Below are positions 1 through 44,337 of a DNA stretch of 44,337 nucleotides, piece by piece (position 1 is the stretch's first letter; the number at the start of each line of letters is the position of its first letter). The DNA lies in contig JAADII010000120.1 of the NCBI GenBank assembly GCA_013151415.1, forward strand, positions 1-44,337, given 5' to 3'. The notes beneath the pieces were generated by a model, which ran no database searches, was not told the origin of the DNA, and was given only the letters and a program-made list of their open reading frames with translations. The position numbers were made by a program, and so were the translations under genes. Source of the stretch: Chloroflexota bacterium (lineage in GTDB: Bacteria; Chloroflexota; Anaerolineae; J102).

Positions 1-52
1 TCCCTCCCCACAGCCGCCTGACTCCAACGCACTATAACCTTGTAACGCCTAA

Positions 53-81
53 AGCATATCACAAAAAATAAACCCTGTCAA
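53..81 (-). promoter_or_regulatory. Sigma-70-type promoter reading left out of the window
   Basis: On the minus strand a perfect -35 TTGACA (76-81) is separated by 17 bp from an extended -10, TGATATGCT, whose hexamer TATGCT is at 53-58. Transcription would start near 46 and leave the window leftwards, toward a gene that cannot be seen. Two near-identical direct repeats lie just upstream (93-127). This is a pattern match only. Confidence 0.5.
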
Positions 82-92
82 TACATTTCGCA

Positions 93-127
93 CCTCAATT
101 TGTCTCAAGTAGGCCTCATTTTGTCTC
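93..127. repeat. Two direct repeats with 21 bp period (possible operator or element end)
   Basis: The 14-mer CCTCAATTTGTCTC (93-106) recurs with one mismatch as CCTCATTTTGTCTC (114-127), exactly 21 bp later. They sit directly upstream of the promoter at 53-81, as an activator site would. The adjacent TGTCAA at 76 followed by ATTTGTCTC-type repeats also resembles the end of a TniA/TnsB-like or related insertion element. No transposase or partner end is visible. The rest of 1-229 holds no gene I can support. Confidence 0.4.
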
Positions 128-229
128 GCGAATAAATTAGGGACGCGGAGGGCGGCTTTCATGCCAGAAATTGCCACAGTGAACGGCAAGCGCGACCGGT
201 TCATCTTGGACTTCGGAGCAAATTTGATC

Positions 230-1405
230 CTAGAGCATGTCTGTAATCGCACCGGCCGCGCGTCGGACTCCGCCCAGCTCATGCATCTCGGCCGCCAAAG
301 CCGCGGCGCGTTCGCGGAAATCGGGATGATGCACCACATCCGCCAGAATGAGGGGCGCGTTTTCCACCGTGAAATCCTTCGCCCGAATGCCATACCCCAC
401 CCCGGCCTGAGTCACCCGCGCGGCCTGGGGAAACTGATCGCCTGCATGGGGAACCACCACCTGGGGGACGCCATGAACCAGGGCCGCGTGGGTTGTCGCA
501 ACCCCGCCATGATGCACGATCGCGCGCAAATGCAGAAAGACCGCGTCGTAATCCACCCACTCCAGCACCGTGGCCCGGCCCGGCGGCGCTTCGCGCAAAC
601 TCGCCAGGACCTGCGGCGCGCGGCGTCCCGTCACAAGCAGACTCTGACACCCAACCATCTGTGCGCTCTCGGCCGCAAGCCGAAAAAAGGTCTCATCGTC
701 GGCAAAGGTCGAGCCGAGCGTCACCAGCACCAGGGGACGCCGGTCGGGCGGGGAAAAAGGCAAGGGCCTGGGGGAAGCGGGTAGGCCGCCGCAGAACACG
801 GTTTGAGGCGCGATTTGGGGGAGGTCCGCGTACCAGGCGCGGCAGAAGAAATCGAGATGAAGATGAGGCGAGCGAGGCATTCCACGCGGCAAGTCCCAAT
901 AGTCCCCGCGCACGCCCGCGGCCTGGCATAGGGCCATCACGGCCGTGGTGGCCTGGCCCGCGCCTTGAGTCTCCGGCAAGGCCGGACGGCCCACCACCAC
1001 CAACGGCAAATCCAACTTCTCGGCCAACAACGCGCCGGCCGCGGCGTATGGCTCCGCCAACACCACATCCGGTTTCCATTCCCCGGCCCGATTCTCCAGC
1101 TCGGCCAAAGCTGCAAGGACTGATTTGGGACTCAGCCACACGGCCAGAGCCCGTTCGCGGCGCATTTTAGCCCGCGTCTCGGCATCCAGTCCATCGGGCA
1201 AAGGCGGCATATTGTGTCGCCAGCCGCTGGTCTTCAGCCCAACAAATCTTAACCCCGCCGCGCGCACGGCCCCCTCCACCCCGCTCCCGCTGGCCCAAAC
1301 CACCTCATGCCCCCGCTCCTGCAAAGCCTGCGCCGTTTTCAAAAACCCGCCCCAATCCAAATGACCGGGCAAGTCGATGGAAAAACAGAGAATTCGTAAA
1401 GACAT
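230..1405 (-). CDS. MGT/UGT-like glycosyltransferase (GT1/GT28 type)
   Basis: This 391-residue GT-B glycosyltransferase probably transfers an NDP-sugar to a lipid, small molecule or glycan in the cytoplasm. The acceptor cannot be predicted. The N-terminus has the usual first strand and loop (FSIDLPGHLDWGG). The donor-binding signature HHGGVATTHAALVHGVPQ followed by PHAGDQFPQAARV lies near residues 298-325, as in macrolide/UDP-glucuronosyltransferase-like enzymes. Length is normal for the family. It follows the CBS-ACT gene by 43 bp. That gap holds 7-bp repeats and no clear ribosome binding site, so translation may be weak. It is separated from the polysaccharide operon by the terminator at 3747-3777, so a role in that pathway is not shown. 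Confidence 0.85.
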   Translation of the reverse strand: MSLRILCFSIDLPGHLDWGGFLKTAQALQERGHEVVWASGSGVEGAVRAAGLRFVGLKTSGWRHNMPPLPDGLDAETRAKMRRERALAVWLSPKSVLAALAELENRAGEWKPDVVLAEPYAAAGALLAEKLDLPLVVVGRPALPETQGAGQATTAVMALCQAAGVRGDYWDLPRGMPRSPHLHLDFFCRAWYADLPQIAPQTVFCGGLPASPRPLPFSPPDRRPLVLVTLGSTFADDETFFRLAAESAQMVGCQSLLVTGRRAPQVLASLREAPPGRATVLEWVDYDAVFLHLRAIVHHGGVATTHAALVHGVPQVVVPHAGDQFPQAARVTQAGVGYGIRAKDFTVENAPLILADVVHHPDFRERAAALAAEMHELGGVRRAAGAITDML

Positions 1406-1412
1406 GAAAACG

Positions 1413-1440
1413 AGTCAACAATCAACAGTCAACGGTGAAC
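1413..1440. repeat. Four 7-bp tandem repeats between genes
   Basis: Four consecutive heptamers (AGTCAAC, AATCAAC, AGTCAAC, GGTGAAC) fill most of the 43 bp gap ahead of the glycosyltransferase start. The fourth copy is degenerate. They occupy the place where a ribosome binding site would lie. They could be a slippage tract or a protein-binding repeat; nothing more can be said. Confidence 0.5.
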
Positions 1441-1448
1441 TGCGCCCC

Positions 1449-2033
1449 CTAAACCGTGCGAATGTCCAAAACCTCGACGCTGAGATCGGAGAGGATGTCC
1501 TCGAGATCTTGCTGCGTCAGGTCGCGCACTTTCATGACCAGCAGCTCGGTGGTGGGATCGGGCGTGGTGAAAGTGACCAGGCTAATGAAATTGCCCCCGG
1601 CCTTGGTGATGGCGTTGGTGATGTCGGCCAACATGCCGATGGTTTCGGGCACGCGCAGGGTCACGCGCACCCCGCGTTGCCGCGCGCCCAGCGCGTCCAC
1701 GGCCGCGCGGAACAGATCCGTCTGCGTGATGATGCCCACCAGGCGGCCATCTTCGAGCACCGGCAACGCGCTGACTTTGTTGTCGGCCATCACCCGCGCG
1801 GCTTCTTCGATGCACATATCGGGATGCGTGGTCACGGGATCGCGGACCATGCAATGTTTCACCGGCCCCTCGCCCACCAATCGATGCGCGTCAACGATGC
1901 CCACCAATTGTTCACCCTCCATCACCGGCACTCGCCGAAAATCTGAAGCGGCCAGCAATTGCCGCACCTCGGCCACGGTCGCGTCGGTCTGCACCGTGGT
2001 CACTTTGCGAGTCATGATATCTTTTACAAGCAT
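1449..2033 (-). CDS. CBS-CBS-ACT domain regulatory protein (AcuB-like)
   Basis: A 194-residue cytoplasmic protein with two CBS domains (about residues 1-60, starting MLVKDIMTRKVTTV, and 65-125, with DPVTTHPDMCIEEAA). A C-terminal ACT domain follows from about residue 133 (VRVTLRVPETIGMLADITNA). CBS pairs usually bind adenosine nucleotides and ACT domains bind amino acids, so this is probably a ligand sensor. AcuB proteins share the layout; the partner here is unknown. ATG 2033 is preferred over the in-frame codon 21 bp upstream because AAAGGAGGAGCGGA lies immediately before it. No membrane segment is visible. Confidence 0.85.
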   Translation of the reverse strand: MLVKDIMTRKVTTVQTDATVAEVRQLLAASDFRRVPVMEGEQLVGIVDAHRLVGEGPVKHCMVRDPVTTHPDMCIEEAARVMADNKVSALPVLEDGRLVGIITQTDLFRAAVDALGARQRGVRVTLRVPETIGMLADITNAITKAGGNFISLVTFTTPDPTTELLVMKVRDLTQQDLEDILSDLSVEVLDIRTV

Positions 2034-2133
2034 TCCGCTCCTCCTTTGCAACAATCGGTTTCAAAAAGCAGTAAAAGTTGGTGACGCCTGGCCGAGAATC
2101 GAATTCGACAAACTCGGACGCGCACTTTTGGGT

Positions 2134-2775
2134 CTACGCGCCATAAGGCGCGCGTTCTTCTTTGAGCCGGCTCAGCGCGCGATCGATGTCATCGCCTTCG
2201 ACGCCCTCCACTTTATCGTAAATATCGGCCAAAGGAAGCTCGCAATCGATGGATTCCAGCTTCACAACCGCTCGGCGACCCTGGTAGGCCGTAAGCAGCC
2301 AGCGATCATCGGGCTGACGCACATACTGATAAACTGTCATCCACTCCTGCGCCGCCAATACATATTCTCGAAGCGATTCCAACGAGCGATAATGGTCGAA
2401 TTTTCGGCTCAGATCATAACCCGCGGTGGATGGCGACAACACTTCGATGATCACGGTGGGGTTGAGGAGCGTATCGCGACGGTCGTCCTCGAATTCGGCC
2501 TTTCCGCACACCACCGTCACATCGGGATAAGTGTACGAACGATACGCGCGCGACCTCACCCGCATGTCGCTGGGATAGACCTTGCAGGGTCGCTTTTTCA
2601 ATTGCAAACCCAGATTCATGACGAGATTGGTCACAATCAAATTGTGCGTTTCGGTCGCGCCGGCCATAGCATAGACGCGACCATCAAAGTACTCGCTCTT
2701 GGTCTCGGCCTCTCGTTCGCGAGCCAGGTATTCTTCCGGGGTGAGACGAACTTTGGGAGAAGATTCGATAACCAT
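2134..2775 (-). CDS. Uma2 family endonuclease (DUF820)
   Basis: A 213-residue protein of the Uma2/DUF820 family, a PD-(D/E)XK nuclease-fold group expanded in Cyanobacteria and Chloroflexota and of unclear biological role. Visible hallmarks: LTPEEYLAREREAETKSEY at the N-terminus, YPDVTVVCG (the Asp of the fold) near residue 83, IIEVLSPSTAGYDLSRKF near 108-125 (Glu and Lys of the active site), and YVLAAQEWMTVYQYVR after it. Length is typical. A GGAGG directly abuts the ATG with no spacing, so initiation may be inefficient or the start may differ slightly. No neighbour suggests a specific job. Confidence 0.88.
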   Translation of the reverse strand: MVIESSPKVRLTPEEYLAREREAETKSEYFDGRVYAMAGATETHNLIVTNLVMNLGLQLKKRPCKVYPSDMRVRSRAYRSYTYPDVTVVCGKAEFEDDRRDTLLNPTVIIEVLSPSTAGYDLSRKFDHYRSLESLREYVLAAQEWMTVYQYVRQPDDRWLLTAYQGRRAVVKLESIDCELPLADIYDKVEGVEGDDIDRALSRLKEERAPYGA

Positions 2776-2820
2776 CCTCCATCACTCATTTTTCATGCGG
2801 GTGCGTCCACTTACATCAGT

Positions 2821-3717
2821 TTATTTATACCCGAATTCGCGAAACACGTCCAGCGCGAGGTCGGGTCGGTCGGTCATAATGCCATCCGCGCCCAAAGCCA
2901 GTAAGCGACGCATTTCATCGGGATCGTCGATGGTCCAGTAATGCACTTTCTGATTCTTGCTATGCGCGGCGTCGATGAATGTTTTCGTATCCAGCCGAAC
3001 GCCGCCCCGTTCCACGGGAATCTGGTAAGCGTCGGAGAGAGGACGATGAAAGCGCGTGAGATAAAGACGACTGAGAATGTAAAACGTGCGAATCTCGCCG
3101 GGCGCGGCCGCGCTGGCCACATAAGGCGCCACCTGACGGAAATACTTCATGGTCTCATCATCGAAGCTGCTGACAATCACCCGGTCGGCCGCGCCCGCCT
3201 CCTCGATCACTTCGACCAAACGCTCCACAGACTCGGGCGCGTAATCCTTGATCTCGATATTGATGATATGTTCGGGAAAGGCGGAAAACACTTCGGTGAG
3301 AGTGGGGATGACAATATCCTGGCCGCGGTAAGGATACGTCGCGCCATCATCAGGCGTAAACCAATAGCCCGCGTCCAACTGCTTCAGCTGGGCCACGGTC
3401 ATTTCACGCACCTTGCCCTGGCCATTGGTCGTGCGGTCTACGGTTGAGTCATGCATGACCACCAGTTCCCCATCCTTGGTCAGACGCACATCCAGCTCCA
3501 GCACGTCCGCGCCAATTTTGGCCGCGTTTCGAAAGGCTGGAATCGTGTTTTCGGGCATCAAATCAGCGCCTCCGCGATGAGCAAAGAGCAAAGGCCGGGC
3601 GGACGCAAACACCGGCCGATCGTGTCTCGGCGCGACCGTAATGGCTCGATGCAAGGCGAAGATGAGCAAAATGATGAACAGAGAAAGAACAATGCGAATA
3701 AGAATGTCGCGGCTCAT
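2821..3717 (-). CDS. Membrane-anchored glycerophosphodiester phosphodiesterase
   Basis: A 298-residue GDPD/GlpQ-family enzyme that hydrolyses glycerophosphodiesters to glycerol-3-phosphate and an alcohol. An uncleaved N-terminal helix (about residues 5-27) probably anchors it with the catalytic domain outside. Active-site residues are in place: His47-Arg48 (FAHRGG), Glu56-Asn57 (MPENTIPAF), Glu74 and Asp76 (ELDVRLTKDG), and His89 (VVMHD). An in-frame codon at 3780 is rejected as the start because it lies inside the terminator and -10 region. ATG 3717 gives a sensible membrane anchor but has no strong Shine-Dalgarno. Its own promoter is probably the extended -10 at 3779-3784. Confidence 0.9.
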   Translation of the reverse strand: MSRDILIRIVLSLFIILLIFALHRAITVAPRHDRPVFASARPLLFAHRGGADLMPENTIPAFRNAAKIGADVLELDVRLTKDGELVVMHDSTVDRTTNGQGKVREMTVAQLKQLDAGYWFTPDDGATYPYRGQDIVIPTLTEVFSAFPEHIINIEIKDYAPESVERLVEVIEEAGAADRVIVSSFDDETMKYFRQVAPYVASAAAPGEIRTFYILSRLYLTRFHRPLSDAYQIPVERGGVRLDTKTFIDAAHSKNQKVHYWTIDDPDEMRRLLALGADGIMTDRPDLALDVFREFGYK

Positions 3718-3746
3718 AAGAAACAATTTTGAAAGGGGTGCATGAA

Positions 3747-3777
3747 AGGCAAAAGGGCGACCGTAACGGTCGCCCTT
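3747..3777 (-). terminator. Intrinsic terminator of the polysaccharide operon
   Basis: An 11-bp perfect stem (AAGGGCGACCG, 3777-3767, and CGGTCGCCCTT, 3763-3753) with a TTA loop is followed on the minus strand by TTTTGCCTTT. It lies 62 bp past the stop of the aminotransferase gene and should end the ~20 kb operon that begins near 23.77 kb. Confidence 0.8.
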
Positions 3778-3778
3778 C

Positions 3779-3825
3779 ATTATAACACCATTTCGATCTC
3801 ACCCTTGCATCCTCACCCTTGCATC
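3779..3825 (-). promoter_or_regulatory. Extended -10 promoter with tandem 14-bp repeats over the -35 region
   Basis: On the minus strand TGTTATAAT is a consensus extended -10, with hexamer TATAAT at 3779-3784. No good -35 is present. Instead, a perfect tandem duplication of a 14-mer (plus-strand CTCACCCTTGCATC at 3798-3811 and 3812-3825) covers roughly -26 to -53. The predicted start (~3772) lies inside the 5' arm of the terminator above, so transcripts from here would lack part of that arm. It probably drives the glycerophosphodiesterase gene. Confidence 0.5.
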
Positions 3826-3838
3826 GGGTTATAAGTGA

Positions 3839-4990
3839 TCATGCACACTCATGTAAGACCCTTTTTCCCACATCGGAAACCATTTCGGCCACGCGCGTCA
3901 CGTGATCTTCATTCATGATGGTTCCCGAAGGAAGACAAAGACCTTTCTCGAACAGCTCCTCAGCCACAGCCCCGCCCACGATCTCGCAATCGCGAAACAC
4001 CGGCTGCAAATGCATGGGCTTCCACAAGGGGCGAGATTCGATGTTCTCGGCCTCCAACGCCCGACGCACATCTTCGCGGGTGGCGCCAAACTCCTCCGGT
4101 TCGATGAGGATGACGGTCAGCCAGCGCGTGGCCCTGCCCCACGGCGCTTCGGGCATGAAAGTGACGCCGGGAAGGTCGGCCAGGTTTTGGCGGTACCATT
4201 CGAAAATGCGGCGCTTTTGCTCCACGCGCTCGGCCAACACGCGAATCTGGCCGCGGCCCACGGCCGCGAGCAAGTTGCTCATACGATAATTATAGCCGAT
4301 TTCGGAATGTTCGTAATGGGGTGCGGGATCGCGCGCCTGGGTGGAAAGCTTGCGCGCGTGAGCAATGAGATCAGCGTCATCTGACACCAACATCCCCCCG
4401 CCCGATGTGGTGATGATTTTGTTGCCGTTGAACGAAAAAATGCCCGCTGCGCCAAACGCGCCCGGTGAGCGACCTTTGTAAGTCGCGCCCAGGGCCTCGG
4501 CCGCATCCTCGATGAGAGGGACGTCATACTCGAGACAAATTTCTCCAATGCGGTCGATGTCGGCCGTCTGGCCGTAAAGATGCACCAGCACCACGGCCTT
4601 GGGCAATCGGCCTTCTCGCGCTTTGCGGGCGAGGGTTTCGGCCAGCAGGTCGGGATCCATGTTCCATGAAACCCGCTCGCTGTCGATGAAGACCGGCTTC
4701 GCGCCCAGATAAACCACCGGATTGGCGCTGGCCGCAAAAGTGAGGGTGGAGACGATAACCTCATCGCCGGGTTCTACGCCCAAGTGAATGAGCGCTAGAT
4801 GAATGGCGGCCGTGCCCGAACTGAGAGCGAGCGCGTGTTTCGCGGCCACCAGCTCCGCGAACTCCTGCTCGAATGCGTCCACCTGAGGGCCAAGCGGCGC
4901 GATCCAGTTGCTCTCGAATGCTTCTTGCAAAAATTGCCATTCGAGACCTGACATGTGGGGTGGGGAAAGGTAAAGACGAGGGCGCGTCAT
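3839..4990 (-). CDS. PLP-dependent sugar aminotransferase (PglE/EpsN-like)
   Basis: A 383-residue DegT/DnrJ/EryC1/StrS aminotransferase. By family and context it should convert a UDP-4-keto-6-deoxy-GlcNAc intermediate into the 4-amino sugar for the neighbouring acetyltransferase. Key features: substrate/PLP region SSGTAAIH (58-64), EDAAEALGA with Asp162 binding the pyridine nitrogen, and Lys191 in SFNGNKIITTSGGGM forming the internal aldimine. The opening (LYLSPPHMSG.E..F..EAF..NWIAPLGP) matches the PglE/EpsN subgroup. It is the last gene of the operon, 7 bp after the acetyltransferase gene. The 4,6-dehydratase PglF that would supply the substrate is not in the window. Confidence 0.9.
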   Translation of the reverse strand: MTRPRLYLSPPHMSGLEWQFLQEAFESNWIAPLGPQVDAFEQEFAELVAAKHALALSSGTAAIHLALIHLGVEPGDEVIVSTLTFAASANPVVYLGAKPVFIDSERVSWNMDPDLLAETLARKAREGRLPKAVVLVHLYGQTADIDRIGEICLEYDVPLIEDAAEALGATYKGRSPGAFGAAGIFSFNGNKIITTSGGGMLVSDDADLIAHARKLSTQARDPAPHYEHSEIGYNYRMSNLLAAVGRGQIRVLAERVEQKRRIFEWYRQNLADLPGVTFMPEAPWGRATRWLTVILIEPEEFGATREDVRRALEAENIESRPLWKPMHLQPVFRDCEIVGGAVAEELFEKGLCLPSGTIMNEDHVTRVAEMVSDVGKRVLHECA

Positions 4991-4997
4991 GTGCGAA

Positions 4998-5639
4998 TCA
5001 TCCCTTTTTTAGCAATCGGGCCGGAACCCCGACCGCGGTGACATTGGGTGGAATATCATGGAGGACAACCGAGCCCGCCCCGACAACGCTCCATCCGCCC
5101 ACGCGTCTTCGAGGCGTCACTGTTGCGCCAATGCCCACGAACGCGCCCTCTTCCACTTCGACCTCACCGCCGAGATGGGCGCCCGGGGCAATGTGAACAT
5201 GGGCGCGGATGCGATTATGATGATCAATGGTGCAACCGGTGTTCAAAATCACATTCTCGCCGATGACCGAGCCAGGATTGACGACGACGCCGGCGCAGAT
5301 CATCGCGCCGCGGCCAATTTGCACATCCGGAGCAATCACTGTGCGTGGATGGCGGGCCACGACGAAACGTTCGCCTTGCTCGCTCAATCTCGCAAACAAA
5401 CGCCTTCGCGTTTGATTGTCGCCCACCGCGACAACAATCGCATCATGCGAGATAGTGGATAGCAAAGAAAGGCTTCCAAAAACAGGTAGCTGCAAAAAAC
5501 GCTTTTCCCATAGAGCGTCGTTGTCATCCAGATAGCCGATCGGACGCAACGATGCGTCATCTTCATATATTCGCCATAAGATATCGGCCACCACCTGGGC
5601 ATGGCCGCCAGCGCCGATGATCAAGACATGCTTGCTCAT
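4998..5639 (-). CDS. PglD/NeuD-family sugar O/N-acetyltransferase
   Basis: A 213-residue acetyltransferase of the PglD/NeuD family, which uses acetyl-CoA to acetylate an amino sugar. An N-terminal nucleotide-sugar-binding Rossmann segment (HVLIIGAGGHAQVVADIL, residues 3-20) precedes a left-handed beta-helix of hexapeptide repeats (from about residue 100: IGRGAMICAGVVVNPGS, IGENVILNTGCTIDHHN). The conserved DHHN carries the catalytic-base His. Length is typical. Its ATG overlaps the stop of the sugar transferase gene (ATGA), and the aminotransferase follows 7 bp later. This PglC-PglD-PglE order supports N,N'-diacetylbacillosamine-type priming. Confidence 0.9.
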   Translation of the reverse strand: MSKHVLIIGAGGHAQVVADILWRIYEDDASLRPIGYLDDNDALWEKRFLQLPVFGSLSLLSTISHDAIVVAVGDNQTRRRLFARLSEQGERFVVARHPRTVIAPDVQIGRGAMICAGVVVNPGSVIGENVILNTGCTIDHHNRIRAHVHIAPGAHLGGEVEVEEGAFVGIGATVTPRRRVGGWSVVGAGSVVLHDIPPNVTAVGVPARLLKKG

Positions 5640-6253
5640 GAACGACTGCCCATGAATTCTTCCATCGTGGCCCGCCCAGGCTGGTTGACGCCCTCCCGTT
5701 TAATGGTTTTCCATAAGGTCAGAGCAAGTATCTTTAGATCAAGCCGAAAAGTGAGATGATCGACATACCAAACATCCAACCCAAAACGCTCTTCCCATGA
5801 AAGCGTATTTCGGCCATTGACTTGCGCCCAACCGGTGATGCCGGGCCGCACTTCATGTCGGCGCATCTGTTCGGACGTATATCGCTCGAGATATTGCATG
5901 AGCAAGGGGCGAGGCCCCACCAGACTCATGTCGCCTTTAATGACATTGAACAATTCGGGCAATTCGTCCAGGCTGAGGCTGCGGAGAAAACGACCAAATG
6001 GGGTCAAGCGTTCGGCATCGGACAACAGGTTTCCCCGAGCGTCACGCGCGTCGAGCATGGTGCGAAACTTGTAAATGATAAAAGGCTTGCCGTGCAATCC
6101 GGGTCGCTGTTGACGAAAGAAGATGGGCGAACCAAGCATGGACCACACAAGCAAAGCCACCACAAGCAATACAGGCGACAAAATGATGATCGCAACCGTG
6201 GCCACAATCAGATCGAAAACTCGTTTGCCGCGATGACGATAGAATCCGTTCAT
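5636..6253 (-). CDS. PglC/EpsL-like initiating phosphoglycosyl transferase
   Basis: A 205-residue monotopic phosphoglycosyl transferase (bacterial sugar transferase family). It transfers the first sugar-1-phosphate from a UDP-sugar to undecaprenyl phosphate at the inner face of the membrane. Visible: the N-terminal reentrant hydrophobic segment (KRVFDLIVATVAIIILSPVL), the motif IIYKFRTM, the catalytic Asp-Glu dyad in SLDELPELFNV, GDMSLVGPRPLL, and RPGITGWAQVNGRN. It has the minimal PglC size rather than the longer WbaP type, which fits the adjacent PglD and PglE homologues. ATG 6253 is chosen over an in-frame codon 27 bp upstream because GAAGGGGG lies before it. Confidence 0.92.
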   Translation of the reverse strand: MNGFYRHRGKRVFDLIVATVAIIILSPVLLVVALLVWSMLGSPIFFRQQRPGLHGKPFIIYKFRTMLDARDARGNLLSDAERLTPFGRFLRSLSLDELPELFNVIKGDMSLVGPRPLLMQYLERYTSEQMRRHEVRPGITGWAQVNGRNTLSWEERFGLDVWYVDHLTFRLDLKILALTLWKTIKREGVNQPGRATMEEFMGSRS

Positions 6254-6269
6254 GAGCGCGCCCCCTTCA

Positions 6270-7475
6270 TCATGAGTCACTCATGCTTTCCAGCAAACGT
6301 TTGAAAGCCTGAGCCTGACGAGCGCGGTTGAAATGTTGGACCACGCGCTCCCGCCCGCGCTCACCCATGGCCCGCGCCATCTCCGGATCATCGGCCAAAA
6401 CGGTTATGGCTTTAGCCAGGGCCTTATCGTCGCCCGGCGGGACAAAAACGCCCGCGCCGGCCTCCTCGACCACCGAACGAATTACGCCATCGATGGCAAG
6501 CACGATGGGACGGCCTGCCGCCATGTAATCAAAGACTTTGTTGGGATACGTGGTGCGAAACATGGGGATATCTTGCAAAATGGCCACGCATGCATCCGAT
6601 GCGGCCAAGACTTCGGGCATTTGGGCTTTAGGCAATGGACCGGTGAATGTCACATTATCCAAGGCCCATTCACGGCTCAAGGTTTCAAGCCGCGAACGCT
6701 CTTTGCCGTCGCCAACCAGGAGGAAGTGAATATCCTTGCGCTCGCGCAAATGATGGGCTGCACGCAACAGGGTCGAGATGTCGTTGGCCAACCCCAAGGC
6801 GCCGGCATACGTAACAACAAAAGACGCCTCCACGCCCCATTGCCGCCGGAAGGCCGAACCCCGATTTGCGGGATCAAACATGCCTACATCGACGCCGTTG
6901 GGGATGAAGGATATCTTGGTTGGATGGACGCCGGTTTCGATGAGATAATCGCGATAGGCTGGTGAATTCACCAAGAGATGAGAGGCGCGAGCGTAAAGAA
7001 AACGTTCGAGCCATCGACTGAGCGCAATAAGCAAAGGGTTGGTGAGCACCCCCATGTCAATGGCGAACTCAGGCCAGAGATCGCGCACCTCTAGCAAGAA
7101 AGGCCGCCGTCGAATCGCGGCCACAAACCAGGCGGAAAGGGACTGGAAGATGGGTGGCGTGGTGCCTATCACCACATCGACATCTTTTACGCGCAACGCG
7201 GCCAAAGTGGAGGAGACCATGAAAACAACGAATACAATGATACGCCAGAGAAAACTTCGATGCAAACTAGAGGGGGCGTAAGCGCGAATCACGTCAACGC
7301 CCTCGTAGTTGCATCGTCCAGTGGCGGTCCGCCGTCCTGAAAGATAACTCACCGGACTAGCCACCACAGTAAAACGGTGGCCATGTTCGACGCAGTGGCG
7401 GGCCAGCTCGAAATGCCGCGTTCCGCCTGGCTCTCCGGGAGCGACAAACGCTTGATGAATGAGAAGTGCGTGCAT
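6270..7475 (-). CDS. GT4 glycosyltransferase, WbuB-like
   Basis: A GT-B family-4 glycosyltransferase of 401 residues, acting at the cytoplasmic membrane face on lipid-linked precursors. The opening LLIHQAF.APGE.GGTRHFELA closely follows the pattern of WbuB-type N-acetyl-L-fucosamine transferases, which often act next to PglC-like initiators. The C-terminal donor site includes FVVTYAGALGLANDI, LLVGDGKER and PNKVFDYMAAGRPIVLAIDG. ATG 7475 starts exactly at the family consensus. A second ATG at 7508 would overlap the preceding stop as ATGA and add 11 residues, so translation may begin there. WbuB specificity is only a suggestion. Confidence 0.87.
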   Translation of the reverse strand: MHALLIHQAFVAPGEPGGTRHFELARHCVEHGHRFTVVASPVSYLSGRRTATGRCNYEGVDVIRAYAPSSLHRSFLWRIIVFVVFMVSSTLAALRVKDVDVVIGTTPPIFQSLSAWFVAAIRRRPFLLEVRDLWPEFAIDMGVLTNPLLIALSRWLERFLYARASHLLVNSPAYRDYLIETGVHPTKISFIPNGVDVGMFDPANRGSAFRRQWGVEASFVVTYAGALGLANDISTLLRAAHHLRERKDIHFLLVGDGKERSRLETLSREWALDNVTFTGPLPKAQMPEVLAASDACVAILQDIPMFRTTYPNKVFDYMAAGRPIVLAIDGVIRSVVEEAGAGVFVPPGDDKALAKAITVLADDPEMARAMGERGRERVVQHFNRARQAQAFKRLLESMSDS

Positions 7476-7504
7476 AAATGAAGCGAACTCCACGAACGAG
7501 CCAT

Positions 7505-9631
7505 TCATCCCACGATGATCGGCGCGCCAGGCTCAGGGTTAAGAGATAAGCGTATGGCAAGGGTAAGGGTTTGCAGGGTGATCTCCTGCTCGGAAAGCAT
7601 GATGCGGCCAGGCTCGGGGCCAAAATGGGTGATGAAAAAAAGAGCGGCGGCATCAACCGCAAACGCCAACGAGAGCGCCGGCTTCAGGCAAAAATAAGAG
7701 GGGGCCTGCCATCCTCGCGGAGAGGTTTCATCGGCCCGAATCAGAGAGATGCGGCCGGGCGCAGAAGCGGCGAGAGCAGTGAAATACATGCCTGCCGGAG
7801 TGTCTAAACTCAAACGTTGCGCCTGCTCATCCCATTGATAAGGAAAATCGTCAAAAAGCCAATGAAGCCGATAACGATGCGCTCCGGCGCTGTGCAGACG
7901 ATCCACAACCAACCAATGCTCGGCGGGCAGCCGCACCAAAGCCCGGCCATGCCACGCAGGCGTTGGCAACCGCTGATAACCATCGTGCTCGCCTTCCCAA
8001 ACCGTTATTTCGTGAGCGGTGATGTCGCGACGAAGCGAGACGCGAGTCGTCAACCAGGGAAGCCAAAGAAAAACGCCTGGCCGCTCCATTTGGTCGCGAT
8101 CATCCACCGTGACGGTGTTGTGAAAGCGGGCGCCAGCCAACGGGTTACCCTCCCAAGGAGGATCCGCGTTGTAACTATAGGTTCCGGGATCGATGGCGAT
8201 GTTTTGTCCGCGCCACCAGATATCCACATGAAGCGCGTCGGCCTGCCCAGGTCGATGACGGAATGTGGGGCCGCGTGTAAATGCAAGACCGCTTGAAGTG
8301 CGCAACACACAACACCCCCCTATTTCGGCCTGAAAATCACCCTGCTCTCGCGTTTGCCGGGAAGCGCGTAGCGCGGCGGGCCCCCACAGCCAGAGCAGAT
8401 CTTCATCCCAGGGGCCGCGCTCGAAACAACGTTTGCCCTCGATAAGAAAATAACCGGCCTGAATCGCGGGGCGAAAATCGCGGTGATGACAATGGTTGAG
8501 GGGCAAAATAAGCGCGCCATCGTCTTGACCATAATGAGGCAACCGTCCGCTTTCCCGGTCCATTTGACCATGGAGAAAATGGGTCGATTCTTCGATACGG
8601 CGCTGAACAATGTTGGGTAACGGATCGCGATTCAGTTCACCTATCCGCCACGCCCAGATCAAATCGTGTAAAGCCAGACGATGATAATTGAACGAGTGTT
8701 GAACAAACGCGCCATCGTCGTAGAACAGATCATAGGCCGTGTGATGCAACGCGTCGCGACCCCGCTCGCGCCAACGACTGGCGCACTGGAATTCAGGAAA
8801 CAACAATCCAATGGTCCACAAGCCAACGCCCTCGCTGATGCTATGGTTGTTGCGTTGGCTCAGCGCATAATCCAGATTGGCTTCAATGCGTTCGGCTGAA
8901 AGGGCTATCATATGGGCCAATTTCACCACGCGTTCAGGCGTGGTTGCAGGGCTGGTTAGAAAAGCGTAAAACCCAAAACACCAGGCCATGACGCGAAAGG
9001 TGATCTCTTGCCCACATTTCCAGTTTGGCCCAAGTTGCGGAGGATTGGCGCTTCTCCAATCCTCCACGGCCATCCAAAAGAGTTCGGCCAGCTGCTCATC
9101 GCCTGTGCGAGCGTAAAGACGCACCAGATCAAACACAAAGCCAAACCGATTGAGCTCCCATATGAGCTTGATATCGCCGCGACCAAACTCATCGAGGCGG
9201 CTCCAGTGCTGATTGGCTGGCCACTCGCGATTCGTGAGCGGATTTCGCAGCCAGTTGGGCGGGAAACCGGTTTTGGCGGTCAAGCAAGTGAAAAGCCGAA
9301 GTTCGCCTCTGCTCAAGCGTTGGACGCGCCGCGCCAGAGAGGAGGAGGTCGTCGCGTCGATGTCGCGAAGATGGGACTGAAATTGCTCGAAATCGGTGGG
9401 AGAAAAGAAAAAGGTGGGGCCAAGAGTGCGACGATAGGCCAGGTAGGCGTTTGGCTCAGCCAAAGACGCGTCGTTTAGAAATTCGGCCAAAGGCCTCTCA
9501 TCCCATGAATGGGCCGGAAGCTGGCGTTGGATGAGCCCCAAACGAGATCGCGCGGCGTAGGCCGCCCGAAACGCCAGCCAACGCGGCCCAAAATAACGAT
9601 AGAGAAGCCGGACAAACTCGAAACGATTCAT
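7505..9631 (-). CDS. Heparinase II/III family protein
   Basis: A 708-residue protein with the alpha-toroid plus beta-sandwich layout of heparinase II/III-type polysaccharide lyases, which cleave uronic-acid-containing chains. Likely catalytic stretches are RNNHSISEG (about 260-268), NYHRLALHDL (about 315-324) and, in the C-terminal domain, HVDIWWRGQNIAIDPGTYSYN and ARFHNTVTVDD. No signal peptide or membrane anchor is visible, so it may act in the cytoplasm or leave by another route. Its ATG at 9631 overlaps the wecB stop (ATGA), so it is translationally coupled inside the biosynthetic operon. Such homologues often lie near the two-domain oxidoreductase found here; their exact role in assembly is not settled. 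Confidence 0.87.
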   Translation of the reverse strand: MNRFEFVRLLYRYFGPRWLAFRAAYAARSRLGLIQRQLPAHSWDERPLAEFLNDASLAEPNAYLAYRRTLGPTFFFSPTDFEQFQSHLRDIDATTSSSLARRVQRLSRGELRLFTCLTAKTGFPPNWLRNPLTNREWPANQHWSRLDEFGRGDIKLIWELNRFGFVFDLVRLYARTGDEQLAELFWMAVEDWRSANPPQLGPNWKCGQEITFRVMAWCFGFYAFLTSPATTPERVVKLAHMIALSAERIEANLDYALSQRNNHSISEGVGLWTIGLLFPEFQCASRWRERGRDALHHTAYDLFYDDGAFVQHSFNYHRLALHDLIWAWRIGELNRDPLPNIVQRRIEESTHFLHGQMDRESGRLPHYGQDDGALILPLNHCHHRDFRPAIQAGYFLIEGKRCFERGPWDEDLLWLWGPAALRASRQTREQGDFQAEIGGCCVLRTSSGLAFTRGPTFRHRPGQADALHVDIWWRGQNIAIDPGTYSYNADPPWEGNPLAGARFHNTVTVDDRDQMERPGVFLWLPWLTTRVSLRRDITAHEITVWEGEHDGYQRLPTPAWHGRALVRLPAEHWLVVDRLHSAGAHRYRLHWLFDDFPYQWDEQAQRLSLDTPAGMYFTALAASAPGRISLIRADETSPRGWQAPSYFCLKPALSLAFAVDAAALFFITHFGPEPGRIMLSEQEITLQTLTLAIRLSLNPEPGAPIIVG

Positions 9632-10713
9632 GAATTCGCCACTATGTCCGCGACGCGTTCGCCCGCGCGACCATCCCAAAGCGGCGGCGCCTGGCCTTGC
9701 TTGCTTTGTCCGGAGAGGATTTTATCCACTTCCTCGCGCAAGCGGTGCATATTTTGCCCAACCAAGATGTTCGTTCCCACCTCGACCGTGACCGGGCGTT
9801 CGGTATTGGCGCGCACGGTGAGACAAGGCACGCCCAGATAGGTGGTCTCCTCTTGCACGCCGCCCGAATCGGTGACGACGAAACGCGCGGCGTCTTGCAA
9901 GGCCAAAAAGTCAAGATAACCCAAAGGTTCGAGAAGATGCAAACGCGAGTTTCGTATCTCATACTGCGCGTCTTGAAGCCGGACGCGGGTTCGGGGATGA
10001 ATGGGGAAAAGAAGGGGAATTTCAACCGCGATTTCTTGCAATGTATCCATCAGCGAATGAAGCATGACCGGATCATCCACATTCGAGGGACGATGGAGGG
10101 TGATAAGACCATAGCCCCGCGGTTCGACGCCCAAATCGCGCAGTATTGTCGCTTGCCTCGCACGCGGCAGCAATCTCACCAATGTATCGATCATCACATT
10201 GCCCACCAGGTGGATTTTTTCACTTGGCACGCCCTCTTGCAAGAGGTTGACATTGCCATCGACCGAGGGCGTAAACAACATGTCGGCTATCTGATCGGTG
10301 AGGAGACGATTGATCTCTTCAGGCATGGTGCGGTCGCGCGAACGCAAGCCGGCCTCGACATGACCGATAGGAATCAACAACTTGGCGCACACCAAAGCCG
10401 CGGCCACGGTGGAATTCACGTCACCATAAACAAGCGCGAGATCCGGTTTCTCAGTCAACGCCACCTCTTCGAAACGCATCATTATCTGAGCCGTCTGCCA
10501 GGCGTGAGAGCCTGAGCCGACATCGAGATTGATATCGGGTTCGGGAATATCCAACTGCCGAAAAAAGATTTCCGACATGTTGGCATCGTAATGTTGCCCC
10601 GTATGCACCAAAACCTGAGAGATATTGGGCTTTTGGGCCAGCGCCTGCATCACAGGCGCGACTTTCATGAAGTTGGGTCGTGCGCCGACCACATGGATGA
10701 TCTTAAAAGGCAT
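9628..10713 (-). CDS. wecB: UDP-N-acetylglucosamine 2-epimerase (non-hydrolysing)
   Basis: A 361-residue enzyme interconverting UDP-GlcNAc and UDP-ManNAc, a precursor for ManNAc or ManNAcA residues. Hallmarks: GARPNFMKVAPVM (10-22), HTGQHYD (37-43), VYGDVNST with Asp98, GHVEAGLRS with Glu120, TMPEEINR with the Glu132/133 region, VVTDSGGVQEE and RANTERPVTVEVGTN near the C-terminus. The last motif is the WecB pattern and differs from the second epimerase at 14984. ATG 10713 is chosen because it starts the family consensus and gives only an 11-bp overlap with the methyltransferase gene. No UDP-ManNAc dehydrogenase (WecC) is seen in the window. Confidence 0.92.
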   Translation of the reverse strand: MPFKIIHVVGARPNFMKVAPVMQALAQKPNISQVLVHTGQHYDANMSEIFFRQLDIPEPDINLDVGSGSHAWQTAQIMMRFEEVALTEKPDLALVYGDVNSTVAAALVCAKLLIPIGHVEAGLRSRDRTMPEEINRLLTDQIADMLFTPSVDGNVNLLQEGVPSEKIHLVGNVMIDTLVRLLPRARQATILRDLGVEPRGYGLITLHRPSNVDDPVMLHSLMDTLQEIAVEIPLLFPIHPRTRVRLQDAQYEIRNSRLHLLEPLGYLDFLALQDAARFVVTDSGGVQEETTYLGVPCLTVRANTERPVTVEVGTNILVGQNMHRLREEVDKILSGQSKQGQAPPLWDGRAGERVADIVANS

Positions 10714-11617
10714 GATTGGCCTCGTTGCGAATGGACAGAACAAAGAGTGATGAGTATATCTGCCCGCCAAAACGACGATCGTATCGGCTGGCCAGCGCGT
10801 TTAAGGCGTAAGGCGTGTGAGCAATGAGGGTTTTGGCAAGATTGCGTAATCGACTGCGCCCGGGCGCCAACCATCGTTCTTTGGAAAAGAACACCCGGCT
10901 AAATGGCAATCTTTGGTGCTCGATCAATGCAAATCCATACCTATCAGCAATGAATTGCATGGTGTTTAGACCCAAAAAATGCATATGACCGGGAATGCCC
11001 CAATCGAACACGGCTTCTTTTTCAACGTGTTTGCTCATCTCCCCGGCCTTGATAATGAGAACGCCTTTAGGGGAGAGCAAACCGCGCAAAGCATAGAACA
11101 GATCATCAAGCGAAGGAATGTGGGAAAGGACATTTATCAGAGTAATGACATCGAAATGACGATGGTATCGAAATGCTTCGACCGGGGTCTGAAAAATCTC
11201 GCAGCCGGAAACGCGACGCGCATAAGCGGCTCGGGCCGCGTTGAGTTCGATGCCCACGCGATGCAGATCAGGAAACTCGGACAAACGCTCCAAAAGATAC
11301 CCTGAACCACAGCCCACATCCAGCACGGCGGATGCATTTCGACAGTATTCGCGAATGATGGGATAAATGAGATGATACGTGTATTGCGATGAGCGGTAAT
11401 GGCGGGCGGGCCCGAGCACATCCAGATCTTCGTAATCGTAATCGATGACCGTTTCATGCACTTCCGCCACATTCTGTGGATAGGGATGAATGAAAAACAG
11501 CTCACATGAAAGGCAACGCCGCACCTTGTGGCTGCGGTCGTGAAAACGATTTTCGTTTTCATTTTTTCCGCATAGCGGACAGATGATTTTGCTCGATGAA
11601 TCCGCTTTCGACGCCAT
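10703..11617 (-). CDS. Class I SAM-dependent methyltransferase with N-terminal Cys4 site
   Basis: A 304-residue cytoplasmic methyltransferase. The SAM-binding motif VLDVGCGSGYLLERL lies near residue 97, with the acidic loop VGIELNAARA after it and VITLINVLSHIPSLDD as motif IV/post-I. A short zinc-ribbon-like segment, CPLCG-x17-CLSC, occupies the N-terminus, as in sugar C- or O-methyltransferases of nucleotide-sugar pathways. The substrate is unknown; a sugar hydroxyl of the repeat unit is the simplest guess. ATG 11617 is preferred over GTG 11626 because TTGGAGTG sits 8 nt upstream. It lies 5 bp after the oxidoreductase gene. Confidence 0.85.
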   Translation of the reverse strand: MASKADSSSKIICPLCGKNENENRFHDRSHKVRRCLSCELFFIHPYPQNVAEVHETVIDYDYEDLDVLGPARHYRSSQYTYHLIYPIIREYCRNASAVLDVGCGSGYLLERLSEFPDLHRVGIELNAARAAYARRVSGCEIFQTPVEAFRYHRHFDVITLINVLSHIPSLDDLFYALRGLLSPKGVLIIKAGEMSKHVEKEAVFDWGIPGHMHFLGLNTMQFIADRYGFALIEHQRLPFSRVFFSKERWLAPGRSRLRNLAKTLIAHTPYALNALASRYDRRFGGQIYSSLFVLSIRNEANHAF

Positions 11618-11622
11618 GCGCT

Positions 11623-13812
11623 TCACTCCAAAAAAATCGGTGCGCCCCTCTCTAAGCTGCGTTGTGCCGCCAGTGTGGCGCGGGTGGAAATCATGATATC
11701 ATCAAAAGACATGGGTTCAGGCGCGCGGCCGATGAGATAATCGACAAAGGCGCGCCATTCGTTGCGATGCCCCTTGTCTGCGCGCAAACGCGCGGCGGCC
11801 TGATGTTTCTTGCCCCCGCTTCGAACGCTCAACACGCGAAAATCCTCCAGGCTGGCCGATAGACCGCCGCCAAAAACCTCTAAGCGCTCCTTTGAAAAGC
11901 CTTTATCTCCGTTGGCGGCATAGATCAGGACGCCCACGCTGCCGTTGACGAATTCGAGAGTCACTACAAAATTGTCATGGCGATAGCGCCCGACATTCGG
12001 CAACGCACGCGTCTCTACGCGACGAGGCGTTGAATCGGCCAGGAAAATGAGCAGATCGATGAAATGGCACCCTTCGCCAATGAGCCTACCGCCCCCTTGC
12101 GCAGGATCGTGCAACCAATGCTCAGGGGGAATATAGCCAGCATTCACGCGATAGGTAAGCAACAACGGCTCTCGAACATGGCGAAGATGGCGACGCAACG
12201 TTTGCACAAAAGGCGCGAACCGACGATTGTAGCCCACCATGAGATAAGGGCTGACGCGACCCGCCCCCGACTCACCTTCAACCTCCTCTGCAATCGCCGA
12301 GAGCTCCTCCTCGGTGAGACAAAGCGGCTTTTCAACAAACACATGCTTGCCCGCTTGCAAAGCGGCCAGCGCCTGACGAGCGTGCAAATGGTGGCGAGTG
12401 AGAATGGCCACCGCGTCGATACGCGGATCGTCGAGGATTTCGCGCTCGTCACTGGCGCAATAGGCGAAACCGAAACGCTTGCCTGTGGTTTGTGCGCTGA
12501 GACCGCTGCCACTGGCGATAGCCATCAGCTCCACAGGCTCAAGGCCCTTCAACGCGGGCAATAGGGTGGCGTTGGCATAAAGACCGGCCCCAAGAACGCC
12601 GAGATGAACCCGCGACAGCGACGCTGAAGAGGGAAGCGCCTCGCTCTCGCTTCTTGCCCGCAGCTGAATCTTGCGAGCCAGGTCGGGCTGACCCGGATAT
12701 GTGAGCACAACGCCCAAGAAAGGTTCGCCGCTCTTGCCAGTGATGAGTTGGTAGGCGCGAGAGGCTTCCTCGATGGAGAAACGATGGGTGATCAGCGCCT
12801 CCGCATTCACCTGACCGGATGCGAACAACTGCACACACGCTTGCATATTGCGCCTTTCGGTCCAACGCACGTAGGCGTAGGGATAATCTCGCCCCTTTTC
12901 TTCGTATTCAGGATCGTATCGTCCCGGGCCATAGGAGCGAGAAATGCGAAAATCCAATTCTTTTTCGTAGTATGTCTTACGGGGGATCGTCATACCCACC
13001 GCCCCCACGGCCACCACAACGCCCTTGTCGCGCGCGGCCTCGCCCGCCACCCGAACGGGCTGGTTGCTTTTCGTATCCGCAGTGATGAGAATGGCATCAG
13101 CGCCATACCCCGCGCCGCGTTGAAGACAAAGGGCGACAAACTCCTCAACCGAAGTGGTCACTGCATCCGCGCCCAAACGCTGCGCCAATGAGGCCCGCTC
13201 GGCCAATAGGTCCATGCCAATGACGATGCAGCCACTGGCCTTGAGCATTTGCACAGTGAGCTGGCCCAACAGGCCCAAGCCAATAACGCCCACAACCTCG
13301 CCCAATTTCACATCGGCGAGCCGGACGCCCTGCAAGGCAATGGCTGCGAGCGTGGTGAATGCAGCCGACTCGAAGGAAACTTCATCGGGCAATTTGACCA
13401 CCAAATTCTGGGGGACGGAGACGATCTCGGCATGAACCGCATAGCCCCCCCCTGCGCAGGCCACGCGATCCCCTTTTTCAAACGCTTCCACGCCCGCGCC
13501 AACATCGATAACCACGCCCGCGCAGGAATAACCTAGAGGCATGGGTTGGCTCAGTCGGGTGCGAGCGGCCTCCAATGTGGTGAGAAGGCCGTCGCGATGG
13601 GCTTTTTCCAAGGTCTGCTTGACCAGATCGGGACGCGAGCGGGCTTTTTGCAACAAATTCTTTTCCGCAAAATCCACGATCATGCGCTCGGTGCCGGCCG
13701 AAACCAGAGAAACCGCATTGGCCACCAACAGCCGGCCAGGCCGACTCATTGGTGCGGGCGCTTCCACCACTTCGGTCGCGCCGGTGTCGATGTGTTGAAT
13801 GAGTTGCTTCAT
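11623..13812 (-). CDS. Two-domain oxidoreductase: zinc-type alcohol dehydrogenase fused to Gfo/Idh/MocA
   Basis: A 729-residue fusion. Residues ~1-370 are a medium-chain alcohol dehydrogenase-like domain (GYSCAGVVIDVG, FTTLAAIALQGVRLADVKLGE, GVIGLGLLGQLTVQMLKASG). Residues ~400-729 are a Gfo/Idh/MocA dehydrogenase with LGVLGAGLYANATLLPAL and the EKP motif ([17 protein letters not shown]), then HFIDLLIFLADS. Both halves have intact nucleotide-binding turns, so two NAD(P)-linked steps on a sugar or sugar chain are likely. The architecture recurs beside heparinase II/III genes in many bacterial polysaccharide loci. The reaction is unknown. Spacing to neighbours is 5-9 bp, so it is co-transcribed. 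Confidence 0.88.
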   Translation of the reverse strand: MKQLIQHIDTGATEVVEAPAPMSRPGRLLVANAVSLVSAGTERMIVDFAEKNLLQKARSRPDLVKQTLEKAHRDGLLTTLEAARTRLSQPMPLGYSCAGVVIDVGAGVEAFEKGDRVACAGGGYAVHAEIVSVPQNLVVKLPDEVSFESAAFTTLAAIALQGVRLADVKLGEVVGVIGLGLLGQLTVQMLKASGCIVIGMDLLAERASLAQRLGADAVTTSVEEFVALCLQRGAGYGADAILITADTKSNQPVRVAGEAARDKGVVVAVGAVGMTIPRKTYYEKELDFRISRSYGPGRYDPEYEEKGRDYPYAYVRWTERRNMQACVQLFASGQVNAEALITHRFSIEEASRAYQLITGKSGEPFLGVVLTYPGQPDLARKIQLRARSESEALPSSASLSRVHLGVLGAGLYANATLLPALKGLEPVELMAIASGSGLSAQTTGKRFGFAYCASDEREILDDPRIDAVAILTRHHLHARQALAALQAGKHVFVEKPLCLTEEELSAIAEEVEGESGAGRVSPYLMVGYNRRFAPFVQTLRRHLRHVREPLLLTYRVNAGYIPPEHWLHDPAQGGGRLIGEGCHFIDLLIFLADSTPRRVETRALPNVGRYRHDNFVVTLEFVNGSVGVLIYAANGDKGFSKERLEVFGGGLSASLEDFRVLSVRSGGKKHQAAARLRADKGHRNEWRAFVDYLIGRAPEPMSFDDIMISTRATLAAQRSLERGAPIFLE

Positions 13813-13821
13813 GGCAAAGGT

Positions 13822-14967
13822 TTAGTCGTTCCTGATCTCCTTTTCGAGATCGCGATACATGGCAATCAGTTTGGCGGCCTCGTTTTCCCAATTGTAGCGG
13901 GTCAATACGGCCTCGCGGCCTTGCCGCCCCATGCGCTGGCGTTTTTCTGGATCGGAGGCCAAATCATCAAGCGCGCGGGCAATATCGTCGGGGTCCGATG
14001 GATCGACCAGCAAACCACAACCTGTTTCTTTGATAATGGAACGCAGCTCAATGGCGAAATCGGGTGCAAGCACGGCTAAAGCGGCCGACATATAATCAAA
14101 CATCTTATGCGGCATGGCATAGACATGATTCTCACGTCCGGGTTGGAACAAGATCAAACCGATGTCCGCAGCTTGCAAACATTGAAAAGCCTCTGTAAAC
14201 GGCATCCAATCATCAATGACAATGCGGTCGTTCAAACCCAACGCTCGAGAAGCGGCTTCAAACGCTTCTCGACTGCCATCGTTGAACTCGCCAATGATGT
14301 GCAAACGCAGCTTTTGCGATTTTACGCGAGCGAACGCTTCGAGCAAAACTGGCCAGCCCCGCACGCGGCTGATCAAACCCAAATGCACGGCCGTGACGCG
14401 GTTGTCTTCGACTGTCGCGGATGTTTCTATAGGGGATGGGTCTGGTCGAGGTGAAAAATTGCCCACAACGATGCTCTTCTCGGCGGCGCCGGGATAATCT
14501 CGCGCCATCGACGCTTGCGCCAGAACAAGACGATCGGTAAAGGGGAGCAAGAGTCGGAACAACAAACGCAATAGCCCTGCAATCAGGGGGCGCAAGGTCG
14601 GCGGCAGTCGTCCGGCTAAGAAGGTGGCCGGATAATATTCATGCACATCGAATATTATCTTTTTCCCGCGCAACACTTTGAGAAACACGCCCACCAGCCA
14701 GGAATCGACCTCATTGCAATGATAGAAATCCGCATCGACTCTGGCCGCCATCCGGTAAAGGCGCGGCAATTGCAGCAGACGATCGAGAAGCCGGGCGGGT
14801 CGAGGGTAGGGCGTCACCATAACGCCCTGCTCGACAAACGCCTCTTCCTCCGAAGGCGCAATGTGAACAACGCGGAAGCCAGCGTTGGCCAGAGAGACCG
14901 CCTCCTTGTCAAAAACGCGCTTATCGCGCGGCGGATGCATCGCGGAAAGAAAACAGATCGTGCTCAT
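13822..14967 (-). CDS. GT4 family glycosyltransferase
   Basis: A 381-residue GT-B enzyme adding one sugar to the lipid-linked repeat unit in the cytoplasm. The N-terminal half has TICFLSAMHPPRDKRVFDKEA and DFYHCNEVDSW; the donor half has VHLGLISRVRGWPVLLEAF, IGEFNDGS, MPHKMFDYMSAALAVLAPDF and KETGCGLLVDPSDPDDIARAL. Donor and acceptor cannot be predicted. ATG 14967 starts at the conserved first strand; an upstream in-frame codon at 15036 would overlap the preceding epimerase by more than 50 bp and is less likely. It ends 9 bp before the two-domain oxidoreductase gene. Confidence 0.88.
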   Translation of the reverse strand: MSTICFLSAMHPPRDKRVFDKEAVSLANAGFRVVHIAPSEEEAFVEQGVMVTPYPRPARLLDRLLQLPRLYRMAARVDADFYHCNEVDSWLVGVFLKVLRGKKIIFDVHEYYPATFLAGRLPPTLRPLIAGLLRLLFRLLLPFTDRLVLAQASMARDYPGAAEKSIVVGNFSPRPDPSPIETSATVEDNRVTAVHLGLISRVRGWPVLLEAFARVKSQKLRLHIIGEFNDGSREAFEAASRALGLNDRIVIDDWMPFTEAFQCLQAADIGLILFQPGRENHVYAMPHKMFDYMSAALAVLAPDFAIELRSIIKETGCGLLVDPSDPDDIARALDDLASDPEKRQRMGRQGREAVLTRYNWENEAAKLIAMYRDLEKEIRND

Positions 14968-14983
14968 TCGAAGCGAGTCCTTA

Positions 14984-16069
14984 TCATGGTTGCGAAGCTT
15001 CCAGGATATCGACGATCTTTTCTGCGGCTCGACCATCGCCGAATATCAAGGGCGGCGCACCAGTGACGCGCAGCGAGTTCGCGGCATGAAGTATCTTGTC
15101 GCGATCGGCCCCCACCACCACATTCCATCCCGCCTCAACCGTCTCCACCCATTCGGTTTCTGGTCTGAGCGTGATGCAAGGCACGCTCAGGAAGAACGCC
15201 TCCTTCTGCACTCCGCCCGAATCGGTGAGAATGGCTTTGGCGTTTTCTTCCAGGATCAGCATGTCGAAATAACTCACCGGCTCGATGAAATGCACACCCC
15301 TGGCTTGCAAGGCGTGGATGTCCATATCGAACTCGAGCATTTTTGAGCGGGTGCGCGGATGCACCGGAAAAACGACTTTCTCCTCTATTTCGGCCAACGC
15401 GGTTAAGATGGCGTGCAGATTTTCGCGCACATCGGTGTTATAAGGACGATGGACCGTAGCGAGCATGTAGGATTTGGGCGACAAGGCAAGGTCATCCAAA
15501 ATGGTCGAACGCCCGCGCGCGCGTTGCAGAAAGAACAACAATGCATCGTACATGGTGTCGCCCACCCAATGCACGCCGGAGCGAATCCCTTCGGTGCGCA
15601 GGTTTTCGACAGCCGTTTGGGTGGGGCAAAAGAGAAGATCGGCGCAGTGGTCGGTTAACACGCGATTATGCTCTTCGGGCATATCGCGATTGAAAGAACG
15701 CAATCCGGCCTCGACATGAGCAATAGGAAAACGCAGCTTCACAGCCGCGAGCGCGGCCGCGAGGGTCGAATTGGTGTCGCCATACACCAGCACCCAATCG
15801 GGCGATTCGCGAAGCATTACTTGCTCCAGCTGCATGAGCATTTGCGCCGTTTGCCAACCATGCGCGCCCGAACCAATGCCCAAATTGAGGTGAGGACGAG
15901 GAATTTGCAACTCGTCGAAGAAGACTTGCGACATGTTGGCGTCATAGTGTTGTCCGGTGTGGATCAGAACATCTTCATGACCTCGGGCGCGTAGCGCTTT
16001 ACATACTGGCGCGGCTTTGATGAATTGGGGGCGAGCGCCAACCACCGTCAGGACTTTCATTGTGTTCAT
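14984..16069 (-). CDS. WbpI-like non-hydrolysing UDP-sugar 2-epimerase
   Basis: A 361-residue second epimerase. The core matches WecB (HTGQHYDANMSQVFF, VYGDTNST, HVEAGLRSFNRDMPEEHNR, LTDSGGVQKEAFFL). The opening VGARPQFIKAAPV and the C-terminal RPETEWVETVEAGWN are typical of WbpI/WlbD-type enzymes, which epimerise UDP-GlcNAc3NAcA to UDP-ManNAc3NAcA. The fused WbpB-WbpD-like gene at 18555 fits this pathway, but specificity is inferred. ATG 16069 overlaps the stop of a 23-codon ORF as ATGA. The alternative ATG 16060 starts at the family consensus three codons later. Confidence 0.88.
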   Translation of the reverse strand: MNTMKVLTVVGARPQFIKAAPVCKALRARGHEDVLIHTGQHYDANMSQVFFDELQIPRPHLNLGIGSGAHGWQTAQMLMQLEQVMLRESPDWVLVYGDTNSTLAAALAAVKLRFPIAHVEAGLRSFNRDMPEEHNRVLTDHCADLLFCPTQTAVENLRTEGIRSGVHWVGDTMYDALLFFLQRARGRSTILDDLALSPKSYMLATVHRPYNTDVRENLHAILTALAEIEEKVVFPVHPRTRSKMLEFDMDIHALQARGVHFIEPVSYFDMLILEENAKAILTDSGGVQKEAFFLSVPCITLRPETEWVETVEAGWNVVVGADRDKILHAANSLRVTGAPPLIFGDGRAAEKIVDILEASQP

Positions 16070-16137
16070 TGGCTCGGTTCGAGTGCAGGTTGCGCAAACC
16101 ATTGCAGTGGTTCGATGTCGGGATAATTTTCTTTCAT
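16066..16137 (-). CDS. Predicted 23-residue small ORF between coupled genes
   Basis: The largest gap in the downstream half of the operon is exactly filled by a 24-codon frame. Its ATG (16137) overlaps the TGA of the upstream glycosyltransferase as ATGA, and its TGA (16066-16068) overlaps the ATG of the epimerase as ATGA. The peptide starts MKENYPDIEPLQWF and is acidic, with no membrane segment. It may be a real small protein, or only a frame that carries ribosomes between two genes. I recognise no family. It could also be the tail of a lost gene. Confidence 0.45.
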   Translation of the reverse strand: MKENYPDIEPLQWFAQPALEPSQ

Positions 16138-17318
16138 GCTTCTACGAGCGGCTGTGCAACGGATTGAACGCCAACTCGGGCCAAAATTTGTTGCAAGCGC
16201 GGAGTCTGGGTTTCCCACACGAAGCGCTCGCTCACTTGTTGAGCGCGTTGGCGGTAAAACGATTCTCGCTCCAAAATCTGTCGCAACGCGCGCCCCACGC
16301 GTTCAACCGAAGACGCGTCCACCACGACTCCGCATTGATATTGCTCGACCAGGCTCTTCATGGGGGGGTTTTCTCCCACCACGACCGGAACGCCACGCGC
16401 CAAAGCCTGGTAGAGCCGATTGGGAGCGCAATATATCCAATTGAGATTGCGCATTTCATAGAAAACCACGCTGGCAAGGGCTGCATCGATGTAAATGGGC
16501 ACGTCCAATTGAGGCACAAAATCGACGAAACGAATGCGTTCATCGAACGATGCGCCGTATTTTTGTCGATACCAGGCCACTTTTGCCGGATCATATCCGC
16601 CCAATACGATTAGTTTCGCCGCGGGCAGAGCCATCATGGCCGCCACCAGCTCATCCAAATGACGCCAACGACCATGGCCGCCGCCCTGAGCCAAAAAATA
16701 GGGTTTGCCATCCAGCCAGTCTTGCAGCTCTGTGGGCAAAGCGCGTCGAGCGCTTTGAACGAAAAGTGCGTCGGGATAATTCTCTAAAGAGATGATGGGC
16801 GTGCGCAAACGCTTGCCCAACCGCTCTTCCAAAATTTGTCGACGCTCTTCATTGGCCGCGATGATCACCTGACAACGATTCATCAACCAGGCCAAAAGAC
16901 GACGAGTTCTCTCGCGAGCAAGGAGGCTGTCGGGCGGCAGCTCGTGTTGGTCCCACACCAACCCTTTGGCCATCCCCATGGCGCGCCATAAGGCCAGCAA
17001 GGGAATCAGTGCGGCGAAGGTCATGTCGTGAATCCAAATGATGTCTGGGCGCGAACGCAGTAGATGATGGAAAAGACGAAAATATAATTCACCGGTCTTG
17101 AGCCAGAGTTTCTGGCCGCTGGGGTATTTCGTGCGAGTTTTGAGCGCGACGGTCCGAGCCGGGATGCCGCCATAAACGGTGAGCGCGGCCGCTTCGTTTT
17201 TCTGCTCCAAAACCATGATTTCGACATCAACGCCGAGAGCAGCCAATGAGCGGCTCTCTTTCCGTAACCGATCATCATAGTCCAAATGATGCGTCTTGAT
17301 GGCCATCAAACATTTCAT
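16134..17318 (-). CDS. GT4-like glycosyltransferase
   Basis: A 394-residue GT-B enzyme of the repeat-unit assembly line, cytoplasmic. Recognisable parts: the N-terminal CLMAIKTHHLDYDDRLRKES, the interdomain WIHDMTFAAL and WDQHELPPDS, the donor-domain FLAQGGGHGRWRHLDELV and LIVLGGYDPAK, then PNRLYQALARGVPVVVGENPP with QCGVVVDASS. The match is weaker than for the other GT4 proteins here and the sugar is unknown. AAGGGG seven nt before ATG 17318 supports the start. Its stop is coupled (ATGA) to the 23-codon ORF. Confidence 0.8.
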   Translation of the reverse strand: MKCLMAIKTHHLDYDDRLRKESRSLAALGVDVEIMVLEQKNEAAALTVYGGIPARTVALKTRTKYPSGQKLWLKTGELYFRLFHHLLRSRPDIIWIHDMTFAALIPLLALWRAMGMAKGLVWDQHELPPDSLLARERTRRLLAWLMNRCQVIIAANEERRQILEERLGKRLRTPIISLENYPDALFVQSARRALPTELQDWLDGKPYFLAQGGGHGRWRHLDELVAAMMALPAAKLIVLGGYDPAKVAWYRQKYGASFDERIRFVDFVPQLDVPIYIDAALASVVFYEMRNLNWIYCAPNRLYQALARGVPVVVGENPPMKSLVEQYQCGVVVDASSVERVGRALRQILERESFYRQRAQQVSERFVWETQTPRLQQILARVGVQSVAQPLVEA

Positions 17319-17328
17319 ATAAAGCCCC

Positions 17329-18558
17329 TTAACTTTCTAGGTTCTCGCGACAACCCAGTGATATGGGAAACAAGAACAGATCATCGATATCTAAGAACGC
17401 CTGATGGTTGGTCTCCATGGCCCAGTAGGTCACTCGCTCCGAGCCGGGCGGGGGGATGGTCAAATAGGTCACCCTTCGCCATTGTTCGGCGGGATAACGA
17501 ACTGGATAATCCGTCTCATTTTCTTCAACCTTTGTCGCGTTTGGAAATTGCCAGTAAAGGCCGATCCTGGGGCGAGCATCCTGAGCCGAGCGATAGGTGA
17601 CGCCCACAAGATAGGCCTGTTGGTCCACAGGAGTGGGGATTGTGAAACTTTCACTGCCAATTCCCACAGAATGCCCTCCCTGGCTTTGGAGATGCAAGAA
17701 AACGCCGCGTTCGGGCAAGGCGGGATCGCTGACAAACTCGATGTCGGCCAATGTCTGATTGCGAAACAAGGCCTTGAAACCAGGGGGGAGCCCGGGCCCA
17801 AGTGAAACCACTTGATTGAAACCGCCATCGCGCAACAAATTTTGCACCCGCTCGATTTGATACAGCCTGCTCTTCCAAGCGATGGTGCGCTGATTTATGG
17901 TCAAAGGCGTCTTCATCTGTAAAGCATTGTCGGGTTCGATTCGCTCCCAAACAAGGATTATGTTCACCGGCGCGTCGAATTGAATATCCTGATTATCGAC
18001 ATAAACGCCGTTCAAACGCCAGCCCGGACATATTTCATCCTGAACCAGGGCGCCTGGCGGCGTCATGGCATCCGCCTCTGTCAAGGCTTGCTCGGCCAGG
18101 ACGCGATCACCCATAGCATACTGAACGCGGGCCAAACCCAGCAGCGCCTCCAAGCGGATTTGCTCCGTTCCTTGCTCGTAAGCCTGCCGATAAAATGCAC
18201 CCGCATCGTCGAAGCGCTGGCCGGCTTCGGCGTTTTCGGCCCTGACCAACGCCTCGCGCCCCGCGCGATATTGCTGAAGCTCTAAGGTGGCCGCCTGAGC
18301 GAACAAGCTCTCCAATCGCTCACGATATTGCGCATATCGCGCCCGGTCTTCATGGGAAAGGTAAGCGTCGTATCTCTTTGTTTGCTCAATGCTCATGTCT
18401 GCGCGGGCTTCGCCCGGAGCCAAGAAGTAATTGGCCAACTGCACAAATGTGGCGTTGCGAGCCGCTATTCGCATCAGGACGAGGCTCGACAAGCCAACAA
18501 GGAGAGCGATCTGGAGGAGAAGCAAGCCGCGTTTTATGGTTTTCGACGCCGCATTCAT
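17329..18558 (-). CDS. Membrane-anchored TPR-like protein with C-terminal beta domain
   Basis: A 409-residue protein of unknown function. One N-terminal helix (about residues 11-30) anchors it, with the rest probably outside. Residues ~60-165 are helical and TPR-like ([41 protein letters not shown]). A segment beginning [18 protein letters not shown] follows, then a predicted beta-sandwich ending [14 protein letters not shown]. The gene at 30009 shares this order and the closing D-D-x-F-x-x-P-I pattern, so the two look paralogous. It sits directly after the fused dehydrogenase gene (ATGA overlap; GAGG before ATG 18558) and before a GT4, which ties it to polysaccharide export or binding. Confidence 0.7.
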
Positions 18559-20219
18559 GCGCATTCCTCACGCGCCGAGACGTGGGCCTCGGCTCGAACG
18601 GGTTCCAATTTATCCGGAGCCACAAGTCGATACTGAGCGCCGCAACGCCCACAAGCGGCCGCCTTGTTGATCAGGTTCAGTTTCTCACCGCACTGGCACA
18701 TCCAACCCACCACCCGCGCCGGATTGCCGACCACCAGGGCGTAATCGGGCACATCGCGCGTGACCACAGCGCCCGCGCCCACGAAAGCATACGCGCCGAT
18801 CTCATTGCCACAAACAATGGTGGCATTGGCCCCGATGCTGGCGCCCCTGCGCACCAAGGTGGACTTGAACTCCTCTTTTCGCGAAACGTGGCTCCGTGGG
18901 TTGACAACATTGGTGAAAACGCACGATGGCCCGCAAAAGACATCATCTTCTAAAACAACGCCGCTATAGACCGAAACATTGTTCTGAATCCTAACGCCAT
19001 CGCCGATAACGACATGAGGGCCAATGTGCACATTTTGCCCCAAAACACAATGCTTGCCGATGCGAGCATTGGCCATGACATGACTAAAATGCCATATCTT
19101 CGAGCCTTCGCCGATTTCGCATGGTTGATCAATGACCGCGGTGGGATGAACGTAATACTCTGGTCGCGAACGGGCCAAGATGACATCGCGCCCCGTTTCC
19201 AGGGATTGCTGACACGCGTTGAGCACCCGCAGCACGCGCCGACCCTCAACGCCATCGGTAAGGGGGCGGGAACGATTTTCGATGCAATTTAGAAAATGCT
19301 CGCATTCCACACGCAGCGGTTCTGTGGGTTCAAGCTCCACGGGAATGGCTTCGGCCTTGTGGGGCACAGGCATATGATTTCGCCATTCGATCTGATGAGG
19401 ATAGAGCAAGAGCTTTTCCTCCCACGGCGCGGTGTCGTTGAACACGGCCATTTGACGATCGCCCACAACCACCAAACGCTGCTCTTTGTAGGGATGAAGC
19501 CAACTAACGAAAATATGCGCTCGCAGACCGCTATCAAATTCCAATACGCTCACCGTAACGTCTGCAATATGTGCATGCAAATAATTGCCCCCGCGCGAGG
19601 TGACCGATTCGGGCAAGGTGTCGGCCAGCGCCAAAATGGCCGAAATATCATGCGGCGCGAAACTCCACAGAATGTTTTCTTCGCGACGAATTTTGCCCAA
19701 ATTGAGACGGTGAGAATAGATGTAAAGGATGCGCCCCAACACGCCATCCCGCACCAGTTCCTGCAACTTGACAAAGGCGGGATGATAACGCAACAAGTGG
19801 CCCACCATGAGCACGCGGTCATGCGTTTGCGCCAAAGCAATAAGCTCATCCGCTTGCTCCTCCATCAAACAAAGCGGCTTCTCCACAAAGACGTCTTTGC
19901 CAGCCAGGAGCGCTTCTTTAGCCAGCACATAATGCGTTTCGGCCGGCGTCGCGATGGCAACGGCTTTGATATCAGCATCATGCAATACAGCCGCGTACGC
20001 CAGATGTCCTGAAGCGCCCGGATATTGCTGCGTTAGGTGCGCCAATGTGGCGGGATCACTATCGCAAATGGCGGCCAACGCGCCCAATTGATAAAAATTC
20101 CGCACCAGGTTTTTACCCCAATATCCAGCGCCCACCACGGCCACGCGGCTGTGTTGGGGCGCCGCCGCAGGCTTCGGCTCAAATTCATCAGCAAAGGGCT
20201 GTTTCAATGCAACCTCCAT
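18555..20219 (-). CDS. Fused Gfo/Idh/MocA dehydrogenase and hexapeptide N-acetyltransferase (WbpB-WbpD-like)
   Basis: A 554-residue fusion. Residues ~24-350 form an NAD-dependent Gfo/Idh/MocA dehydrogenase ([20 protein letters not shown] motif with Lys114 in VFVEKPLCL). Residues ~356-505 form a left-handed beta-helix acetyltransferase ([53 protein letters not shown]). A C-terminal zinc-ribbon-like stretch (CQCG...CGRCG) follows. The two activities correspond to WbpB/WlbA (3-oxidation of UDP-GlcNAcA) and WbpD/WlbB (3-N-acetylation) in the UDP-ManNAc3NAcA pathway. The intervening aminotransferase WbpE is not adjacent. ATG 20219 lacks a Shine-Dalgarno; GGAGG five nt before an in-frame TTG at 20207 makes that a credible alternative start. 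Confidence 0.87.
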
Positions 20220-20247
20220 AAAACAATGCGATGGGGCAAGAGCATTT

Positions 20248-21507
20248 TTACTCTGCTTCAAGATACAAGAGGGTGGCCATGCCAAAGAGCAACCATGTCC
20301 ATATGGAAGATTTTGTTCCCCAAGCCACGGAATCGATCAGGCCATGCAAGGCGATGATCAGAAGGCCGATGACGACGGAAAAGGCGAGAGACGCCCAGGC
20401 CAACCGCTGATGCTGAGCAAAGCGCTTGTGAGCCTGCAAGGCCATCCACACGCACAAACCCCATAACGCGGCATAGGCAACCAGACCGGGTAGACCGATA
20501 TCAAGACCGATTTGCAGAAATAGATTGTGTGCATGAGGGATCTCAACACCGGGCGCCAACAAGGCGAGGGAGCGATAGGGATAGAAAAGGGGTATGACCT
20601 CATTCCAGGCCCCAAGCCCGATTCCACTCAGTGGGAAATCGCGTAACGCCTGCAATGCGCTCGCCCAAATCTCTAGGCGCCCCGCCATGCCGCCCAGAGG
20701 ATCATCCTGAAAGATCAAGGCGTCCAGACGAAATGGGCCGTTGCCTGTGGCCAGCGCCCAAATGCCAGCAAAGACGATGGGAACCGCGGCCCAACCGCGC
20801 GGCCATCGCAAAAGGACGGCCAGGCCCAGAGCCAGGGGCGCAGCCACCCAAACGCCGCGCGTGCGAAAAATGACGAGAATAAAAATAGAGGCGAAAAACG
20901 TCGCCAACGCCAATGCTCGCATCCAACGCCGCGAGCGGCGGGTCTCGCCCACAGGTCGCCAGGCCAAACTGATGCTCACCGGCAACCAGGCGGCCAACGC
21001 GCCCGAAATAACATTGGGATTCACAGTCTCGGGAATTCTTCGCCCGACCGCCAGCAACCAACCAGGGAAAAATGACAGATGCACTTTGCCGGCGTCCACC
21101 AACAGCGGACTGATGGCGGCGAGCAACGTCGTAACCAGCAAAATCATGCCCAATAGAAAGCTTATGCGCATTGGGCCCGCGCCCCAAATCAGCACAGCCC
21201 AGAAAAGGATCCCGCCAGCCACAATATAAGCCAGAGCCTGCCGCGCGGAATCGGGGGCTGGCGAAAACAACCAGGCCAGAAAGGTCGAAACAAACAAAAG
21301 GGCGAGCAGCCAATCGGCGGGCGAACGACGCCAAAAACGCCCTTCGCTTCGAAAAGAAAGATAGGCGAAGAGAACCAGCAACGGCGTCACCCAAAGCGCC
21401 TGTCCTGGAGAGAGCAGTAGAACCGCCAGTATCGCGGCCAAAGATGCGCCGGCGATAAACGCCGCGAACCAAAACCTGGCGCGTGGAGCGAAATATCGAC
21501 GAATCAT
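20248..21507 (-). CDS. O-antigen ligase/polymerase family membrane protein (Wzy_C)
   Basis: A ~419-residue polytopic membrane protein with about 10-12 helices. It carries the Wzy_C hallmarks in a large extracytoplasmic loop: [23 protein letters not shown] and, most telling, [19 protein letters not shown]. In this operon, between a Wzc-like co-polymerase and sugar-synthesis genes, the likely job is polymerising undecaprenyl-linked repeat units or ligating the finished chain. The start is uncertain: ATG 21507 lies 17 bp after the upstream stop but lacks a clear Shine-Dalgarno, while a codon at 21561 would add 18 residues and overlap the upstream gene. Confidence 0.85.
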
Positions 21508-21524
21508 GCCCGCATGTGCGGATT

Positions 21525-23702
21525 CTATCGAACGAACCGTTCTCGCCAACGCCCTGTCCATCCCGTAGTCTGAGAATTGGATGCCGCGTCCGCTTGATCC
21601 GGCTCGCGCGAGTGGCCCAAACGCACATGGGTCGCATCAGGAGCGGCATTTAACACCACGCCGATGATCCGTCCGCCTACATCTTCGACCTGCTCCAAAA
21701 CCGATTGCACCTGCCGAATATTCTCGTATCCCGAACGAATGACCAGAAGCGTTCCTTCAACCTTACGCGAGATAACCAACCCATCGGCAAGTCCTGCGAT
21801 ATGGGGGCTGTCGATGAGCACGATATCGGCCATCTGCTGCAACCGTCGCAAGAGTTCATCCATTCGCCCAGAATCGAGCAACTCGGATGGCTGATCGGTC
21901 GACGGCCCGGCCGGGAAGATGCGCAATCCTGGCAAGGGCGTATCGTGCAAAAATGACTCCGCCGCCTCCATATCAGACTCCAGCCATGTCGATAGCCCAC
22001 TGCGATTGGGAAGAGCGAACAGATCATGGACGGATGGAGAGCGCAGGTTTGCATCGACTAGAATCACCCGCTGACCGCCCGCAGCCAAAAGCGCTGCAAG
22101 ATTGACGGCAACGCTGGTTTTTCCTTCGCGAGGCGAGACGCTGGTTATCAACAAAGACCGAAGCTCAGGATAATGAGAGCGCAATCTGGTGCGCAGATAA
22201 CGAGCGCCTTCAGCAAAAGGCGAAAGGGGTGCGGCCAACGCGACCGGGCTATTTTCAACAACAGGCGCGGATCGGGGCAACGCGCCCAAAGAGAGGGATT
22301 CCAAACCGCGCGCCAGTTGTTCGCTCGTGCGCACTTTGTCATCAACAAACTCAAGCGCAATCACCACGCCTACAGAGGTCAATATTCCTAAGAGCGTGGC
22401 TAACAACAATCCGATCATCGTCACCTGGCTTGTAACGGCGTTCTTCTTGGCTTCTGGAACAGCAGGGAAAGCAAAACGAACAATGCTGCCTTCACCAACC
22501 GATGCTGCAATGCGCACTTCTTCCAATTTGTTGAGCAGCACCTTGTAAGTGTTTTGGGCCGCCTCTTTCTCCAATTGGAGCTGATTCAGCCGCGCGTTCT
22601 CGGCTTCAACCTGTGATTGAAGAGAACGAATCTCTGCTTCAAGGTTATCGATGATCTGCTGACGCTCGGAGGGCGCGTCGGAGCGTCCTTCCCCTTCGGC
22701 CAGCGTTTGCTCGATATCCGCTTTTTTGCTCTCGAGCAGATAGATGATCTCGTCCACTTGAGCTGCGAGTTCGTCTATGCTCGTTTTGGCAATCAAAGGA
22801 GCCAGTTGATCCGGTTCAAGGGTCAAAGAGGTGGAGAGACGCTGGTCAAAGGCCACGCGACTATCTGACTCTTCGACGCCGTTGAAGAAAATAAGACCAT
22901 CCTGAACCAACACTCGATTTTGCAACAATAGATAGGCCAGGTAAATGGATAGATCGGGTTCGTCTATGTTGCGAAGGCGTCGCTGAAGCGCCTTGGCGTC
23001 GACCGACAAACGCTCCAACTCGGCCGCGCGCAAGCGAAATGCATCCAATCTATTTAGACGATCGGCCAGAATCTGCTCAAGCAGAACCGTTCTATCTTCT
23101 AGACGACGCTGTAACTCGAGCAGAGGAGAAGTGGCCAATGCCTGGACATAGCGCGCCTCGGCTTCCTCATAAGCGCGGCGAGCCGCTTCGACTTCAGCAT
23201 CCAGGTTGGCGGGCGTGGTTGTGCCGCCAAAAATGGCGTTGGCTTCTGTTTCGTAGGCCTCGGCCCACGCATTGGCGATATTCGCGGCCAATTCAGCATC
23301 GCCAAAGGTCGCTTGAATGAGCAAAACCTCGCCGCCAACCGAACCCTCAATATATGGCAACAAGGCGCTGGGCTGAGTAAAGCCTGGCGGCAGTTCATCT
23401 TTCAATTGTTCAAACACATGCTGAGCAATGATGGGACTCTTGACAAGGGCCAGAAGCGCCTGGCGTCGGTCCACCTTTGAGTTCACATCTTTGGGAAGAC
23501 CAGAGTCGATGGTTTTCAGCTGCGGCTCCAACTCAACACGAACCGCCGTGGGCAAGATAAACAACCCAGCCTCGGCCTTGTAAGCGATGGCCTGAGTAGT
23601 GCGACTCGCGAAGAATACGTAAAGCGCGGACGCCAAAAGGGCGCCAAGCACAATGATCCACCAGCGTCGACGTAGAACATCGAGAAAATAAGCAAGACTC
23701 AC
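21525..23702 (-). CDS. Wzc-type polysaccharide co-polymerase with BY-kinase-like ATPase domain
   Basis: A 725-residue inner-membrane protein controlling chain length and export. A Wzz domain runs between helices at about 14-31 and 427-450, with coiled coils at ~165-260 and ~320-415 (EAEIRSLQSQVEAENARL). The cytoplasmic ATPase domain has the CpsD-like RYLRTRL, Walker A SPREGKTS (~523-530), Walker A' VILVDANLRSP (~546) and Walker B DIVLIDSP (~626). The usual Gly before Glu in Walker A is Arg. The last ~35 residues contain no tyrosine, so the autophosphorylated Tyr cluster of true BY-kinases is missing. GTG 23702 is chosen: GGAGG lies 10 nt upstream and the Wzz consensus SLAYFLDVLRRRWW follows. 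It is first in the operon. Confidence 0.88.
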   Translation of the reverse strand: MSLAYFLDVLRRRWWIIVLGALLASALYVFFASRTTQAIAYKAEAGLFILPTAVRVELEPQLKTIDSGLPKDVNSKVDRRQALLALVKSPIIAQHVFEQLKDELPPGFTQPSALLPYIEGSVGGEVLLIQATFGDAELAANIANAWAEAYETEANAIFGGTTTPANLDAEVEAARRAYEEAEARYVQALATSPLLELQRRLEDRTVLLEQILADRLNRLDAFRLRAAELERLSVDAKALQRRLRNIDEPDLSIYLAYLLLQNRVLVQDGLIFFNGVEESDSRVAFDQRLSTSLTLEPDQLAPLIAKTSIDELAAQVDEIIYLLESKKADIEQTLAEGEGRSDAPSERQQIIDNLEAEIRSLQSQVEAENARLNQLQLEKEAAQNTYKVLLNKLEEVRIAASVGEGSIVRFAFPAVPEAKKNAVTSQVTMIGLLLATLLGILTSVGVVIALEFVDDKVRTSEQLARGLESLSLGALPRSAPVVENSPVALAAPLSPFAEGARYLRTRLRSHYPELRSLLITSVSPREGKTSVAVNLAALLAAGGQRVILVDANLRSPSVHDLFALPNRSGLSTWLESDMEAAESFLHDTPLPGLRIFPAGPSTDQPSELLDSGRMDELLRRLQQMADIVLIDSPHIAGLADGLVISRKVEGTLLVIRSGYENIRQVQSVLEQVEDVGGRIIGVVLNAAPDATHVRLGHSREPDQADAASNSQTTGWTGRWRERFVR

Positions 23703-23772
23703 TCGTTGAAATCCTCCGCAAAAGAAATGAACCGTTCGATTGCGCGGCCAACGCAAAATCAAACGTCAGCTA

Positions 23773-23801
23773 AGTATACCAGAAGAACGGCGACCTGGAA
23801 A
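23773..23801 (-). promoter_or_regulatory. Promoter of the ~20 kb polysaccharide operon
   Basis: On the minus strand a -35 TTTCCA (23796-23801) is spaced 17 bp from the -10 TATACT (23773-23778). The -10 is extended by TGG directly before it. The predicted start is near 23766, about 65 nt ahead of the GTG of the Wzc-like gene. It lies in the 121 bp gap after the upstream membrane-protein gene. Confidence 0.55.
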
Positions 23802-23823
23802 CCGCCGGATGTTCTCGCGGGCG

Positions 23824-25257
23824 TCAAGCCCCCTTCAGCATAAAATAAGCCGTCACCGCAACAAGCGCCAAAAAATAGAACGCCAGATACACCCAACGCA
23901 GGGTGATGGAGCGTTTTCGCACCGTCTCATATCCATATCCCACAAAAAGCATGCCAAAGGGATAATACATTAGAATATGACGGATGGTGAATGTGACAAT
24001 GCCGACGCTCAAGAATAACGTGATGAACATGAACAGATAAGGCCAGGTCATTCGCCGACGCACGGCCGATAGAAGCCCCAAGACCAAAAAGGGAATGGCC
24101 AAAGCCTGCGCCAGCGCGCCAAGGCTGAGCAGGTTGCGCTCGATCTGCGAGCTGAAAATCGGAAGAGGCGAGAGAGAGAGGTAGACAAGACGCAGAGGCG
24201 CGCCTATATATAATGGCGCGCTGTATATCATGGCCGAAAGTCCGCCTTCTCCTAGTGCGCCGCGATATTCGGCATATCGCCGATACTGATTGAGCGCCGC
24301 CTCCCATGAAAACGAGGTGACGAGCTTGACAGGGGTGAAAAGGTTGAGAAACATGGCCAAAGCCCCACCCAAAAGCAGCGCCAAGCCCGCAAAACGAACA
24401 ACGCGGTTTTGCCAATAAAGGATGTAAATGGTGGCGACAATGGCCAGGGTCATGATCTGCGCGGCCCGTTCGCGCGTCTCCCATAAAATGAACACCAGCG
24501 CGGGCGTGACCAAGAGAAGAAGCAGTTTCCATCGCCTTTCATAGGCGACGAATGAGCTCCAGAAATAGGTCAAAGCAAACAAGATCAGGGTGACCAGCAT
24601 ATCGCGGAACGTGTGTGCGCTCACATACATGACAATGGGCGCCACGCCCAATAACCCCGCCGCCGCGAGCGCGATGGCGGCGGATAAACGAAAGTGTCGC
24701 TTACCCGCCCAATAGACAAAGATCGAAAGCCAGGCAAGGAGAAAGGCGTTGAAAAACCGTGGAACCAGCGTGTGAAAACCGCCCAATGGAGCGGTGAGTC
24801 GTTGCAACAAGGAAACGAGATAAACGTAAAAAGTGACGGTGCGCACCTTGTACCATGTCATCAACCGTGGATAGTTCCACCACTCGAATCTCTCTACGAA
24901 TTCTCGCGCCGTATCTTCAAACATGAGGTCATCCGAACCGCCGCCAAAATAAGGCGCGCCATAACGTTGCAAATAGATATAATAGAGACCTAGAACGAAC
25001 AAGATATTGAACGCGTAGACGACCAAAAACAAACGACGCTCCGCTCCTCCCCATTTGCCGCTAATCCACGCGCCCGCCAAGCCAAAGGCGTAAAAGGTGA
25101 CCGCAACGGCAGGTGAAAACTCTCTCAGCGCCGCGATGGCCACCACGATCATAACGAATATCCATAGCGCGGCGATATAGACGTCGGTCCGCTCGCGAAA
25201 TCGTTGGAGCCGAAATGCGACGCCTTCGGTGGAGAGCCACTGACTATGAAGCACCAT
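23824..25257 (-). CDS. Polytopic membrane protein, GT-C (GT39-like) or polymerase-like
   Basis: A ~477-residue integral membrane protein with roughly 12 hydrophobic helices. After the early helices an extracytoplasmic loop reads APYFGGGSDDLMFEDTAREF. The acidic pair there resembles the DD/DE motif of GT-C enzymes using polyprenyl-phosphate sugars. Later stretches (ETRERAAQIMTLAIVATIYILY) resemble unclassified EPS membrane proteins. It could be a GT39-like transferase or a Wzy-type polymerase; I cannot decide. The start is uncertain. ATG 25257 follows the stop of the GT4 gene by about 50 bp and lacks a clear Shine-Dalgarno, and the open frame extends upstream into that gene. Confidence 0.65.
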   Translation of the reverse strand: MVLHSQWLSTEGVAFRLQRFRERTDVYIAALWIFVMIVVAIAALREFSPAVAVTFYAFGLAGAWISGKWGGAERRLFLVVYAFNILFVLGLYYIYLQRYGAPYFGGGSDDLMFEDTAREFVERFEWWNYPRLMTWYKVRTVTFYVYLVSLLQRLTAPLGGFHTLVPRFFNAFLLAWLSIFVYWAGKRHFRLSAAIALAAAGLLGVAPIVMYVSAHTFRDMLVTLILFALTYFWSSFVAYERRWKLLLLLVTPALVFILWETRERAAQIMTLAIVATIYILYWQNRVVRFAGLALLLGGALAMFLNLFTPVKLVTSFSWEAALNQYRRYAEYRGALGEGGLSAMIYSAPLYIGAPLRLVYLSLSPLPIFSSQIERNLLSLGALAQALAIPFLVLGLLSAVRRRMTWPYLFMFITLFLSVGIVTFTIRHILMYYPFGMLFVGYGYETVRKRSITLRWVYLAFYFLALVAVTAYFMLKGA

Positions 25258-25309
25258 GATGAAACATTGGATCAGCCGGGCGTGGAGGTCGGGTCTCCCT
25301 GCATCCAGC

Positions 25310-26422
25310 CTAATCTTGAAACAACGATTGTAAGCGCGGCATGATCTGTTCTCGCCGCGCCTTTTCGGTGAACGAGGCCAAAACGCGAGCGCGGCCATGT
25401 TCACCCAAACGGCGCGCAGCGACGGGATGCGTAAGCCATTCGCGTAAGACGGCAGCCAGGGCCTTTGGGTCTTCTGGCGGAACCAGCGCGCCCGCGTCGC
25501 CCACCGCGTCGGCTACTCCGCCTACGCGCGCGGCTGCGCAAACCACGCCAAATGCTTGCGCTTCAATGTAAACGATGCCAAAACTCTCGATGTCGTCAGG
25601 ATCAGGCCGGCTCGTCATTACAAAAATTGTGGAGCGGGCCATGAGTTTCCATAAATCGGCACGCGGAAGACGATCCAAAAATCGAACCCGCGTCGCAATG
25701 CCTAAATCTTGGGCCAGATCTTGACAAAATCGACGATAACCGGGGCGCGCCTCCGCGCCCGCAATAACGTATTGCCACTCCAAGTCTCGAAGTCGCGCAA
25801 GCGCCCGAAGGACCAGATCGACGCCTTTTCGAGGATAGAGATGCGCAGCCGTGAGGATCAAAGGGGGGTGGTCGCGCGGGAGATGTCGATGTTCTTGGGC
25901 GGCTTGCAATAGTTCGGCGGAGAGAAAGGGATGGATAACCTGCATTTTCGTTGGAGAACAGCCATAATCAGCAAGCAACTCCTGGGTGAAGTGCGAGTTA
26001 GGCCAGAGCAAATCCGCGGCGTGCAGCGCTCGCATCATGCGCGCGTGGCGATAGCCTTGCTTGAATCGGCCGCGAACCTCGGAGCCATGGACCTGAATGA
26101 CCACTTTGTAGCCGAAAAATCGGGCAAACCAAACCGCAGGCAAACCATAATGCAACCAGGTGGAACAAATGACAAGCTGAGGTCGAAATGCAACAACTGC
26201 GCATAAGAAATGGAGAAATCGCAAAGGCATGCCCACCCGCGAACGGCGATGACGATGCATAAATGCGGCGAAAAAACGGCAAGCGCCAGACCCTTCGCCC
26301 AATTCGTGCAACACCCGCATTTCATAACCGCTGTTTTTTAGCAGCAGCATCAAGTCGTAGGCGAAGGCGGCCACGCCGCCGCCATCCGGCGGGTAGACAT
26401 GAGAGCATAACAACACGCGCAT
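25310..26422 (-). CDS. GT4 family glycosyltransferase
   Basis: A 370-residue GT-B enzyme, cytoplasmic, adding a sugar to the repeat unit. Strong family features: MRVLLCSHVYPPDGGGVAAF at the N-terminus, IQVHGSEVRGRFK and WPNSHFTQELLADYGC in the acceptor half, LTAAHLYPRKGVDLVLRAL and YVIAGAEARPGYR in the donor half. The E-x7-E-like motif SFGIVYIEAQAFG is followed by ARVGGVADAVGDAGALVPPEDP, as in PimB-like enzymes. ATG 26422 overlaps the methyltransferase TAA by one base (TAATG), so the two are coupled. Sugar specificity is not predictable. Confidence 0.9.
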   Translation of the reverse strand: MRVLLCSHVYPPDGGGVAAFAYDLMLLLKNSGYEMRVLHELGEGSGACRFFAAFMHRHRRSRVGMPLRFLHFLCAVVAFRPQLVICSTWLHYGLPAVWFARFFGYKVVIQVHGSEVRGRFKQGYRHARMMRALHAADLLWPNSHFTQELLADYGCSPTKMQVIHPFLSAELLQAAQEHRHLPRDHPPLILTAAHLYPRKGVDLVLRALARLRDLEWQYVIAGAEARPGYRRFCQDLAQDLGIATRVRFLDRLPRADLWKLMARSTIFVMTSRPDPDDIESFGIVYIEAQAFGVVCAAARVGGVADAVGDAGALVPPEDPKALAAVLREWLTHPVAARRLGEHGRARVLASFTEKARREQIMPRLQSLFQD

Positions 26423-27129
26423 TAGTCGGATGGATTCTCCCCAGACTTCACCGCCCAGAAAACAAAGTGACCGCAATACCGCAGTTTTAGATGATTGATG
26501 GTGCGCGGCGATTTACGGCCTATTTTCCCGGCCATGGCGAAGAGCCAATTGAGCGGCGATTCGCGCTCGAAAAAACGGTCGAACCAACGAGGATGCCCCA
26601 ACATGCTCCGCAACATGAGGGTGAGACCATCAATGCCCGGACGAATTTCTTGCACCTGAAAACCCGCATCTTCGAGCAACCGGCAAAATCCCCAAGGCGT
26701 ATAATTCCAATAACTTCGAGAGTGATAAGGCTCGAGATGGGAGGTGGAGCCGATAAAATGGCCGCCAGGACGCAAAAGACGATGAACTTCGGCCAAGACA
26801 GCTTCGGGATGGCGCACATGCTCCATGACCTGACGGCTGTAAACCAAATCGAACCCCTCGCTCTTGAATGGCGCATGCAAACCGTCGTACGTCACGATAT
26901 GGGAGGTCTCGGTGCGCGCGCTCACTTCGCGAGAATGGGGAATGTCTATGCCGCACCAGCACAGATCTGGAGCAATATTTTGAAAAAATTTGCGCGTATG
27001 GCCCAAACCGCATCCAAGGTCAAGCACCACGCGAATATCTGGCCGGCGCGCCAGTTTGGCTGCGTAATCATATGCCGATATTTGGGCGCTGACCTTATTG
27101 GGCGTAGGAAGATCGTGGGGCGCGATCAT
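26422..27129 (-). CDS. Class I SAM-dependent methyltransferase (Methyltransf_11 type)
   Basis: A 235-residue cytoplasmic methyltransferase. Motif I is VVLDLGCGLGHTRKF (about residues 34-48), followed by WCGIDIPHSREVS, the motif IV region FDLVYSRQVMEHVRHPEAVL and the post-motif HRLLRPGGHFIGSTS. A C-terminal ~80-residue extension (DGLTLMLRSMLGHPRWFDRF) is common in glycan-locus homologues. It lies between two glycosyltransferase genes (1-bp overlap downstream, 3-bp gap upstream), so a methyl group on a sugar of the chain is the simplest role. The substrate is unknown. Confidence 0.88.
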   Translation of the reverse strand: MIAPHDLPTPNKVSAQISAYDYAAKLARRPDIRVVLDLGCGLGHTRKFFQNIAPDLCWCGIDIPHSREVSARTETSHIVTYDGLHAPFKSEGFDLVYSRQVMEHVRHPEAVLAEVHRLLRPGGHFIGSTSHLEPYHSRSYWNYTPWGFCRLLEDAGFQVQEIRPGIDGLTLMLRSMLGHPRWFDRFFERESPLNWLFAMAGKIGRKSPRTINHLKLRYCGHFVFWAVKSGENPSD

Positions 27130-27132
27130 GCT

Positions 27133-27915
27133 TCAACGAGTGCTGGTTAACCGTTTGCGCAATGCCATCGGCACGCGAAAATCAAGGCGTTGCAAACGTC
27201 CTCGCAAGCGCCTGCTGAAATCCCACACGCGCCAGAGAAGCTGATAAGGCCAGGAGAAATGACGACCCCTGACAAGAGCATGTTCTTGCTTCGATGCAGA
27301 AGTGGAGGAAAGCCCGCCACTACGAAAACCGCAAATAACAATGGGCACGCGTAAATGAGCGACGCGATGTTCGCCAAACACGCGTAGGTTCCAATCGTGG
27401 TCGCTGGCAATCTTTAAGGTGACATCGAAAAGGCCCACTTGCTCAAACACCTCTCGACGGACGAAAACCGAATGCTGACAAAGAGGATTGCGCAAAAAGA
27501 AAGTGAACTTATCAAGGCGATCGGGATGTCGCATCAGGATCTTTTCCTCGCCCTTATCCCTAAGATAATCCCCATAAACGACCTTGACTTCGGGATGCAC
27601 GGCAAATGCTTCGGCCACTGTGCTGAACACATGGGGCGAATAGAAATAATCATCCGCGCCAAGAAAGACGGTTACATCGCCTTCGCTGGCCAGAATGCCT
27701 TTGTTCACCGCATCGAAAACGCCTTCGTCCGGTTCACAGATAAGCTTGGCGATATGAGAGCGATATTGCTGAATAATAGCCAGCGTATCGTCGGTGGAGC
27801 CGCCATCGACGACGACGATCTCCACATCTGGATAGTCTTGTTCAATAACGCTTTCAAGCGCTTGGCCCAACGTATTGGCCGCATTAAAAGTGGGAATGAT
27901 GACAGATATTTTCAC
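27133..27915 (-). CDS. GT2 family glycosyltransferase (WcaA-like)
   Basis: A 260-residue GT-A fold enzyme. The N-terminus KISVIIPTFNAANTLGQAL and VVVDGGSTDDTLAII bind the nucleotide sugar; DEGVFDAVNKGI and the metal-binding FLGADDYFY follow; IASDHDWNLRVFGEH is the catalytic-base region. Translation probably starts at GTG 27915, which overlaps the previous stop as GTGA and puts the conserved first strand at the N-terminus. AGGA lies just upstream. The in-frame ATG at 27969 would overlap the neighbour by 58 bp. It is one of two adjacent GT2 genes, likely acting in sequence on the same chain. Confidence 0.9.
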   Translation of the reverse strand: MKISVIIPTFNAANTLGQALESVIEQDYPDVEIVVVDGGSTDDTLAIIQQYRSHIAKLICEPDEGVFDAVNKGILASEGDVTVFLGADDYFYSPHVFSTVAEAFAVHPEVKVVYGDYLRDKGEEKILMRHPDRLDKFTFFLRNPLCQHSVFVRREVFEQVGLFDVTLKIASDHDWNLRVFGEHRVAHLRVPIVICGFRSGGLSSTSASKQEHALVRGRHFSWPYQLLWRVWDFSRRLRGRLQRLDFRVPMALRKRLTSTR

Positions 27916-28769
27916 GTTCCTATCCGTTTGATGATACGAAGAGCGGTTCGATAACGGGTTAAGCGCCAAAGCCAGGTGGAGGGTGCAGGGGAAGTAAAAA
28001 GACTGTCCACCTCTGCGAAATACTTGTCCATATTCGAAGCGGTTTTCTGGCGCGAGTGCATTCGAAAACCGGCGATGGATTCAGAGAGCTGGTATAGATT
28101 AGCGTATCTTGCGAAACGACGCCAAAGTTCATAGTCGGCCGCATATTGCATGCGGTCGTCCAGATAAGCTCCAGCTCGCTCCCAAAGCCATCGAGCCCAA
28201 AGAACGCTTTCTTGCTGTATCCAGCCCAACCGCCGGCCCTCATACAGGCCGGCGCGAATGAAAAGACGGTTGAATTTCTGCGGCCTTCCTCGGTGAGTGA
28301 GTCGATCTGATTCGTCCCAGAATGCTTTCAGACCGGTCACCCAAGGGCGTTCTGGCTGCGACTTCATGGCCAACACCGCGCGCGCGAGGCCGCCGGGCAA
28401 ATACATATCATCGCTATTGAGCCAGGCCATGATCTCACCGGTTGAGCGAGCGAAACCCTTGTTGATGGCGTGGTATTGGCCGCGGTCTTCTTCACTCACC
28501 CAATACGCCAACCAGGGTTCGTATTTGCGGATGATATCAACGGCGCCGTCGTCGCTACCGCCGTCGATAACGATGTACTCAAGATTGGGATAGCCCTGAA
28601 GCAACACCGAGCGCAGGGTGGCTTCGATGTAGGAAGCTTGATTATAAGAGGGCGTAACAATGGTGACGCGCGGCCATGGCCGGCCGTCGGGCATGGTGGC
28701 CGGCAGCGGTTCGGGGACTTCGGTCCAGGGCCACCCAGAGCGGTCGGAGGGCGGAGGAGGAAGCATCAT
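27912..28769 (-). CDS. GT2 family glycosyltransferase
   Basis: A 285-residue GT-A glycosyltransferase. Motifs run in the usual order: VTIVTPSYNQASYIEATLRS near residue 35, IVIDGGSDDGAVDII, DRGQYHAINKGFARS, the DxD-type WLNSDDMYLPGG, and QQESVLWARWLW with YAADYELWRRF as the acceptor and catalytic-base region. A ~30-residue N-terminal extension rich in Pro precedes the fold. It begins one base after the TAA of the epimerase gene (TAAATG) and is coupled by GTGA to the next GT2. Donor and acceptor are unknown. Confidence 0.9.
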   Translation of the reverse strand: MMLPPPPSDRSGWPWTEVPEPLPATMPDGRPWPRVTIVTPSYNQASYIEATLRSVLLQGYPNLEYIVIDGGSDDGAVDIIRKYEPWLAYWVSEEDRGQYHAINKGFARSTGEIMAWLNSDDMYLPGGLARAVLAMKSQPERPWVTGLKAFWDESDRLTHRGRPQKFNRLFIRAGLYEGRRLGWIQQESVLWARWLWERAGAYLDDRMQYAADYELWRRFARYANLYQLSESIAGFRMHSRQKTASNMDKYFAEVDSLFTSPAPSTWLWRLTRYRTALRIIKRIGT

Positions 28770-29735
28770 TTATCCCTCTCGCGTCGCGTTCACCTGCGCC
28801 TCAATCCATGCATAGGTTCGCGCGATCCCTTCTCGCAGGGGAATTTTGGCCTCCCAGCCCAATGATTTGATGCGCGCCTTGCTAAAATTGCGCGCGTGAA
28901 CGCCAATGGGGCCCGGCACATATTTTATGCGCAAATCTTTCCCTGAAACATCGATAACCGTTTGCACCAATTCGGCGATGGTCACCCGCTCGTCACTACC
29001 CAGATTGACCGGACCCTCCAAATCTGAATGCATCAAAGCATAAATGCCATCGACCAGATCATCGACATAGGTGAACACGCGAATGGCTGTGCCATCGCCC
29101 CATACTTCAATGCTATCCCCATCGTCAGCTTCGGCCACCTTGCGACAGATGGCGGCCGGCGCTTTTTCACGGCCTCCTCGCCATGTCCCCTCTGGACCAT
29201 AAGAATTCTCGAAACGAGCAATGCGCACTTGCATGGAATAATGACGGCCATAAGCCGTGGCTACGCGCTCGGCGTACAACTTTTCCCAACCATATTCATT
29301 GTCTGGTTGGGCCGGATAAGCATCCTCTTCGGTCAACGGCGGTTCGTCTGGCTCCATATCTCGATAAATGCACACTGAAGAAGAGAAGAAATAGCGCGGC
29401 GTTCCCATTTGGGCGGCCGTGTGCGCCATATGAATATTGATGAGCGCGTTATTGCGCAACACCTCGCACTCGGCCACCGAGATAAAACCCATGCCTCCCA
29501 TATCCGCGGCCAACTGATACACTTCATCGAACGCGCCGCCATCAGGCGCGGTTAATGCCTGTTTACAATGCTCGGGTTGACGAAGATCGAGCAACAAAAA
29601 CTCATCGGCCTGAGTGGGCGCGAACTCATGGTGTTTGATATCCACGCCTCGCACCCAATAACCCTCGCGTTTCAGTTTCTTGACAAGATGTCCGCCGATA
29701 AAACCACCGGCGCCGCATACCAATGCACGCTTCAT
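28770..29735 (-). CDS. SDR-type GDP-mannose 3,5-epimerase-like protein
   Basis: A 321-residue extended short-chain dehydrogenase/reductase. NAD-binding GAGGFIGGHL starts at residue 8. QLAADMGGMGFI and SSSVCIYRD match GDP-mannose 3,5-epimerases, whose Cys in that second motif is a catalytic acid/base. YGWEK supplies the YxxxK pair, and GPEGTWRGGREKAPAAICRK is the GME substrate loop. The product would be GDP-L-galactose or GDP-gulose, or a related sugar. ATG 29735 has AAAGGAG seven nt upstream. It follows a 273 bp spacer with LacI-type palindromes, so it may head its own transcript. Confidence 0.85.
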   Translation of the reverse strand: MKRALVCGAGGFIGGHLVKKLKREGYWVRGVDIKHHEFAPTQADEFLLLDLRQPEHCKQALTAPDGGAFDEVYQLAADMGGMGFISVAECEVLRNNALINIHMAHTAAQMGTPRYFFSSSVCIYRDMEPDEPPLTEEDAYPAQPDNEYGWEKLYAERVATAYGRHYSMQVRIARFENSYGPEGTWRGGREKAPAAICRKVAEADDGDSIEVWGDGTAIRVFTYVDDLVDGIYALMHSDLEGPVNLGSDERVTIAELVQTVIDVSGKDLRIKYVPGPIGVHARNFSKARIKSLGWEAKIPLREGIARTYAWIEAQVNATREG

Positions 29736-29792
29736 AAATAAACTCCTTTGGTTTAATGACGATATGTGGGCTCTATGCATTGCCGTCTAGGG

Positions 29793-29803
29793 GAAACGTT
29801 TTC
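29793..29803. promoter_or_regulatory. LacI-type operator-like palindrome, site 2
   Basis: GAAACGTTTTC is a near-perfect palindrome centred on CG, the pattern of LacI/GalR-family operators. It lies about 60 bp ahead of the SDR epimerase ATG at 29735, where a repressor would block transcription. It shares the AAACGTTT core with the longer palindrome at 29973-29990, 184 bp away centre to centre. Confidence 0.4.
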
Positions 29804-29972
29804 AAATGCTCCCGCGGCATTGGCGGGAAAGCGGAATATATTGCAAAAGGAAGGATGCATTTTGACACTAATCAAGCTTTTGTGCAACATCGGAACAGTG
29901 ACTTGATGGAGTAATTCCAACGGTGATCTGCTCACGCGGGTTCACTCCCGGCCGACTTGGGCGCGGAAATGA

Positions 29973-29990
29973 AACAGAAACGTTTCTGTT
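29973..29990. promoter_or_regulatory. 18-bp perfect palindrome, LacI-type operator-like, site 1
   Basis: AACAGAAACGTTTCTGTT is an exact 18-bp inverted repeat with a central CG, resembling LacI/GalR-family operators. It lies in the 273 bp spacer (29736-30008) between the TPR protein gene and the SDR epimerase gene. No convincing core promoter could be placed between the two sites. The rest of the spacer shows no gene. Confidence 0.45.
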
Positions 29991-30008
29991 GATCTGAAAT
30001 GCCATGGC

Positions 30009-31214
30009 TTAATCAGCCGGCTGACCAATGGGCACAAAAAAGACATCATCAAAAGCTACGGGCGCTGCGCTTTTGAAATTGAGCAGCCAGATTTCCGCCG
30101 CTCGACTACCGGGGAGGGGTTTGGCCACGCCAACCACATGCCGCCATTCTTCAGTCTGGACCTTGCTGGCTACATAAGCATACGCGCGCGCGCCTTCGGG
30201 AAGAGAGCCTATCCATCGATAGCCCAAAAAAGCATTCCCTTGCGGCGCTTTAATCCAACCGCCTTGCAAATAGAGTTGGCCCTGCTTCACCTTGAATGCA
30301 TTGGAGACAAAACTGGCGTTGATGTTTTGTTCGTTATTGGCCAGTGCGCCCACTTGCGTCAGTTCACCATTTCGTTCCATTGTCCGAACCTGGCGAACGG
30401 ATGGATCTTCCTTATAAATGCTTTTGGAGAAACCGAGAGGCGCGCCATCGATCATGCCCTGTTCGAAATCGCCATTGTCGATCACGCTCCGAGCCGAAGG
30501 CAAAACCTGCGCCCAGAGATCGTTATCAAAAGCGCGCCAACTGCCGTCCTCCTCATCTGGATGTTGATTAGAGGGCGCGCGCCAGAACAATATCAACTCA
30601 GCCGACTCTCCACGCGCCAGTTTGGCCTCGTCGGTGCGATAACCCAGCAACATCCATCCGTTGCGCAACATTTGCCCAACGCCATAAACAACAGCAGCCG
30701 GGTCCACTCTGGCGACGCCCAACGCCTCCGCCAACAGGTCGTCGGCGTCCCATTCCTGCAACACGCTCACCGGCTCAATCGCCAAGGCCTGGCGCAAAGC
30801 ATTTCGAGCTTCGCTGTTCATGCCTTGGGCGCTGTAAAACTCTGCCAAACCTATATAAGGCCATGTCTGATCTGGGTTCGTTTGCAGAGCCCGTCGCCAC
30901 ACGGACTCAACCGCCCGCATGTCGCCTTTCAATTCATAGGCTTTGCTCAGCCCTGCATAGGCCTCTCGTAAGCCAGGCTCTCGATCAAGCGCTTTTTCGA
31001 ATTCAGCAATCGCAGCAGCCACAACCTCCTCACGGGTGGTCGGCAACTTTGGTGTCGAACGTTTGCCCTGATAAAGCCAAAAACTGCCCGCTATAATGAG
31101 CAAAACCCCCACCAATACAGGGAGCAGCCAAATGAAACGATGCCCCGCAAAGGACGCCGGTGAATGTCCGACGGGCCGGTTTTCTTGGGAAAAGGAGTCG
31201 TATTGCTCAGACAT
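30009..31214 (-). CDS. Membrane-anchored TPR protein with C-terminal beta domain
   Basis: A 401-residue protein of unknown function with the same plan as the product at 17329. One N-terminal helix (about residues 28-48, WLLPVLVGVLLIIAGSFWLY) is followed by about three TPR units (AIAEFEKALDREPGLREAYAG, AVESVWRRALQTNPDQTWPY, EARNALRQALAIEP). A segment LRNGWMLLGYRTDEAKLARG...LILFWRAP comes next, then a beta-rich domain (NGDFEQGMIDGAPLGF) ending in APVAFDDVFFVPIGQ. The TPR part probably lies outside the membrane. It is 52 bp downstream of the GT39-TPR fusion and may cooperate with it in binding the polymer or its assembly machinery. Confidence 0.7.
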   Translation of the reverse strand: MSEQYDSFSQENRPVGHSPASFAGHRFIWLLPVLVGVLLIIAGSFWLYQGKRSTPKLPTTREEVVAAAIAEFEKALDREPGLREAYAGLSKAYELKGDMRAVESVWRRALQTNPDQTWPYIGLAEFYSAQGMNSEARNALRQALAIEPVSVLQEWDADDLLAEALGVARVDPAAVVYGVGQMLRNGWMLLGYRTDEAKLARGESAELILFWRAPSNQHPDEEDGSWRAFDNDLWAQVLPSARSVIDNGDFEQGMIDGAPLGFSKSIYKEDPSVRQVRTMERNGELTQVGALANNEQNINASFVSNAFKVKQGQLYLQGGWIKAPQGNAFLGYRWIGSLPEGARAYAYVASKVQTEEWRHVVGVAKPLPGSRAAEIWLLNFKSAAPVAFDDVFFVPIGQPAD

Positions 31215-31266
31215 AAAAAGCCTATCGTTGCTTTATTCGTAACATGCGCGTTCATTCGTATCAAGA

Positions 31267-34200
31267 TCAAAAAACGCCGGCGTCCGGTGAGGGGGAAAGG
31301 AGCTGCAAATAACGTCGCCCCATGAGCAAATGAGGCCAGGCCGCATTGGGAAACGCCATCGAGGCTTTGTGGTGTGCATTCATCAGATCCTCCCACTTGT
31401 CTTGCTCAGCATACAAAGTCATAAGACGCCGATAAGGCCGTTCATACGATGGATTCAGCCCAATGGCGGCCTCATATGCTGCGATCACCTCATCGTAGCG
31501 CCCCAAACGCTCCTTCACTTCCGCCAATGCCACCCATGTCTCTGCATCCCCTTCATCCGCGGCAATGGTCGCTTCGTAAACGCGCGCCAATTGAGACGGA
31601 CGATCCAATATCATATAAAAACGAGCCAACGCCGTGAATAGATCCGGATGATGCATATCTGGATTCATTTCTTGTCTGGATAGCGCTTGCTCGAAAGCTC
31701 TTTCGAAAAGCGCGAGCATCCCCGCCTTATTCGCTGTGGAAGCGGCCATCTGGACATACTCTTCCACCATGCGCATGGGCGCCAATTCGATGGCCTCACG
31801 ATACGCAGACGCCGCATCTTCGGGTCGTCCCTGCGCATGGCGCAATGCGGCCAGGGCCAATAAACGCTCCACGCGAATGGTGGACGCGCCAAAGATGTGC
31901 GCAGCCAAAGCCTGATCGAAGCGTCTCACAGCCTCGTCAAAATTATTTTGCTCCAAATCCAGACGCGCCAGCCCGGCATGCGCAGCCGACTCGATGAGCG
32001 CGTTGGCGTCCATAGCCAGCGCTTTCTCATAGGCGGCTCGCGCCGCGGTTGCATCGCCCTGTTTCGAGCGCACATCACCCAACAAAAGCCACACTCCGCC
32101 CGCCTCGGGATGAGCGTTCGCCCATTGCTCGGCCATCTGAACTACTTCTGGAGCAAGATCGGCCGCTTCAGACAATGCCAGATGATACTCGAATGCAGCC
32201 CGGTCCCAATCCCCGCGTTGGGCGTATGCTTCGGCCACTTGAGCGTAATATTCAAAATTGTCGGGCGAAGCTGGCCGAAACACCATAGGGCCTCCATCAA
32301 AAAGGTCTTCTACAATCTGACCGACATCGCTCTCCTCTTGATTGAGCGTTTCAGCCACATCCAAAAGCAGTTTTGGCCACACATTCGCAACAACAGTAAC
32401 CGGATATTCACCGTCATTGTATGCAAGGTCCGCGGGCGGAGGTTCGATCTCGAAAATCTGAAGCTGATACAAACGCTCCCGATCCTGCCAGCTCGTCGAA
32501 TAGACCATCTGGAATGCAGGATGATCAAGTATATAGTCGGGCAATACGTTCAGGCTGCGGTAGAAATCGGAGGATAAGGAGAGGATGAGAAACTCGCTGT
32601 TCGTCTCCTGGATGATGCGCATCAACTCATCGGTCGAAAAAGCGGCGTATCGGCCAGTAAAGCGGCCGGGCTGAAAATAGGTTGGACCGGAAAATCGTTC
32701 GCCAACGCGTCCCTGCGAGGCCGGGAGAAAGAATTGCAAGGGGCGCGAACCGGGCAATAAACGAATGTCACCGCGATTGAATACATGAATTTTGTACGCG
32801 CCCCGACCAAAGAAGCTGAGAGCCTCAGCATTCATGGATGTTCCCGTCACATTCGCCGAGATGGAAGCGTGCGAGCGCAACCAATCCACGGTCTGATGCA
32901 ACTCCGGCGCGTTCTCATTGGCGTAGCGATAATAGGGACTTTCATCGTAAGGATATTGGCCAGGCAGTCGCCAGGCGGACCACGCACCCCATGCAACGAA
33001 AGCCGCGGTCCCAAACCATATCAGAACCTGCGCCCATCGCGATGTATGATTCAACTTGTCCACAAGCCGACCACCCCATTCCAAAAGCGCCGCGATGGCT
33101 CGCCCTAAAATGATGTAGGCCACCCAATAAAAGGGCATGGCATATCGGGGCTTGAAAGCAATGACGGTAAGCGGAGCCAATGAGAGCAAAAGCCAAAACA
33201 AAGCGCGACCGCCCAATGAGCGAGTGCGCACGGCGTCGATGAAGACAATCATTGAAGCAACGCCCAAATAGGCCAACAAAGGCTGCCATGCCGTCTGCTC
33301 GCGCACAAAATCGGCAAAGCCCAACAAGCGTGGCCACATGTCAAGCGGCGATCCAAGGGGGCGTCCCGACCATCGACCCAAAACATAGCTAAACAGAAAA
33401 CTTAGCACAAACCACAGCAGCAAGACCGCGAGCAAAATGAGCTTGTCTTCGATCCTGTGTATCAAGGTTCGCGTGCGCGCCCCTCCGCGAGTGTAAACCA
33501 AGGCCAGCAATGCAACCACGACAATGACGGAAGCAAGAATGAGCCAAAAGGTTGGTTCAACGACTTCAACGCCACGGGCCAACATCCAACGATAGGTGCT
33601 CTCCATATAGACGCCGTCCGTCAACGCATAGAAAAGCGTCATCCATCCACCCAACGTCAGCAAGAACCCACCATACATCAGCATCAATATTTTGAAATTT
33701 TCGCGACAACGCCATTCACTCACGCCGCCAAAAAGATAGATGGGGAGAGGAAGCCACAAGATGGCCGCGTCTTTGACCAGCATGGCAATGGCCAGGGCAA
33801 TGCCCGCTCCCACACCCAAAGCCCGTCGCGCCCCCTCGAACGCACCAATAAGCAACCACAAACTCAATAGCATAAAAGCGGTCATGGCCTGATCGATGGC
33901 CATGTGAACGGGAAAACCCATCATGTATTGAGAGGTCGCCACCAACGCGACCGCGAGCAAACCGGTTTTGAGATCATAGAGTTGGCTGACGATTCCGTAG
34001 AGAAATATTAAATTAACAACCAACGCCAGCTTCGTCACCCAAAGCGCGCTCTCAGCAGAAACACCAAACAACAGATAGCTAAGAGCCAGAAACGTTTCAT
34101 AAGCCGGCCTCAAAGCCAACATCTCATAGTTGCCCTCAAGTAGCAAGCGGGCGCGTTCGAGATAGCCCGCCATGTCTGAACCAAAAGCGCCCACGCGAAA

Positions 34201-34290
34201 CTGAAAAACAGGCATGACAAGTAAAAGGAGCGCGAGCCAAACCGCGATTGCAGGCCAACCGAATTGATGATGACTTGATCTCTCGCTCAC
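31267..34290 (-). CDS. GT39-like membrane glycosyltransferase fused to TPR repeats
   Basis: A 1007-residue protein. The first ~440 residues hold about 10-12 helices with a GT-C signature: Asp39 in FGSDMAGYLERA sits in the first extracytoplasmic loop. The next ~200 residues are a soluble extracytoplasmic domain (SISANVTGTSMNAEALSFFG, DRERLYQLQIFEIE). The last ~320 residues are TPR repeats (VAEAYAQRGDWDRAAFEYHL, AARAAYEKALAMDANALIES, DEVIAAYEAAIGLNPSYER). GT39 enzymes use polyprenyl-phosphate sugars outside the membrane; the DPM1-like GT2 at 36331 could supply its donor. Start is GTG 34290, with GGAGG 11 nt upstream. Fusion to TPR suggests a scaffold role. Confidence 0.8.
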   Translation of the reverse strand: MSERSSHHQFGWPAIAVWLALLLLVMPVFQFRVGAFGSDMAGYLERARLLLEGNYEMLALRPAYETFLALSYLLFGVSAESALWVTKLALVVNLIFLYGIVSQLYDLKTGLLAVALVATSQYMMGFPVHMAIDQAMTAFMLLSLWLLIGAFEGARRALGVGAGIALAIAMLVKDAAILWLPLPIYLFGGVSEWRCRENFKILMLMYGGFLLTLGGWMTLFYALTDGVYMESTYRWMLARGVEVVEPTFWLILASVIVVVALLALVYTRGGARTRTLIHRIEDKLILLAVLLLWFVLSFLFSYVLGRWSGRPLGSPLDMWPRLLGFADFVREQTAWQPLLAYLGVASMIVFIDAVRTRSLGGRALFWLLLSLAPLTVIAFKPRYAMPFYWVAYIILGRAIAALLEWGGRLVDKLNHTSRWAQVLIWFGTAAFVAWGAWSAWRLPGQYPYDESPYYRYANENAPELHQTVDWLRSHASISANVTGTSMNAEALSFFGRGAYKIHVFNRGDIRLLPGSRPLQFFLPASQGRVGERFSGPTYFQPGRFTGRYAAFSTDELMRIIQETNSEFLILSLSSDFYRSLNVLPDYILDHPAFQMVYSTSWQDRERLYQLQIFEIEPPPADLAYNDGEYPVTVVANVWPKLLLDVAETLNQEESDVGQIVEDLFDGGPMVFRPASPDNFEYYAQVAEAYAQRGDWDRAAFEYHLALSEAADLAPEVVQMAEQWANAHPEAGGVWLLLGDVRSKQGDATAARAAYEKALAMDANALIESAAHAGLARLDLEQNNFDEAVRRFDQALAAHIFGASTIRVERLLALAALRHAQGRPEDAASAYREAIELAPMRMVEEYVQMAASTANKAGMLALFERAFEQALSRQEMNPDMHHPDLFTALARFYMILDRPSQLARVYEATIAADEGDAETWVALAEVKERLGRYDEVIAAYEAAIGLNPSYERPYRRLMTLYAEQDKWEDLMNAHHKASMAFPNAAWPHLLMGRRYLQLLSPSPDAGVF

Positions 34291-34293
34291 GAC

Positions 34294-35259
34294 TCAACCA
34301 TCCTCCGCCAGGGTCGAGACAGCCTCGGCCCACTTCAACCCTAGACGATTAACCGACAACACGCCCAAGGCAAAGGGCGCCCCAGTCCATAATACTCGCT
34401 CGATAGAGGTGGCGAAAATGGCAATATCGAAGGGAACGCCAATGGCCACCAACAAAGTGATGAGACTAAGATCTTTGGCTCCCAAACCCAATGGCAATAC
34501 AGAGATGACGCCCAGCAACCCACTAATGGATTGAACATATAGGATGGCCAGGGGCGCAACCATATAGCCCAGCCGCGTCACAACCGCATATGTCACAAAG
34601 GCGCGCAGAGCTATGCGTATGAGCAGCAAGATTACGTACGCGAATACATAAAATGGCTTGACCGTTTTCGCCGACGCGATAGTTCGTTCCAAAAAACGCC
34701 GCACGAAAACAAAATGTCGACCAACGACAAAAAGGGCAAAAGCAGCCAGAAACGATATCGTGAAAAGAGCCAACACCCCAAAGTAATTTACATCCGAGAC
34801 CAGAAACCCGACGACGTCATCAAACGCAAGCACCGCGCCAGCCAGAACGATGAAACCAACGACTCCGAGGCCGAGAAAAGTTTCAAGGGTGATATTGGCC
34901 ACGGCCACCGTGGTGGGAATGCCCAAATATTGTTTGAAAAGCGCCAATCGCACAGGCAACCCGATCTTGGCCGGAGTGGAATGACTGGCGGGTAAACTAG
35001 CCGTCACGGTCAAATACAGATCCCGATACGAAGGCGCGTATCCCAAACCTTTCAGTATCATCTGTGTGCCAAGCACGCTTTCCAATACATGAAATGTGGC
35101 CAAAAGGATGAGCGCCAAAGCGAAGCGAAAGCCCAATTGGCGCAGTAAATCCAAAACATCATAGGTGATGAGAAAATAAACAAAGAGCGCGGCCGTCAAC
35201 AATGAAAGCGCCCATGCCAAGCCTTTCAAGAACCGAGGGTGAGAATGTAGGCGACTCAA
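34294..35259 (-). CDS. Lysylphosphatidylglycerol synthase TM / UPF0104-type membrane protein
   Basis: A 321-residue integral membrane protein with about eight helices, of the LPG_synthase_TM (AglD-like) family. Homologues near glycan genes are often thought to move or flip lipid carriers, but this is not proven. Typical patterns: SLPASHSTPAKIGLPVRLAL, GLGVVGFIVL and GVISVLPLGLGAKDLSLITLL. It is only the membrane half; no soluble synthase domain is attached. Start is TTG 35259: it overlaps the DUF354 stop as TTGA and has GAGG eight nt upstream. Longer in-frame starts would overlap the neighbour by over 100 bp. In a locus with no obvious Wzx it is a candidate lipid-linked sugar translocase. Confidence 0.8.
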   Translation of the reverse strand: MSRLHSHPRFLKGLAWALSLLTAALFVYFLITYDVLDLLRQLGFRFALALILLATFHVLESVLGTQMILKGLGYAPSYRDLYLTVTASLPASHSTPAKIGLPVRLALFKQYLGIPTTVAVANITLETFLGLGVVGFIVLAGAVLAFDDVVGFLVSDVNYFGVLALFTISFLAAFALFVVGRHFVFVRRFLERTIASAKTVKPFYVFAYVILLLIRIALRAFVTYAVVTRLGYMVAPLAILYVQSISGLLGVISVLPLGLGAKDLSLITLLVAIGVPFDIAIFATSIERVLWTGAPFALGVLSVNRLGLKWAEAVSTLAEDG

Positions 35260-36317
35260 GGCTTTTTCCTCAAGATGCGCTCTCGCGGGCCAAATTGCTC
35301 CACCGCGTCCACAATAAAGGGCGTCACATCGATTTTTTCCGCCAATAGACGTTGTCGTCTCTCCCGCCAAACGTTCGATTCATGGAGCGAGAGAAGTTCT
35401 TCGGCCTTGGCCAACGCCTGTTCCTGGCCGCGATAGGGGTCGGTGAAGGCGAACACAAGACCGTAGACCTCGGCCTGTTCTTGAATAGTGCCTGCGGTGA
35501 TGGTGGATATGCTGATGGCGGGTGTTCCCAACATGGCGCACTCACTGGCCATGGTCAAGCTATCGCCGAAGAAAAGAGCCGCGTAGTAGAGGAGATGATG
35601 AATCAATTCCGGCCGGTGAGTCAATCGGTAGGGAGCCAACTGAGATGGCAGAGCTTCTTCAGCGCTGATGAGCACTCGACCAAAGCTCTCTAATCGTCGC
35701 ACTATCTCCATCGCATCACGAACGCCTTTCCCGCCGCGGAAATAAACCGCGCTCTCTAAAGACACCAGGCGAACGACAATATATCGCTCATCCGGATGCA
35801 AGCCAAACGCTTTGAGGGCTTCTGGATCGGGCTGGAAAAAATGGGGATGCAGATAGGCCAATTCATGATAGCCCTCATAAACAATATGTTTATGAGATGG
35901 AACCGCGCCTTGAAAACAGGAGGGTGTGCAAATGGCGCTGGCAAAAGGAAAGGTGATGGCATTCGATAACGCGTCGCGTTCGGTGTCGGTGAAAACGACC
36001 GAAGGCGTGCGCGTAAGCCACCCCGTCTGAGCAATGAAAACGCCGGCGATTGCCGTCAACACATCGGGCTGCATGCGCCGGATCACACGCGTAAGTTTGG
36101 TATTACGAATCGCGAGCTCTGCGGATAAACCTATGAAGCCCTTTCGAGCCGGGCCGAGATCGATGAAATCGAAGCCATAAGCCGAAAGCAAATCAACGGC
36201 CACATCTTTATGCCGGGCCGTGATGATGATCTCATGACCGCGCCGCTGCCAGGCATGAATGGCATGTTTGAAAAAATGCACATGGGCGGGATGCGTTACG
36301 TCTACTAATATGCGCAT
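35256..36317 (-). CDS. DUF354 family GT-B-like protein
   Basis: A 353-residue protein of the DUF354 family, whose GT-B-like fold resembles MurG and UDP-sugar epimerases. The conserved opening RILVDVTHPAHVHFFKHAI is complete. VVFTDTERDALSNAITFPFA, IVYEGYHELAYLHPHFF, RLVSLESAVY and FFGDSLTMASECAMLGTPAI are also family-typical. Function in bacteria is not established; archaeal and bacterial members often sit in glycan loci and are annotated as possible glycosyltransferases. It is 13 bp after the DPM1-like gene and coupled by TTGA to the flippase-like gene, so all three probably serve one lipid-linked-sugar step. Confidence 0.85.
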   Translation of the reverse strand: MRILVDVTHPAHVHFFKHAIHAWQRRGHEIIITARHKDVAVDLLSAYGFDFIDLGPARKGFIGLSAELAIRNTKLTRVIRRMQPDVLTAIAGVFIAQTGWLTRTPSVVFTDTERDALSNAITFPFASAICTPSCFQGAVPSHKHIVYEGYHELAYLHPHFFQPDPEALKAFGLHPDERYIVVRLVSLESAVYFRGGKGVRDAMEIVRRLESFGRVLISAEEALPSQLAPYRLTHRPELIHHLLYYAALFFGDSLTMASECAMLGTPAISISTITAGTIQEQAEVYGLVFAFTDPYRGQEQALAKAEELLSLHESNVWRERRQRLLAEKIDVTPFIVDAVEQFGPRERILRKKP

Positions 36318-36330
36318 ATGCGCCGTTCCC

Positions 36331-37287
36331 TCACTTCAAATGGGTGTTGTAGTCCATATCGAACCACATAGCAAACAGCAAGAACTGCAACCCTGTAACG
36401 ACGCTAAACATCAACGCCAAGGCATTGATTGCCGGTATCTTGCCTTCCACCGCCAACCAAATCCAAAACATCCTTCCGGTCAAAACAGGCGCGACGATTA
36501 ACAAAAGAATAGCAGACAACGCGTAAAAGAACACCAACGGATGGAAATCCAAAATCACATATTTTCGAATCATGCGCATTAGAAATAAGCGCAAAATCAA
36601 CAACGATAAGGCGGGAATCATGCGTATGGGATGAACGCCTGATTCTTCGCCCACGTTGTAGAGGGGACGCACCGGCACATCGCGCACGCGAAAGCCATGA
36701 ATGTTGAGACGAACAAGAAGATCATTGGGGCGCCCATACCCTTGATGCGTCTCGTCCCATTCAATGGTTTTCAAGGCCTGGCGATTGATCGCCGCATACC
36801 CACACTGCGAATCAGCCACATGCCAGTAACCGGAGGCGATCTTGGTCAGGAGTGATAAAACCGCATTGCCCAAATAACGGACCTTGGGCATAATGCGCCA
36901 CGCCTCTCCGGAAATGAGTCGATTTCCTTTGGCATAATCCACTTCCTCGGTGACGACCGGCTCGAGCAAGGCTGGCATGTCGTCGGGATCCATCTGAGCA
37001 TCCGCATCCATGGTGACCGCCACCTCTATACCGTGGTCTCGACACCATTTGAAACAGGTGCTGACAGCACCGCCAACGCCCTGATTGACGGCATGACGTA
37101 TCAAAACTATCCGGTCCGACGTCTGATGCTGACATTCCTCAACCACTTGACTGGTCTCATCGGTGCTGGCGTCATCAACCACAACAATCTTATCCACAAA
37201 AGGGGGAACGGTTTCCAACACGCGGCGGATCTGTTTTGCCTCATTGTAAGCGGGAATCACCACGCCGATATATTTTTGTTGATACAT
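36331..37287 (-). CDS. GT2 polyprenyl-phosphate glycosyltransferase (DPM1-like) with C-terminal helices
   Basis: A 318-residue GT2 enzyme that likely makes a polyprenyl-phosphate-linked sugar for extracytoplasmic transferases. Motifs: GVVIPAYNEAKQIRRVLE, VVVDDASTDETSQVV, NQGVGGAVSTCFKW, the catalytic MDADAQMDPDDMPAL, and DSQCGYAAINRQAL. Two to three helices at the C-terminus (FFYALSAILLLIVAPVL, ALALMFSVVTGLQFLLFAM) anchor it in the membrane. GGAGGAG before ATG 37287 is a strong ribosome binding site. The GT39-TPR protein encoded downstream is a plausible user of its product. Confidence 0.9.
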   Translation of the reverse strand: MYQQKYIGVVIPAYNEAKQIRRVLETVPPFVDKIVVVDDASTDETSQVVEECQHQTSDRIVLIRHAVNQGVGGAVSTCFKWCRDHGIEVAVTMDADAQMDPDDMPALLEPVVTEEVDYAKGNRLISGEAWRIMPKVRYLGNAVLSLLTKIASGYWHVADSQCGYAAINRQALKTIEWDETHQGYGRPNDLLVRLNIHGFRVRDVPVRPLYNVGEESGVHPIRMIPALSLLILRLFLMRMIRKYVILDFHPLVFFYALSAILLLIVAPVLTGRMFWIWLAVEGKIPAINALALMFSVVTGLQFLLFAMWFDMDYNTHLK

Positions 37288-37332
37288 AGTCGCTCCTCCT
37301 CATCATTAACGCCTTTTGGTTGAAAAAACCGC

Positions 37333-38124
37333 TTACTTGCCAAAACGAAGAGATCGGCGCACTCGATTCACTCGATTGGCAAGCATGTTAATTTTGCGAA
37401 ACAGATTCAATTGCCGTGCAAAAGCCTTTCCAAGCGATCGGACTTCGGCGTCATGTTGTTGGCGGTAATGTTGATAAAGCGCTATGTCCACGGCGTTCAA
37501 CTCGCGCAGCCTGTTCAATGTTTCCCGGCTCATGATGCTCTCCGGGGGACGCGACGGGCCGCGATTTTGTCTTGCATATAGAATAAATGGCCGGGGCCAT
37601 CCTATGCGCGCGCTCAGCAAAAGCAATGAGGCGTCGTATCGTTCCAAGAGGCCAACGAAAAAGTATTCATCCAACAACGCTTTGGCCTTTTCCAGATCCA
37701 CGCACCCGGCAATGTGAAATGTCTGCCAGTTTTCCAAGGCGTTGTCATGGGTGATGCGCTCGACAAAGTACTCGTCGAAAGGGAGCTGCGAACAATGTTC
37801 TCGACCCGCGCGCGTTGTTATCTTGCGCTCGTGATAATAGAGGGAAACCAGTCGCCGCACGGGGTCGCGCAAAAAGGTGACCGGCTGAAACCGAACGCCT
37901 TCCAGCGCGGGCAATGGCGCGCGAATGGAGTGCGAAGCGAGGCATCGCATATGAGGATGGGATAAGACCAGGTCGGCAATTTTGTCAGATGAGAAAAACT
38001 CACCGGGAACATGAGAATACACCTTGACAAACGCCCGACCATAAACCCGATCCAGCACGCGATTGAATGTCGTGCCGCCGTTTTTCGGGATATGAACATG
38101 GATGAAAATGGTTCTTTCATTCAT
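37333..38124 (-). CDS. Sulfotransferase family protein (Sulfotransfer_2-like)
   Basis: A 263-residue PAPS-dependent sulfotransferase resembling heparan/chondroitin O-sulfotransferases. The 5'-phosphosulfate loop is HIPKNGGTTFN (residues 11-21). The 3'-phosphate-binding motif is FLRDPVRRLVSLYYH (84-98). SHSIRAPLP and FFVGLLERYDASLLLL are also typical. There is no signal peptide, so it should act in the cytoplasm on lipid-linked repeat units, although bacterial members of this group are often uncharacterised. It heads a unit behind the promoter at 38168-38196. With the second sulfotransferase at 43473 it suggests a sulfated polymer. AGGAATGG lies about 10 nt before the ATG. Confidence 0.85.
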   Translation of the reverse strand: MNERTIFIHVHIPKNGGTTFNRVLDRVYGRAFVKVYSHVPGEFFSSDKIADLVLSHPHMRCLASHSIRAPLPALEGVRFQPVTFLRDPVRRLVSLYYHERKITTRAGREHCSQLPFDEYFVERITHDNALENWQTFHIAGCVDLEKAKALLDEYFFVGLLERYDASLLLLSARIGWPRPFILYARQNRGPSRPPESIMSRETLNRLRELNAVDIALYQHYRQQHDAEVRSLGKAFARQLNLFRKINMLANRVNRVRRSLRFGK

Positions 38125-38167
38125 AACAAATCCATTCCTAATGTCACCAAAAAAACGCTCACTGCGT

Positions 38168-38196
38168 ATTATATCATCCCTTCATCTTTTTGTCTC
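38168..38196 (-). promoter_or_regulatory. Promoter ahead of the sulfotransferase gene
   Basis: On the minus strand GAGACA (38191-38196) and TATAAT (38168-38173) are spaced by 17 bp, with TGA directly before the hexamer forming a consensus extended -10. The predicted start is near 38161, about 37 nt ahead of the ATG at 38124. It should drive the unit running to about 30.0 kb. Confidence 0.6.
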
Positions 38197-38270
38197 ATTT
38201 TCCTAAATTTCATATCCACATGCAAACCCGCCCATCCTTCATGCAGCCAGGGTGGGGGCGCTAAGACGGC

Positions 38271-38286
38271 GAAGCAACGAAGCAAC
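38271..38286. repeat. Perfect 8-bp tandem repeat
   Basis: GAAGCAAC occurs twice in a row. It lies in the 38125-38407 spacer within a stretch (GGGGCGCTAAGACGGC just before) that looks like a relic of a dispersed intergenic repeat. No function is implied. Confidence 0.4.
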
Positions 38287-38319
38287 CTGGATTTCCGCCG
38301 GACATCGGAAATGATTTGA

Positions 38320-38373
38320 CGCGAATGAACACGAATTTCTCGGTTCATTCGCCAAAATTCGTGTTCATTCGCG
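38320..38373. repeat. Long inverted repeat with 19-bp perfect arms
   Basis: The arms CGCGAATGAACACGAATTT (38320-38338) and its exact complement (38355-38373) flank a 16-nt loop. The loop contains a further copy of GTTCATTCGC, so the left arm could pair in two ways. It lies 34 bp past the methyltransferase stop and could act as a transcription-stopping hairpin, though there is no T-run. Related sequence recurs at 41750-41780, pointing to a dispersed intergenic repeat family. The rest of the 283 bp spacer holds no gene. Confidence 0.75.
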
Positions 38374-38407
38374 CCAGGATAAAGAACGTCGGTGTTCAGA
38401 TAAGTTA

Positions 38408-39016
38408 TTATCGCGCCATGCCGTGCGCCAGCAGCGCCTCCAGACCGTTATATGCGTATGTCAATCGTTCGATTTGAAACGTTTGCCCCGCGGCCAACAG
38501 TGAACGCAATTGCGCTTCGCGACGCATGAATTGACCCCGATCCAACCGACGTTGCGCGTAGGCGATGGGGCGCCGCCAGGCCGGTTCGGGCAACACTGCA
38601 TCGAACACCACCACCAGTCCGCCGGGCCGACACACGCGCCACATCTCGCGCACCGCACCCCACACCAGTTCATCCGGCATGTGATGAAACACGCCGATGC
38701 ACCACACCGCGTCGAACGCGGCCGCGGGGAAAGGCAAGGCGTCGGACGAGCCGACCAGGGCCGGTTCGCCTTTGGCTGCATAGGCTCGCGCGTAGCTGAT
38801 GGAGTAATCCAGCCCGACCGGATGCACGCCCAGCGGCCACAATCTTGAGGATGGCCCGCAGCCCACATCGAGGATGCGGGGATTTTCCGGCAAACGCGCG
38901 AGCAACTGTCCAAAACGCCGGGCCAGCGTTTTATCCGCGCCCGGCGCCAGAATCAATCGTTGCAGCCGATAAAGCCAGGGCTGCTCGAGGAGGCGATAAA
39001 GGGGTTTTTCACTCAT
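38408..39016 (-). CDS. Class I SAM-dependent methyltransferase (Methyltransf_11)
   Basis: A 202-residue cytoplasmic methyltransferase. Motif I is RILDVGCGPSSRLWPLG (about residue 47), with VGLDYSISYARAYA, then LPFPAAAFDAVWCIGVFHHM and MWRVCRPGGLVVVFDAVLPE. Homologues are generic small-molecule or lipid methyltransferases; the substrate is unknown. It follows hicA by 6 bp, so it may be read from the toxin-antitoxin promoter, an unusual arrangement. ATG 39016 is preferred to the TTG just before it; neither has a strong ribosome binding site, so coupling to hicA is likely. Confidence 0.85.
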   Translation of the reverse strand: MSEKPLYRLLEQPWLYRLQRLILAPGADKTLARRFGQLLARLPENPRILDVGCGPSSRLWPLGVHPVGLDYSISYARAYAAKGEPALVGSSDALPFPAAAFDAVWCIGVFHHMPDELVWGAVREMWRVCRPGGLVVVFDAVLPEPAWRRPIAYAQRRLDRGQFMRREAQLRSLLAAGQTFQIERLTYAYNGLEALLAHGMAR

Positions 39017-39022
39017 CAAACA

Positions 39023-39247
39023 TCACTTCGCCGACCGCCACTCCTCTCTCGATACATTAGCTTGACGCAACAACCGCGTCAGGAGATTCACCCCTATCAC
39101 GCTCCGATGAGGGTTCGGCAAAATAAGCCGTCGGTCTCCTCGTAACATGAATTCATGACGTCCACCTGAATAGGGGCCTTCAAATCCTAATCTACGCAAA
39201 CGATGGATAAATTCACGGCGAGATACAGGCGTCAATCGTTGTGACAT
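39023..39247 (-). CDS. hicA: HicA-family mRNA interferase toxin
   Basis: A 74-residue HicA toxin, a dsRBD-like fold that cleaves mRNA when not bound by HicB. The family pattern is clear: VSRREFIHRLRRLGFE, the catalytic-His segment YSGGRHEFML, then LPNPHRSVIGVNLLTRLLRQ and SREEW at the C-terminus. Length is normal. The ATG overlaps the hicB TGA by one base (TGATG), giving antitoxin-first order; the classical order is hicA-hicB. The His is present, so the toxin is probably active. Confidence 0.88.
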   Translation of the reverse strand: MSQRLTPVSRREFIHRLRRLGFEGPYSGGRHEFMLRGDRRLILPNPHRSVIGVNLLTRLLRQANVSREEWRSAK

Positions 39248-39495
39248 CACGCAGCCAATCGCTTTGGCGGATGGATTTCCAGGCCATCCAGGGGCGGGAT
39301 AGGCATCCCTTGCATTAAGCTAAACAATAGCCAATCTTCCAACGCACTGGCCAGATTGCGACGACAAGCCTCTAACGTTTCACCGGTGGCCCAAACGCCA
39401 GGCAATTCGGGTATCTCACCATAGTAAGGCTCCTCATCTTCGATAATCTCATAATGTGCATGCTCCATCGCTCGGTTCATATACTCTATAAGCAT
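39247..39495 (-). CDS. hicB: HicB-family antitoxin (short form)
   Basis: An 82-residue HicB-like antitoxin. The partial RNase H-like core is visible: YEIIEDEEPYYGEIPELPGVWATGETLEACRRNLASALEDWLLF. The tail (PPLDGLEIHPP) is short and has no evident ribbon-helix-helix or HTH DNA-binding domain, so autoregulation may rely on other contacts. GGAGG seven nt before ATG 39495 marks the start. It is translated first and coupled to hicA. Confidence 0.87.
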   Translation of the reverse strand: MLIEYMNRAMEHAHYEIIEDEEPYYGEIPELPGVWATGETLEACRRNLASALEDWLLFSLMQGMPIPPLDGLEIHPPKRLAA

Positions 39496-39513
39496 ATTCG
39501 TCCTCCGTCGTAT

Positions 39514-39543
39514 TGACCATTGTCAGTGAAACCCATTATACCA
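39514..39543 (-). promoter_or_regulatory. Extended -10 promoter of hicBA with small inverted repeat
   Basis: TGGTATAAT on the minus strand (TATAAT at 39535-39540) is a consensus extended -10; no -35 is recognisable. The inverted repeat TGACCATTGTCA (39514-39525) lies between the start point and the hicB ribosome binding site, where an autoregulatory complex could bind. The arms are only 4 bp, so the operator is tentative. Confidence 0.5.
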
Positions 39544-39571
39544 CATCCGCCACGCCATGCGCGCTCACCGA

Positions 39572-40759
39572 TCAAGTCTTGGCCGTCAAAGCAGCGCTCA
39601 GGGTTTCCACCACTTCATCCACCTGCTCTTCGGTCATCAATTGGAACAGCGGGAGAATGATGGCGTGATCCTGTGCGCGCTCGCTCTCGATGAGCATCTC
39701 GCAGGAGCCGGGCGCACAGTCGCATTGGCCGCGACGCGCGCATAACCACGGCTCTTGGGCATAGGCCGGTTCGCGGTGCGAGTTCATCACCGCGCGGCGC
39801 GTGGAAACGCCGCGGTCCAGCATGAATTGCATCACATCGCGCTGGTTCGCGGCTTCGGGCAACCGCACCACAAAACTTTGCCAGTTGCTGCGCGCCCAGG
39901 CCGGTTCTTCGGGCAAACCCACGCCCGGTATCTCGCTGAGCTTTTGGCGATAGCGCTCCACCAGATAACGCCGCCGCGCCACCATCTCGGGCACGCGCTT
40001 CAGTTGTTCGCGACCCACCGCGGCCTGGATGTCGGTCATGCGATAATTGAAGCCCAGCTCGACATACGATTCGAAAATCACCTGTCGGGCGCCATGCCGC
40101 ACCGTGTCGGGCACGCTCATGGAGTGCTGTCGCCACAAGCGGAATTTCTTATCCCATTCGGGATTGTTCGTGGTGATCATGCCGCCGTCGCCCGTGGTGA
40201 GCAGCTTGCGGGGATGGAAGGAGAAGCAGGCGATGTCGCCGTGGGGCCTGCCGATGCGCTGCCATTCACCCTGCCACAAAATCTCGCTGCCGATGGCGGG
40301 CGCGGCGTCCTCCACCACAGCAAGGCCGTGTTCGCGGGCAATGGCCACGATCTCGGCCAGGTTGCAGGGCATGCCCACCTGATGCACGCACAAAATGGCT
40401 TTGGTGCGCTCGGATATGGCCGGTTCGATGAGCGCGGGGTTCATGTTGAACGTTCCCGGTTCGATGTCCACGAACACGGGCGTGGCGCCGCAATAACGCA
40501 CCGCGTTGGCCGTGGCGATGAAGGAATGGCTCACGGTGATGACTTCGTCGCCGGGGCCCACGCCCACGGCTCGCAGGGCCAGATGCAGGGCCACCGTGCA
40601 GTTGGAGACCGCGCACGCGTGTTCGGCTCCGACGAATTCGGCGAACTCCTGCTCGAACGCGGCCACCTCGGGCCCTTGCGTCACCCAGCCCGAAGAAAGG
40701 GGCCGCTTGACCGCCTCGATCTCTTCCTGGCCCAACCAGGGTTTGGCTACGGGAATCAT
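39572..40759 (-). CDS. DegT/DnrJ/EryC1/StrS PLP aminotransferase with Cys-rich insert
   Basis: A 395-residue sugar aminotransferase. Motifs: IPVAKPWLGQEEIEAVKRPL at the start, AVSNCTVALHLALRAVGVG, VVEDAAPAIGSE with the PLP-binding Asp, and Lys of SFHPRKLLTTGDGGM as the Schiff-base residue. Near the C-terminus a loop reads CARRGQCDCAPGSC, a four-cysteine cluster not usual for the family and perhaps metal-binding. ATG 40759 overlaps the epimerase stop as ATGA, with GGAGG upstream. With the SDR and GT2 next to it, it may make a lipid-linked amino sugar. It could also supply the missing WbpE step. Confidence 0.88.
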   Translation of the reverse strand: MIPVAKPWLGQEEIEAVKRPLSSGWVTQGPEVAAFEQEFAEFVGAEHACAVSNCTVALHLALRAVGVGPGDEVITVSHSFIATANAVRYCGATPVFVDIEPGTFNMNPALIEPAISERTKAILCVHQVGMPCNLAEIVAIAREHGLAVVEDAAPAIGSEILWQGEWQRIGRPHGDIACFSFHPRKLLTTGDGGMITTNNPEWDKKFRLWRQHSMSVPDTVRHGARQVIFESYVELGFNYRMTDIQAAVGREQLKRVPEMVARRRYLVERYRQKLSEIPGVGLPEEPAWARSNWQSFVVRLPEAANQRDVMQFMLDRGVSTRRAVMNSHREPAYAQEPWLCARRGQCDCAPGSCEMLIESERAQDHAIILPLFQLMTEEQVDEVVETLSAALTAKT

Positions 40760-41727
40760 GCCGCCTCCTTGGCGCGCTGTTCGCGCCACCATTTCACCAG
40801 CCGGCGCAACCCCTCTTCCAACGACACCTCGGCCTTGAAGCCCAAAAGCCGCTCGGCCTTGGAGGTGTCGGCCAGCCGACGGCGCACGGGATTGACTTTG
40901 CGTTCGGGGCCGTATTCCGGCTTCAAATCCGACCCCATGACTTTGAGCAAGGCGTAGGCCAGCTCGTTGAGGCTGGTCTCGACGCCGCTGGCAATGTTGA
41001 AGACTTCATCCGTCACATCAGCTTTGGCCGCCAGCAAATTGGCGCGGGCGATGTCTTCGGCGTAAATGAAATCCATGGTTTGGGTTCCGTCGCCGAAGAT
41101 CAAGGGCGGTTTGCCGGCCTCGATGCGCTCCATCCAGCGCACCAGCACCTCGGTGTAAACGCCGTAGATGTCCATGCGGGGGCCGTAAACGTTGAAATAG
41201 CGCAGCGCGACATAATCGAGACCGTACATGTCGTTGAAGCTGCGCAAAAGCCCCTCGTTGAAAACCTTGGCCGCGCCGTAGAAGGTGCGGTTGTCATAAG
41301 GATGATGGTCTTCGCGGGTGGGGAACTCTTCGGCCAGGCCGTAGACCGAAGCCGAGGACGCGGCCACGATCTTCTTCACGCCCTGCTCGACCGCGGCTTC
41401 GGCCACATTGAACGTGCCGTCCACCAGCACCTCGAGGGCCAGCCGCGGCTCCTGCGCGCATTGCGTGATACGCAACGCGGCCTGATGGAACACAATATCC
41501 ACACCTTCCATCAGGCGCTTGAGTAGATTCACGTCGCGAATATCCCCCTCCAACACCTCAACCGGCCCATTGGCCATGGCCCAGGCCAGATTGGACAACT
41601 GCCCGCGCGAGAAATCGTCGATGATGATGATTTCGCCCACGCGCTCGCGCACGAGTTGATCGGCGATGTGGGAGCCGATGAGACCGGCCCCGCCGGTGAT
41701 CAATACTTTGCTGCCTTCAAGTTGCAT
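40756..41727 (-). CDS. NAD-dependent sugar epimerase/dehydratase (extended SDR)
   Basis: A 323-residue extended SDR acting on a nucleotide sugar. VLITGGAGLIGSHIADQL is the NAD-binding turn, followed by IIDDFSRGQLSNL, FHQAALRITQCAQEP, SSASVYGLAEEF and the catalytic YGAAK. YFNVYGPRMDIYGVYTEV and GDGTQTMDFIYAEDIARA follow. The pattern fits UDP-glucose/GlcNAc 4-epimerase-like proteins; a 4,6-dehydratase or decarboxylase role is less likely. ATG 41727 is chosen over 41754 because AAGGAAGG precedes it. It is coupled to the aminotransferase by ATGA, so the two probably work in sequence. Confidence 0.88.
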   Translation of the reverse strand: MQLEGSKVLITGGAGLIGSHIADQLVRERVGEIIIIDDFSRGQLSNLAWAMANGPVEVLEGDIRDVNLLKRLMEGVDIVFHQAALRITQCAQEPRLALEVLVDGTFNVAEAAVEQGVKKIVAASSASVYGLAEEFPTREDHHPYDNRTFYGAAKVFNEGLLRSFNDMYGLDYVALRYFNVYGPRMDIYGVYTEVLVRWMERIEAGKPPLIFGDGTQTMDFIYAEDIARANLLAAKADVTDEVFNIASGVETSLNELAYALLKVMGSDLKPEYGPERKVNPVRRRLADTSKAERLLGFKAEVSLEEGLRRLVKWWREQRAKEAA

Positions 41728-41749
41728 TGGGTTGCCTTCCTTAATTTCT

Positions 41750-41780
41750 GACACGAATTGAACGAATTCGGCGAATTTTC
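41750..41780. repeat. Partial copy of AATTCG-type intergenic repeat
   Basis: The 75 bp spacer between the GT2 and epimerase genes contains GACACGAATTGAACGAATTC followed by GGCGAATTTT. It shares the ACACGAATT and GCGAAT words with the inverted repeat at 38320-38373, so it is probably a decayed member of the same dispersed family. Confidence 0.45.
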
Positions 41781-41802
41781 CTTGCTTTGTTCGTGAAACA
41801 GG

Positions 41803-42789
41803 TTAATCCTCCGCCTCGCTTCGCGACTCCGCCCCTTGGCGTTGCCCCAAACCGGGGAAACCCAACTGCGCCCGGAGCACGAACAGCGGACGACCTCGCA
41901 CCTCGTCCAGGATGCGCCACAGATATTCGCCCAGGATTCCCAGCACGATAAGCTGCATCCCCCCCAAGAACAGCACGGCCACCATGAGCGCCGCGAAGCC
42001 CTCTACGGCCACACCGCCGAATATGCGCTTGAAAATGACCACGAAGCCCCACAAGAAGCTGAGCACCGAGACGACAATGCCCAACAGCGAGATCAAGCGC
42101 ACCGGCGCGTAGGAAAAGGCTAGCAGCGTATCGATCGCGGCCTTGATCTGGCGACCAAAGGACCATTTCGAGGTTCCCGAATGGCGTTGAGGACGCTCAT
42201 AGGGCACCTCGGTCTGAGAAAAGCCCGACCAACTGATCAGGCCGAATGTGACGCGGTTCCGCTCACGGAAAGAGGAGAACGCCTCCACCACGTCGCGATC
42301 CAGCAGACAGAAGCTGCCCGTGCCCCCTTCGGGATAGTCGGGCAAGGCCACGCGGCGGATGAGACGATAGAAAAGGGCCGCGAAGATGCGCTTGCCCAGG
42401 GGATCATCCCGCTTGGCGCGCACGCCCCACACGATTTTGTAGCCCTTGCGCCAGCGATCCAGGAATTCGTGCAGCACCTGGGGCGGGTCTTGCAAGTCGG
42501 CGGCCATAATGATGGCCGCGTCGCCGCTCGCGACCTGCAAGCCCGCGGCAATGCCCACATGACTGCCGAAATTGCGCGTGAAGCTGAGGGCTTTGACCCG
42601 CGGATCGCGAGCATGGAGCGATTCAAGCACCGCATACGTGCCGTCGGTGCTGCCATCGTCGATGAAGATGAATTCCCAATCGACCGGTTCGCGCGCGGCC
42701 ACTTCCATCAGCCGCTCGTAGAGAACGGGAATGTTATCTTCTTCGTTGAATGCGGGAATGACGACAGAGATGAGAGGAGGGGGCGGCAT
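41803..42789 (-). CDS. GT2 polyprenyl-phosphate glycosyltransferase (GtrB/ArnC-like)
   Basis: A 328-residue membrane-bound GT2 that should transfer a sugar from an NDP donor to undecaprenyl phosphate. Order of motifs: ISVVIPAFNEEDNIPVLYER, FIDDGSTDGTYAVLES, SFTRNFGSHVGIAAGLQVA, the metal-binding MAADLQDPPQVLHEF, and GTGSFCLLDRDVVEAF. YAPVRLISLLGIVVSVLSF and ALMVAVLFLGGMQLIVLGIL are the two C-terminal helices typical of GtrB/ArnC. It lies upstream of the SDR and aminotransferase genes, an arrangement reminiscent of Ara4N-type systems, though no ArnA or ArnT partner is present. A GT39 enzyme outside the membrane would use the product. Confidence 0.9.
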   Translation of the reverse strand: MPPPPLISVVIPAFNEEDNIPVLYERLMEVAAREPVDWEFIFIDDGSTDGTYAVLESLHARDPRVKALSFTRNFGSHVGIAAGLQVASGDAAIIMAADLQDPPQVLHEFLDRWRKGYKIVWGVRAKRDDPLGKRIFAALFYRLIRRVALPDYPEGGTGSFCLLDRDVVEAFSSFRERNRVTFGLISWSGFSQTEVPYERPQRHSGTSKWSFGRQIKAAIDTLLAFSYAPVRLISLLGIVVSVLSFLWGFVVIFKRIFGGVAVEGFAALMVAVLFLGGMQLIVLGILGEYLWRILDEVRGRPLFVLRAQLGFPGLGQRQGAESRSEAED

Positions 42790-42841
42790 GATGAACCAAT
42801 GACGGCGTTAAATGTCAGGCCGAGCATTTGACAATGCTGTT

Positions 42842-43415
<574 letters not shown>

Positions 43416-43428
43416 TCATCCATGAAGG

Positions 43429-43476
43429 CGTCAGTTATTGACGAAATTATATCACGGTATGGGCAATCCGCGTCAA
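43429..43476 (-). promoter_or_regulatory. brnT promoter with operator-like inverted repeat
   Basis: On the minus strand TTGACG (43471-43476) and the extended -10 TGATATAAT (hexamer 43446-43451) are 19 bp apart. CGTCAGTTATTGACG (43429-43443), a 5-bp-arm inverted repeat, covers the predicted start point near 43439, as expected for toxin-antitoxin autoregulation. The -35 overlaps the stop of the upstream sulfotransferase gene. Confidence 0.55.
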
Positions 43477-44249
43477 TCCACGTTCCAGAGCATCCGATTC
43501 CAATGACTTATATCTCTTTCAATCAGTGCAGACAGTTCGCGGTTGGGATGGAAGTAGACGCCGTGGAGAAAGGCCGCGGTGAGGCGTGAGCGCGTCTCGT
43601 CCCCGCGGCGGGCCGAGTTCACCTTCTGGCCGAAATCGAAGGCCAGCCGGGGTTGAGGGGAGACGCCGAGGAATTGGAACAAGGTGCGGGCCAGGGCTTC
43701 GGGCGCGGCGACAAGATCGTCGAAGAGCAGAATCAAAATCTGCGAACGGGGAAAGCGCGCGAAATAGGGTTCGAGCAGGCGGGCGTACATGCCTCGCGAC
43801 ATATAGGAGAAAGGACGGGCGTAGCGAAAACGCGGTTCGTAGGAGACCTCGCGTTCGGGTTCGCGAAGCAGGGCTTCCTCGAACGAAAGCGTCTCGATGC
43901 CGTTTTTACGCGACCAGAGATAATTGGAAAAGGCCCGCTCCACCGGATTGCGCAGAATGAACACCAGCCGAACATGGGGCAAGTCGCGGTGTATGCGCTC
44001 GGCCACGCGCGGATCTTCGAGGTAATTGGTGGATTTCTCGCCAATGGCCCCGAACCCTTTGGCCTCGGCAAACCACTTTTCCGAATAATAGCTCAATCCT
44101 TTCGCGTATTCCTCATCGACCAGGAAAAACTTGGGTTCGGGCGACCGTGGCCGGGCCATGTAGATTTCAGGATGGGCCGCGCAGAGATCATATAAATAGG
44201 TGGTGCCGGAGCGGGGAGCGCCGGCGATGATGAAGGTGGGGAGAATCAT
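43473..44249 (-). CDS. PAPS-dependent sulfotransferase (Sulfotransfer_1/3-like)
   Basis: A 258-residue sulfotransferase. APRSGTTYLYD (residues 11-21) is the 5'-phosphosulfate-binding loop. FILRNPVERAFSNY (97-110) is the 3'-phosphate-binding motif. EPKFFLVDEEY, GEKSTNYLEDPRVAERI and ILILLFDDLVAAPEA are also family-typical and resemble heparan N-/O-sulfotransferase cores. Transfer of sulfate from PAPS to a sugar of the surface polymer is the likely role; the acceptor position is unknown. ATG 44249 is chosen because another coding frame appears to end at 44266, and the fold begins right after it. An ATG at 44306 is a less likely alternative. Confidence 0.87.
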   Translation of the reverse strand: MILPTFIIAGAPRSGTTYLYDLCAAHPEIYMARPRSPEPKFFLVDEEYAKGLSYYSEKWFAEAKGFGAIGEKSTNYLEDPRVAERIHRDLPHVRLVFILRNPVERAFSNYLWSRKNGIETLSFEEALLREPEREVSYEPRFRYARPFSYMSRGMYARLLEPYFARFPRSQILILLFDDLVAAPEALARTLFQFLGVSPQPRLAFDFGQKVNSARRGDETRSRLTAAFLHGVYFHPNRELSALIERDISHWNRMLWNVD

Positions 44250-44265
44250 GGGGGTGGTGTGTCGT

Positions 44266-44337
44266 TCAGCGTTGGCTTGCGACCGCGTTGGCCGCGCGAC
44301 GCTCATCGCGGCCTCGCATGACATAGAACGCCGCGCC
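44266..44337 (-). CDS. C-terminal end of an unidentified gene (partial, runs off the window)
   Basis: Frame open to the right edge: 23 residues beginning GAAFYVMRGRDERR and ending VASQR before TGA at 44266-44268. It ends 16 bp before the sulfotransferase start, spacing typical of this window. Hydrophobic then basic residues would fit the last helix and tail of a membrane protein, but the fragment is too short to identify. Confidence 0.35.
   Translation of the reverse strand, partial: GAAFYVMRGRDERRAANAVASQR

Follow-up and report, generated by a model that had tools for sequence, protein, structure and literature searches.

A 23-codon open reading frame fills an operon gap in a Chloroflexota bacterium and may relay ribosomes between a glycosyltransferase gene and an epimerase gene

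We describe a 23-codon open reading frame (ORF; MKENYPDIEPLQWFAQPALEPSQ, closed by TGA; minus strand, 16066-16137) which occupies the gap between a glycosyltransferase gene (GT) and a UDP-GlcNAc 2-epimerase gene in a 44,337-nucleotide stretch of DNA from a Chloroflexota bacterium, referred to below as the window. The explanation we favour, and hold only tentatively, is that this orphan ORF is specific to its lineage and bridges an operon junction that has been rearranged, where it would act as a ribosome relay by termination-reinitiation. We infer from the analyses below that the ORF is translated, that it couples the two genes and that a rearrangement created the gap. As a short coupled ORF it is unremarkable, and a functional peptide is not supported.

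The bridging ORF and its operon

The source genome, of 4.5 Mb in 197 contigs, is the only representative of its genus among the genomes compared, and the window corresponds to its contig C167. The minus-strand operon encodes polysaccharide-type functions, with members that include glycosyltransferases, two UDP-GlcNAc 2-epimerases, a methyltransferase, a heparinase-like protein and a fused Gfo/Idh dehydrogenase-acyltransferase. GT, immediately upstream of the ORF, encodes a GT4-type glycosyltransferase of 394 residues (16134-17318, minus strand; Pfam Glyco_transf_4 / Glycos_transf_1), and the gene downstream encodes a non-hydrolysing UDP-GlcNAc 2-epimerase of the WecB/WbpI type (14984-16060, minus strand; Pfam Epimerase_2, TIGR00236), its start placed by comparison with orthologues. 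The gap between them measures 64 nt (to an ATG at 16069) or 73 nt (to an ATG at 16060). The initial annotation had called it the only sizeable gap in the downstream half of the operon, and no other gap between the gene ends at 17329 and 7505 indeed exceeds 20 nt.

Both ends of the ORF can be read directly on the minus strand. GT ends in VEA (GTA GAA GCA TGA, with the stop codon at 16136-16134), and the first ATGA (16134-16137) joins this stop to the ATG of the ORF in a 4-nt stop/start overlap (GC-ATGA, 16137-16134). From there the reading frame runs from ATG AAA GAA AAT through CCA CTG CAA and TGG TTT GCG to CCG AGC CAA TGA, and its TGA lies in the second ATGA (16066-16069), overlapping the ATG at 16069 of the epimerase frame, which reads ATG AAC ACA and then ATG AAA GTC CTG. 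The ORF fills the gap exactly and starts in the ATGA of the GT stop, as first reported. The peptide, described initially as acidic and soluble, has a predicted pI of 4.05, a GRAVY of -0.91 and a net charge of about -3.5; a Pfam search with the 23 residues returned no family match.

A scan of the gap for a promoter or terminator found neither. The gap does contain an imperfect 16-nt direct repeat, TCGAACC....CAATG (16067-16082 and 16100-16115, minus strand; 12/16 identical, spacing 33 nt), the copies of which carry two of the in-frame ATGs of the epimerase. As a repeat of this quality was equalled in 18/300 shuffles (6%), it was disregarded.

The start of the epimerase gene

Three ATGs, at 16102, 16069 and 16060, lie in frame with the epimerase. 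Its orthologues mostly start MK(V/I/L)LTVVGARPQF: those of L029, L030 and L031 (65-66% identity) begin MKLLTVVGARPQF or MKILTVVGARPQF, and two start otherwise, with MNRPLKIF (L026) and MTMNTL (L027). By this homology 16060, 9 nt past 16069, is the likelier start, so that the exact overlap at the downstream end of the ORF is uncertain and may involve only an alternative upstream ATG. The initial claim of an ATGA at both ends thus stands for the upstream junction; downstream it holds with the ATG at 16069, whereas homology prefers 16060. With the latter start, the stop codon of the ORF lies 5 nt ahead of the epimerase, and reinitiation at such short distances has been found to vary by gene pair without being abolished (PMC10666635).

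Initiation signals and the proposed relay

No Shine-Dalgarno (SD) motif was found at the starts at 16137, 16069 or 16060. Across the source genome, an SD is present at 39% of spaced starts, compared with 11% of internal ATGs, leaving 61% of spaced genes without one. Published work on coupling bears on how such a gap might be crossed: 13/14 overlapping gene pairs were strictly coupled (PMC6728339), and ATGA overlaps support reinitiation, which an untranslated spacing of 20-38 nt largely abolishes, about 20 nt being enough almost to end coupling (PMC10666635; PMC6728339). In E. coli reporters, +38 nt of spacing cut reinitiation by 80-90% or abolished it (PMC10666635). Given this distance dependence and the lack of an SD, ribosomes that terminate on GT are likely to translate the ORF to some degree, and it could carry them to the epimerase.

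The steps would be as follows: A ribosome ending GT at the ATGA would restart on the overlapping ATG at 16137, read the 23 codons and terminate either at the epimerase start or 5 nt short of it; a second restart there would begin the epimerase. A 64-73 nt gap without an SD would in this way be crossed by translation rather than uncouple the epimerase, and the sequence of the peptide itself would probably be irrelevant. The epimerase could also be initiated independently, because the junction region of the mRNA shows no unusual structure and folds less stably than shuffled sequence (z = +1.7).

Several observations, some detailed below, point towards the relay, namely the overlaps at the ends, the missing SD, a changed junction in a related genome, an excess of similar ORFs in the source genome, a second such ORF next door and the codon score. 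Set against these, the excess is about 2-fold and post hoc, depends on a home-made gene caller and is lost when only called starts are used; the epimerase may start by itself, as the 61% of spaced genes without an SD must be considered too, and the loose mRNA would favour independent initiation.

Frequency of ATGA-to-ATGA ORFs in the source genome

With the home-made caller, which relies on codon usage, we predicted genes in 1.88 Mb of the organism's own genome and examined co-directed neighbours. The 582 candidate ATG starts located 20-200 nt after a co-directed gene yielded 10 open ATGA-to-ATGA ORFs (bridges), compared with about 4.4 expected from independent frequencies and 5.9 when in-frame gaps were shuffled. 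Counting gaps from 3 nt up, the same 1.88 Mb holds 14 bridges against 5.7 expected, and 3/14 fall inside the window. One of these, with ATGA at both ends, is a mini-ORF of 7 codons encoding MIRTRFE (ATGATAAGGACTCGCTTCGAATGA; 14964-14987, minus strand), which leads from the epimerase stop to the start of the next glycosyltransferase gene at 14967. It contains AAGGA, a possible SD for that gene. The third, from the same count, has 4 codons (MIRT; about 4987-5001, minus strand) and lies between two co-directed genes.

Bridges follow 14/69 genes ending in ATGA and 16/199 genes with other NTGA stops, an approximately 2.5-fold difference within this genome (Fisher p = 0.007, post hoc), and in the +2 control frame the two groups do not differ (6/69 and 18/199). 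Without the window the excess has p = 0.04, and with called starts only it is not significant (p = 0.17). These counts hint that bridges are somewhat favoured in the source genome, and the layout is common enough for any single case to be chance. The initial view that a pair of exact overlaps would seldom arise by chance was therefore overstated: 10-14 cases occur in 1.88 Mb where about 4-6 are expected, and the 7-codon one is found at the very next junction.

The codon score of the 23-codon ORF is 5.3 (5.27) in its own frame, against 0.7 and -9.6 for the two alternative frames; for reference, coding sequence has a mean of 5.8 (sd 3.2) and open intergenic sequence a mean of -1.8. Around 5% of open intergenic 23-codon stretches surpass it. 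The codon use is coding-like, which is weak on 23 codons. The remaining nine bridges with gaps of more than 20 nt score between -10.7 and -0.1, and to find one bridge out of ten in the top 5% is unremarkable, having by our own estimate a probability of about 40%.

The ORF could accordingly be an intergenic remnant whose frame is open and in phase by accident, hardly translated and without effect beside a self-starting epimerase. We consider this rather unlikely. Many of the 10-14 bridges must indeed be accidental given the number expected, the non-coding scores of the other nine fit an accident, and this ORF is unconserved; however, its coding-like codon use, the modest excess of bridges in the genome and the usual support of reinitiation by ATGA overlaps all speak against a purely accidental origin.

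A broader proposal, that unconserved, ATGA-bounded relay mini-ORFs are a class kept in the source genome and perhaps more widely in Anaerolineae, seems to us doubtful. Such mini-ORFs would be retained since they restore termination-reinitiation over gaps left by gene replacement, whatever peptide results. If bridges are selected, they would offer a simple, sequence-independent way to keep an operon translationally coupled once a gene has been exchanged, and some unconserved intercistronic ORFs would then need no microprotein function to account for them.

The junction in related genomes

The sole orthologue of GT, at 59% identity, was found in G015 (61 relatives, 396 class genomes and the GTDB contig collection were searched). 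A scan of the contigs with GT alone as query found no relative, and a scan with alignment A1 returned only the G015 GT already known. In G015, the ATGA of the GT stop doubles as the start codon of a gene for a WecB2-type epimerase, 73% identical to the window gene at 9628-10713. As this counterpart lies several genes downstream of GT in the window, the intervening genes have apparently been gained or moved. Upstream of the five WbpI-type epimerase orthologues in the family (L026, L027, L029, L030 and L031; L028 and L032 were left out of this reading as they did not match the motif by which starts were located), we found unrelated sequence, either other genes or non-coding DNA.

The GT/epimerase junction is thus probably recent in the source lineage: The junctions in relatives are different or unrelated, and the peptide has no match among them. 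The initial annotation had proposed comparing the gap across relatives for a conserved frame, and the comparison gave differing content, which essentially refutes such a frame; but at 59-72% identity a young gene would also be missing. The ORF may be of recent origin; the compared genomes, none of them from its genus, are too distant for a test of substitution patterns on it.

These comparisons bear on whether the ORF is the relic of a gene, either the former GT tail displaced by a frameshift, whether mutational or an error of the assembly, or a piece of some gene that disappeared in the operon rearrangement. A coding-like composition is also compatible with a relic, or with a GT tail that was displaced. 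A switch from the GT frame to that of the peptide near 16139, the best switch point tried, scores 6.3, whereas the GT tail by itself scores 0.15; conservation is lacking over the final 15 codons of GT, and another gene begins exactly at the ATGA of the G015 GT. On the other hand, the G015 GT lacks such a tail and ends 7 residues after the last conserved block, and nothing resembling the peptide was seen in any protein of the genomes searched. We therefore regard a relic as improbable.

Searches for the peptide

Searches with the peptide gave no homologue beyond chance in 20 family, 396 class and 400 phylum genomes. The weak family matches (E 0.4-2.2) are scattered and at unrelated positions. 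The best-looking of them, L109 (MSHNYPTFDPLDW), lies within a long open frame in G010, has E = 1.6 for one genome, and was taken as chance. The pattern KENYPDIE had two matches in viral contigs, both in unrelated ORFs, and a search of these contigs for GT relatives found none. The ORF is absent from the orthologous junctions read, namely those of the G015 GT and of the five epimerase orthologues, and conservation of the frame with selection on the peptide, as a functional microprotein requires, was not seen in the genomes compared.

That the ORF encodes a young, genuine functional microprotein of 23 residues is thus very unlikely. It does have codon use resembling that of coding sequence, and its operon position and overlaps at both ends are like those of real small genes, but the lack of homologues, of a family match and of the ORF at orthologous junctions weighs heavily against it. 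Of the small protein or translational relay originally suggested, the former is not borne out by these searches, and the latter appears plausible from the sequence.

Comparison with described systems

The ribosome relay that we favour resembles the termination-reinitiation pairs of Huber et al. (2019, PMC6728339; 2023, PMC10666635), which likewise overlap by -4 nt, need no SD of their own and lose coupling with untranslated spacing, as a relay would require here. In those pairs two full-length genes overlap directly, whereas here a 23-codon ORF, known from sequence alone, lies between them. Short upstream ORFs which deliver ribosomes also end on the start of the gene they feed (PMC12548453); the present ORF differs in that it is intercistronic and would itself be fed by the stop codon of the upstream gene. 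In the axe-txe minigene, a mini-ORF also precedes a gene inside an operon, and its frame and its distance to the next gene matter, but it has two codons and its own SD, lies 15 nt before txe and is proposed to act on mRNA stability (PMC8708949). Intergenic smORFs of Enterobacteriaceae similarly abut or overlap operon neighbours, and many are confined to one genus; those retained show selection across many genomes, while the present ORF comes from a single genome of its genus (PMC11188072).

Of the layouts described so far, the closest is that of the mycobacterial MIRUs, dispersed repeats with coupling ORFs which sit in operon gaps and couple by -4 nt (PMC12548453, citing Supply et al. 1997). 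Insertion of a MIRU-like mobile repeat in an ATGA overlap, duplicating the ATGA and keeping coupling through its own ORF, is nonetheless extremely unlikely here: The ORF does show the -4 nt arrangement towards its neighbours, with the downstream side hinging on which epimerase start is used, but the gap sequence is single-copy in the whole source genome, shows no kinship with other bridging ORFs and is not flanked by inverted or terminal repeats.

As a single case the ORF has small consequence, and it counsels caution against annotating a 23-residue ORF as a protein. Two further features of the operon were noted: A Gfo/Idh-type UDP-sugar 3-dehydrogenase-like domain is fused to a NeuD/LpxA-type acyltransferase domain (18555-20285, minus strand), and the two WecB-family epimerases encoded in the one operon (9628-10713 and 14984-16060, minus strand) are about 50% identical.
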